A stretch of DNA of 42,443 nt, from IMG/VR virus record IMGVR_UViG_3300027985_000176, positions 1 through 42,443 of that record; one strand, written 5' to 3'. Shown here piece after piece: positions 1 to 42,443 of this stretch. The stretch is from a virus. Every line of letters starts with the position of its first letter. Positions within the stretch are counted from its first letter, which is position 1. The position numbers and the translations under genes were made by a program. The notes under the pieces are model-generated. The model made no database searches, was not told the DNA's origin, and was given only the letters and a program-made list of their open reading frames with translations.

Positions 1-16
1 CCATAAATAAAATAAA

Positions 17-45
17 TGACCATAGCACAGCAATCGCGATATAAT
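17..45 (+). promoter_or_regulatory. Putative sigma70-like promoter of the early operon
   Basis: A perfect -10 hexamer TATAAT lies at 40-45, 27 bases before the first start codon. About 17-18 bases upstream is a weak -35 (ATGACC/TGACCA near 16-22). The sequence GCGATATAAT recurs at 38592-38601 ahead of the other replication genes, which supports a shared promoter type. The -35 is poor, so a phage activator or readthrough from the window's right end could contribute. Confidence 0.45.
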
Positions 46-72
46 ATATAAAAATAACGCACGGACAATCGC

Positions 73-504
73 ATGACAAGAATTAACTGCATTCCAGTCG
101 ATCAGCTACTAGACCAGCATCTCTTTGCTGAGTACCGGGAAATCACTCGAGTAGCTTCTCTGCAACGGTCTTTATCGTCTTACGGCGTCTACTGCATGGG
201 CGCCGGCCACGTTAAGTTTTTCTATAATAAAGGTGCTTTTCTTCGGCGGCGCACTGAGCAGTTGTATCGCGAGCTGTGCGCTCGTGGTTATAATGCCATG
301 CTTAAAGTGTATCCGGCGCACGGCTCGGCTCGCGACAAAGACTGGCAGCCTTCTAAAGAAGACATGCTTTGCAATTTGCTTCGGCTAGTTGAAAAGCAGA
401 GAGCTCGCCCTGGGTTCTATAAATTGCAGGGCAATCCTGCTCCAGGTAACCACTACTTGGAGCTATTAACTAAGTTGACGCAAGATGAGGCGCAAAATGG
501 CTGA
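73..504 (+). CDS. denV: DenV-like pyrimidine-dimer DNA glycosylase (T4 endonuclease V family)
   Basis: This is a 143-aa homologue of T4 endonuclease V (Pyr_excise family), a glycosylase/AP lyase that starts repair of UV-induced cyclobutane pyrimidine dimers. The N-terminus MTRIN...DQHL.AEYRE is nearly superimposable on T4 DenV. It keeps Thr2, which becomes the N-terminal nucleophile after Met removal, and the catalytic Glu23. The GAGHV.FFY segment near residues 43-51 is also shared. The length is close to the 138 aa of T4 DenV, so the gene looks intact. It opens the early operon and overlaps the SSB start by 8 bases, implying translational coupling. The family and start are clear; in vivo UV protection is inferred from the family. 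Confidence 0.93.
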   Translation: MTRINCIPVDQLLDQHLFAEYREITRVASLQRSLSSYGVYCMGAGHVKFFYNKGAFLRRRTEQLYRELCARGYNAMLKVYPAHGSARDKDWQPSKEDMLCNLLRLVEKQRARPGFYKLQGNPAPGNHYLELLTKLTQDEAQNG

Positions 505-1135
505 ATTGAAGAAAGTTGAAACTGCCCGCGGTATGCTGGAGTGGGTCCACATTTCCGGCGAGGGCAAAGAGAATCTCAGTGGCACCCCGCAGTACCTCTG
601 TAATTTGGTGCTAGAAGGCAAGGATGCAGAAGAGTTTGAGAAGCAGCTTCTCGACTACTGGGATGAGCACAAACCAAAAGACATTGGCAAGAAAGCGCCA
701 AAGTCGATTGGTATGTATCCGCACACTGTTAAGGATGCAGCAGGCGAAAAAGTGGAAACGGGTAAAAGCGTGTTCACTTTCAAGACTGGTACCACGTACA
801 AGTCTGGCGACAAGAAAGAAGTCAAGGTCTTCAACTCCAAAGGGCAGCAAGTCTCTTTGGGCAGCAAGAAGATTGGCAACGGTTCCGTAGGTCGTGTGGC
901 AGGCGCCATGGGCATCTACGAAAACCGCGGGCCTAAGGGCAATCTGGTAGACGCAGGGGTGACTCTGTACCTTGACGCTATTAAGTTGCTCAAGTTCGTC
1001 GAGTTCCAGGCTGGGCCTTCTTTCGAGTCTGATGATGAAGACTACGAAGGCGGCTTTGACGGTTTGGATGACGTGCCGTTTAGCGGAGTGGATGAGTCCA
1101 GCACTTCTACTGAAGAGCCTAAGATTCGTCTGTAA
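497..1135 (+). CDS. Single-stranded DNA-binding protein, T7 gp2.5-like
   Basis: This 212-aa protein has the layout of T7 gp2.5-type SSBs: a basic, beta-rich OB-fold core (about residues 1-180) and a strongly acidic tail (near 175-205, many Asp/Glu) of the kind that contacts polymerase and helicase. It would coat single-stranded phage DNA during replication and recombination. The ATG at 497 is preferred over the in-frame ATG at 485, because the GAGG at 487-490 sits at Shine-Dalgarno spacing only for 497. The gene overlaps denV by 8 bases and is followed by a 9-bp hairpin before the next gene. It sits two genes upstream of the DNA polymerase, as expected for a replisome module. The call rests on size, composition, acidic tail and context. 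Confidence 0.75.
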   Translation: MAELKKVETARGMLEWVHISGEGKENLSGTPQYLCNLVLEGKDAEEFEKQLLDYWDEHKPKDIGKKAPKSIGMYPHTVKDAAGEKVETGKSVFTFKTGTTYKSGDKKEVKVFNSKGQQVSLGSKKIGNGSVGRVAGAMGIYENRGPKGNLVDAGVTLYLDAIKLLKFVEFQAGPSFESDDEDYEGGFDGLDDVPFSGVDESSTSTEEPKIRL

Positions 1136-1140
1136 ACAAC

Positions 1141-1167
1141 AGGCCGCAGGCAATTAGTCTGCGGCCT
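1141..1167 (+). terminator. Intercistronic hairpin (attenuator or processing site)
   Basis: AGGCCGCAG at 1141-1149 pairs perfectly with CTGCGGCCT at 1159-1167 across a 9-base loop, just after the SSB stop codon. It is followed by CTTAAAG rather than a U-run. It may therefore be a partial terminator or an mRNA-stabilising hairpin that keeps SSB expression above that of the downstream genes. Confidence 0.55.
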
Positions 1168-1191
1168 CTTAAAGAGCAAGGAAAATATATC

Positions 1192-1596
1192 ATGTTTGAA
1201 GTCAACGCAATTTTCGCGTCAAACCCCAGCTTCTGTTTCTTGCAATGCGCGTTTGCCAACTCAGCCCGCTTGTACACGTATAAAGCGCTTGGAGAGTTTG
1301 CAGAAGGCGACAAAGTGCTGGTCGACAGCCCAAGTCAGGGCCTGGTCGTAGTTAGTGTGGTCAAGGTGCTTAAGCCTACGCAAGTAGACCTGCAGCCTAC
1401 GCAGTTTGAATACAAGTGGGTAGTCCAAAAAGTAGACTTCACGCACTTCAATAGTCTGGTAGAGCTGGAAGCAGAAATGCGCGCTAAGATTACTAAGACC
1501 AAGATTGAAAAAGAGCAGCAAAAGCTTATTGAGCAGTTACATGATACACTGCCTGAAGAGCAAGTCCAAGAACTGACAAAGCTGGTGCGGCTATGA
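1192..1596 (+). CDS. Early protein of unknown function (134 aa)
   Basis: I do not recognise this 134-aa protein securely. The N-terminal 80 residues look beta-rich, with a turn EGDKVLVDSP (about 38-47) followed by alternating hydrophobics. The C-terminal half (about 85-130) is helical and charged, with many Lys/Glu, and may form a coiled coil. The first half vaguely recalls the small beta-barrel at the N-terminus of PriA (YTYKAL...GDKVLV), but I would not name it on that. An AAGGA motif lies about 10 bases before the ATG. The stop overlaps the polymerase start as ATGA, so the two are translationally coupled, which suggests a replisome-related role. Confidence 0.65.
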   Translation: MFEVNAIFASNPSFCFLQCAFANSARLYTYKALGEFAEGDKVLVDSPSQGLVVVSVVKVLKPTQVDLQPTQFEYKWVVQKVDFTHFNSLVELEAEMRAKITKTKIEKEQQKLIEQLHDTLPEEQVQELTKLVRL

Positions 1597-3263
1597 AATA
1601 CATCTGCACAACGGACCTTGCCGCAGCATTTGATGGGCTTGACACAAGCAAGCCCATCTTCTGCGACACAGAAACTATCGGTCTATATGGGCGCATCCGA
1701 CTGGTGCAGATTTACCAGGAAGGGCTGGAGCATGTGTGCTTAGTGGAATGGCCTTGCCCTATGACGTTAGCTGCGTATCTGGACAAATACCATTCCGTGT
1801 GGCAAAATGCGCATTACGACGTAACAACTGTTCAAGCGCAAACTACCACCCGCTGGTGCCCTCAGCACTTTGATGACACCTTTTTGCTAGGCCGATTAGC
1901 TTTGCCGCGCTTGGAAAGCTTTTCACTAGACTCTATGATGGCCCACGTGCTAGGCTTTGACCCGTACGCTAAGCAGGGGCTGGACAAGAAAGTTCTGCAA
2001 AAGTCCGACTGGAGCAAAGCAGTGCTGTCTGACGCGCAGCTGGCTTATGCGGCCACAGATGTATGGTATTTGCCGCAAGTATACAGTGCAGTTAAACAAT
2101 GCCGCACCCGTGCTAACTACTTGCTAGATATGCATACGCTGCGGCACTGTTTAGACTTTCAGTGGAACGGCTTGCCGGTAGACATCACAAGACTGCAAGC
2201 ATTGCGAGAAGAGCAGCAAGCTATAGTGCGCGAGGCTAACTTACCAATCAACGTCAATTCATGGAAGCAAGTCCGGCCTTTCATCGGCGAAAATGAGTCT
2301 GACGACTTAGCTTTAGCCCGCTTCTCACACGCGGGTAATGAGAAAGCAGCAGCAGTACGTAAAGTACGCAAAGCGCTTAAAATGCTGTCATTCTTAGAAA
2401 AGTTTGACAATATGGAAGAGCGTATTTATGGTAAGTTTAAGCCTACGGCTAAGTCAGGCCGACTCACTTCAGACGATCAAAATCTGCAGCAATTGCCACG
2501 TAAAGCCAAGTGCTGCTTCGGTTATACTGAAGGGGCAGGCAAAGTAATAGTCTTTGCTGACTTTGCTCAGTTAGAGCTACGCACAATCTGCGCCATCGTA
2601 GATTGCAAGCTAATGGCTACAAAGTTCTATGAAGGCGAAGACCTGCACGGGTTTACAGCGTCCATGCTATTTGGACCAGACTGGACTAAAGACCAGCGCC
2701 AAATGACGAAGACATATAACTTTAACTTGCTGTACGGCGGAGGCATCAACATGGTGCTAACAATCCTGCTCAAGGCAGCAGATATGGTTGTGCCCGAGCA
2801 TGAGGCTAATAGAGCGCGTAGCCGGTGGCGTAATCTGTGGCGAGAAATCTACGCCTGGCAGCAAGCAGGCATACATAAGTGGCAGCACGGTAAGCTAGGT
2901 AAGACACCGCTTGGCCGCGAATACTCAGCTGACATGATGACCGACTTCTTGAACATCGAGAATCAAGGTGCCGGCGCTGAAGTAGCGTGCTTAGCTTTGC
3001 ACTATTTGTACGAAGAGCTTAAGCCATACGAAGCAAAGCTAATGAACTTTGTGCATGACTCGTATCTTATTGAGTGCGAAGACGATCCAGAAGTATACGT
3101 CCCAGTGGCTAAAGCATTGGCTAAAGCGATGAAAGACGCTTGGACCGAAGTTAGCAAGTTCTTTAAGATTCACGACATCCCAATGCCAGTAGAAGTTAAG
3201 GTCGGCTACAATTGGGGTGATATTGAAGCTAGTAAAAATATCCTATGGGAAGCAAAACTATGA
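1593..3263 (+). CDS. Family A DNA polymerase with 3'-5' exonuclease domain
   Basis: This 556-aa replicative polymerase is of Pol I/T7 type. The proofreading exonuclease shows D25-x-E27, D76 (NAHYD) and Y152xxxD156. The polymerase domain shows motif A (D323, in a DFAQLELR block), motif B (R369, K373, F377, Y381, then GG) and motif C (H488-D489-S490). The position matching E. coli Phe762 is Phe (F377), a residue associated in the literature with virulent phages. Motif C reads HDS instead of the usual HDE, while the essential Asp is kept. There is no 5'-nuclease domain, as in other phage Pol A enzymes. Four-base ATGA overlaps couple it to the genes on both sides. Confidence 0.96.
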   Translation: MKYICTTDLAAAFDGLDTSKPIFCDTETIGLYGRIRLVQIYQEGLEHVCLVEWPCPMTLAAYLDKYHSVWQNAHYDVTTVQAQTTTRWCPQHFDDTFLLGRLALPRLESFSLDSMMAHVLGFDPYAKQGLDKKVLQKSDWSKAVLSDAQLAYAATDVWYLPQVYSAVKQCRTRANYLLDMHTLRHCLDFQWNGLPVDITRLQALREEQQAIVREANLPINVNSWKQVRPFIGENESDDLALARFSHAGNEKAAAVRKVRKALKMLSFLEKFDNMEERIYGKFKPTAKSGRLTSDDQNLQQLPRKAKCCFGYTEGAGKVIVFADFAQLELRTICAIVDCKLMATKFYEGEDLHGFTASMLFGPDWTKDQRQMTKTYNFNLLYGGGINMVLTILLKAADMVVPEHEANRARSRWRNLWREIYAWQQAGIHKWQHGKLGKTPLGREYSADMMTDFLNIENQGAGAEVACLALHYLYEELKPYEAKLMNFVHDSYLIECEDDPEVYVPVAKALAKAMKDAWTEVSKFFKIHDIPMPVEVKVGYNWGDIEASKNILWEAKL

Positions 3264-4072
3264 GATACTTTGAGCACCAGTACTGTCAGTTAGTAGAAAT
3301 GATTATAGACCATGGCGAGCATCGGCAGACTCGTAACGCGTCTACACGCAGCATTTTCGGGCAAATGCTAGATGTATACGTAGGGCAGGAGTTGTTCCCG
3401 CTAATCACAGGTCGACGCATGTATCCTAACGGCGTCTTTGGTGAGTTAGCTGCAATGCTGCGCCGACCGACTCATGTAGAAGACTTCAAGAAGTGGGGTT
3501 GTAATTACTGGGACTCTTGGGGTGACAGCGACGGCTTTATCAACGTGGACTACGGCAACGCTTGGTTCGACTTTAATGGCGTAGACCAAATTGCCGAGCT
3601 AAAGCACAACCTGCAGCGCAACCCTACTAACCGTCGTATGATGATTAGCGGATGGCGCCCAGACCGGTTGAACGATCTTAGCCTGCCCTGCTGTCATTAC
3701 AACTATCAGTTCTATGTTACGGCAGATAAGCAGCTGCACATGCTGTGGTCACAACGCTCTGTAGACATGATGGTAGGTCTGCCCAGCGATATTGTGTTTG
3801 CTGCTGCCTGGTTGATTGCTATTGCTAATGAGTTCGGGCTAATTCCAGGCAAGATTAGCTTTGCTCTAGGCGATTGTCACATTTACGAGCAGCATGTAGA
3901 CGGTGCTATGCGCTACTTAGACCAAGCACATTCATTGTCTAACGCAGATAGCGAAGTAGCGTATCGCTACATGGCTCCGGCCGGTGCAGACTTTTGCACA
4001 TTTGACCCACAGAACTTAGTGTTGTCTTTGCACAATGCTATGCCCTCAATCCGATTTGACCTGGTGGTATAA
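3260..4072 (+). CDS. Thymidylate-synthase-family pyrimidine transferase with Asp at the base-selecting position
   Basis: This 270-aa protein has the thymidylate synthase fold. Visible are the nucleophile Cys145 (LPCCH), the phosphate-site R166-S167 with D169, and the pair H207/Y209 (GDCHIY). The residue that discriminates uracil from cytosine, Asn177 in E. coli ThyA (LPFN), is Asp177 here (LPSD). In T4 dCMP hydroxymethylase the aligned residue is also Asp. The enzyme may thus act on dCMP, as a hydroxymethylase or methylase, rather than on dUMP (inference). The ATG at 3260 overlaps the polymerase stop (ATGA) and has GGGAAG upstream, so it is preferred over 3245. The two neighbours downstream are MazG-like and deaminase genes, a nucleotide-pool cluster. 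The family is certain; the substrate is not. Confidence 0.9.
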   Translation: MRYFEHQYCQLVEMIIDHGEHRQTRNASTRSIFGQMLDVYVGQELFPLITGRRMYPNGVFGELAAMLRRPTHVEDFKKWGCNYWDSWGDSDGFINVDYGNAWFDFNGVDQIAELKHNLQRNPTNRRMMISGWRPDRLNDLSLPCCHYNYQFYVTADKQLHMLWSQRSVDMMVGLPSDIVFAAAWLIAIANEFGLIPGKISFALGDCHIYEQHVDGAMRYLDQAHSLSNADSEVAYRYMAPAGADFCTFDPQNLVLSLHNAMPSIRFDLVV

Positions 4073-4073
4073 C

Positions 4074-4676
4074 ATGAAAGTTACTGACTACAATGAATTT
4101 GCCGAAGCTGTAAGTAAGTGGAACGAGGCTCGCTACGAGCGTGAGTATAACCACGAGTTAACAGTTAAGCTGTTAGAAGAAGAGCTAGCAGAAGCAGAAG
4201 AGGCATTTGCTATCTTGCTGGAAAAAGGTACGGTAGAAGCAGCTGCGCATGTGCAAAAAGAAATTGCAGATGTACTGTTTGTAGTAGAAGGTGCCGTGTG
4301 GAAAGCAGAGCCAGATAGTTTGAACGAATGGCAAGACTATGCGCTGCAAGAGCTGCAAATTCTATGCACATTGGATCTTTCTGGTATTGGCCTAATGCAG
4401 CTTGCAATGGCAGAGTTTAGAGTTACTAAGAACGTTAGTGCTCTAGCAGGGCGCATGGCATTCTTTGGGGCGTACGCGCTAGAAGAATGCGGTGTAGAGT
4501 CTAAAGAGCACATGTATGAGGTGCTTAATGCCGTGTGTATTAGCAACGCGTCTAAGCCTGTAGTCAAGACAGCATCTAATGTTAAAGCTAATGCCGGTGA
4601 CAAGGGCCCGTTGTTTGTAAAAGCGGAGCCTATCATTGAGGCCTTAATGACAAGAGGGCAGGGCTATGTCCAGTGA
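4074..4676 (+). CDS. MazG-like nucleotide pyrophosphohydrolase
   Basis: This 200-aa protein carries the all-alpha NTP pyrophosphohydrolase signature: E36-E37-xx-E40 followed by E63-xx-D66, which coordinate Mg2+ and the triphosphate. Near the C-terminus is a VLNAVCISNASK stretch similar to the N-x-SK element of phage MazG-like proteins. It would hydrolyse a (d)NTP to the monophosphate and PPi. Its place directly after the TS-fold gene suggests that it makes a monophosphate substrate or removes a canonical dNTP from the pool, like T4 gp56 (inference). The ATG at 4074 follows the previous stop by one base. The 3' end overlaps the next gene by 11 bases. The class is secure; which nucleotide it cleaves is unknown. 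Confidence 0.85.
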   Translation: MKVTDYNEFAEAVSKWNEARYEREYNHELTVKLLEEELAEAEEAFAILLEKGTVEAAAHVQKEIADVLFVVEGAVWKAEPDSLNEWQDYALQELQILCTLDLSGIGLMQLAMAEFRVTKNVSALAGRMAFFGAYALEECGVESKEHMYEVLNAVCISNASKPVVKTASNVKANAGDKGPLFVKAEPIIEALMTRGQGYVQ

Positions 4677-5235
4677 AATAGTAAAATTTGTGCTTGGTGA
4701 AGCAGCTAAGTCGAATGTAGAAAAACGCAAGGTTGGCGCTATAGTTGTTGGCGCAGACGGTCGCATTATTGCACGCGGGCACAACACAATAGATGGGCCC
4801 CATGCAGAAGTTGCAGCGCTACAAGACATGGCAGTTTCTGATGAATACAGCACACGTCCGTTGACGATGTACATCAGTCACCCTCCATGCCCAGCTTGCG
4901 CCGAAAGCATTATGTCGGCAGGAATTAGTAAAGTGGAAATAGTAGAGCAGTTTATGAAGTTCGATGGTGATAAGCTGCGCTATGACCTTGTGCCGCCTTC
5001 GGCAGTCAAGGCTCTAGCAGAAGCGCTAACCTTCGGCGCACGTAAGTACAAGCCCAATAACTGGCGCAATGTGCCGCAAGAAGAGCTCAACCGTTACGTA
5101 GCAGCAGCTATGCGGCACTTTGAGGCTCATCGCAGCGGTGAATACTTTGATACGGACAGTGGCCTGCCACACTTGGCCCATTGTCTCACAAACATCGCGT
5201 TTTTGATCGAATTGGACAAAAATTTAAGGCCTTAA
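4666..5235 (+). CDS. Fusion: cytidine/deoxycytidylate deaminase-like domain plus dATP/dGTP diphosphohydrolase-like domain
   Basis: The 189-aa protein has two parts. Residues 1-93 are a compact zinc-dependent deaminase with H46-A47-E48 and P74-C75-xx-C78, the Zn ligands and proton shuttle of the CDA/dCMP deaminase superfamily. Residues 97-186 match the phage dGTP_diPhyd_N type (PF18909): a start FDGDKLRYDLVPP, then FGARKY..NNWR, a RHFEAH helix and a GLPHLAH helix. The deaminase half is much shorter than a typical dCMP deaminase, and I see no allosteric site. The single continuous frame argues for a true fusion rather than two genes. It overlaps the MazG-like gene by 11 bases. Both activities act on the dNTP pool; the exact substrates are inferred. 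Confidence 0.8.
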   Translation: MSSEIVKFVLGEAAKSNVEKRKVGAIVVGADGRIIARGHNTIDGPHAEVAALQDMAVSDEYSTRPLTMYISHPPCPACAESIMSAGISKVEIVEQFMKFDGDKLRYDLVPPSAVKALAEALTFGARKYKPNNWRNVPQEELNRYVAAAMRHFEAHRSGEYFDTDSGLPHLAHCLTNIAFLIELDKNLRP

Positions 5236-5253
5236 CGGGCTTTGAACGGCCCC

Positions 5254-5283
5254 GGCCTATATAACCCTATAGGCCTAATTTTG
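5254..5283 (+). promoter_or_regulatory. Palindromic GGCCTATA element before the exonuclease gene
   Basis: GGCCTATA (5254-5261) and TATAGGCC (5268-5275) form an inverted repeat in the 81-base gap, followed by GGCCTAATTTTG (5272-5283). A near copy, GGCCTAAATTTTG, is at 38580-38592, and GGCCTATAAT recurs at 31134-31143 in the divergent promoter. This suggests a phage-specific regulatory element or internal promoter. The preceding stop codon lies in the palindrome TTAAGGCCTTAA (5224-5235). Confidence 0.45.
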
Positions 5284-5316
5284 AAATTGACCACGGCTAA
5301 TTTTGGAGCTAAATTT

Positions 5317-6120
5317 ATGGCCATCAAATTGCTTAACACTGGCATTCGTATCCGTCCATCGGCCATTGACACATTCTATGGCTGTGCCTACCAGTGGGGC
5401 AAAACTTTCCTGGAAGGTGTAACAACAATCCCGTCAGCACGTGCGGCCCGCGGCACTGCTCTGCACAAGGCCGCTGAAGTACTGTGGACCGACGCAATGC
5501 AAGCAGGTGAAGTTGATGCTAACCTTAGCAAGATGACCGACGCCGCAGTGCAAACGTTTCAAGAAGAAGTAAAGACCACCGGCATCGTATTTGACGAGGG
5601 TGAAACAGAAGGTAAGATGGTTGCAGAAATTGTCAAAGGCACGCAAGCCTTCATTGAAGACATTGTGCCGTTCTGTGACATTCCAGATGGTGTAGAGCAG
5701 TTCTACAAGGTAGACATTCAGCACCCAATTGTATCTGAGCTCGGTGGCACCTTAGACTATATTGCTGGCGGTGTCATTGCCGATTTGAAAACTTCTAGCC
5801 GTAAGCCAGTGACTAGCAAGTACAAGACGCAGCAAAGCGTATACAAGTACCTGGCTCAGGCCAATGGCCGTGAAATTACTGAGATGCAGATCCAGAGCAT
5901 CATCATGAAGAGCACACCTGAAGGCGCGATCTTGCCAATTGACACCGATGTTAACCAGGCTAAAGCACTGGTGAACTCTATGCTGGATACGCTAGAGCTT
6001 GTAGCTAAAGATGTTGCGCCAATTGAGACTATTTTGCGCGGCAATCCTGGCTATATGTTCTGCTCTCCTAAGTACTGCTCGCAGTACGAAGTCTGCCCAT
6101 TTGTTAAGGGCCGTCTGTGA
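5317..6120 (+). CDS. Cas4/RecB-like Fe-S PD-(D/E)XK exonuclease
   Basis: This 267-aa nuclease belongs to the PDDEXK_1/Cas4 group. It has H50 in GTALHKAAE, D147 (LDYIAGG), the D156-L-K158 catalytic pair and a QQSVYKY helix (172-178). One cysteine near the N-terminus (C23) and three near the C-terminus (C249, C254, C260) match the split four-cysteine cluster of Cas4/AddB nucleases, so a 4Fe-4S cluster is likely. It may resect DNA ends in phage recombination or degrade host DNA. The ATG at 5317 is chosen over 5242 because TTTTGGAGCT precedes it, and the upstream extension reads through the palindromic element. The stop overlaps the next start (GTGA). Confidence 0.88.
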   Translation: MAIKLLNTGIRIRPSAIDTFYGCAYQWGKTFLEGVTTIPSARAARGTALHKAAEVLWTDAMQAGEVDANLSKMTDAAVQTFQEEVKTTGIVFDEGETEGKMVAEIVKGTQAFIEDIVPFCDIPDGVEQFYKVDIQHPIVSELGGTLDYIAGGVIADLKTSSRKPVTSKYKTQQSVYKYLAQANGREITEMQIQSIIMKSTPEGAILPIDTDVNQAKALVNSMLDTLELVAKDVAPIETILRGNPGYMFCSPKYCSQYEVCPFVKGRL

Positions 6121-6320
6121 CCTCGGCGCAAGCCGTGTTACATGTGCTGCGCACCCATGGTCTTACTAAGTACAGACTTAGTAAGATTGTGGGCGCAGCC
6201 TCTCCTTCGTCTGTAGACCAATGGCTACGCGGCAGCTGTATGGGGCCTGCATTTAGAACCGCGTTTTATAACTCGTTCAAGGTGAAAGTATGCGACCGCG
6301 CGACTATCAAGAAGAACTAA
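6117..6320 (+). CDS. Small helix-turn-helix protein (67 aa)
   Basis: The gene starts with GTG in a GTGA overlap with the exonuclease stop and ends 31 bases inside the helicase gene, so it is embedded in the operon. Residues 12-40 (THGLTKYRLSKIVG...VDQWLRG) have the spacing of a Cro/C1-type helix-turn-helix, and the rest is short and basic. It could be a DNA-binding regulator or a helicase accessory. No wing or dimerisation domain is visible. The overlaps on both sides make a real gene likely; the function stays at the level of DNA binding. Confidence 0.6.
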   Translation: MTSAQAVLHVLRTHGLTKYRLSKIVGAASPSSVDQWLRGSCMGPAFRTAFYNSFKVKVCDRATIKKN

Positions 6321-7477
6321 GCACGCAAGCTATTGCCATACTCAAGCAATACGGCATTGTGTATCTGGCTATGGAAGAGCGCACAGGGAAGACGCTAACA
6401 GCAATTAGGACGGCAGAAAAAAGCCCAGCTAAGACTGTGCTGGTTGTAACAAAGAAAGCAGCAGTTAAAGGTTGGGCCGATACTCTAGGTGCATATAAGC
6501 CTACTATAGCATTTACTGTGTCCACTTACGGTAGTTTGCACAAAGTAGTCGGCAAGTTCGACCTAGTAATTTGCGATGAAGCCCACAACTACATATCTGG
6601 CTATCCTAAAGCATCTAGCACGCACAAGAAGTTGCGGCCATTCACTTACCGCAGCCCCGTGATCTATTTGAGCGCCACGCCTCATGCGCAAGGCTATCAA
6701 ATGTTGTTTAATCAGTTTAGCCTGACAAAGTATAGCCCATGGGCAGAGTACCACAATTTCTATAAATGGTTCGCCGATTACGGTAAGCCCTTCTCTATAG
6801 AGATAAACGGCTTTGATGTTGCCCAGTACACTAGAGTGCACGAAGACAAAGTGCGCCAGGATGTCGCTCATTTATTCATAACTAAGACCAGGGCAGAGCT
6901 CGGGTTTGAGCACGAGCCAGAGGATAAGCTGCACTACATTCAGCTAAGTCAGGTAACCAAGGAGGTTTATAACTTCTTGCTAAAGAAGAAGTGGGTAGAG
7001 TTTAAGGCAGGTAAACTAGTGTGTGAGTCTATGTCAAAGCTGCGCTATGCCCTGCACATGTTAGAAGGCGGCACAATGAAGCTAGACTCTGGTGCTGTTA
7101 CGCTGGCTAACACAGAAAAAGTAGACTACATTATGCAGCACTGGGGAGACAGCCCAGAACTTGTCATAATGTACAACTATGTGCAAGAGGAGCTAAAGCT
7201 TAAGGAGCACTTTAAGCACGCTTTAATACTGCAGGCAACTAGATATGCAGAAGGCGTAGACCTGCACAAGTACAAGCACTTAGTGGTTTATAGTCAAGAC
7301 TTCTCAACAGCTAGGCACACGCAACGGCGTGCACGCCAATGTAACCTGCATCGTAATGAAGCTATTACAGTGCACTTTTTGCTTGTAAGCAAAGCAGTTA
7401 GTGAGCAAGTATATAAGTGCGTTTCACGCAACAAAAAGAACTTTGTAGACTCAGTATTCAAGGAGACATCGCTATGA
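6290..7477 (+). CDS. SF2 DNA helicase (DEAH-box, SNF2/RAD3-like)
   Basis: This 395-aa superfamily 2 helicase has Walker A EERTGKT (G33-K34-T35), the Walker B box DEAH (96-99) and motif III SATP (128-131). The C-terminal RecA domain ends in an arginine-rich motif VI (HTQRRARQ) near residues 343-350. It is compact, with no accessory domain, like phage SNF2/UvsW-type helicases that remodel branched intermediates. The start overlaps the HTH gene, and the next gene's ATG overlaps its stop (ATGA). Between an exonuclease, a ligase and a VRR-NUC nuclease it probably works in recombination-dependent replication or repair (context inference). Confidence 0.92.
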   Translation: MRPRDYQEELSTQAIAILKQYGIVYLAMEERTGKTLTAIRTAEKSPAKTVLVVTKKAAVKGWADTLGAYKPTIAFTVSTYGSLHKVVGKFDLVICDEAHNYISGYPKASSTHKKLRPFTYRSPVIYLSATPHAQGYQMLFNQFSLTKYSPWAEYHNFYKWFADYGKPFSIEINGFDVAQYTRVHEDKVRQDVAHLFITKTRAELGFEHEPEDKLHYIQLSQVTKEVYNFLLKKKWVEFKAGKLVCESMSKLRYALHMLEGGTMKLDSGAVTLANTEKVDYIMQHWGDSPELVIMYNYVQEELKLKEHFKHALILQATRYAEGVDLHKYKHLVVYSQDFSTARHTQRRARQCNLHRNEAITVHFLLVSKAVSEQVYKCVSRNKKNFVDSVFKETSL

Positions 7478-8328
7478 AAAAGCCCATGCTAGCTTACTCT
7501 AAGACACCAAGCTTAGCAGAAATACAGTATCCTGTGATTGTATCGCCTAAGCTTGATGGCATCCGCTGCATTACTGCAGGCGGCGTACCATACAGCCGCA
7601 ATCATAAAGTGATACCTAACAAGCACATCCAGTCTATCATAAAGGACCTAGACATTCACGGCCTAGATGGTGAGCTAATGCTAGATGGAGATTTCAGCGC
7701 AGTATATTCTGGAATAATGTCAGAGCAAGGCACACCCGCTTTCTTCTACGCTGTGTTTGATATGTGGGATGCTACTGCGTCATTTGGCGCCAGATACGCC
7801 TTGGCCAAAGAATTCGTGCAGCACTGCAACTCGCAGTATGTGCGACTAGTAGAACATACACTAGTTGAAACTGCGGAAGAGCTAGCAGCGTTATGGGCAG
7901 AGTACGAAGCACAAGGCTATGAAGGAGCTATTGTACGTGCCATCCACGGTCCGTACAAAGAGGGCCGATCTACGCTAAAAGAAGGCTACATGATTAAGCT
8001 AAAAACCTTCAACGACGACGAAGCAGAGGTCGTTGGATTTGAAGAGCTAATGCACAATGACAATGAGCCAACTATCGATGCGCTTGGACGGCAAGTGCGG
8101 TCTAAAGAAACTGCGGGATTAGTACCGGCGGGTGTATTGGGCGCGCTAATTGTGCAGTGGCAAGGCAAGACCTTTAAGTTAGGTACAGGCTTTAATGCAG
8201 AACAGCGCGCGCAATACTGGAATAACAGGAATGCCTTACTCGGAGCTAAAGTCACGTTTAAGTACCAAGAAGTTTCTAGCTACGGCATTCCTCGCTTTCC
8301 TGTGTTCAAAGGCTTCCGCGATGAATGA
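7474..8328 (+). CDS. ATP-dependent DNA ligase
   Basis: This 284-aa ligase is of minimal phage type. Motif I is K26-L-D28-G29-IR, with K26 the adenylated nucleophile. Motif III-like ELMLDG lies near residue 69, motif IV EGAIVR near 151-156, and motif V IKLK near 172-175. A compact OB-fold C-terminus follows (about 185-284), ending FPVFKGFR. It would seal nicks on the lagging strand and in repair intermediates. The ATG at 7474 has a strong AAGGAG 9 bases upstream and sits in a four-base overlap with the helicase stop; the in-frame start at 7417 lies deep inside the helicase gene and is rejected. The end overlaps the VRR-NUC start by 8 bases. Confidence 0.93.
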   Translation: MKKPMLAYSKTPSLAEIQYPVIVSPKLDGIRCITAGGVPYSRNHKVIPNKHIQSIIKDLDIHGLDGELMLDGDFSAVYSGIMSEQGTPAFFYAVFDMWDATASFGARYALAKEFVQHCNSQYVRLVEHTLVETAEELAALWAEYEAQGYEGAIVRAIHGPYKEGRSTLKEGYMIKLKTFNDDEAEVVGFEELMHNDNEPTIDALGRQVRSKETAGLVPAGVLGALIVQWQGKTFKLGTGFNAEQRAQYWNNRNALLGAKVTFKYQEVSSYGIPRFPVFKGFRDE

Positions 8329-8713
8329 GCAGTATATCCAAAAAGGCATCCTGGGGTATTTAGCTAACTGCGGTTACTGGGTAATCAAAGTAATTACTTG
8401 TAATAAGTCTGGTTGTATGGACGTAATTGCGTGTGCACCAGGCGGCATATTTGTTGGGATAGAAGTTAAGTATGGCCGCAATACTCCATCTGACCTGCAG
8501 CTAATAGCCGTACAAGAAGTACTGACTAGAGGCGGAGTGGCGTTTATTGCCTGGTCACTTGACGAAGTGGTCATGTACCTAACGCACTATAAGTTACCTA
8601 ACTCCCCACTAAAGCTGTGCCCGCCAGAAATGGCTAAGGCGCCGGCCTTCAGAACTGCTGCGTTACTGGCTACGCTGGGCAAGTCTGAAGCGGCGCCTCA
8701 CGGCAAACTGTGA
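8321..8713 (+). CDS. VRR-NUC domain nuclease
   Basis: This 130-aa protein consists almost entirely of a VRR-NUC fold, a PD-(D/E)XK relative. It has the catalytic Asp in SGCMDVIA, the E-x-K pair in GIEVKYG, a following Gln helix (DLQLIAVQEVL) and a GGVAFIAWS strand. Such stand-alone phage VRR-NUC proteins cut branched DNA. A Holliday-junction or flap-type role fits its position after the exonuclease, helicase and ligase. The ATG at 8321 starts inside the end of the ligase gene; longer in-frame starts run far into that gene and are disfavoured. It is the last + strand gene before the convergent late operon. Confidence 0.85.
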   Translation: MNEQYIQKGILGYLANCGYWVIKVITCNKSGCMDVIACAPGGIFVGIEVKYGRNTPSDLQLIAVQEVLTRGGVAFIAWSLDEVVMYLTHYKLPNSPLKLCPPEMAKAPAFRTAALLATLGKSEAAPHGKL

Positions 8714-8719
8714 TTACAG

Positions 8720-8742
8720 GCGGCTGTTATTTTAGCAGCCGC
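8720..8742. terminator. Bidirectional hairpin between convergent operons
   Basis: GCGGCTG (8720-8726) pairs with CAGCCGC (8736-8742) around a 9-base loop, TTATTTTAG, that contains the stop codon of the - strand virion gene. It lies 6 bases after the + strand VRR-NUC stop. There is no long U-run on either side. Its position at the convergence of the early and late operons makes a two-way terminator likely. Confidence 0.6.
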
Positions 8743-11700
8743 ACTTTCTCTGTGCCTTGCGCTACTGCAACAAACCCTTCTTGCTTAAGCGCCCAATCCA
8801 TTGCCTTTTTATCCGCTGGGTTAATGCCATACTTAGCTGCTAGCGTATTTACTTGCTGCAGTGTGGCAATACGGTGCATTGGAATGACCTGGCTTGGAGT
8901 GCCGGAGCCCTTCAAGCTAAGTGTATTGGAGTCGCCCCACAATTTGATTTTAGCAGCCATAGGGTCCTTCTGTGTAGCAGTCTGACGAGCCGCAGCTTGC
9001 TGCATCTGCACAATGCTAGGGACAACGTCAACATCCGCACCTGCTAAGTCCGCCAGCTCTTTGGAAGTCTTAGCGTTAAGCGGATTTTCTAGCAAGTCTG
9101 CCGTCTTCATGATCAACGCCAATGCACGATTCTGCTCTCCGGGCGCAAGCCTACGGACATAGTTAAACACCGAGCTAGCGAACGCGTAATGCAGTCGCAC
9201 AACTGGGTCAGTTGTCAAATAGCTCTGCTCTTTAGGTATTACAATGTTGCCGGTATGCCTGGCCAGAGCTACATCATTCTTAAACACCTCGCCCATCTTA
9301 ATCAGCGCGGCTTGCATGCGCCGTGCGTCTTTAGTTGTGAACGGCATTTTGCTAAGCTCATCTGCCAGCAGCGGAAAGTGCGTAGCTCGCATGCCTTCAC
9401 CCACACCTGTCGTGTACTTCTCAGCTAAAGCTTTAATAGCTGAGCCTTCCACCTTTTCTCGCGCTTGCTGAGGCAGTATTTTCAGCACATCAGAGAAAGT
9501 CTCGTCTGAGGCAGACATGTACCGCGTAATTGCGCGCACTGCGCTGTCTGTGTCAAGTCCTGGTCTACGCAGAGCTCTAGCCAGCACATTACGCTCTAGC
9601 TGCTTCATTTCTGCATACTTGGCTCTAGCCGCAGCGTACTGTGCTTTCCATTGCTGCGGAGAGTCAAATACTACGTCTGCGCCCTGGTCAATTGCAGTGT
9701 CAATTTTAGTAAGCACGTCATTGAAGATCTTGAGGTCAGTGGCACGCTTCATGCCGGAGCCAAACTTGAACTCATTTACTAGCTGCCGCAGTTCAAGCAA
9801 GTCCGCAAATGTGCGAGCGTCAGACCGACTGCGAATTACGTGCGCACGACGCAAGAATCGCTCTACCGCAGGAGCGTCTACGATCTCTTTCTCCATTGCT
9901 TCTAGCGCTGGTTCAATACCTAGCTCGTTAAAGTTGAAAGTAAACTGCGTCGTACGCGGAGCAGATGCAGCCTGCTCTTTAACAGCTTGATAGAACGCTT
10001 TGACGTCTGTAGTGTAGTTAGTCAGGTCTTCTTGCAACAAGCGAGCCATCTGGTCATCTGCTAACTCGTCTGCACTGCGCAGTACTTCTTTAGCTCTGGC
10101 ATCAATACTAGCGGATACTGCGCGACTAGCTTGTGGGTCTACTGCAGACACCTGGCGCATAAGGTCCTCTGCTCCTGGCTTGGTTAAAGCCAAAGCAGCT
10201 ATGCGCTGTTCTTGCGTGTTGCCAGGCAGCTCCGTTACTTTTAACAGGCCCTGACGCATTGCCTCCAACTCGTCATCGGATACGAAGAATAGCCGCTTGA
10301 GCTCTTCATACTCTCGGCCATTGAGCAGTCTGTCTTTTAGTTGGCCCAGGCTCTTAGCACCAGCACCAAGTCCTTTAGCGATAGGCCAAGCAATAACGTC
10401 GCCAATAACACTAGCTTGACCAGCACTAAGTGCTCTGGCTGCTGCGGTTTGCCCTTCTAAGTTCTGCTGCAGCTCAATTGCATTTTCTAGATAGTCTAAC
10501 TGACTGCCTACTGCAGACCCGCCAGACGCGCCCAAGATAGACAATAGCAGAGAGCTACCAGCTTTAACTAAAGGAGGGCCCGGCACGCGGGCACCTGCTG
10601 TAGCACCAGTGATGCCGCCTGCGATTGCGCCGCTAATCTCGTAGCCTTCACTTCTGATGCTATCGAAGAAGCCAGGAGTCACAAGAGTTTTCTGGCCTTC
10701 ACGGTCCACTACATAAAAGTCGCCATCGTCGGTAAAGGCATTGCCGTAGTCATCGCCAGTAGGAGCTTCCCAGATAAGTGTTAACCCTCTGGCGGCAAAC
10801 TCAGGAATGTCCTTAGCTGCTTCCACAATTTTCTTGCGGCTCTGCATTTGCGCTTCATTAGCTAAGCGCCAGTCTGCTTCATTGCCGAACCACGCACCGG
10901 TGCGAGTAAAGACTGATGTCATGTTAGGGTAGACAGTTTGCAAATTAGCCACAATTTTGTCAATAGGCAAGCCGGCATCGCTAATTAGCTCGGCATAGGC
11001 AGAGCCTTTTTGCTCTTCTACCAGCTTGACACGTGTTTCCGGCGGGACTTCTGTCCATCGGCGGTACCAAGGGCGAGTGTCTTCGCCAGTAGCAATAATG
11101 CGCTGTGCTTCTTCGTACAGGCCTTGCATACGCGCTTGCTCTTTGTCGGACTTAGGCCGTGCCACGCCTTCAGATACCTGAGTTAACATATTACCAATTT
11201 CAGACGCTGGCATACCTAAGTCAGTAGGCGCCATAGCTTGCTGCACAGATGGAGTTAGGGCCAAAGGAGGGCTTTGATGTTCCACTGTCTCGGCTTCACT
11301 TAGCGCAGGCACACTTTGCTCTAGGTACTGCTTGATCTCGTCATCGCTATACCCGTCTTTACGAGCTTCTGCAATTTTATCAGACGCAGCTTTTAGCTCT
11401 TCGTAGTCGTAGCCATTTTGCTCGGCATAAGCGCGGACCTCGTCTTCGCTATAGCCTTCATCAAAAGCAGACCGCGCAGCAAAATATGCGGCGGCGGGCG
11501 AAGCATACAATGTGGCTTTGAATGGCCCAGTGGGTTTAATGACAGCGTACGTAATACCGTCTTTAGTTACTTCTTTAAACTCTGAGTTCGTCTGTTTTGC
11601 GACTTTCTTGGCAGTGTTTAGCACTTCGGTCTCATGCCATTTCTGCACGCCTGCTCCGCGGTTAGCTTTGGCCAAAGCTTCTTTGTTTCCTGATATTGGA

Positions 11701-12548
11701 ATAGCGACTTGTTCTAAGCCTTGATTATAGGCGTCAACAAGCTCGCGCTCAATGCCTTTGCGAAGCCAAGAGTCTTGCCATGGCGACTTAGGCGCACTAT
11801 GGAGTGCGAACTCGCTTAGAAGCTCGTCAGCACTACTAGCTTCGGACACTAGAAAGTCCACCATATGATCAGGCTGCCCTGTCAATTTAGATAGCTCATT
11901 ATACTCTACCTGCAGTAGCTTATTAAGGCGGCTAATCTCCTTAGGGTCTGCAGTAGCGTCTAGTTCGGCCGACAATTCAGCAATAACGTCATACCGGTAC
12001 TTAACCGCAGCTTCTGCTTCTGCGCTAAGCACGCCGTAACCGCTTTGACGCCCCGCCTGGTGCAGATCTGATTGGATCTCCACTAGTACACGGCTTGGAG
12101 TACCGTCAAAGATTTCTGGGGTGTCGACAAAGCGTGTGTGCATCAAATAGTTTTCGGCTGCCTCGTCTGGATAGTGCCCAGACGTGTATCGACTGCCCTG
12201 CTCCGCGCTGCCTCGATTAGAGAAAGTCAGTACCCGTTCTTGATAATTACCTAACGGTCGCTTTGCCGCGGCCCGGATCGACTCAGGAACGTACTCGCTG
12301 TAATCTGTGTCGTCGTTGTACCGGTTAGACTCGCCAAATACATCGCTACGCTGAGATTCAAGCTGAGTCAGTTCTTCTGGTGTGTAGCGCTTACTACGAT
12401 CAATAGGCAACTCGGCATAGCGGAGCTCTTCTGGCTTAACTCCGTGTCTAAGCGCCTCTTTCTCAATGCGCTCTCCAGCAATAGTCGACCCTTCTTTAAG
12501 CCCAGTCTGCAAGAACTTAGCTAGCTTAGATACAATCTGAGCAGTCAT
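8727..12548 (-). CDS. Giant polyvalent virion protein (1273 aa), probable ejected internal protein
   Basis: This is the longest gene of the window and the last of the late operon. About residues 95-345 hold a domain known from phage large polyvalent proteins: a GHYPDEA.NYLMHTRF block, then RVLVEIQSDLHQAGR (matching the EIQSDWGQ signature) and a paired segment near DSWLRKGIERELV. Two short repeats GYSEDEVRAYAEQNG and GYSDDEIKQYLEQS follow (about 365-415). A glycine-rich hydrophobic stretch near 636-680 could insert in a membrane, and the C-terminal half is helical and charged. Size and place next to portal and ejection-type genes suggest an internal protein delivered with the DNA, possibly enzymatic. 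GAGGA lies 10 bases before the ATG. No catalytic residues can be assigned. Confidence 0.75.
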   Translation of the reverse strand: MTAQIVSKLAKFLQTGLKEGSTIAGERIEKEALRHGVKPEELRYAELPIDRSKRYTPEELTQLESQRSDVFGESNRYNDDTDYSEYVPESIRAAAKRPLGNYQERVLTFSNRGSAEQGSRYTSGHYPDEAAENYLMHTRFVDTPEIFDGTPSRVLVEIQSDLHQAGRQSGYGVLSAEAEAAVKYRYDVIAELSAELDATADPKEISRLNKLLQVEYNELSKLTGQPDHMVDFLVSEASSADELLSEFALHSAPKSPWQDSWLRKGIERELVDAYNQGLEQVAIPISGNKEALAKANRGAGVQKWHETEVLNTAKKVAKQTNSEFKEVTKDGITYAVIKPTGPFKATLYASPAAAYFAARSAFDEGYSEDEVRAYAEQNGYDYEELKAASDKIAEARKDGYSDDEIKQYLEQSVPALSEAETVEHQSPPLALTPSVQQAMAPTDLGMPASEIGNMLTQVSEGVARPKSDKEQARMQGLYEEAQRIIATGEDTRPWYRRWTEVPPETRVKLVEEQKGSAYAELISDAGLPIDKIVANLQTVYPNMTSVFTRTGAWFGNEADWRLANEAQMQSRKKIVEAAKDIPEFAARGLTLIWEAPTGDDYGNAFTDDGDFYVVDREGQKTLVTPGFFDSIRSEGYEISGAIAGGITGATAGARVPGPPLVKAGSSLLLSILGASGGSAVGSQLDYLENAIELQQNLEGQTAAARALSAGQASVIGDVIAWPIAKGLGAGAKSLGQLKDRLLNGREYEELKRLFFVSDDELEAMRQGLLKVTELPGNTQEQRIAALALTKPGAEDLMRQVSAVDPQASRAVSASIDARAKEVLRSADELADDQMARLLQEDLTNYTTDVKAFYQAVKEQAASAPRTTQFTFNFNELGIEPALEAMEKEIVDAPAVERFLRRAHVIRSRSDARTFADLLELRQLVNEFKFGSGMKRATDLKIFNDVLTKIDTAIDQGADVVFDSPQQWKAQYAAARAKYAEMKQLERNVLARALRRPGLDTDSAVRAITRYMSASDETFSDVLKILPQQAREKVEGSAIKALAEKYTTGVGEGMRATHFPLLADELSKMPFTTKDARRMQAALIKMGEVFKNDVALARHTGNIVIPKEQSYLTTDPVVRLHYAFASSVFNYVRRLAPGEQNRALALIMKTADLLENPLNAKTSKELADLAGADVDVVPSIVQMQQAAARQTATQKDPMAAKIKLWGDSNTLSLKGSGTPSQVIPMHRIATLQQVNTLAAKYGINPADKKAMDWALKQEGFVAVAQGTEKVRLLK

Positions 12549-12550
12549 AC

Positions 12551-14386
12551 TTAGAATTCCTCGTTGGTATTAGTTGGCAGCTTTAGTTCACGACTAGTAG
12601 GAGAGCTAGAGGCTAATCCTGCGCCTTGCGCTACAAGTGCAGCATTTTGATTTGCTTGCGGATTCTGGGCCAGCATAGCACCAGTCTCTTCAAGGATGCG
12701 GCTAATCTCGGGGCTATACTTAGTTTTCATAGTGCGCAGAGCAAGTCCGCCGGCCTTGAAGAATCCAGCCGGGTTAATCTGTGCAAGCATCTGGCCAATC
12801 TGCCCTGACATTACTGTTTCAAGCATTAGCTGTGTGCGCTCATCTTCATCGTTATAACTAGTGCTCTGTATGCTGATGTCAAAGCGCGTAAAGCCTAGGT
12901 CTGTGCCTTGCTCAGACACAGGAGCCATAATGATATTGCCGTCTGGGTCAAGCAATAGCTCGCCATCATCCGGGTTTACCTCAGGCAGTAAGATAGGCTG
13001 CATAACAGGCTGTCCTTGCTGGTCTACTTCGCCTGTAAATTCCATCATAGGCTTATTGAGTTCTACCCAGCGAGCACCTACAAGCTGATCACTAACCCGC
13101 AATACTTGGTGCGCGGTATAGTACTGAGATACTAACCGTACAATGTCCGAGCCTAAAGATTTATAGAAAGCCTCTATGCGCGCAGTAATATACCGCAGGG
13201 ACATGATAGACGCGTTCTGCTGTAGCTTTACCTTACGGCCAGAGTCGGAGGCAAATGCCATACCCAAGAAGCTGTCGTTAATGCCAAGCACGCGCTGAAT
13301 GCGGTCAAAAGCTCGGTCAATAATAGTGTACTGGTCCAGCACTTCTCTGGTCAATTGCTCTACTCTAATACCTGACAGCTGCAGCACAGGGATCACTGCA
13401 TTAACCCGGTTGACAGCATTAGTGAACTCTTGGATATTAGCTACCGCGCCTTCTTGCACGTACACTTTTTCACTGTTGACCATCAGCTGAATACGTAGCA
13501 CTGCCTGGTTAATAGCTTTCTGTGATTCTAACACGTCGCGAAAAACGCCGTAATACTCAGCTTTGTCAGAGCTATGCAAGCGCTGCACACGGTACGGCCA
13601 ACGCACTTCGCGGTATGTAATTTCTTTCTTTTCCAGCATAACGTCGCCGGACCAGAAGCAAGACCAACGTCGGCCTTCATCATCCTCAAGCACTGTGTGA
13701 ACAATAAGATAGCTATCAAATACCCGGTAGCGGCCGGCAAAGCTGTCTGAGTAGTGCGCAGCAAACTCTGCCTCTTCTACATTCAAGAAGTTAGTGAATG
13801 CGTCTAGTTTGGCTGACTGACCCGGCCACAACCGGTCTACCTTATCTTTACGAAGCCATTTGAAGCGGTGCAAAAATGAGGCGTCGCTGTAATCGTCAAG
13901 CACACTTTCTGGGTCCAAGACTAACTGATAGTCAGGCACACTATGCGCGATGACTTTATAGACAGGCCGGTTAAATTCGTCACGTTCGCCAGAGTCAACT
14001 ACAGTGCAGAAGCTGGCCAACAGGCCACTAATCATACCACCTAGCTTAATAGTATCACCCTCAATATCAAAGCGGTTATCCTCAAAGATATAGTTGACAA
14101 CGTCATTAGCTACAGAGGCTAAGGCTGTATCCTCGTACTGAGTAGGCAGCACTTGCACCGTGTTTACAATAGTACTGTAATAGCCTACTAGCATGCGCGC
14201 AAACAGTTTAACAATGTTAAACGTCTCAGCGGGCTGCCCGCGATTCTCTAGGATAGCTAACTGCTCTGGCGTATAGTGCCGATTATGGTACAAGTCCCAG
14301 GCAAAGGCCGCTTCTTTGCGAGAAGGGTCATAGGCCTCATACCCAAGCTTGAAGCTTTCTTTGCAGTCTTCGATAGTGGCTTGCAT
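12551..14386 (-). CDS. Portal protein, P22-like
   Basis: This 611-aa protein has the features of P22-type podovirus portals: an N-terminal helical region (W-LYHNRHYTPEQ..ILENRGQP near 30-55), a NIVKLFARMLVGY segment, and the conserved middle with repeated aromatic residues and R-rich blocks. The C-terminal part (about 560-611) is rich in Ala and Gln, like a barrel or tunnel extension. As a dodecamer it would form the vertex through which DNA is packaged and ejected. The ATG overlaps the preceding gene's stop as TAATG, with GGAG just upstream. The position between ejection-type genes and the giant virion protein is typical for a short-tailed phage. Confidence 0.88.
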   Translation of the reverse strand: MQATIEDCKESFKLGYEAYDPSRKEAAFAWDLYHNRHYTPEQLAILENRGQPAETFNIVKLFARMLVGYYSTIVNTVQVLPTQYEDTALASVANDVVNYIFEDNRFDIEGDTIKLGGMISGLLASFCTVVDSGERDEFNRPVYKVIAHSVPDYQLVLDPESVLDDYSDASFLHRFKWLRKDKVDRLWPGQSAKLDAFTNFLNVEEAEFAAHYSDSFAGRYRVFDSYLIVHTVLEDDEGRRWSCFWSGDVMLEKKEITYREVRWPYRVQRLHSSDKAEYYGVFRDVLESQKAINQAVLRIQLMVNSEKVYVQEGAVANIQEFTNAVNRVNAVIPVLQLSGIRVEQLTREVLDQYTIIDRAFDRIQRVLGINDSFLGMAFASDSGRKVKLQQNASIMSLRYITARIEAFYKSLGSDIVRLVSQYYTAHQVLRVSDQLVGARWVELNKPMMEFTGEVDQQGQPVMQPILLPEVNPDDGELLLDPDGNIIMAPVSEQGTDLGFTRFDISIQSTSYNDEDERTQLMLETVMSGQIGQMLAQINPAGFFKAGGLALRTMKTKYSPEISRILEETGAMLAQNPQANQNAALVAQGAGLASSSPTSRELKLPTNTNEEF

Positions 14387-15891
14387 TACTTAGCTCCTGC
14401 AAAAATGTTATCTAGACTGCGCTTCTCTGGCGCCACCGTAACTTTATCTTTATTGCGCTTACCAAGCGCGCGATTTACCATGTCGATGCGCTCGTCAAAA
14501 GCACGCACGATATTGTCGGCATTATCCAAATCTGTACCTAAATAGTAGGAAGCAATGTCTGGATCGTTAAGCTGAATAATAGACTCTAAGTTAGTCCGCA
14601 ACTGCTGCAACTGCGTCTTAAACTGCTGCAGCACAGGCCCTTCTTGTTGCGACAAGGAACCGATAGCAGCTTCAAACGCTCTGGCCTCACCACCCGTGAC
14701 TGTAGCGCCGTACAAAGCGTTTCTGTATACGTTGCGGAAGGCTTCATATGCGGACGTTGCGTCTAAGCCCTCGGTCTCGTTGCTAAAGTACTTTTTGAAC
14801 GCCAGTAATGCGCGGTCCACTAAGCCGGCCTCATCTGCTGTAAGCTCGTCAGCCACCGTCTTACCCAGCGAAAGCAGTTCGCGAATATCGCGGGCAACTC
14901 GTTTATCTTCTGTGCTAAGTTTAGACCCTGTAACGCGCTCAAGGTCAGTAATAACGCGACCGGCCTGGGCACGCACTGCAGGATCGCGCAGCGCTGTTGG
15001 GTCGGCGCCTACAATAGAGGTGTATTTATCGCGTAGGTCCGCAATTGCTTCTGTTTCCTTAGTACTAGTCGGCCTAGACTCTGTAAGCTTTTTAGCAGTG
15101 TCAAAGCTTTCTTCTGTAGGCATAGCAGTGCCAAGCTGTACACCAGCTGCAGTGCGTTCCAGCTCTGAGCCACGACCCAACCGACGGCGAGCTAAGGTAA
15201 AAACCTCCTCTTCGCTTAGGCCCGGCTGCTCATCGCGTACGGCTTGCGCTGCACGTTCAAGCTCAGTTTGTGGCCCAACGCCCTGACGCAGCAGGCGGTC
15301 AATTTGCGCGCGACGGGTCATGCTAGTTAGCTCTTGGTCTTGCATGTAGTCAAGATAACCAGTAGCTGCGTACAGCTTATCCATATCCACAATATACTGA
15401 GTGCCGTCAGTAGTCGTGGCAACTACTAAGTTAGGCTTATCGCCAGACTCCGCCTGGAATACATAGGCAGGGTTAGGATAGCCCGCCTGCTTAAGCAGCA
15501 TCTGGTGCTCTGGCGTATTTTGCAAATCGTCTACGCGTGCGAACTCTCCGTAAAATCGCTGGCCGATTGGATTACGCTTAGCACGTGAAATAAACTGGTT
15601 AAGATGCTTAGCATTCTTATCCGCATCGTACGTTCTAAACGCGTCAATAGTGTCTCGGAACAAAGAGTCTTGCTGCAGGCGACGGGCCTCGTCTTGCAGC
15701 CGCAAGAGCTCTGTATTCTCTTGCTCTTGGCGCAGCGGGGCTTGGCGCGTAAACTCTTGCAGTTCCATACGGCTTTTGTCTGCTCGTAGTTTAGCTTCAG
15801 CTAAGCGTGCCTCACGAAACGGGCGGTCACGGTTTTCATCAAAAGCTTGCTTGGCGCCAGAAGCTATACCAAGTCCGATATTGGCATCCAT
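14386..15891 (-). CDS. Helical virion protein, probable internal/ejection protein
   Basis: This 501-aa protein is dominated by charged alpha-helix. Residues about 25-85 form a probable coiled coil (many Arg/Glu/Gln), followed by a small beta segment (KPNLVVATTTDGTQYIVDMD, near 145-165) and further long helices to the C-terminus. I do not recognise a named family, but composition, length and place between portal and an Ala-rich ejection-type protein recall podovirus internal virion proteins such as T7 gp15. The ATG at 15891 is preferred to 15936 because GGAGGCTAAG immediately precedes it, and 15936 lies inside the previous gene. There is one spacer base between that gene's stop and this ATG. 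Confidence 0.75.
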   Translation of the reverse strand: MDANIGLGIASGAKQAFDENRDRPFREARLAEAKLRADKSRMELQEFTRQAPLRQEQENTELLRLQDEARRLQQDSLFRDTIDAFRTYDADKNAKHLNQFISRAKRNPIGQRFYGEFARVDDLQNTPEHQMLLKQAGYPNPAYVFQAESGDKPNLVVATTTDGTQYIVDMDKLYAATGYLDYMQDQELTSMTRRAQIDRLLRQGVGPQTELERAAQAVRDEQPGLSEEEVFTLARRRLGRGSELERTAAGVQLGTAMPTEESFDTAKKLTESRPTSTKETEAIADLRDKYTSIVGADPTALRDPAVRAQAGRVITDLERVTGSKLSTEDKRVARDIRELLSLGKTVADELTADEAGLVDRALLAFKKYFSNETEGLDATSAYEAFRNVYRNALYGATVTGGEARAFEAAIGSLSQQEGPVLQQFKTQLQQLRTNLESIIQLNDPDIASYYLGTDLDNADNIVRAFDERIDMVNRALGKRNKDKVTVAPEKRSLDNIFAGAK

Positions 15892-15892
15892 C

Positions 15893-16507
15893 TTAGCCTC
15901 CAGTAGTAGTCGTTGTCTGAGACGAGAAATAGTCACTAAGCGCTGTGCCGACGGTCGCTACAGCATTAGCCGTTGCTTGGCCTGCTGCTAAACTTGCGTT
16001 TGTGGCTGCAATGTTTTTGTTCTGCGCTTGCTGCGCAAGAGTAGCGCCAAGGCCCGCGCCGGGGTTTTGCCCAAGTCCGATCTGCAGGAACTGACGCTGC
16101 TCTTCTGCTGCCATGCTAGGTGCCGAGCGCCTGATATTAGCCCGCTGTTTTGCGGCTTCCAGGTTTCCTTGCTGCTTGAGGCTGATAGCTAAGCCAGAGC
16201 TAGGCGCAATGCCGGCCTGGGCCAGATTTTCCTGTAACCGGGCCATGGCGGTCTGCCGCTCTTTCTCATACGCCTCTAAACCTACTGAAGCATAGTAGTC
16301 AGGCGTAAGACTGTTATAGTACTTGCCTAAATTGTTTTGCAAGTCGCCATACACGTCGAGCCAGTCTTGATACTTTTCTTTCTCAAATTTTAGCGCTGCC
16401 TTATCGCCGGAAGACGCTTTGTCTGCAGCGCGACTAGCGGCACTACCACTAATCGCCGCTCCTGCTACGCTAGCTATTGCTGGAATTGCTGCTGCCCAGG
16501 CTGGCAT
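15893..16507 (-). CDS. Ala/Gly-rich virion protein, putative DNA-ejection protein
   Basis: This 204-aa protein begins with an Ala/Gly-rich hydrophobic segment (AAAIPAIASVAGAAISG, about 5-21), then a charged helix, a KYY..L.PDYY tyrosine-rich patch (near 62-75) and a long Gln/Ala-rich helix. The tail is Thr-rich. Similar small proteins next to portals in podoviruses are carried inside the head and help DNA cross the envelope, as P22 gp7 does. That role is inferred from composition and context, not from a strong sequence match. The start has AGGTG upstream, and the 5' end overlaps the preceding gene by 34 bases. Confidence 0.7.
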   Translation of the reverse strand: MPAWAAAIPAIASVAGAAISGSAASRAADKASSGDKAALKFEKEKYQDWLDVYGDLQNNLGKYYNSLTPDYYASVGLEAYEKERQTAMARLQENLAQAGIAPSSGLAISLKQQGNLEAAKQRANIRRSAPSMAAEEQRQFLQIGLGQNPGAGLGATLAQQAQNKNIAATNASLAAGQATANAVATVGTALSDYFSSQTTTTTGG

Positions 16508-16968
16508 GATCGCACCTCATATATAAACTGTTTAAGGTCTTCTCCATAGCACTTACGTACTATTGGCCCTATCTGCTCTGCCCAAGCAGGTCCATAAGCT
16601 TTAGCAGCGAGCAGCACAAAAATATCAAAGACACCTGCCCTTAGCATCCATGCTTGAGCTAACTCATGGTCTGTTGCTGTTTCTGAGCACTCAAAATAAT
16701 TTGCCTCTTGCCAGCGCAAATAAACGCTGTACATTAGACCAGCTAACTGTTGATCCCATAGTGGGTGCGTAGCTACATCTAAGAAAAGCTGCAGAAATAC
16801 TCTATTGACGTCCAGGGTATGAACGGGATCACCATCCATCAAGTCATCCCACAAATGCACAGCTTCTAGCACAGCTCGAGCCACTGCGCAAAGAGACGCA
16901 TCGCCTTTATAAATGTGAGCGAATAGTGCGTTTGCTTGCTGCATGTCGTGCTCTGGTACTAAGCTCAT
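16474..16968 (-). CDS. All-alpha phage protein with an isoprenoid-synthase-like DDxxD motif
   Basis: This 164-aa protein is predicted almost wholly helical. Near residues 39-47 it reads HLWDDLMDGD, resembling the DDxxD metal-binding motif of trans-isoprenoid synthases, with a second acidic/aromatic helix later (ECSETATDHELAQAW). Proteins with an HLWDDL.D.D pattern seem to occur in late regions of other podoviruses, where the function is unknown as far as I recall. It is far too short for a full isoprenyl synthase (about 300 aa), so enzymatic activity is doubtful; the motif may bind a metal or be coincidental. The ATG overlaps the preceding stop as ATGA with GGAG upstream, which makes the gene real. 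Confidence 0.7.
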   Translation of the reverse strand: MSLVPEHDMQQANALFAHIYKGDASLCAVARAVLEAVHLWDDLMDGDPVHTLDVNRVFLQLFLDVATHPLWDQQLAGLMYSVYLRWQEANYFECSETATDHELAQAWMLRAGVFDIFVLLAAKAYGPAWAEQIGPIVRKCYGEDLKQFIYEVRSCQPGQQQFQQ

Positions 16969-17675
16969 GCTGGTACTCCTGCACTGGGTCTAGCCATCAG
17001 GCCTGACACTCGAATACTGTCTCCGGCAGTAACAGGGTCTACAGCAGTTTTAATGATGCTAGTACCGCTAATAGTGTGCTGGAATACGTATAACTCTAGT
17101 GTGCCGGAGTTCCACTTATACTCTACTGTGAACAAGCCAGACGTGCCGACTGCAGCTATCAGCGGTTCGATCAGCACCTTAGTATTCGCATTAGCGCCGA
17201 CGCCTAAGAATGTATCGGTATCTAGAGTAATGTCATACCGTCCAGTACCTACACGAACAACTGCGGTTACATTGAAAGAACGCGTAGTGGAAGCAGGGCC
17301 ATTAGTGTTACGCCCAATAAAGTCTGCTTCAAACATCTTAAGCCAAACTTGCGTAGTAGCAAAAGTGTCTAGACTTGTGAGCTCTAGTTCCAAGGCTTTG
17401 ACGCGATCAAGCACTTGATCTGCAGACAGGTTCAAAACTTCGAGGTCTTTGCGTAATTGCTGAAAGCGCCGCACCGACGTAGAAAGCTCAGATTGCAAAG
17501 ACGACAAAGTCTCAGCAGCACTAGCAAGGTCCTGCTGAGACACATATTTTTCTTGGCCTGTTCCTCTTAAACCGAGTATCGTATCCAGTTGCTCCAATAG
17601 GCGAGTCAGGAATCGCTTTAGAACCTCTGGCTTTGCAATGTCGGGAGGAACAGCGCTGAGCGACTGTTTACTCAT
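16965..17675 (-). CDS. Virion protein with N-terminal coiled coil and C-terminal beta domain
   Basis: In this 236-aa protein, residues about 15-105 are heptad-rich helix (LLEQLDTIL, LSSLQSELS, LRKDLEVLNL), consistent with a trimeric coiled coil. Residues about 125-236 are beta-rich with Thr/Gly/Val repeats (RSFNVTAVVRVGTGRYDITLD). This layout resembles a small fibre, or an adaptor joining tail hub and fibre. No family name can be given. It overlaps the preceding gene by 8 bases and the next by 4 bases, so it belongs to the tightly packed tail module. Confidence 0.65.
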   Translation of the reverse strand: MSKQSLSAVPPDIAKPEVLKRFLTRLLEQLDTILGLRGTGQEKYVSQQDLASAAETLSSLQSELSTSVRRFQQLRKDLEVLNLSADQVLDRVKALELELTSLDTFATTQVWLKMFEADFIGRNTNGPASTTRSFNVTAVVRVGTGRYDITLDTDTFLGVGANANTKVLIEPLIAAVGTSGLFTVEYKWNSGTLELYVFQHTISGTSIIKTAVDPVTAGDSIRVSGLMARPSAGVPA

Positions 17676-19611
17676 TGCGCCTAGTTGCCTCGTACTCTAA
17701 CTCATATACCTCGCCTGTGCCAGTAATCTCGAACTGTATGAAGAAGCCTCGTTGAAATACTTGCGGTACCTGAATAACGTGGCCATCTTCACTATCGAGT
17801 TGCTTAGTACAAACAAGCACATCGTTAATATAGACATTAATAATTATAAGGCCTTTAGAATAAATGTACACCTTTTTGTATGTTTTATTTTCAGTCGCTC
17901 GGCCTTCTATAAAGCGAGGAGATTTCCAACTCATGCTTTCAAAAGAGTCGGACGCAAATAGCTTATGCTGCACTCCATTGGCCCAACCATACAGCGTGTC
18001 TAATCCCTTAGTCAGGGCAGAGACGCCAAGAGTTAGCCGCTTAAAGATTGAGCCATAGCGAGTGTCAAAAGCCAAGATACTGCCTGAGCTCTCTAGGCAA
18101 TAGTACACTTCATCAAATAAGATACTGTCTACTGGGTCTAAAGTAAGTTTGCCTAGCTTATCTTTAGTAATGACCGCAACATAATCGCCGGCTGACGTGC
18201 AAAGCCCATCAGTAGAAGCCCAAATCGCAGCGCCAGCTTTTACTTGCACAGAGTCGTGAGACACACAGCCTTGGTCTGAGCTAAGCAACTGCGAGCTAAG
18301 CGATAGCGGGCCCGTGCCTGTTACTAAGTGTGTTTTGTACTTAGTGAAGACCAGTACACCGTTGGCTACTGGCGCAATACCTGTAATGGTAGCGTCAAAA
18401 AGAATGGCGTATTCTTCTGGCCAAGCATCTGGAGCTCCGACTGGCGTAAAACGTAAGTTAGTGCCTACAGCGCCAAACAGCATAGCATAAGACTCGGCAA
18501 TATACTTAAGCCCAGCTGGTGCCGGATCATAAATTTCTGTGGGCAGTATAGTGCCCTCTACTTCGCTGTCTTTAATAGAGTCTGCATAGCTAGTCGTAGC
18601 TACGGGTAACTCTACTACGCGTGTGAACTCTGCTAAATTGCCGCCAACCCGGTACAATCGCTTATGAGTTACTTGCGGGTCTGGCGAAGCACCTAGCGAG
18701 CTAACAGTAATGCGACCAAAGGTATCTGCAGACTCACTAGATACAGGGCTAGGGCCAGACTCAACACCACGTGTAGCGTTATAGAATGTGTACACATACT
18801 GATACACACCTTTAAGTGGGCCTACTTTACTGGAATCAAGCGCATCGTTAGCAGAAATATCGTACGTATCGTCTACAAGAGTTGCAGAAGCATTTGCTAG
18901 GTTTCCAACTAACCGCCATTCACCTTCGTACAAGCGATAAACGTTGATACCGCCTGGCCCATAGGTAGCACCTGTAACTTTACTAAATGTTACTTTGCGC
19001 CCGGTCTCGAACGAATAGACAATAGCGAGACCATTGTAGCCATTTGTGACATTAGCGTACGCGTCTTCTGCAATTGCCGTGGACGTATCAAAATCAAAGT
19101 CAGATGGCGTGCGAGCTTCTCCTGTTTCCAGGTCTACGACGATGATTAGGCCCTCACTGTAATACTCAGCGCCAACATTCACAAACATATAGCTGTGTTC
19201 TTGCGCTGGTATGTCGGCGCTCCCGCTAGTTTCTACGAGCGCAGTAGCCGCGGTTGGCGCAGCTGGGGCAGTGGTAGATGCTAAAACAGGCGCGGCTGTC
19301 GGCTTTGTAATACTAGCATTAGACGTTAGACCGTTGCGATGGTAAAATAAGCCAGATACGCGATCTGTATAATACAAGGCATTCTGAAACTCTAGATAGT
19401 CGCGCTTGGCTGCGGAACTAAACCACTGGTTACCGCTTTCGTAGAAATATGCGAAGCGTTCTGTAGTAATAGCGGAAGCCACCTTGCTTTTTACCGGGCG
19501 CAACGTGCCTGGCTCGTTATCTACGTTATTGTAGATGACAGCCTCATTTAGCCCCAGCATTTGTGGGGCTCTACGAGTGCTCAACCCACCATCAAATGTT
19601 TGCAACTTCAT
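17668..19611 (-). CDS. Tail nozzle/hub (head-completion) protein
   Basis: This 647-aa protein starts with FDGGLSTRRAPQML and NNVDNEPGTLRPVKSK, the beginning typical of podovirus tail nozzle or packaged-DNA stabilisation proteins (T7 gp12, P22 gp10 type): a Gly-rich turn followed by a segment describing bound or aligned positions. The body is beta-propeller-like, with many short Gly/Asp turns and Thr/Val strands, and the C-terminus has an all-beta cap. It would close the portal-adaptor channel and form the distal tail tube. Composition, length and position between spike genes and ejection-type genes support this; the exact subfamily is not certain. The Shine-Dalgarno before the ATG is weak. 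Confidence 0.7.
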   Translation of the reverse strand: MKLQTFDGGLSTRRAPQMLGLNEAVIYNNVDNEPGTLRPVKSKVASAITTERFAYFYESGNQWFSSAAKRDYLEFQNALYYTDRVSGLFYHRNGLTSNASITKPTAAPVLASTTAPAAPTAATALVETSGSADIPAQEHSYMFVNVGAEYYSEGLIIVVDLETGEARTPSDFDFDTSTAIAEDAYANVTNGYNGLAIVYSFETGRKVTFSKVTGATYGPGGINVYRLYEGEWRLVGNLANASATLVDDTYDISANDALDSSKVGPLKGVYQYVYTFYNATRGVESGPSPVSSESADTFGRITVSSLGASPDPQVTHKRLYRVGGNLAEFTRVVELPVATTSYADSIKDSEVEGTILPTEIYDPAPAGLKYIAESYAMLFGAVGTNLRFTPVGAPDAWPEEYAILFDATITGIAPVANGVLVFTKYKTHLVTGTGPLSLSSQLLSSDQGCVSHDSVQVKAGAAIWASTDGLCTSAGDYVAVITKDKLGKLTLDPVDSILFDEVYYCLESSGSILAFDTRYGSIFKRLTLGVSALTKGLDTLYGWANGVQHKLFASDSFESMSWKSPRFIEGRATENKTYKKVYIYSKGLIIINVYINDVLVCTKQLDSEDGHVIQVPQVFQRGFFIQFEITGTGEVYELEYEATRRNE

Positions 19612-19613
19612 AG

Positions 19614-21563
19614 TTAAGGCGCCGGTTTCATAAGGTTTGCTGTGCGTAGATATGCCATCAGCGTATTTAGTGCTGCTACAACCCCTGGCACATCAGTCGC
19701 TACGCTGTTTGCTAAGTACTCCGCAGGTTTCATTCTCGGCACAAAATACGTCCCGTCACCCGATTCAGTGATGATTGGCACCCAACTTTCATGCGTAACC
19801 GAACTAAGCGCATTAGGGTCTGTCGATTGGTAGATTGCGAAATCTCCAAGAGTAGTATCAAACGATTCCAGCGTGAATGAATTTTCTTCCCCGTCTGACT
19901 CCCACATAACAACGCCATTCGGTGTGTCAACACGCAGAGATTCAGCATCAGTCGGGGCTCCAGCTCCGAATATCAGGTCAAACCTTTGCTGCGAGGCAGT
20001 TCCAACATTCTGCGTGGCTACGCGAATAGGGTAGTTTGTGCCAATCCGCTTTATTTTAGTAGTAGAGAATCCGGGATTTAGCAAGCGAAGCTGGTAGTAA
20101 AACCGTGTTTTGCCTTTTGGTAAGACATTAACGGCAACACCATAAGGGCTTTCAGACTTTTCATACAGCACCCATGATGGGTGGTTAATGTCTGTAACAG
20201 CTTCAGGATCGGTACTAAACCACGTTTCAAATCTCTTGGCCCCCCTATTACCAGCAGAGACACTGGTTAGTGCAGACAAAACAACACTGTCAGGCCAAGA
20301 GTCACACCCAACTGTGGTAATAAGCGGGAAATCATTAGCCTTGTTGTAAAAACCAGCATAAGCCCCATTGAACGTGCCGTACAGGGTTGCATTGAACGGA
20401 AATCCGAGGTTGGCTGTCTGACCAAAAGACTCATGAAATGATGTGCCGTTTATGGCAATATTGCGCAGTCCTAAGAATCCGTCAGCCTGCCCGTTGTTAC
20501 CAAAAACGAACTTAAAGAAAACCTTCCCGTTGGCATAGACGTTGTCGCAATAATCCTCTCTGTTAGGACTGTCGAACAGCACTGAATCTGCGTATAGGCG
20601 CTTAGCATTGCGACCCACTGTTCCTGTGTATGCAGGATGAACACCGTCTGAGATCATCAAATCTACATTGCCAAAATCAATCACACTACGGATTGCTGGA
20701 TTTGGATTACTAAACGGAATGCCATGTTCGCGGCAGAAATCTCTCAGCGCATTGTTATATTGGTTCATGCGACGATCTGTTTCAGCGCGCAGCAATGCAG
20801 CAAACTGGTCTTCCCAAAATGTCGGCCAGACGCCAATAAACATTACATCCCCAACAGCATTTAGCGAGTTGTAGATAGACGTAATGTTTGCAATATAGGC
20901 TGCTACAGAAGTTGCTCCACGTGAATCATTATAACGAATATCGTTAACGCCAATAGCTACAACGTATAAATCTGCGTTGTGCGCAGTTAGTGTCGCCATT
21001 CTGCTAATAATATCTAATGTGGTGTTACCGCCAATGCCTTCGTTAATATACGTGGCGCTAGGGAACTTTTGCTCTAGATAGGTAGTAAACCCTACACCAT
21101 CACCTGTGCCAGCTTTGCCTTGCTCAGTAATTGAATCGCCTACCCAAACTACAGTTTGCCCTTTGATACTAGCTTCTTCTAGTCGGCGGGCAAAAGCGGC
21201 TTTATTGGGAGACGCTAATCCTGTGAGCCTGCGCAAAGCTTCAGGCAAAGTTTCGTCTGCATAGGCGATTAACTGCGACCCTTCAGCTGGATCCGCTAGT
21301 GCAGCCAGCGCCGTATCTGCCACTTCGACCCAACTGGTGCCATTGAATGCGTAAGTGTACTCGTACCCGCTTTCAATGCGCTTTGCAAATTTGAACTTAT
21401 CCGTATCTACAGCTAAGAGTTCAGCTTCTGAACCCACAATTTTGAACAGTGCTACTTTAGTAATAGGCAAGTCAGTACCGTTACGGTTCTGCATTTCCGT
21501 GCCCGTACCTAGCAAAAGATCTTCTTCGCCTGCTAACTGCTTGACTAATACTTTAGTAGTCAT
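19614..21563 (-). CDS. Tail spike with SGNH/GDSL esterase domain
   Basis: In this 649-aa protein, residues 1-130 form an N-terminal attachment module that resembles the start of the spike encoded at 21886-23787 (EED..LG..T..Q.R.GT.. and the NGTSWVEV block). Residues 135-325 are an SGNH hydrolase with S144 in VGDSIT, G179, N207 in GVND, and D306/H309 in DGVHP, the full catalytic set. The C-terminal part is beta-rich and probably binds the receptor. The enzyme likely removes O-acyl groups from a capsular or O-antigen polysaccharide. The ATG at 21563 has TTGAGG upstream; the 21578 start lacks one. Confidence 0.87.
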   Translation of the reverse strand: MTTKVLVKQLAGEEDLLLGTGTEMQNRNGTDLPITKVALFKIVGSEAELLAVDTDKFKFAKRIESGYEYTYAFNGTSWVEVADTALAALADPAEGSQLIAYADETLPEALRRLTGLASPNKAAFARRLEEASIKGQTVVWVGDSITEQGKAGTGDGVGFTTYLEQKFPSATYINEGIGGNTTLDIISRMATLTAHNADLYVVAIGVNDIRYNDSRGATSVAAYIANITSIYNSLNAVGDVMFIGVWPTFWEDQFAALLRAETDRRMNQYNNALRDFCREHGIPFSNPNPAIRSVIDFGNVDLMISDGVHPAYTGTVGRNAKRLYADSVLFDSPNREDYCDNVYANGKVFFKFVFGNNGQADGFLGLRNIAINGTSFHESFGQTANLGFPFNATLYGTFNGAYAGFYNKANDFPLITTVGCDSWPDSVVLSALTSVSAGNRGAKRFETWFSTDPEAVTDINHPSWVLYEKSESPYGVAVNVLPKGKTRFYYQLRLLNPGFSTTKIKRIGTNYPIRVATQNVGTASQQRFDLIFGAGAPTDAESLRVDTPNGVVMWESDGEENSFTLESFDTTLGDFAIYQSTDPNALSSVTHESWVPIITESGDGTYFVPRMKPAEYLANSVATDVPGVVAALNTLMAYLRTANLMKPAP

Positions 21564-21570
21564 GTTAACC

Positions 21571-21870
21571 TCAATCATCTGCCCGTTTTGGAATACGAGC
21601 TAGTTGCAACTTTATTTCGTTAGTGTTTTCCGCTACGTGGTCCACCTTAGCAGTCAACGGGCCTAGCACTTCACGCAGAATATCGCGCACCTCGCGCTCA
21701 GTCATCAGCTCTGTTTCTACTACGACTAAACGTTGTGCAATTGCCGCGTCTCGTTCTGCGCATTCCTTGGCGACCAAATCGAGCTTCTTCTTGTCCTGTT
21801 TATAGTTGAACAGCAAAATGCTGCCTATAAACCCAACAAGCCCTGTGATTATATCCTGCATAGATAGCAT
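21571..21870 (-). CDS. Small membrane-anchored coiled-coil protein
   Basis: This 99-aa protein has one hydrophobic segment (IITGLVGFIGSILLF, about 7-21), then a basic patch and a long charged helix (25-95) with heptads. It lies between the two spike genes. A GGAG motif is 6 bases before the ATG. Such one-TM plus cytoplasmic-helix proteins in phage late operons include holin-like and antiholin-like proteins, so it is a second candidate for a lysis role besides the 27508-27642 gene. A structural or chaperone role for the spikes is equally possible. I do not recognise the family. Confidence 0.65.
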   Translation of the reverse strand: MLSMQDIITGLVGFIGSILLFNYKQDKKKLDLVAKECAERDAAIAQRLVVVETELMTEREVRDILREVLGPLTAKVDHVAENTNEIKLQLARIPKRADD

Positions 21871-21885
21871 TGTGCACTCCGGTGC

Positions 21886-23787
21886 TTAAGTGATATTACC
21901 GCCTGCATCGGTTACTCCGCCTGACGCACTGCCACCAATTGGCGTTGACGAAATACCAATAAACGCGGACTTTGCAACTTGCGATGTAGTTGTACCGTTG
22001 TTCGCCTCAATGCCCCACAATGTTCCAGCTGCAGCATCTACGCCGTTGAAATCAAGCACAGTTGCGTTATCGCACCCGGAAAGATTAATGAACGCGCGAG
22101 TACCGCCGCCCTCTGGCGCAGCGTTGTCAATAGACTTAACACCATCGATCAGTCCAAAAACTTCGCGATAGCTCCCTGTTGCAGCGCCGGTGTATGTGTT
22201 TCCGCGTGCTACAATCTTTTCGCCATCGGCTTTGTTTACCAGGATGATTGCGAGATCCGCTTGCGCACCACCTTCAGTTGTATTGCCGACCGCCTTTACA
22301 TTGTGAACCGTCTTGCCGCTGGTGACTTGCACAACATAGATGGCTGGCGAGCCTGACGGATTGTCGCTGTCGTTGTTTTTGATCAGCAGCCCATCTAGAT
22401 CTACAGTGATGCGACCGCCAATGCCAGAGCCATTACCCCTTGCAGTAAGACCGGTCATTTCAATGTCTGTGCCACCATCTGTTTTGCAGCCCCACCCAGC
22501 GGCGTTAGATGTTCTTCCACCTAGACAAAAGCAACGTGTGCCATTGATTCTGATGTTATCGATAGCTGAACCTGACACAATCGGGTTGACAAATCCGCAA
22601 TCCTGAACACCTAAGTAGGCAGCGTCTTCTGGCTGTGTGCGTACACCGTTGTCCATCGCGTCGTTGACTGTTACGTTATAAACAACAGTGTCATTGCAAA
22701 TGTCTGTACCTGTTCCATTGATGAACACGCCGATTTGCCAGCAGTCATTAGCAATAGGGTTGTACCAGCGGCCACGGGTAACAATTCCATACAGATGAAG
22801 TCCAACACCAATGTTGACTCCACCGGAAACGTAGTTTTCCTGCCCAGAGTTGCTAAAATCGCCGCCCCAACCAACTACTGTATTACATTTTGAGACTAAC
22901 ATGTTGCCGCGCGGCGCGTTTTGGCAATCCGAATTAATGCACTCAAAATGTCCTGAGCACTGAACATACACTGCTGTCGATGTGCCATTAGGAACATTGG
23001 TAGCATCGAAATGCACATCTTCAAACGTAATATCTGCGTTAGTGTTGTCGAAAGTTAATAGGCCAGATAGCGTAATTTTGCCGCTTTTACTGCCCTTTAA
23101 ACTGATTTTTGACGCTCCAGAAATGGTGCCACTAAGGTTTGCACACGAAGAAACGTCAACCACTCGCCCGTCGGCATAGTCGATTGCTGCTTGTAGCTTT
23201 GCCAGATCAGATGACCCGTTACACCCAAAGCGAGAGGCTAGGATTACGTCTCCAGTATGGTCTGCCTCGACATATGTTGAAGCGTCAACCGAGAATACGC
23301 TTCCGCCGTCATTGGTATGCGTGCCTGACTTGACGACGCCAGAGTTGCCACCACCATCAAGAGCTGAATAGTAGCCCAGCCATGCCACTCGACTGCCTAC
23401 TTCCAGCGGAGCGCTCAACATCTCTGCCACAGTAGAGAAAGTATTTACCGCACGCCCCACTAAAGCAGAGCCTTTAGAAAAATCCTCAATATCCGCTAAA
23501 TCAGAAATAAAAGCACTTAGTGCGGCTAAAGCACCGCCTGGATCTACTTCTACCCAAGCTGAGCCAGACCAAGAGAAAAATGTGACTGCGTCACCAACAA
23601 ACAGTGCCGCTTTAGTAAATTTAGCAGTGTCTAGCGCATTAAGCTCTTCTACGCTATAGACTGGCTTGATTGTGCGCACTTTCTTAAGGCTGAATGGAGT
23701 ACCTTGGCGCTGCTGCAAAGTGGGTCCGTCGCCCCAGGCAACATCTTCTTCAGTCAGGAGATTCTTTTCTACGCTAAGCTCTGTCAT
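21886..23787 (-). CDS. Tail spike with right-handed beta-helix (pectate-lyase-like)
   Basis: In this 633-aa protein, residues 1-85 are the spike attachment module shared with the SGNH spike (LLTEEDVAWGDGPTLQQRQG... and SGSAWVEV). The region 110-600 shows features of a parallel beta-helix spike: many Gly/Asn turns, repeats such as LSGTISGASKISLKG, and phrases like GVNIGVGLHLYG and DNGVRTQPEDAAYLG, typical of pectate-lyase or P22-type tailspikes. It probably binds and depolymerises a surface polysaccharide. The catalytic residues cannot be named from sequence. The start is in an ATGA overlap with the adaptor gene. Confidence 0.85.
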   Translation of the reverse strand: MTELSVEKNLLTEEDVAWGDGPTLQQRQGTPFSLKKVRTIKPVYSVEELNALDTAKFTKAALFVGDAVTFFSWSGSAWVEVDPGGALAALSAFISDLADIEDFSKGSALVGRAVNTFSTVAEMLSAPLEVGSRVAWLGYYSALDGGGNSGVVKSGTHTNDGGSVFSVDASTYVEADHTGDVILASRFGCNGSSDLAKLQAAIDYADGRVVDVSSCANLSGTISGASKISLKGSKSGKITLSGLLTFDNTNADITFEDVHFDATNVPNGTSTAVYVQCSGHFECINSDCQNAPRGNMLVSKCNTVVGWGGDFSNSGQENYVSGGVNIGVGLHLYGIVTRGRWYNPIANDCWQIGVFINGTGTDICNDTVVYNVTVNDAMDNGVRTQPEDAAYLGVQDCGFVNPIVSGSAIDNIRINGTRCFCLGGRTSNAAGWGCKTDGGTDIEMTGLTARGNGSGIGGRITVDLDGLLIKNNDSDNPSGSPAIYVVQVTSGKTVHNVKAVGNTTEGGAQADLAIILVNKADGEKIVARGNTYTGAATGSYREVFGLIDGVKSIDNAAPEGGGTRAFINLSGCDNATVLDFNGVDAAAGTLWGIEANNGTTTSQVAKSAFIGISSTPIGGSASGGVTDAGGNIT

Positions 23788-24713
23788 GAGAATGGAGTCC
23801 TGTACGCAACAGTGAATAGGTTGGGCGAGCGCGCGCTGTTAGTCGCCTCGATAGTCTTTGCTTCTTGCACATAACCAGCGTATAGGCCTAACTCTTCAGC
23901 GCCTCTTTGACGATATTGGGTATCTAAGTCGTCGCGGAAGGCCTGGCCAATTACGTAGCGCATTAGTGCTACATCCCATTGAGGCGCAGTTAGCAATTCG
24001 TCGTTGACCGAAGTAACATCAGCAGGAGTTTTGACATATTGAATGCGTAAAGTCAGTGCGCTTTCTGCTATGTCTGTGACTACGCCAAATAGCGAACTAA
24101 ACTGTTCTGGCAAAGCCTGCGGGCCAACAAATCCTGTTACCTCTCCGTATGGAGAAGTTAGCGTGTAATCTGTAATGCTAGTTACTACGCCAAGTAGCTG
24201 TTGGCCTGTTACTTCTGGCGCGCCACCTGCTATAAATTCGTAGCTGGTTTCTGCCGTATCCGTGGGAATTGGCCAGATACGAATTTTGTGCGGCATGCGT
24301 TTGTCAATAATAACCGCTTCGATTCTAGACCCAGTTTGGGTCTCCCAAGCAAAGCCGTAATTATCATGCTTCAATGCGTAGTTAGGATTTTCACCTACAC
24401 CTTCAAAGCCTGACTGTTGGGTCCATTGACGTCTAGCAAATTCGTCCATATCATCAAACGATGTCATAGGGAGCACAAAGCTTTCACTAGAACAGCGTAG
24501 AATTTGATACACGTCAAGGGGCAGGTCGTACTCAGTTTGGCCCGAGAATATAGGAATTTCAACTTCGCCTTTCAGAAGCTTAGTTTGGCGGGCAAAATCT
24601 TTGTGGGCTTCGTCTACTAAAGTCAAAAGCCGCTCATCAGAATAGCGGTCTTTTGCCTGGTCAGCTAATGTGTACCTGGCGTTCTTGATTATTGTCTCAA
24701 TACGGGTAGCCAT
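23784..24713 (-). CDS. Head-tail adaptor (connector) protein
   Basis: This 309-aa protein starts with IETIIKNARYTLADQAKDRYSDERLLTLVDEAHKDF, a helix pair typical of phage adaptor proteins that sit under the portal (T7 gp11/DUF6682-like), followed by a beta segment (IFSGQTEYDLP) and a helical end with ALMRYVIGQAF. It would join portal and nozzle. Upstream in transcription are the capsid and decoration genes, downstream the spikes, matching normal podovirus order. GGAG lies 8 bases before the ATG. The role is inferred from sequence style and position and is fairly secure. Confidence 0.75.
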   Translation of the reverse strand: MATRIETIIKNARYTLADQAKDRYSDERLLTLVDEAHKDFARQTKLLKGEVEIPIFSGQTEYDLPLDVYQILRCSSESFVLPMTSFDDMDEFARRQWTQQSGFEGVGENPNYALKHDNYGFAWETQTGSRIEAVIIDKRMPHKIRIWPIPTDTAETSYEFIAGGAPEVTGQQLLGVVTSITDYTLTSPYGEVTGFVGPQALPEQFSSLFGVVTDIAESALTLRIQYVKTPADVTSVNDELLTAPQWDVALMRYVIGQAFRDDLDTQYRQRGAEELGLYAGYVQEAKTIEATNSARSPNLFTVAYRTPFS

Positions 24714-24733
24714 TAGCTATACTCCAAAGTAGT

Positions 24734-24757
24734 GGGCTAAGCGTCCGTGCTTAGCCC
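24734..24757 (-). terminator. Hairpin after the decoration gene
   Basis: GGGCTAAGC (24734-24742) and GCTTAGCCC (24749-24757) form a perfect 9-bp stem with a 6-base loop, between the decoration-like gene and the adaptor gene. There is no U-run on the - strand side. It may be a partial terminator or a 3' stabiliser that sets capsid and decoration transcript levels above those of tail genes. Confidence 0.55.
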
Positions 24758-24765
24758 TACCTTTG

Positions 24766-25206
24766 TTACTCGGTAGTAACAGTGTACTCGCCGGTGTTTT
24801 TGCGATACTCAAGGTATTTTACAACTACCTTGAATTTAGCAGCCGCAGTAGTCGCACCAACCACAGTAATACCAAGGAACACAGGCTTACCGCTAGCAGT
24901 ATCAGAGATACCGGTAAAGGTGCCTACTTTGCCCAGGGTCTTGAGGTTGGCGGCACTGAGGATCTGCGTACCGCCTTCTGCTGTGCCTAGCGTAGCTGTA
25001 TTGCTGGTGGCTGCGTTCGACGCTGTATCTACAAAGATATAGGCGTCAGTAACCAGCGCATACGCAGGCAGGTTGAAGAGCTTATAGTTGCCAGAAGCAG
25101 CAGGAATCTCAAACGTAGCAGTGCCCTCAGCGAGTTCTGCAACGGCAAAGTTTTCTTGCTTTTTCTGAGCGAACAGGAGCTCACGCAACATATTGGTATA
25201 AGCCAT
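24766..25206 (-). CDS. Putative head decoration protein
   Basis: This 146-aa protein is encoded directly downstream of the capsid gene. The first 20 residues are helical, and the rest is beta-rich and low in charge, with Ala/Thr/Gly repeats (TASNAATSNTATLGTAEGG). This resembles small capsid-decorating or head-stabilising proteins that follow capsid genes in many phages. A strong AAGGAG lies 8 bases before the ATG, consistent with high expression. No family was identified by eye, so the role is from position and composition. Confidence 0.6.
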   Translation of the reverse strand: MAYTNMLRELLFAQKKQENFAVAELAEGTATFEIPAASGNYKLFNLPAYALVTDAYIFVDTASNAATSNTATLGTAEGGTQILSAANLKTLGKVGTFTGISDTASGKPVFLGITVVGATTAAAKFKVVVKYLEYRKNTGEYTVTTE

Positions 25207-25218
25207 GTCAGTTGCTCC

Positions 25219-26373
25219 TTACGACTGGACCTGGACGTCGACGCAGACTACACCGTAGTCAATGTCGGCAATCTTGGCCTGTTTGTAATCCGCATTTTCA
25301 GCCTTAAGCTTAGTCTTGCGGGCCTCCATCCACACTTCAAGTGCAGACTCACTCTTGATGCCGAAGTCCTGGCTAACTTGCAGCTTGTAATCCGGCATTT
25401 TGCCGAATGCAATCTGCAATGCGCCAGCCCCAAGCACCAGACCGCGAGAATGCAAAGTGCTGGACGCGTAGTCAAAGCCAGTCTGACCAGTCCAAAGAGC
25501 AGTCGCTGGGTTTGCACCTGCATACTGACGCAAGCCGGCAATTTCAACGCCATACTGCTGCATGCCCCAGCCGCCGACAGTGCCTTCAGTTTCACCAAAG
25601 AACTGTTCAGCTTCTACAACCATCAAGCGACCAATACGACCAATAACACCTTTGATCAGGCGGTTACCGTCACCGCGAGCATCCGCATCTTTCAGCACAG
25701 CCTGGTAGCCAGAGACGTCTTTACGCAGCATAGCAGCCATGGCCGCGTCTACCACAAAGAGCCATACTGGTTCGCCATTGGCCATGCGATACGGGTCTAC
25801 TGGACGACGCACCCCGCCAGTGCTAAAGCCGTTCGAAGTGCGCAAAATGCGCTCGATATCGGTCAGCTGGTTCCAGGTGAACGTGGTACCCAGGTCGATG
25901 ATGTGGGTAGGAGCTTGACGAGTACCGTCGGATTGCAGCAAGTTGCCCTGCGCTACGTCGAACAGCGCCTGATCTTTGAAACGCACAAACAGATCGCCCA
26001 ACTTGGAGCGACTGTCAGAGTGCTCATTGATCGCCAAATCACCGATGTCAACACCGTCAAACTTATCGCCGTTGTCTACCACAAGGCGGTAGCGCTCAAC
26101 AGTAAGCTTGTCTGAGAACTTGCGTTTCTGCTCACCTTTGCCGTAAGCAGTGTCTTTGCCCTTGACTGCTTTACCGGCAAGATTGCCGTCAAAATCAAAG
26201 ACAACAGTGTGGCCATCAGAGGCCGATTCATTGTTTGCCTGGAACACAACCGAATCTTTAGTCGTGCCGGTCATGGCTGACCAGAACGACTTACTTGCGG
26301 CTTGAACCAGACCTTCACGCATCCACTTTTTGCGCCGCAGCTCTGAGCTATACGGCACTACAGCAGTCGCCAT
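25219..26373 (-). CDS. Major capsid protein (DUF4043/N4-gp56-type)
   Basis: This 384-aa protein has features of the N4 gp56-like capsid family (PF13252): an N-terminal arm with SSELRRKKWMREGLVQAASK, the phrase GTTKDSVV.QANNE, an E-loop-like basic strand (KRKFSDKLTVERYR, around 83-96), and an ALFDVAQGN helix. The C-terminal part carries GLVLGAGALQIAFGKMP and the segment of strands typical of an HK97 fold. It would self-assemble on the scaffold protein into the head. GAGGTGACCT precedes the ATG, a strong ribosome site. A promoter-like region with an inverted repeat lies upstream. Confidence 0.87.
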   Translation of the reverse strand: MATAVVPYSSELRRKKWMREGLVQAASKSFWSAMTGTTKDSVVFQANNESASDGHTVVFDFDGNLAGKAVKGKDTAYGKGEQKRKFSDKLTVERYRLVVDNGDKFDGVDIGDLAINEHSDSRSKLGDLFVRFKDQALFDVAQGNLLQSDGTRQAPTHIIDLGTTFTWNQLTDIERILRTSNGFSTGGVRRPVDPYRMANGEPVWLFVVDAAMAAMLRKDVSGYQAVLKDADARGDGNRLIKGVIGRIGRLMVVEAEQFFGETEGTVGGWGMQQYGVEIAGLRQYAGANPATALWTGQTGFDYASSTLHSRGLVLGAGALQIAFGKMPDYKLQVSQDFGIKSESALEVWMEARKTKLKAENADYKQAKIADIDYGVVCVDVQVQS

Positions 26374-26494
26374 AGGTCACCTCATATATCTTGTTGAGTG
26401 GTTACAGGCATCAAGCAGGATTCTTGCGAGCTGCTGTTCCGCTTTGGTTGCCTGAATGCCTTAGCGATTCAGACCAAAATCGTGCCCAGTCATA

Positions 26495-26523
26495 ATTATA
26501 GTCTAAGTTGGCCCAGACTACAA
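26495..26523 (-). promoter_or_regulatory. Putative promoter with operator-like repeat upstream of the capsid gene
   Basis: On the - strand, TTGTAG (26518-26523) and a perfect TATAAT (26495-26500) are separated by exactly 17 bases. An inverted repeat TAGTCT/AGACTA (26499-26504 and 26515-26520) touches both boxes, so a repressor or hairpin could act there. It lies between the endolysin and capsid genes, 122 bases upstream of the capsid ATG, and could boost capsid transcription. The other bases of the 161-base gap show nothing more. Confidence 0.5.
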
Positions 26524-26534
26524 GTTTATTAAAT

Positions 26535-26990
26535 TTAATTTGCTAGGTTATTCAAGCAAATACTAAGTTCGTCGGCCCGCCGATTAGCAAGGCCTTGTAA
26601 TCGAACACCGCGAGCGTATACCCACCTAGAAAGTTCGTGACAAGCCCCAATATGATCGCCAGAATTCAGCTTTTTTACTAGCGTAGACCCACAGAAGTTG
26701 GCTGCACCAACATTGTAGGTAAAGCTAGTATAGGCAATTTGCTCGTTGTCACTAAGTTGGACAGCCACACACCGCTCAATGGCCAAATGCGCCTCTTCTA
26801 TCTCTTCTGCTAAAAGACCTTCGCATTCCGCTCGTGTACGACGTGTTACCTCACTCGCTGTTTGCGTATGACCAAAGCAAATTGTCGGGATGCCAACTGG
26901 GTCGGTGTAAGTATACTCGCTGTACCCCTCATACCCGCCAACAACAACTATTAGCGAAGCCAGTAAGCCGGCTGTAAGCTTATTCTTCAT
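26535..26990 (-). CDS. SAR endolysin (GH24 lysozyme, phage 21 R-like)
   Basis: This 151-aa muramidase has the catalytic triad E21, D30 and T36 (spacing E-8-D-5-T) in GYEGYSEYTYTDPVGIPT, the same spacing as P21 R endolysin. The N-terminus KNKLTAGLLASLIVVVGG (about 3-19) is a weakly hydrophobic SAR segment that lets the protein reach the periplasm through the Sec system and stay membrane-tethered until depolarisation. The C-terminal region keeps typical GH24 phrases (FTYNVGAANFCGSTLVKKLN). It overlaps the o-spanin gene by 11 bases. It is clearly the cell-wall lysis enzyme of this phage. Confidence 0.95.
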   Translation of the reverse strand: MKNKLTAGLLASLIVVVGGYEGYSEYTYTDPVGIPTICFGHTQTASEVTRRTRAECEGLLAEEIEEAHLAIERCVAVQLSDNEQIAYTSFTYNVGAANFCGSTLVKKLNSGDHIGACHELSRWVYARGVRLQGLANRRADELSICLNNLAN

Positions 26991-27240
26991 TGCTCATCCA
27001 CTTGCGCAGTAATTCTTTATCTAACTCACATGTGCCAATGGACAGCTCAAGTTGCTGTCCATACTCGACATAGTCACGGCAAGTCGTGCCGGTGAATGCG
27101 GGTCGGTCAGTCGGCTGTACCAAGTTCTCCGGTGGAAGCACGCGAACCGGAACGTGTAGGTACACGGTCTGGGGTGTACAGTTGCAGGACATCAGCAGGA
27201 AGCTGAGCATCAAAACAGTTAGTAGAGTCAGCAGCTTCAT
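26980..27240 (-). CDS. o-spanin (Rz1-like outer-membrane lipoprotein)
   Basis: This 86-aa protein has a lipoprotein signal: K2, a hydrophobic stretch LLTLLTVLMLSFLL and the lipobox L-M-S-C19. The mature part of 68 residues is proline-containing (VLPPENLVQPTDRPAF) and ends in a charged helix. The gene starts 134 bases before the i-spanin gene ends, in a different frame, the embedded arrangement typical of Rz/Rz1 pairs. A GGTGG lies just upstream of the ATG. It would meet the i-spanin across the periplasm to fuse inner and outer membranes at lysis. The function is clear from topology and context. Confidence 0.88.
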   Translation of the reverse strand: MKLLTLLTVLMLSFLLMSCNCTPQTVYLHVPVRVLPPENLVQPTDRPAFTGTTCRDYVEYGQQLELSIGTCELDKELLRKWMSNEE

Positions 27241-27511
27241 GGACCACCTTTATACGTGTGATGACCTCGGGTTTGATAGCAGCGAGCGCCTTGGCACGTT
27301 CGTCAGCCAATTGTTTAGCTTTGTCACGCTCTTCAAGGAGCAAAGCATTGCTAGCTTCGAGCCTTGCTACTTCAGTCTGCGTATTCGCAAGGGCCTGTTG
27401 CGCTTGCTCAACTCGTGCGACTTCGGCGTCAATCCGACTGGACATTGCACTGAGGGACAAGACAAGCGTGAGTACGAGACCGCCAATCGTGACGTATGGC
27501 CAGATAGTCAT
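27107..27511 (-). CDS. i-spanin (Rz-like inner-membrane protein)
   Basis: This 134-aa protein has an N-terminal transmembrane segment (VTIGGLVLTLVLSLSAM, about 7-23) followed by a long periplasmic coiled coil (25-85) rich in Ala, Glu, Gln and Leu. The C-terminal 50 residues hold two Cys-free loops and a hydrophilic end. This is the classical Rz layout. The ATG at 27511 overlaps the stop of the small TM gene (ATGA), so I prefer it to the longer in-frame start at 27532. It overlaps the o-spanin gene by 134 bases. Confidence 0.88.
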   Translation of the reverse strand: MTIWPYVTIGGLVLTLVLSLSAMSSRIDAEVARVEQAQQALANTQTEVARLEASNALLLEERDKAKQLADERAKALAAIKPEVITRIKVVHEAADSTNCFDAQLPADVLQLYTPDRVPTRSGSRASTGELGTAD

Positions 27512-27642
27512 AACGCGTGACTCAGCGCCCACAGCGAGAACGCGGCGAGCGCAACGGCAGCGGCAGCTACAATCGCTAGATAATGCTTGTCGTCGCTGCC
27601 TGCAACGATCCGCTTAGGTAGATGGCGGGCTAGTTTTATCAT
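27508..27642 (-). CDS. Small one-TM protein, holin candidate (44 aa)
   Basis: This short gene was found by hand. The 44-aa product has a basic N-terminus (MIKLARHLPKRIVAG) and one hydrophobic segment HYLAIVAAAAVALAAFSLWALS near residues 20-41. Its stop overlaps the i-spanin start (TTATGA, an ATGA coupling), which is strong support that it is translated. It is the only otherwise unassigned membrane gene of the lysis cassette, so a holin or pinholin role is likely. Pinholins usually have two TM segments, and this has one. The ribosome site before its ATG is weak. Confidence 0.6.
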   Translation of the reverse strand: MIKLARHLPKRIVAGSDDKHYLAIVAAAAVALAAFSLWALSHAL

Positions 27643-27762
27643 GGCGTGTCGTCTACCCAGGCAAGGTGGCTGCTTGTCAGACTAACGGTGCCGGTAATTC
27701 CTGCGTCATTGTCGGCGACGATTGTCGTTTGCCCAAACTCGTTCATGCGGAAGTCTTGAGTC

Positions 27763-27806
27763 ACAACGCTGTTAACCTCTTCCAACAACGCTGTTAACCT
27801 CTTCCA
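27763..27806. repeat. Perfect 22-bp tandem duplication at the end of the LamG-like tail gene
   Basis: The 22-base unit beginning ACAACGCTGTTAACCTC occurs twice in direct succession at 27763-27784 and 27785-27806. As 22 is not a multiple of 3, the second copy shifts the frame and brings in the stop at 27772-27774. With one copy removed, the frame stays open for about 43 further codons to a TGA near 27641. Confidence 0.95.
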
Positions 27807-29394
27807 TCCAGTTGTAGAGCGTACCGTTAAAGCCTACTGACGAACCGCCTGCTAACAGCTTGTTTGGCTTGTACGTGTCAAACGTGCCGCGAGTAACTGA
27901 GTCGACAACATCAAAAGAGTTCGTGCCGCTGTTCCATTCCTCAAGCGTGATTGCTGATGGCGAGAATGTGAACCGCAGCAGATGATTTCCGATTCCAATG
28001 TTGGCATTACTGAACGTCAATGAGATGTTATTTGTCGAGCGTAGCGTGATTGTCCCAGTTGTGTTGAACACGATTTGATCTCGGAACACGCTTGTTGAGT
28101 TGCAGCTCAGTACGGTATTTACCGGCACTCCAGCCGTATACCCTTCATAACTCGTGATCCCGATTTTCGCCGTTATGATTTTCGTATCGACAGCTGGGTC
28201 ATAGTTAACTGACGGAATGCTAATGAAATTTGCGATTGAATTAACTGTTTTTCTATAGACCCCTACGGCATCAGCCCATCGATCATACGATGGCGGCGTG
28301 TACGACCCGTCAAACAATACGGACCCTGAAATTGTGTTTGTCTCCAGATTGTAAATTGCCGCGAAACATGCTGGCCATGTGCGACCGCAGCGATCGATGA
28401 TGACTTTGATCTGACTAGCACCCCATAGAACAGTTGGCATCAGGACTGCATTCGTAGCCTCAGTGATTGTCGGCGCATCCATCAACAGCACATACCAGAA
28501 CGAGTCCTGCTGAACTTGGATATTTGTCAGATACAGATCGACATTTTCTGGCTCGTATGCCGTACCGTTGCTGCCGTCTACATAATCCTGCCAGACGCGG
28601 TATTCCTCAGTGCCAGCAGCCCCAGAATCATCCAATTTCACAGCGCCGCCGTCATGCTGCATATGCAACGATGAGTCCTGATTGAACAGCATCGTATACT
28701 GCGCTCCATCAGCAGTATCTGGTGACGACATTTGCGTCCCGACCGCGTAGGTTTGCCATCCAAAATTGAAATGCGGCTGAACCGTGTTGTAGTTCGACGT
28801 GCGATCACCTGCAGCATCTGCAACTGTGAATGATGGGTTGTCACGCCATCCGAAACACGCCCACTCATCAGGCTGATCCGTAGTGGTTGGGTCTTTCTGG
28901 CCGCGAAGGTTTTTTACTTGCCAGTTTAGCGGCTCGGTCTGCGAAACCAGTTTGTACATCTGGATCGCGCAAACTTTCTTACCTGGTGCCTGCGGGCCGA
29001 TGTATGCAGAAATGTTTCGGCCAGCCGTGACGTATCCTGCCCACCCTGCGGCGTCTCGAATGCGTGACGCCAACGCTCGAATGCCATCAACTTCTTCAAT
29101 GCGCCGTGCACCGCCCTCAGATACAACGATGCCGTCCATGTCTTGATTGGTGAGCACGGTCAATAGCGGCTGTTGATACATCCACCCCTTGCCGAAACCG
29201 AGCTGGACGACGTTTGATGGGGCATCACCAAAATCTGTGTCGCCATTCGTCGTCAATGTCAGCACTGAGCCATCGTCCAGTGACGCCGCCGACCAGCCGA
29301 GTGCAGCGTCGCCACCGCTATAAGTAGCATCATCGTATTTAGCTGTTTTAAATGCAATTGCAGTGACTTCTACTCTGCGCAATACTTCTTTCAT
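27772..29394 (-). CDS. Tail-associated protein with C-terminal LamG-like domain, apparently truncated by duplication
   Basis: This 540-aa protein is beta-rich throughout and lacks an attachment module of the spike type. The last 110 residues (TVLSCNSTSVFRDQIVFNT... to FNGTLYNWM) have the pattern of a concanavalin/LamG-like sandwich, often a carbohydrate-binding end domain. The middle part has many Trp/Tyr and QVQQDSFWYVLLMD-type strands. It may be a tail fibre, side protein or decoration. The 3' end lies in a perfect 22-bp tandem duplication that ends the frame early; without it the protein would run on about 43 residues. It lies upstream of the lysis cassette, with GGA before the ATG. Confidence 0.65.
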   Translation of the reverse strand: MKEVLRRVEVTAIAFKTAKYDDATYSGGDAALGWSAASLDDGSVLTLTTNGDTDFGDAPSNVVQLGFGKGWMYQQPLLTVLTNQDMDGIVVSEGGARRIEEVDGIRALASRIRDAAGWAGYVTAGRNISAYIGPQAPGKKVCAIQMYKLVSQTEPLNWQVKNLRGQKDPTTTDQPDEWACFGWRDNPSFTVADAAGDRTSNYNTVQPHFNFGWQTYAVGTQMSSPDTADGAQYTMLFNQDSSLHMQHDGGAVKLDDSGAAGTEEYRVWQDYVDGSNGTAYEPENVDLYLTNIQVQQDSFWYVLLMDAPTITEATNAVLMPTVLWGASQIKVIIDRCGRTWPACFAAIYNLETNTISGSVLFDGSYTPPSYDRWADAVGVYRKTVNSIANFISIPSVNYDPAVDTKIITAKIGITSYEGYTAGVPVNTVLSCNSTSVFRDQIVFNTTGTITLRSTNNISLTFSNANIGIGNHLLRFTFSPSAITLEEWNSGTNSFDVVDSVTRGTFDTYKPNKLLAGGSSVGFNGTLYNWMEEVNSVVGRG

Positions 29395-29494
29395 TCTGTG
29401 TCCGCCGCGTATACTAAGGCAAACGTGCCTAGACTGGTCACATTAACGCCTGGCAAGGGTGTTTAGAATTGTAACTGGTCTCTGGCAGTCTCAT
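29391..29494 (-). pseudogene. Possible frameshifted small ORF between two tail/virion genes
   Basis: The 104-base segment has ATGA overlaps with its neighbours at both ends, typical of a translated gene, but its length is one base short of a whole number of codons. The first frame reads MRLPETSYNSKHPCQALM and stops; the other frame reads LPGVNVTSLGTFALVYAADTE to the downstream overlap. If the AAA run near 29459-29461 had one more A, the two would join into a 34-aa protein. It may be a real deletion or a homopolymer sequencing error. No function can be given. Confidence 0.35.
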
Positions 29495-29772
29495 TTAAGC
29501 GCGCCAGTCACTGTTACTGTGGCGGCATTAGCGCTGCCGTTGACATACTGCGTTTCTGCCAAGCCTACGGCTGAAATCTCGTACACACCAGGAGCTGTTA
29601 CAGCAGCGCCTAAAGGTTGAAAAGTAGTTGCACCATGCATGCGCCCGTTAATCTGCAAATTTAGCGCTGTGCCGGATACTTGAACGCAATGGAATGTTGC
29701 TGTTGGCTCTGCTGATTTTGCTTCAGTGCCCGACGCGGCAACTGTAAACTCTTGGTGACTGTAAAAGCTCAT
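29491..29772 (-). CDS. Small beta-rich virion protein (93 aa)
   Basis: I do not recognise this 93-aa protein. It is rich in Ala, Thr, Gly and Val with alternating hydrophobics (FTVAASGTEAKSAEPTATFHCVQVSG, about 7-32) and ends in a strand AATVTVTG. It looks like a small beta-sandwich, such as a decoration, fibre-knob or assembly protein. The ATG at 29772 has CGAGG 8 bases upstream and is preferred to 29802. It lies after the hairpin that follows the Tad2-like gene. Confidence 0.55.
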   Translation of the reverse strand: MSFYSHQEFTVAASGTEAKSAEPTATFHCVQVSGTALNLQINGRMHGATTFQPLGAAVTAPGVYEISAVGLAETQYVNGSANAATVTVTGALK

Positions 29773-29801
29773 AATTGCCTCGTACGATAATGGCCTATTC
29801 A

Positions 29802-29807
29802 ATTATA
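29802..29807 (-). promoter_or_regulatory. Possible internal late promoter -10 box
   Basis: On the - strand a TATAAT hexamer is at 29802-29807, directly after the strong hairpin (29819-29857). The -35 at the right distance (TTCACG or TTTCAC) is poor. It could restart transcription for the 93-aa virion gene, or be coincidence. Confidence 0.3.
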
Positions 29808-29818
29808 GCGCGAAAATT

Positions 29819-29857
29819 AGGCGACGTGAAATTATTATACTTAATAACACGTCGCCT
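29819..29857 (-). terminator. Terminator-like hairpin after the Tad2-like gene
   Basis: AGGCGACGTG (29819-29828) pairs with CACGTCGCCT (29848-29857), a perfect 10-bp stem with a 19-base AT-rich loop. On the - strand it is followed by AATTTTCG, a short U-rich tail. It directly follows the Tad2-like gene stop and probably separates the scaffold/Tad2 transcript from the rest of the late operon. Confidence 0.65.
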
Positions 29858-29862
29858 TATCA

Positions 29863-30351
29863 CTAGTCTACAATAGCCCAATCATCTGCCAACAGGTCAG
29901 ATTGACTTGCTACCCATGGCACTACATCGCCATTAACTGTTTTCATGTCAATATGCGAACGATAGTTAATAGTAGTGCCCTCTGGATAGACGCCCATCAA
30001 TGGCGGACGATTCACCTGGAAAGTGGACCCTTGCACTAAGAAGAGGAACATGCCACGGCCGTTCCACCCTGCGCGAGTCACTTTAGCCCCATTTTTGAGC
30101 GCTTCAAGAGCTAAGCCGAACGACAGCCCATCAACCACGCGATACGCTTTGTCGAATACTGCCTTAGGTGACCAGCTAATATACCCAGCGTAGTCTGGGT
30201 GATTCTGCGCTCCTCCATCGTGATACTCGACTAGATAGCCTTCGTCTGCTCCATCCTCGTCATCTGGCAGTTTCCAACCGCGCAGCTCGTTATAAGCTGC
30301 CCTGGTCATTGGTGTGGCAACAATGCGCTTTGCTCCAATATAGTGTTTCAT
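29863..30351 (-). CDS. Tad2-like (DUF2829) protein, candidate anti-Thoeris sponge
   Basis: In this 162-aa protein, residues 76-162 match the DUF2829/Tad2 domain: LSFGLALEALKNGAKVTRAGWNG, then MFLFLVQGS, a DMKTVNGDVVPW strand and the ending SQSDLLADDWAIVD. Tad2 proteins of other phages sequester gcADPR-type signals of the Thoeris defence system. Residues 1-72 are an extra N-terminal unit (TRAAYNELRGW...DEGYLVEYHDGG...SWSPKAVF) that often precedes this domain in phages. The ATG overlaps the scaffold stop (TAATG) with GGAGG upstream. Its place in the late operon rather than an early anti-defence island is unusual. Domain clear, function inferred. Confidence 0.8.
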   Translation of the reverse strand: MKHYIGAKRIVATPMTRAAYNELRGWKLPDDEDGADEGYLVEYHDGGAQNHPDYAGYISWSPKAVFDKAYRVVDGLSFGLALEALKNGAKVTRAGWNGRGMFLFLVQGSTFQVNRPPLMGVYPEGTTINYRSHIDMKTVNGDVVPWVASQSDLLADDWAIVD

Positions 30352-31058
30352 TAGAACACCTCCGAACGATAGCTAGAGATGATGTCCTTATCTACGCTAG
30401 CTTTAGCTGGAGCAGAGGCACCAGGAACTGCGGACAAATCTACCATGTCAACAGGAGGCTCACCTGGCGCAACAACCTTGCCTGCTGTCAAGTACTTATG
30501 ACACTTGTCCAGGAATTCTTCGAATGACACTTCGCCTTTCTCGAGCTGCTTTGTGAAGCGCGGAGGAATGTCATTTTCAATTACTTCGTCAGTCAGGTTA
30601 AAGCCCGGATGTGCTTGCGAGAACTCTTCAAGTACGCGAGCACGCATTTCTACTTCGGTCTCATGCGAAGCTTTCTGCTGCACTGCTTGCTTGCGCTCGG
30701 TGAACTTGTTGCGCCGCGCCGTTTCAAGCTCTACAATGCGATGCCGCCATTTGTCGGGGTCAGTGTGCTTAAGCTCTTCAAGCTCAGACTGTTCTGTAGC
30801 ACTAAGACTAGCTACCGCATCGGCCTCCCAGGCTTCAGCAAATGCTTGTGCTTCTGCTGCAGCTTTCTTGAGGCTCTGCTGGGCCTTAGTGTACGCGCTT
30901 TGCGTATCGCGCCGGCGCTTTTCTAGCTTAGCCGCATACAGTACGGCCTCTTCGGCTTCTACGTCTTCAGGCAGGGTGAGATTGCCGTCGGCGTCTTGAG
31001 TATAAAGCGCTACGACAGCGTTAACTTTTTCTTCAAAAGTTTCCGGAGTGTCAGACAT
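30351..31058 (-). CDS. Putative capsid scaffold protein
   Basis: This 235-aa protein is charged and almost all helical, with long Lys/Glu/Ala/Gln runs (about 45-155) indicating coiled coil, and a flexible Pro/Ala/Val section near 195-225. This is typical of phage scaffold proteins that guide capsid assembly and are then removed. It is the first gene of the late operon. The ATG at 31058 is preferred to 31097 because the latter begins inside the promoter region and lacks a ribosome site. Its stop overlaps the next ATG (TAATG). The family is not recognised. Confidence 0.7.
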   Translation of the reverse strand: MSDTPETFEEKVNAVVALYTQDADGNLTLPEDVEAEEAVLYAAKLEKRRRDTQSAYTKAQQSLKKAAAEAQAFAEAWEADAVASLSATEQSELEELKHTDPDKWRHRIVELETARRNKFTERKQAVQQKASHETEVEMRARVLEEFSQAHPGFNLTDEVIENDIPPRFTKQLEKGEVSFEEFLDKCHKYLTAGKVVAPGEPPVDMVDLSAVPGASAPAKASVDKDIISSYRSEVF

Positions 31059-31096
31059 GATAAATAACCTATGTTGCTCGTGCCAATGGCGACACA

Positions 31097-31148
31097 TTTT
31101 TATTATAGGCCGTGTTCCTTTTTTAATACACAGGGCCTATAATAAAAA
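31097..31148. promoter_or_regulatory. Divergent promoter region built on a 15-bp inverted repeat
   Basis: TTTTTATTATAGGCC (31097-31111) and GGCCTATAATAAAAA (31134-31148) are perfect inverted copies around a 22-base centre. Each arm contains a TATAAT box pointing outwards: 31102-31107 on the - strand (scaffold/late operon) and 31138-31143 on the + strand (terminase operon). The -35 regions are weak, so an activator or a regulator bound to the symmetric site is likely. The encoded RHH protein at 31172 is a candidate binder. Confidence 0.6.
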
Positions 31149-31171
31149 TTATTAAATTTTGGAGCTCGCCC

Positions 31172-31333
31172 ATGCCTATATTCAGCTTCTCCACCAAGCC
31201 AAAACAACTAGCGGATACAGAGTTGGTTGAACGCTTAAAGCAGTACTGTGACGACAATGGCCTAAGCTTTAGTCATCTGGTGCTCGAAGGCTTGAAAAAG
31301 CTGAACGAGGAGCGCCAGTATGTTAAAGCCTAA
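31172..31333 (+). CDS. Small ribbon-helix-helix-type DNA-binding protein (53 aa)
   Basis: This short gene was found by hand. The 53-aa product MPIFSFSTKPKQ... has the RHH pattern: a short N-terminal strand, helix A (DTELVERLKQYCDDNG, about 15-30), a turn and helix B (SFSHLVLEGLKKLNEE). RHH dimers bind inverted-repeat operators with the paired strands. TTTTGGAGC lies about 8 bases before the ATG, a good ribosome site. It overlaps the small terminase start by 14 bases. It may regulate the divergent promoter just upstream or take part in packaging. Confidence 0.65.
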   Translation: MPIFSFSTKPKQLADTELVERLKQYCDDNGLSFSHLVLEGLKKLNEERQYVKA

Positions 31334-31817
31334 GCATGTCGTTATTGGGCGGATAGCAGCCGGAGAAGACCCTGCTGCTATTGCTGAGGACATGAAAATC
31401 TCTATTGCCACCGTTATCCGCTGGAAAAACGAGGTTATCAAAGGCATTAAAGAGAATGACGTAGAGATACTGGCTGGGCTTGACGCAACGGTGCTAACTA
31501 ACCTCGCAGGCCTGGCTAAAGGCTTAGCCCCAGTAGAGTTCGAAGAGTCTATAGATAGAGTTGTAGCCGGACTGTCGGGCTTGCAGCGCTTGCAGGAAGC
31601 TGTGACGTCAACTGCCCTGGTGGCCACAACAAAGCTTAAGCAACACATAGCAACCACAGACTCTACGTCTGAGCTCGTCATGCTGGTGGAGTCTCTTGGC
31701 TTGCTGAACAAGAACTTCTTTCACTCTCAGGCACCGCAGATTAACATCCAGACTAACGTGAATGGCGAAAACACCAAGACCTACGGAGAGTTTCTAAGCG
31801 ATGTTCCGACTAAGTAG
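31320..31817 (+). CDS. Terminase small subunit
   Basis: This 165-aa protein has a helix-turn-helix near the N-terminus (HVVIGRIAAGEDPAAIAEDM and ISIATVIRWKNEVI, about 6-40), a helical oligomerisation region to about 130 and a polar tail. This is the usual design of phage small terminases, which recognise the packaging site and form a ring. Its 3' end overlaps the large subunit start by 17 bases, giving strong support. The candidate target is the repeat cluster just after terL. Confidence 0.75.
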   Translation: MLKPKHVVIGRIAAGEDPAAIAEDMKISIATVIRWKNEVIKGIKENDVEILAGLDATVLTNLAGLAKGLAPVEFEESIDRVVAGLSGLQRLQEAVTSTALVATTKLKQHIATTDSTSELVMLVESLGLLNKNFFHSQAPQINIQTNVNGENTKTYGEFLSDVPTK

Positions 31818-33405
31818 AGAGCAATTTGCCGAATTATACCCCGACTTGGCTGAACATTACTACTTCTTTGCCGAGCCGCCTCCCTCTTTTATATCTAAGC
31901 AAGAATTTGAGCAGACTTACCTTAAGTCTAAGCTGTGGCGGCTTAACAATCTGTACACCGTAGTTAATAAAGAAGGTGTGCCAGTTAAGTTTGTAATGAA
32001 CTACGCGCAGCATGTGGTCTATAGCAGGTCTAGACAGCATCCCCGTATCCTGGTGCTCAAATCTAGACAGCAGGGTATCAGTACTTTCTGGCTTTTGTCG
32101 TTCCTAGACGACGCTTGTTTTTGCCCCTACCTAACTGTCGGCATGCAGGCACAGGGCACAGACGAAGCTTCTACACTGTTGGAGCGTATCAAATTTGCTT
32201 GGGACCGCCTAAGCGACGATGTAAAAGCTTTTCTGCAGCTAAAGCTTGTCAAAGATAACACCCAAGAGTATGAGTTCTCCAACAAGTCTAAGATTTTTGT
32301 GCGTGTTAGCTTCCGTTCTGCGACCCTGCAGCGCTTGCACGTCTCAGAGTTTGGTAAAATCGCCAATGCGTATCCTAAGCGAGCTAAAGAGGTAAAGACT
32401 GGTACGCTGCAGGCCCTAAGAGTAGGTAACACTGGTGTCATCGAGAGTACCGCTGAGGGGCAAAATGAGTTCAAATATATGTGGGATGCAGCAGAGCTAG
32501 CGCTAGCTGCCGGCATCCAGACTGCTAAAGACTTCTACCCAGTGTTCTTGCCCTGGTGGCGTGATCCAGACTGTGTGCTAGACACACCGCAGCCGATCTC
32601 TGATGAAGCTGCTGCGTACTTCTCTAAGCTAGAGCAAGCTACTGGCACTACCTTGTCGCAAGAGCAGAAGTGGTTCTGGGTAGCACAGTACAGGGAGCTA
32701 AGTGGCAATATCTACCAAGAGTACCCGGGCACGCCTGAAGAGGCGTTTATGGCAGCTCGTAACGGGGCTTACTGGGCTACTACGTTCAAAGAATTTGCTA
32801 CTGTGCGTGCTAATCTGTACGATCCTAACCTGGCTGTCGACGTATTCTTTGACCTAGGTGTAGACGACTACATGGTTATCTTGTGTGTGCAGTACTGGGA
32901 TGGCAAAGCCAGACTTGTCCGTGAGCATGTGTGTCAAGGTAGAACTATTGAGTACGCTATGGACTGGCTCGCGTCGACCGGGTATAGAATACGCAGTGCT
33001 TACCTGCCCCACGATGGCAGACAGCGGAGCCAGGCTGTAGCTGGCCACATAGCTAAGTCTATAGTAGACCAAGCACGGGCGCATTGCCAGGCACAAGGCT
33101 ATGACTTCTCTGTTATCTCTCAAAACAGATCGCTAGACTTAGTATCCGACATCAACGCTGTCCGTCAGCTAATCCCACTGTTGGAAGTCGACGTTAGCTG
33201 TGAGTACATAATCTCGTGTTTCCTAAACTATTCCAAAGAGTTTAGCGAAAAGCTAAATATCTGGCTGGACACTCCGCGCCATGATGAGTTCTCGCACGGG
33301 GCTGACGCTGTACGGCAGTTGGCACAGCGTTTAATTGCTACTGGACTGTTGAACGCCGCTCTGCCTACTCGTAGAGGTCGTGTGACCGGTGGGTATGACG
33401 TGTAA
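31801..33405 (+). CDS. Terminase large subunit
   Basis: This 534-aa packaging motor has the Walker-type ATP site K87-S-R-Q-Q-G-I-S-T95, the Walker B/catalytic pair V181-S182-E183, and a C-terminal RNase-H-like nuclease domain with acidic residues D350 (FFDLGVDD) and D404 (PHDG). It would pump DNA into the head and cut it at the end of packaging. The overlap with the small terminase supports the pair. The stop codon is also the beginning of the first repeat of the cluster at 33403. Confidence 0.94.
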   Translation: MFRLSREQFAELYPDLAEHYYFFAEPPPSFISKQEFEQTYLKSKLWRLNNLYTVVNKEGVPVKFVMNYAQHVVYSRSRQHPRILVLKSRQQGISTFWLLSFLDDACFCPYLTVGMQAQGTDEASTLLERIKFAWDRLSDDVKAFLQLKLVKDNTQEYEFSNKSKIFVRVSFRSATLQRLHVSEFGKIANAYPKRAKEVKTGTLQALRVGNTGVIESTAEGQNEFKYMWDAAELALAAGIQTAKDFYPVFLPWWRDPDCVLDTPQPISDEAAAYFSKLEQATGTTLSQEQKWFWVAQYRELSGNIYQEYPGTPEEAFMAARNGAYWATTFKEFATVRANLYDPNLAVDVFFDLGVDDYMVILCVQYWDGKARLVREHVCQGRTIEYAMDWLASTGYRIRSAYLPHDGRQRSQAVAGHIAKSIVDQARAHCQAQGYDFSVISQNRSLDLVSDINAVRQLIPLLEVDVSCEYIISCFLNYSKEFSEKLNIWLDTPRHDEFSHGADAVRQLAQRLIATGLLNAALPTRRGRVTGGYDV

Positions 33406-33614
33406 TAAACTTATTACATTACTCGGCGATGCGGGTAGAAATTGTACTGTGGCTGCAGCGTTAATAAATTTATTACATTACTCGGCGGTGCGTGTAGAAA
33501 CCTGCCTGCAGTGTTAATAAATTTATTGCATTACTCGGTGGTGCGCGTAGAAACCCTACTGTAGCGTTAATAAATTTATTACATTACTCGGCGGTGCGCG
33601 TAGAAACCTGCCTG
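33403..33614. repeat. Four tandem repeats with AT-rich palindrome next to terL
   Basis: Four copies start at 33403, 33462, 33515 and 33568 (periods 59, 53, 53). Each begins with TAATAAATTTATTA or a one-base variant, a perfect palindrome in copies 2 and 4, followed by CATTACTCGG, a YGRTGCG block and GTAGAAA. The first copy begins with the terL stop codon. No ORF is seen. A packaging (pac/cos) site or a replication origin with iterons is the most likely role. Confidence 0.9.
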
Positions 33615-33697
33615 TCGTATAGACAAACGCCGCCCCGGCGACCTCCTGGGGCCCCTCTCCAGAGCCTACAGACATGCAAGCGATTCTCATTAACGCC

Positions 33698-33797
33698 TGA
33701 CAATTACTATCACTTGCTAGTGATTATTATTTGCACTTGCCGATAGCTAACATCCGCAAATAGTTTTTACCTTCAATTGACAATTGCTATCACTTGC
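33698..33797. repeat. Pair of 20-bp direct repeats with an operator-like palindrome
   Basis: TGACAATTRCTATCACTTGC occurs at 33698-33717 and 33778-33797 with one base difference. The first copy overlaps a perfect palindrome ATCACT-TGCT-AGTGAT (33709-33724), similar in style to lambda-type repressor operators. The region from 33615 to 33697 also includes a GC-rich stretch (near 33629-33657) that could form a terminator hairpin. No gene is seen. Confidence 0.7.
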
Positions 33798-33802
33798 CCC
33801 CA

Positions 33803-33868
33803 CTATAGGCAGAAGACAATCTGCTATAGATGAAAATTATTGTACTCTTTCTCTTGAGAGCATATAAT
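33803..33868 (+). promoter_or_regulatory. Promoter region of the accessory operon
   Basis: TTGTAC (33840-33845) and TATAAT (33863-33868) are 17 bases apart, a good sigma70 pattern with a weak -35 match. Just upstream, CTATAGG (33803-33809) and TATAGATGAAA (33825-33835) recur before the paralogous gene at 35264 (35155-35161 and 35178-35188), suggesting a shared regulator site. The next start codon is at 33960. Confidence 0.5.
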
Positions 33869-33959
33869 TAAATTGTGAGCTGCAAATACAGCAGCTGTTC
33901 TTTAACAGACTGGTGCTATTTAGTAGGGTCTTGCTTATCTATCTAAAGAGGATAAGACT

Positions 33960-34415
33960 ATGACTACTATTAAGAAAGACTACATTGCATTGGTAGAATT
34001 GTTGGAAGCTAACTCTAATAAGAAAGTCAAGGACATCCTTGCCAAAGTGTTAGAGTTGGCCTCTGTCAAGACCACCAAGACATTCTTTAAGAATGATGCA
34101 GATGAAGTTGTTGTTGTGTACTGCTACTACCACAAAAAGTTTGAAGTGGTGTCTAAAGCAGAATATGGCTTGAAAGCTGGTACTCCTTCTGGGCTCAACT
34201 CAATGTGCAAAGAGGGTGCGAACGCTTGGACTAAACAGCAAAGAGAAGCTAAGCAAGCTCAGCAAGCTTTGTTATCTCAAGTTGCAAGTGGTGAGCTAAA
34301 TCCTGCTGACTTGCAAAGCAAGCTGGCAGAAATTGAAGCAGATAGGAAAGTTATCAAGGCCCGCCAAGATGAGCATGGCTTTGATACGCTTGAAGAAGCA
34401 TTGGCTAGTATCTAA
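33960..34415 (+). CDS. Early accessory protein A, paralogue of the protein at 35264
   Basis: This 151-aa protein has no function that I recognise. It shares blocks with the protein encoded at 35264-35740: EANxNxKV (16-23), LELAS, a CYY core (near 54-56), KAGTPxGLxxMCK (near 71-83) and WTKQQRE (90-96). The C-terminal third is a charged helix with ELNPADLQSKLAEIEAD. The AT-rich codon use differs from the second copy. AGAGG precedes the ATG. It is the first gene after the repeats and promoter, so it may be made very early. Confidence 0.7.
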   Translation: MTTIKKDYIALVELLEANSNKKVKDILAKVLELASVKTTKTFFKNDADEVVVVYCYYHKKFEVVSKAEYGLKAGTPSGLNSMCKEGANAWTKQQREAKQAQQALLSQVASGELNPADLQSKLAEIEADRKVIKARQDEHGFDTLEEALASI

Positions 34416-34476
34416 CGTACACAGCAAGGCCCTACTAAATAGCACTAGTTTGTAACCACTGATTGAGGAGACTATC

Positions 34477-34632
34477 ATGGACTATATTCAATATATTGCT
34501 GATGAAGCAGTGCGGGCTGTAGAAAATGCTATTGAGTGGGTAGAAGATGAAACTGAGCAAGACTTCCCTCACAAAGCAGAAGCAGTCAAGCTTGCCATTG
34601 CTAAGTTGCAAGAGCTGTTGGATAATTGCTAA
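34477..34632 (+). CDS. Small acidic protein (51 aa)
   Basis: This short gene was found by hand. The 51-aa product is strongly acidic and helical (DYIQYIADEAVRAVENAIE, about 2-20). GAGGAG lies 8 bases upstream of the ATG, and the stop overlaps the next ATG (TAATG). Such small acidic early proteins can be DNA mimics or host-protein inhibitors, but nothing here proves it. Confidence 0.6.
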   Translation: MDYIQYIADEAVRAVENAIEWVEDETEQDFPHKAEAVKLAIAKLQELLDNC

Positions 34633-34832
34633 TGCTGGACCTAACTGCATATAAGCCAGTTGGGCATGGGCAAGGCTTTACTATCTATGAGGTAGAGCCT
34701 GGCTCACTATACCTAACTGTATCTGAGCAACACTGGGCACACTTACCAGTAGTATACCGCTTGTGGTCACTAGATGGTCAGGAATGGTGGTTCTATACTG
34801 CTGACCAGGTCGAGCAAGCACTGCTAACCTAA
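34632..34832 (+). CDS. Small early protein (66 aa)
   Basis: This 66-aa protein is rich in aromatic residues (Trp and Tyr), with a beta-type pattern: TIYEVEPGSLYLTVSE and RLWSLDGQEWWFYTAD. I do not recognise it. The ATG at 34632 overlaps the previous stop (TAATG); the TTG at 34626 is less likely. It is followed by 431 bases without a gene. Confidence 0.6.
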   Translation: MLDLTAYKPVGHGQGFTIYEVEPGSLYLTVSEQHWAHLPVVYRLWSLDGQEWWFYTADQVEQALLT

Positions 34833-35263
34833 TAGTAAGTGGTGTTATTCAGTTATATATATTATAATAAAGGAAAATAAATCTTAATTCTTATATCAAA
34901 TATCTAAAAATACACTTGCTGTCGCCCGTATGTAACTACAGCCCGCGACAAGACATGCGTATACGTATGCGTATGAATGACGGCGCTGCACGAGCATGGG
35001 CGACGCGTCGTACGTTGTAAATCGCAGGATAAAAGTCAAGATTTATTTTCCCTGTTTATAATATAGGAGAATGAATAAAATTTGTTCATAACTGCTTGAT
35101 TTATAAGGAAAAGCCAGATATTCATGACATTATTCATTTATGCGCGTATTTTTGCTATAGGTGCCAAAGCGAAACGGTATAGATGAAATAAATAACCACA
35201 TATTGCAAAGTATGATATTATTAAAAGCGTACACAGTGTACAACATTAACAAAGGAGCCTACA
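34833..35263. other. 431-base non-coding region with AT-rich and palindromic elements
   Basis: No convincing gene is seen. A TATAAT is at 35057-35062 with a poor -35. A repetitive ATGCGTAT motif is near 34955-34975. CTATAGG (35155-35161) and TATAGATGAAA (35178-35188) match the elements before 33960. A palindrome GTACACAGTGTAC (35229-35241) lies 10 bases before the ribosome site of the gene at 35264. The region probably controls that gene. Confidence 0.55.
35229..35241 (+). promoter_or_regulatory. Palindromic operator-like site
   Basis: GTACACAGTGTAC is a perfect 13-bp palindrome with a central A, located 22 bases before the ATG at 35264, between the possible promoter elements and the Shine-Dalgarno. 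It could be bound by a small dimeric repressor. Confidence 0.45.
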
Positions 35264-35740
35264 ATGGCCATTAAGAAAGCGTTTGAACCTATCATCGAAA
35301 TCCTGGAAGCTAACCGTAACTCAAAGGTTAGCACTGTCCTGGACCAAATCCTTGAGCTGGCCTCTGCTAAGAAAGCAGGTGGTGGCAACGGCGGCACTAC
35401 GTTTGTGAAGAATGAAGCTGGTGAAGTGGTTGCAGTACGCTGCTACTACCTGCAGAAGTGGGTGGACCCGCGCACTGTTGAGTTCGGTGCTAAGGCAGGC
35501 ACGCCTACTGGTCTGTCTACTATGTGTAAGTATGGCACCAGCATGTGGACCAAGCAACAGCGCGAATACAAGAAAGCGCAAGCTGAGCTCCTGGCTCGTG
35601 TCACCAGCGGTGAAGTGTCACCTGCAGAACTTCCTGCTCTGCTTGCGGACGCAGAAGCTGCACGTGACGCAATCGTGCTGCCAGATAGCTTCGCGGTGTA
35701 TGACACTGCTGAAGAGTGCATTGCTGCATCACAGCAGTAA
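35264..35740 (+). CDS. Early accessory protein B, paralogue of the protein at 33960
   Basis: This 158-aa protein shares several blocks with the protein encoded at 33960-34415 (EANRNSKV, ILELAS, CYY, KAGTPTGLSTMCK, WTKQQRE) but is more GC-rich, has a Gly-rich insert (GGGNGG, near 39-44) and a diverged end. It may have arisen by duplication and divergence, or one copy may have been acquired later. A strong AAAGGAG lies upstream of the ATG, and a classical terminator follows the stop. No function is recognised. Confidence 0.75.
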   Translation: MAIKKAFEPIIEILEANRNSKVSTVLDQILELASAKKAGGGNGGTTFVKNEAGEVVAVRCYYLQKWVDPRTVEFGAKAGTPTGLSTMCKYGTSMWTKQQREYKKAQAELLARVTSGEVSPAELPALLADAEAARDAIVLPDSFAVYDTAEECIAASQQ

Positions 35741-35748
35741 TAATGATC

Positions 35749-35778
35749 GCCCGCGCAACTACACGCGGGCTTTCTTTT
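35749..35778 (+). terminator. Rho-independent terminator
   Basis: GCCCGCG (35749-35755) and CGCGGGC (35764-35770) form a 7-bp GC-rich stem with an 8-base loop, followed directly by TTTCTTTT. This is a classical intrinsic terminator just after the paralogue B stop codon. Confidence 0.9.
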
Positions 35779-35792
35779 GCTAAGGATTATTC

Positions 35793-36431
35793 ATGACAGA
35801 AATTATTTATGAAGCTTTGCAAGAGGGCTGGCCTGCACGCAAGTTAGCACGACGGCTCTCTATCACTGAAGCTGAGGCACAGCAGCTACTGGACGCAGAG
35901 CAAGACCATGCTGCTATTAGACAGCACGGCCTGACAACTGCCCCATTGACGCAGGCACAGAAGATTGCGCTGGTTAAGTCAGGTTTAGCCCCAGAAGACG
36001 CTGCCAGAGAATTTAACTGCACGCTAGAAGCTGCCCTGACAGTGCTGGAACCGCGCCAAGGGTACACGCCAGAGTTAGTAGCAGCAATCAATGCGCGCCC
36101 GGATACACCAGCACAGAAGTTAGCTAAAGAGCTGCGGACACATGTTGAGTACATTTACCTCGCTCGCAAAGGGCATAAGCCTAGACAGTCGCTGCGAGAC
36201 AAGGTGATAGAACTGTTCCACTATGGTCTGACCAGGCAGCAAGCTGAGGCAGTGTTAGATTGTAGCTACCAGACGGTCGCGCAACACTGGCCAGTTAAGA
36301 GAGAGGCGCGTAGCCGTGTAACGCGACCTGACAACATCCATGAGTTGCTCAAGCATGGCACACAACAGCAGGTGGCAGCACAGTTAGGCGTCAGTCAGGC
36401 TACTGTGTGTCGGTGGGCTAAGGAGAAGTGA
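35793..36431 (+). CDS. Protein with five helix-turn-helix-like units
   Basis: This 212-aa protein seems to be made of serial HTH-like units at about residues 4-34, 56-86, 94-126, 136-166 and 181-212. Each has a short helix, a turn and a recognition-like helix (for example GLAPEDAAREFNCTLEAAL, GLTRQQAEAVLDCSYQTVA and QQQVAAQLGVSQATVCRWAKE). The last unit is a canonical HTH. The protein probably binds DNA along several successive sites or multimerises on DNA. TAAGGA lies before the ATG. It starts the next transcription unit after the terminator. The exact role is unknown. Confidence 0.7.
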   Translation: MTEIIYEALQEGWPARKLARRLSITEAEAQQLLDAEQDHAAIRQHGLTTAPLTQAQKIALVKSGLAPEDAAREFNCTLEAALTVLEPRQGYTPELVAAINARPDTPAQKLAKELRTHVEYIYLARKGHKPRQSLRDKVIELFHYGLTRQQAEAVLDCSYQTVAQHWPVKREARSRVTRPDNIHELLKHGTQQQVAAQLGVSQATVCRWAKEK

Positions 36432-36432
36432 C

Positions 36433-36631
36433 ATGAGCACACTGTTAGAAGACTACTTGGGTAACCACACACATAGAGCTTCTGATGCTTAACCACTTGG
36501 ACGCGGGAGAGCTAAGCGAGCTGCTGGTGCATGCTATGACAGGCACACCACTGAGCTCTGCGTTCACCACTGGATTAGAACACTGCTGGAGAAAAGCAAA
36601 TGAGACATGGACACGACCAACAGCGGACTAA
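36433..36631 (+). pseudogene. Probable frameshifted small gene (about 66 aa)
   Basis: An ATG at 36433 with AAGGAG upstream opens MSTLLEDYLGNHTH, but the frame stops at 36492. In the frame used after the CA-repeat near 36466-36472 the sequence reads IELLMLNHLDAGELSELLVHAMTG and goes on to a stop at 36631. Adding one CA (or removing one base) at that repeat joins both into a coherent protein of about 66 aa. It may be a real mutation or a sequencing error. Function unknown. Confidence 0.5.
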
Positions 36632-36725
36632 TGTGCCGCAATCGCGACCACGCATGACAGTTAAAGATGTGCTGTGTATTGCGCTGGTTATTGCCTTGAT
36701 TAGCATTGAGTGGTGGCCGGCATGA
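36600..36725 (+). CDS. Small membrane protein (41 aa)
   Basis: This short gene was found by hand. The 41-aa product has a basic N-terminal half and a C-terminal hydrophobic segment VLCIALVIALISIEWW (about 24-39). GGAG lies about 9 bases before the ATG. The stop overlaps the next gene's ATG (ATGA), which supports translation. It may be a small toxin-like or membrane-active protein, but no function is evident. Confidence 0.55.
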   Translation: MRHGHDQQRTNVPQSRPRMTVKDVLCIALVIALISIEWWPA

Positions 36726-36904
36726 ACCTGCACGACATCTACACCCAGCGGTTAGTATTAGCAGCCCTTAAGAGCCACTGCAAATGCCTGACCCGCGAGC
36801 TGCAGCTACTGCTGACAGAACACGAGCGCGCTAACATTACTCTGGAGATCGGTGAATGCCAGCGCCACATTGACTACCTGCAACAGGAGATTAACAATGG
36901 ATAA
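36722..36904 (+). CDS. Small helical protein (60 aa)
   Basis: This 60-aa protein is helical with charged heptads and two Cys and His residues (KSHCKCLTRELQLLL, about 17-31). It may form a coiled-coil dimer and perhaps bind a metal. The ATG overlaps the previous stop (ATGA), and the gene ends overlapping the next start by 8 bases. I do not recognise it. Confidence 0.55.
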   Translation: MNLHDIYTQRLVLAALKSHCKCLTRELQLLLTEHERANITLEIGECQRHIDYLQQEINNG

Positions 36905-37275
36905 GACATTTAGCGAGCTACCTAGAGAAGCTCAGCTTGCACTGTTCGACGCTTGGCTAGACGGCCATGCTATAGAGTGTTACGTGCCAGTGTCAGATAA
37001 GTGGACGTCACCCGTCATGGGAACACCAAGTTGCATATCGCGTAGTTTTTGAGATGCCCAGCATTAACTGGGACCATGTGCATCCAAGCTTCGAATGGCT
37101 GGCCATTAACGCTGATGGTACTGCGTGCTTATTTCGCTTTGAACCAGTGCCGCATGCAGATGAATGGCGCAGTTCACATTGTACTGGGCGAGACGTTAAG
37201 CTATTTGCTTCGTTAAAACCTGGCAATGTGCCGTGGAACAAATCGCTAGTGCGCCGACCTGAAGGAGATAGCTAA
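36897..37275 (+). pseudogene. Probable frameshifted phage gene (about 125 aa), split at a CCC run
   Basis: The first part (ATG at 36897, CAGGAG upstream) reads MDKTFSELPREAQLALFDAWLDG and ends at 37052. The second part (from about 37015 in the next frame) reads PSWEHQVAYRVVFEMPSINWDHVHP and goes on to a stop at 37275, ending in a SLKPGNVPWNKSLVRRPE pattern. Removing one C in the CCC at 37011-37013 joins both into one 125-aa protein of a family that I recall from many phages, in which the W..P.W....YRV block is uninterrupted. Either a frameshift mutation or a base-calling error. Confidence 0.7.
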
Positions 37276-37694
37276 TGTTTTATAAAATAGCTATAAGCTA
37301 TAACACAGACAAAAGTGCTTTTGCTGCGATTGCCGAAGTGCTAGAGCTGGAACAAGTGCCTACAGATGCTTGGCAATTTAACGATGTGTATGGCACAAAA
37401 GAACTTAGCGATAAGTTAGTGGCCGCAGGTGCTGTAGTAGAATTGCGTAGAGTGAAAGGTATTGATTACTCGCCAAAAGCAGAAGTAAAGCCTGAAGCTG
37501 CCGCAGTCAATAACGCTACAACTGTAGTTAGCGTTTCTAATCACAATCTATTTGAAGTCACAGAAGTGCACTGGATAGAGAATGCATGCACGCAAGAGTT
37601 GCAGAAACAGCTGGACTTAGGTTGGCGAATACTAGCAGTATGCCCAAGCAATGACGCGCGTCGACCAGATTATATCTTAGGAAGAAAAGCATGA
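37275..37694 (+). CDS. Early protein of unknown function (139 aa)
   Basis: This 139-aa protein has a mixed fold. The C-terminal part (about 100-139) has an alpha-beta pattern ELQKQLDLGWRILAVCP...RRPDYILGRK similar to phage proteins of unknown function. The region 70-95 is a linker with Glu/Ala/Val. GAAGGAG lies before the ATG, which overlaps the stop of the preceding frame (TAATG). The stop overlaps the next ATG (ATGA). I recognise no specific role. Confidence 0.6.
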   Translation: MFYKIAISYNTDKSAFAAIAEVLELEQVPTDAWQFNDVYGTKELSDKLVAAGAVVELRRVKGIDYSPKAEVKPEAAAVNNATTVVSVSNHNLFEVTEVHWIENACTQELQKQLDLGWRILAVCPSNDARRPDYILGRKA

Positions 37695-37884
37695 ACAAAG
37701 AGACACTACTATTTTGCGCGCTAACTTTTGCGGGTTGTGGACCTACAGTGGATCGCTGCGAGCGAAAGAGATATTCATGCAGTGTATAAAGGCACAGCCA
37801 GGGCAAGTAGGGCAATGCGCAAATGTAAGTTACTACTTAGCCATGCACGAAGAACAAGAGTTTATAGACCCACAATGCAGGTGA
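37691..37884 (+). pseudogene. Probable frameshifted small lipoprotein gene (about 64 aa)
   Basis: The ATG at 37691 (ATGA overlap with the preceding stop) opens MNKETLLFCALTFAGCG, a lipoprotein-type signal with a lipobox FAGC, then VDRCERK and a stop at 37789. In the frame shifted by one base after CGA the sequence reads KEIFMQCIKAQPGQVGQCANV...EEQEFIDPQCR to 37884. One extra A in the AAA at 37765-37767 would join both into a 64-aa Cys-containing lipoprotein of a type I recall from other phages. Confidence 0.55.
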
Positions 37885-37890
37885 CAGGCC

Positions 37891-38133
37891 ATGAACAAAG
37901 AAACACTCATAATAGCTGCATTTGTAGTTACTTCAGCAGTAGGGCTTGCTTATATAGCTGTTTCTGCAGCGCTCAAAGAACAGCCGCATAACTGCGTCGT
38001 TGTAGAGCACATGCCATCGACTGTGGTAACAAGCATGGGCGTCAGTTCCAACGGCGCTGTCATCCCAGTAATAAGTGCCGTGCCAGGGCAAACAGCGTGG
38101 CGCTGCGATGACGGCGTCATCTACTGGCGCTAA
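37891..38133 (+). CDS. Small membrane protein (80 aa)
   Basis: This 80-aa protein begins with MNKETLIIAAFVVTSAVGLAYIAV, a hydrophobic N-terminus that may be a membrane anchor or uncleaved signal, followed by a polar part with two Cys and many Val/Ser residues ending CDDGVIYWR. The first five residues repeat those of the lipoprotein-like gene just upstream (MNKET), as if copied. There is no clear Shine-Dalgarno. Unknown function. Confidence 0.5.
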   Translation: MNKETLIIAAFVVTSAVGLAYIAVSAALKEQPHNCVVVEHMPSTVVTSMGVSSNGAVIPVISAVPGQTAWRCDDGVIYWR

Positions 38134-38151
38134 CAAACACCGGAGAAAACT

Positions 38152-38289
38152 ATGAGTACGTCCATAGATTGTCGTTATTCTGCGTCTAAACACGCGGCAG
38201 AGCTAAAGGCAGAAAACGAGACGCTAAAAGCACGTATTGCCGAGCTTGAGGCGCAAGTGGCGGCAAAGGAGAAAAGATATGAGTACTAG
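38152..38289 (+). CDS. Small coiled-coil protein (45 aa)
   Basis: This short gene was found by hand. The 45-aa product is strongly helical with a leucine/isoleucine heptad (AELKAENETLKARIAELEAQ, about 17-36), like a minimal coiled coil that could dimerise. CGGAG lies 8 bases before the ATG. It overlaps the next gene by 11 bases. No function is known. Confidence 0.55.
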   Translation: MSTSIDCRYSASKHAAELKAENETLKARIAELEAQVAAKEKRYEY

Positions 38290-38557
38290 ACCTATAGGGT
38301 TTTATATAACAACCAAAGCTGGTTGCTTTTACGTGGCGCAATGGACAGGCCAAGACTGGCTTCTTCCTGGCGACGGGCGTAGGTTTACTGACGAGAGCTT
38401 TAGCTACATTGCGCCTAAGCCTTTGCGGCTGACAGATAACAGGCTTGCTCCGCAACTGCAAGAGCTATCTAGTCTAATGGCAGAGTGGTCAGATACTGCA
38501 GGAGATCATCACTGGCTAGCGCATAAAGCCATTGAAGAGCTGCTCCAGTATAAGTAA
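38279..38557 (+). CDS. Small early protein (92 aa)
   Basis: This 92-aa protein has a beta-rich beginning (GFYITTKAGCFYVAQWTGQDW) and a helical end. I recognise no family. The ATG at 38279 has AAAGGAG upstream and is preferred to 38237. It is the last gene before the next promoter. Confidence 0.6.
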   Translation: MSTRPIGFYITTKAGCFYVAQWTGQDWLLPGDGRRFTDESFSYIAPKPLRLTDNRLAPQLQELSSLMAEWSDTAGDHHWLAHKAIEELLQYK

Positions 38558-38573
38558 AATAAAAATAATAAAT

Positions 38574-38620
38574 TTTACAGGCCTAAATTTTGCGATATAA
38601 TTATAGACTTGCACAGTCTA
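38574..38620 (+). promoter_or_regulatory. Sigma70-like promoter and operator before the primase operon
   Basis: TTTACA (38574-38579) and TATAAT (38596-38601) are 16 bases apart, the best -35/-10 pair in the window. GGCCTAAATTTTG (38580-38592) is the same element as before the exonuclease gene. An inverted repeat TAGACT-TGCAC-AGTCTA (38604-38620) lies at the likely transcription start, as expected for a repressor site. A Shine-Dalgarno AGGAG follows at 38620-38624. Confidence 0.6.
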
Positions 38621-38631
38621 GGAGTCTAAAC

Positions 38632-38925
38632 ATGCAGCATCGCCATCGCCCGCGCAAGCTAATTACGCGGGCAACTCTTGAGGCATTGCACGCAGATATT
38701 ATGCGTGGTGTGCCAATCAACAGAGCTATAAGCAACGTAGGTATTGACGCTAGCCGGCCTGTAGTCACTGGCATTTACAACGCTTGGCTAAGCGGCAAAT
38801 TTGACGACAACTTGTTTCCTGCCTGGTTAGTTCAGGATGGGCCGCCAGTACAAAGCCAACCAGCAGATTGGACGTACGAAGGCTTATTCCCAGCAACAGG
38901 CGGTTGGAAACATGGACAGCATTAA
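38632..38925 (+). CDS. HTH-like DNA-binding protein (97 aa)
   Basis: In this 97-aa protein, residues 1-55 are basic and look like a helix-turn-helix (RPRKLITRATLEALHADIMRG and INRAISNVGIDASRPVVTGIYN), resembling small phage proteins next to primase genes. The C-terminal half is polar with Trp/Pro. It may regulate the operon through the palindrome at its promoter. TAGGAG lies 8 bases before the ATG. The 3' end overlaps the primase start by 14 bases. Confidence 0.6.
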   Translation: MQHRHRPRKLITRATLEALHADIMRGVPINRAISNVGIDASRPVVTGIYNAWLSGKFDDNLFPAWLVQDGPPVQSQPADWTYEGLFPATGGWKHGQH

Positions 38926-41158
38926 ACCTTTTATCGACGCTGGTTGGCATACAGTACCACTAGGTGGTGAGCTGCGCCGGCTGGAAAATGGCAAGAAAAC
39001 TTTGCCTGAATTCCCGCATAACTGGCGAGAGATTTGCACTAAAAAGAAGAACGTCAAGCCCACGGCTATAGGCGGTGCAATTACTGGCCGAGTCAGCGGG
39101 ATATTTGCTATTGACTGCGACAATGCAGCAACGTACCAGATGTTTCGCGCGTTAGACCCTGACTATGACGCAGTGCTTGTAAGCATTGGTAAAGGCAAAG
39201 AAGCGGGCACTATTGTCTACAAGTATAACGCAGAGGTACCAGACACATTTAGCCTGGCGAATGCAGAAGGCTTACAGCTAGACGTCTATGCAGACAATGG
39301 ATTTATCTACCTTCCAACCGCTCCAAACAAGACAAAGCAACCCTGGCAGCCAGAGCAGTTAAACTGTATTCGTGAAGCGCCAGCTAGTGTAATCCTGCTT
39401 CTTAAGCAGCTAAAGAAACTGAAAGAGCGAGCGCCAGCAGCAGAAAGCAAAGCGGCAGACACCAGCAGAATGTACCTGGCCCCTCTGCTAGAACAGTTTG
39501 TAGAGCACAATGGTAAGTTTGACAGTAGCTTGTTCCGTGTGCTTACGCCAAAGGCGTTTAGAGATGAACCTCAGTATCGCAAAGATGGGTTCTTGCACCC
39601 TACTAATGTGCCAGAAGGTCGCGGCTCCGAGTACTTAATGCGCATTAGTGCTATGCTAGGCTATGATGAGAGTGTTAGCCAGGACTTGTATGTCCAGGTC
39701 ATGCACCACATCAACAACATGTTTAGCGACCCGATGGATGCAGACCGCTTTGACCAGACTGTGCTGTCACCTATGCTAGATGGTAAGAGCACGCATGATG
39801 GAGAAGTGATCTGGCGACACAATCCCGAATGGGAACAACTACGCCTCACATTCCGTACTAAGCGCGGCACAACGATAGACGTTGGCATTGATGACATGCG
39901 TAACGTGTACTATTGCTTTGACATGGCCGCTAATGATGTGCGCAGCTTTGACAGGGACAGTGAGTTGCTGGCATACGTGGACGCGATTGCGTACAACCCT
40001 ATGAAGCGGCCAGAGTTCAAGCAACGCTTGCCATTGATCAGAGTGCACTCAGACCCTGCACAGCCTTGGGGCTTTATCTCTAGCGGGCTACCAAACATCC
40101 AAGCATTTAATGTATTCAAGCGATCATTTGAGTTAGAGATTCTGCACAATCCAACGATATACGCGCAAGAGTATAGAGAGCCTACTACTGTTATAAACTA
40201 TCTAAAGGGTTTAGTGCCTGACGATGACGATCGGCTCTATTTGCTACAATTTCTAAAGTGCAAGCTGAGCACATTTAGATACAGCCCGGTTATTCTGTAC
40301 TTCTTAGGGGTGCACGGCTCTGGTAAGGATACGCTGGTTAAACTTATTGAGAAGATCGTTGGTAATGTAGCTCGCCCGACAGTACGAGAATTCTTAGAGC
40401 TTTACAACGGCTGGTTGACTGACACGTACTTTGTGCAGCTCGACGAGTATGGCAACCAGCTAACATCTGCGCGCGAGAAAGATGAGGCACTAGGTAAGAT
40501 TAAAGCCTACACGGGTAAGCGCGAAGTGCAGATACGACAAATGCGCACCGATAGCTATCAGATAACGCATAACGCCACGTTCATTATGACAGCTAACAAG
40601 AACCCACTATTGTTAGAAGAAGGTGATCGTCGCGTAGCACTGATGCTTACACCCAATAAGCTAGTAGACCAAGATTGGTTTAACCAAGATAGTTGGGATA
40701 ACATCATGGCAGAGTCTAAGGACTTCTGTTACTGGTTAGCTACTGAAGTGCCTGACATTGACCCACTGCGGTATATGGAGCCACCTGAGACGCCGGCTAA
40801 ACGCGAAGTGATTGCAGACAGCATGTATGCGTCAGAGCGCGTAGCATACGCTATGAAGCGTAGCATGGCAAGCTACTTGATTAAGCTCGGAGAGCGATAC
40901 AACGCGCCAAATTTTGTTCTGGGTGTGAAGCGCGGCCGAGTGTACATTGAAGAGCTTGAAGAGCTCTACGACGAGCTCACGGATTATAAAGGCGATATAA
41001 AGGCCTTATCGCGCGCCTTAAAGTTGCACGGAGTCATAGGACAACAAACCACACGCAGTGGCAGTAAAACCACAGTGTACTCCTTCAGCTGGGCTGAAAC
41101 TACACCGTTTGAGGATTCTACAGATGCTGATGCAGACTTTCCAGAACTTTCTATCTGA
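38912..41158 (+). CDS. Bifunctional primase-polymerase/SF3 helicase
   Basis: In this 748-aa protein the N-terminal part (about 1-190) is an archaeo-eukaryotic Prim-Pol domain with D68-x-D70 (FAIDCDN) and a basic KGKEAG loop. The C-terminal half is a D5/SF3-type helicase: Walker A GVHGSGKDT with K472, Walker B VQLDEYGN (about 508-515), and the motif TANKNPLLLEEGDRR near 560-575. It would unwind the fork and make primers. The start at 38912 overlaps the previous gene by 14 bases; the longer frame to 38837 lies mostly within that gene. It pairs with the family A polymerase and SSB in region 1. Confidence 0.9.
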   Translation: MDSIKPFIDAGWHTVPLGGELRRLENGKKTLPEFPHNWREICTKKKNVKPTAIGGAITGRVSGIFAIDCDNAATYQMFRALDPDYDAVLVSIGKGKEAGTIVYKYNAEVPDTFSLANAEGLQLDVYADNGFIYLPTAPNKTKQPWQPEQLNCIREAPASVILLLKQLKKLKERAPAAESKAADTSRMYLAPLLEQFVEHNGKFDSSLFRVLTPKAFRDEPQYRKDGFLHPTNVPEGRGSEYLMRISAMLGYDESVSQDLYVQVMHHINNMFSDPMDADRFDQTVLSPMLDGKSTHDGEVIWRHNPEWEQLRLTFRTKRGTTIDVGIDDMRNVYYCFDMAANDVRSFDRDSELLAYVDAIAYNPMKRPEFKQRLPLIRVHSDPAQPWGFISSGLPNIQAFNVFKRSFELEILHNPTIYAQEYREPTTVINYLKGLVPDDDDRLYLLQFLKCKLSTFRYSPVILYFLGVHGSGKDTLVKLIEKIVGNVARPTVREFLELYNGWLTDTYFVQLDEYGNQLTSAREKDEALGKIKAYTGKREVQIRQMRTDSYQITHNATFIMTANKNPLLLEEGDRRVALMLTPNKLVDQDWFNQDSWDNIMAESKDFCYWLATEVPDIDPLRYMEPPETPAKREVIADSMYASERVAYAMKRSMASYLIKLGERYNAPNFVLGVKRGRVYIEELEELYDELTDYKGDIKALSRALKLHGVIGQQTTRSGSKTTVYSFSWAETTPFEDSTDADADFPELSI

Positions 41159-42440
41159 TGATAGCGCTTGGGACATGTATATTACTGGAGCAGCCGGTAC
41201 AGGCAAAACAACTGGCCTGGCTACACTAGTTGACTATTGCAAAGCTAAAGACATAGCGTACACAGTCTGCGCTTATACACACAAGGCATGCGGTGTTCTG
41301 CGGTCTAAGCTTCCAGCAGATGCTAAGGTGCAGACGTTGCATAAATACCTTAAGAAGCGGCCAGGAGTAAACACTGAGGCCACCAAGGCTGCTAATGTAG
41401 AGATAAACATGAAGATGGGCGATAGCGAGAAGATTCAGCTATTGTTCATTGACGAGTACTCTATGATCGGCGATAAGGACTTTACTGACATCAGCGCAAT
41501 GCAAGGAGAAGACGACACAGGTGCGCCGCTGCTTAAGGTTATTTGGATTGGTGACAAGCATCAGCTTCCTCCAGTTAAGGACGTACAAGCAGTACGGCCG
41601 TATGGCAAGTATCAAGTGCTATTGACTACTATCCACCGGCAGAGCAACGACAACCCACTATTAGACACCTTAGCTATGCTGGTGCGGTTCATTGAAGGTG
41701 AGAAAGTGCAGCAGCTAAAACCTAACGCAGCATTTATACGTGGACAGAACATTGTTAGCGCATACTTGAATAACCCGTCTGAAGACAAAGTTATCCTGGC
41801 CTATACGAATAAGAAAGTACAAGAGCTTAACTGGGATATTGCAGGCAAGACAGGACCAGACTACGAAGACCCTGTGTTTAGTCCAACTAACAAGCAGAGC
41901 TACAAGTTCTTAGACGATCTGGAGCGCGTAGCGTTTATCCAGTCTCCGTATGAACCAACAAAGATGCTTGACATGTACGATAAGTGGAACACACTTAGTC
42001 TTTTGCGCAGTATGCCCGACGTACGCTATGCCAATGTCGAAGATGAGGATGGCACAGAGTACACCTATGCGTATGTCTTTGGGCATTATGAGTATAAGCT
42101 AATTGCTGAAGAGTTAAAGGCAGCAGCAGCTGCGTCTAACGCAATAATTAGCAAAGAGTTTGGGGCTAAACCTGCGCAATGGGCTAAAGATAACTACGGG
42201 CATCCGCTGGAGCGGCAGCGTGCAAAGGCATGGCGAGAGTTCTTGGCTTTTAACGAGTGGGTCATATGCCTAGACTTTCCACACGCACAGACAGTGCATA
42301 AGAGCCAGGGCAGCACCTATGAAACCGTGTTTGTAGATACGCAAGATTTAGGCTTAGCAGCAGAGATGGATTATTCAATGTACTTGCGGCTAATGTACGT
42401 CGCGCTAAGCAGAGCTAGCAAGTGCGTTATAACTAATTGA
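41124..42440 (+). CDS. Dda/RecD-like SF1 helicase
   Basis: This 438-aa helicase has Walker A TGAAGTGKTT (K28), Walker B LLFIDEYSM (D110, E111), motif III IWIGDKHQLPP, a motif near AQTVHKSQGSTYE and a terminal LMYVALSRASK (motif VI). This set fits SF1B helicases of the T4 Dda/RecD2 type, which remodel forks and displace proteins. The ATG at 41124 has GAGG 9 bases upstream and overlaps the primase end by 35 bases. It ends three bases before the window end, so denV at the left end would follow it directly if the genome is circular. Confidence 0.92.
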   Translation: MLMQTFQNFLSDDSAWDMYITGAAGTGKTTGLATLVDYCKAKDIAYTVCAYTHKACGVLRSKLPADAKVQTLHKYLKKRPGVNTEATKAANVEINMKMGDSEKIQLLFIDEYSMIGDKDFTDISAMQGEDDTGAPLLKVIWIGDKHQLPPVKDVQAVRPYGKYQVLLTTIHRQSNDNPLLDTLAMLVRFIEGEKVQQLKPNAAFIRGQNIVSAYLNNPSEDKVILAYTNKKVQELNWDIAGKTGPDYEDPVFSPTNKQSYKFLDDLERVAFIQSPYEPTKMLDMYDKWNTLSLLRSMPDVRYANVEDEDGTEYTYAYVFGHYEYKLIAEELKAAAAASNAIISKEFGAKPAQWAKDNYGHPLERQRAKAWREFLAFNEWVICLDFPHAQTVHKSQGSTYETVFVDTQDLGLAAEMDYSMYLRLMYVALSRASKCVITN

Positions 42441-42443
42441 AAT

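Follow-up and report, generated by a model that had tools for sequence, protein, structure and literature searches.

The synthase gene examined here lies in a 42,443-base virus record (IMG/VR IMGVR_UViG_3300027985_000176, positions 1 to 42,443; the whole stretch is referred to as the window), whose source we describe as a small, short-tailed phage (podophage). The open reading frame at 3260-4072 (+) encodes a complete 270-residue protein that matches PF00303 (1.2e-56), and it is the sole gene for a thymidylate synthase (TS) fold in the whole phage record. Its ATG at 3260 overlaps the stop codon of the preceding gene, which encodes a family A DNA polymerase (1593-3263, +; PF00476, 3.2e-33; PF01612, 7.4e-13). 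The list of open reading frames also contains an in-frame ATG at 3245; relatives start at the position equivalent to 3260, where the start is probably better placed, a small correction. AlphaFold2 confidently predicts the TS fold for this protein (mean pLDDT 95.5), and among the PDB matches listed by a fold search with the model, the top ones are canonical synthases (25-29% identity). The nucleophilic cysteine, the phosphate-binding arginines, Asp169, Tyr94 and His207/Tyr209 that characterize the TS superfamily are all present, as judged from PF00303, the alignment and the model. The closest annotated proteins, all labelled thymidylate synthase, come from Edwardsiella phage KF-1 (53% identity), Pseudoalteromonas phage PH1 (50%), Dickeya phage Amaethon (49%) and Vibrio phage VPMS1 (45%).

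The synthase is part of a replication cluster with the common gene order ssb, DNA polymerase, synthase, MazG-like, deaminase, PD-(D/E)XK nuclease, helicase and ligase, and the gene order of KF-1 and PH1 resembles that of the window. The gene at 4074-4676 (+) encodes a MazG-like all-alpha NTP pyrophosphohydrolase, predicted to convert dCTP to dCMP, that matches phrog_671 (2.4e-7), carries an EExxE...ExxD motif and is distantly related to proteins that match PF01503; its AlphaFold2 model is all-helical, and a fold search with it gave no clear or usable PDB match. At 4666-5235 (+), a zinc deaminase domain with HAE and PCxxC motifs (PF00383, 2.2e-15) is fused to a dATP/dGTP-diphosphohydrolase-like domain (PF18909, 1.1e-30). 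The same fusion occurs in KF-1; a stand-alone deaminase plus a DUF6378 protein take its place in other relatives. Pfam matches to a PD-(D/E)XK nuclease, an SNF2-type helicase and a DNA ligase (5242-8328, +) complete the conserved cluster, in the same order as in KF-1, MW202665 and PH1. A pyrimidine dimer DNA glycosylase is encoded at the start of the cluster (73-504, +; PF03013, 1.4e-11). Searches of the window returned no dihydrofolate reductase (DHFR) match over the cut-off and no dNMP kinase match. Among relatives, a dNMP-kinase-like gene adjoins the synthase in L144 and lies near the deaminase in L013, L121, L016 and L154; the L144 gene (8792-9421, +), which immediately follows an Asp177 synthase, is similar to phage deoxynucleoside monophosphate kinases (phrog_139, 2.7e-10), and this record gave no deaminase match.

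Alignment with E. coli ThyA, whose numbering is used below, reveals that the base-selecting Asn177 is replaced by an aspartate in the window synthase (Asp177, motif LPSD; codon 3788-3790, +). Conserved residues include Glu58, Trp80, Trp83 (window Trp87; codon 3518-3520, +), Tyr94, Arg126/127, Leu143 (window Leu142; 3683-3685, +), the catalytic Cys146 and His147 (window Cys145 and His146; 3692-3697, +), Gln165, Arg166, Ser167, Asp169, His207 and Tyr209. This alignment, together with the presence of aspartate in 65 of the 68 relatives located in this gene cluster, confirms the initial annotation, which had read an aspartate at this position with the catalytic residues kept. The Asn177 of canonical dUMP thymidylate synthases is absent from the window and from those 65 relatives, and occurs in the other three (3/68). 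Since the aspartate is so widely shared, and is invariant in a 15-sequence alignment (A2), Asp177 is neither a sequencing error nor a chance event. The exchange has a precedent, as a synthase with Asp in place of Asn at this site is described as becoming a dCMP methylase (Liu and Santi 1992; Hardy and Nalivaika 1992, both as cited in PMC8670742); according to the same account, the L. casei N229D and E. coli N177D enzymes, which combine a canonical pocket with this single substitution, prefer dCMP over dUMP. Those proteins are laboratory mutants, whereas the aspartate of the window is natural and conserved across a clade of phages that have a gene module of their own. In environmental phage DNA, Asp177 synthases are associated with modified-cytosine contigs, and PF00383, PF14437, PF01503 and the DNA ligase families PF14743/PF01068 accompany such contigs or Asp177 synthases (PMC8670742); PF00383, PF14437, PF14743 and PF01068 were all matched in the window by Pfam search.

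Aspartate at position 177 was checked in the synthases of KF-1, PH1 and VPMS1. A scan found relatives in at least 138 viral contigs, and 84,980 bacterial and archaeal genomes held two (one Gammaproteobacteria and one Gracilibacteria assembly). The initial annotation had proposed a phylogeny of TS-fold proteins grouped by residue 177, and a 98-protein tree does recover an Asp177 phage clade (45 rows, 42 with Asp and 3 with Asn at 177; support 100/98), though placed apart from T4 gp42: the window clade adjoins canonical synthases, and the gp42-type enzymes and the phage Xp12 group branch elsewhere. The starred branches of this tree, in which some long branches (SPO1 gp29 and PEi20 gp42) have little placement certainty, force at least five changes at residue 177, which argues that Asp177 has arisen independently several times.

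A second comparison is offered by phage Xp12, in which 5-methylcytosine replaces all cytosine; its relative AXL1 is resistant to most restriction enzymes (PMC9206674). Deamination of 5mdCTP by the Xp12 deaminase yields dTTP (PMC12088426). In this group, represented in our comparisons by AXL1, PaMx28 and RcSimone, a pyrophosphohydrolase, an Asp177 synthase and a deaminase occur together, often with a DHFR (AXL1, PaMx28 and RcSimone-Hastad have their own; none was matched in the window). The window synthase resembles the Xp12-type dCMP methylase (Bosavirus/Pamexvirus group; AXL1 gp63) in having Asp177, adjoining nucleotide pyrophosphohydrolase and deaminase genes, and a full C-terminal tail, and differs from it in sequence (about 24% identity), in lying on a separate branch and in lacking the Asn143/Pro147/Phe83 signature. 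The window and Xp12 deaminases differ in type, the former being shorter. Trp128 of the Xp12 deaminase is kept in the stand-alone deaminases of L002, L139, L153 and L193; a window tryptophan that aligned with it was discounted, as it falls in the fused PF18909 domain.

To predict the product of the window enzyme, its pocket was compared with that of the T4 dCMP hydroxymethylase gp42, in which Asp145 (E. coli 143) activates the water used in hydroxymethylation, Val85 stands in place of Trp83 and there is no C-terminal tail (PMC6400193). The two proteins share the TS fold, Asp at 177 and a nucleophilic cysteine, whereas they are only 20% identical and lie on different branches. In our collected set of gp42-type enzymes, Asp or Glu at 143 together with Thr147 is found in 83/83 and Trp83 in 0/83; the SPO1 dUMP hydroxymethylase (gp29) also has Asp143. 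The window clade instead has Leu143 and His147 in 68/68 and Trp83 in 66/68 members, and it retains the folate-closing C-terminal tail, with a median of 61 residues after Tyr209 compared with 19 in gp42-type enzymes. Leu143 and His147 are likewise present in 152/152 canonical synthases. This agreement with canonical synthases at Leu143, His147, Trp83 and the tail favours hydride transfer, so that 5-methyl-dCMP would be formed. If dCMP is the substrate, the methyl product is thus probably the right one, an argument from the pocket that rests on few assayed enzymes. Xp12 enzymes, taken as methylases, have Asn143/Pro147/Phe83, and Leu143/His147/Trp83 are therefore not required for methylation. Trp80 was considered as a marker of hydroxymethylases and rejected, as T4 gp42 also has this tryptophan. 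The analogy to T4 gp42 drawn in the initial annotation is consequently supported for Asp177 and dCMP recognition and not for the product, to which gp42 is, judged by these residues and the tail, a poor guide; where 5-hydroxymethyl- and 5-methyl-dCMP had both been left open, 5-methyl-dCMP is the better prediction.

Natural variation within the clade bears on both the substrate and the role of the neighbouring genes. Three members of the window clade (L151, L136 and L156), the only reversions known, have returned to Asn177 by three separate changes. No deaminase was found in any of them (whole records of L151 and L136, and a 4.7 kb fragment for L156), compared with 37 of 40 Asp177 records (Fisher p = 0.0016, uncorrected for kinship); an independent-pair test agrees in direction, with only two independent pairs on well-supported branches, too few for significance. 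L151 and L156 are also without the pyrophosphohydrolase. L136 carries a DHFR within its synthase cluster (11364-11891, +; PF00186, 2.8e-37). An L151 reading frame at 8795-9214 looked like a DHFR by eye and was unsupported by Pfam and PHROGs. Among the Asp177 records a DHFR scored over the cut-off in 4 of 40, a count that passes over divergent DHFRs such as that of AXL1, which score below it. The reversion pattern is consistent with switching between two routes: one through cytosine, for which the deaminase is needed, and a plain one from dUMP, for which it is not. Conservation, phylogeny, the module of the Xp12 relatives and these revertants together support two earlier proposals, namely that the enzyme recognizes dCMP and that the MazG-like and deaminase/diphosphohydrolase neighbours fit a modified-cytosine pathway; in our judgement dCMP is likely to be the substrate.

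From the observed fold, residues, conservation, gene cluster, tree and reversions we infer, with moderate confidence, that a dCMP C5-methylase evolved from thymidylate synthase in a clade of KF-1-related podophages and feeds 5-methylcytosine into their DNA; the substrate and product, the modification of the DNA and every flux of the route are predictions. In this scheme the MazG-like enzyme would convert dCTP to dCMP and so supply the methylase, in which Asp177 would recognize and protonate cytosine N3 while Cys145 (window numbering) attacks C6. Methylene-tetrahydrofolate would provide the one-carbon unit, and the methylene would be reduced by the folate hydride, as in thymidylate synthase, to yield 5-methyl-dCMP and dihydrofolate. 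Kinases, in the case of the window from the host, would raise 5-methyl-dCMP to the triphosphate, a step with which the dNMP-kinase-like genes of some relatives agree, and its insertion by the polymerase would blunt cytosine-dependent restriction; virion DNA with modified cytosine is a plausible outcome of the route. The deaminase may supply thymine from 5-methyl-dC nucleotides, from dCMP or from both. Both DHFR and dNMP kinase must be assumed to come from the host, because neither was matched in the window. The scarcity of DHFR over the cut-off may speak against a methylase, which should need one for its dihydrofolate and which often has one in the Xp12 group. The missing dNMP kinase match in the window and the departure of its deaminase from the Xp12 type also count against this reading.

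The main rival that we retain, and consider unlikely, is a dCMP hydroxymethylase, in which water would attack the methylene intermediate to give 5-hydroxymethyl-dCMP and tetrahydrofolate, and hydroxymethylcytosine would enter the DNA. Such an enzyme would share Asp177 with gp42 and would need no DHFR, and the lack of a DHFR over the cut-off in 36/40 Asp177 records, with one present beside the Asn177 enzyme of L136, is what is expected if only the Asn177 enzyme yields dihydrofolate; the dNMP-kinase-like neighbours in some members also agree with it. It is opposed by the lack of Asp143 and Thr147, the retained Trp83 and full tail, the distance from both gp42 and SPO1 gp29 in the tree, and the failure to find a glycosyltransferase among the window reading frames searched. 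Moreover, deamination of hydroxymethyl-dCMP would yield hydroxymethyl-dUMP, not a thymine nucleotide, and the tie to the deaminase would be harder to explain. A methylase might alternatively make 5-methyl-dCMP purely as a thymidylate intermediate, which the deaminase would convert to dTMP, with cytosine in the DNA unmodified. The distribution of the deaminase agrees with this, as the Asn177 revertants that lack it can make dTMP directly, and so does the deamination of 5mdCTP to dTTP in Xp12. We regard it as improbable, however, as in Xp12 the same route accompanies full 5-methylcytosine in the DNA, Asp177 synthases are enriched in modified-cytosine contigs (PMC8670742), and nothing was seen to bar 5-methyl-dCMP from the triphosphate pool. 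An ordinary dUMP thymidylate synthase that tolerates Asp177 would account for the canonical Leu143, His147, Trp83 and tail and for the lack of a second TS-fold gene, but is highly improbable given that in two model enzymes Asp for Asn at this site is reported to change which base is preferred (via PMC8670742), that the aspartate is kept across great divergence, and that a dUMP synthase should pair with a dCMP deaminase, which the Asn177 members lack.

Earlier work has described the Asn/Asp switch and tied it to modified cytosine (PMC8670742), and phages with 5-methylcytosine are known; new here are the KF-1-related clade, the predicted product of its enzyme and the natural revertants. Only a few phages with 5-methylcytosine in place of cytosine are known. 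In the literature that we found, no KF-1 relative is suspected of doing so, and no nucleoside chemistry or restriction data were found for the window phage or any KF-1 relative, nor any functional assay of the KF-1, Amaethon, PH1 and VPMS1 synthases. If the dCMP methylase reading is correct, fully methylated DNA would occur in a group of at least 138 viral contigs, with members cultured on Edwardsiella, Dickeya, Pseudoalteromonas and Vibrio. The effect of a single residue on the wiring of pyrimidine supply could then readily be tested with the naturally occurring Asp/Asn pairs. More tentatively, small podophages may have invented the replacement of cytosine by 5-methylcytosine independently, together with an inverted route to thymidylate (methylation followed by deamination) that is lost whenever residue 177 reverts to asparagine.

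Two further genes lie in the structural part of the window. A Tad2-like (Thoeris anti-defence 2) domain (29863-30351, -; PF11195, 4.6e-25) is encoded within the structural gene block, and a structural-region protein at 19614-21578 (-) contains a GDSL lipase/acylhydrolase domain (PF13472, 4.7e-22) and perhaps acts on surface polysaccharide.
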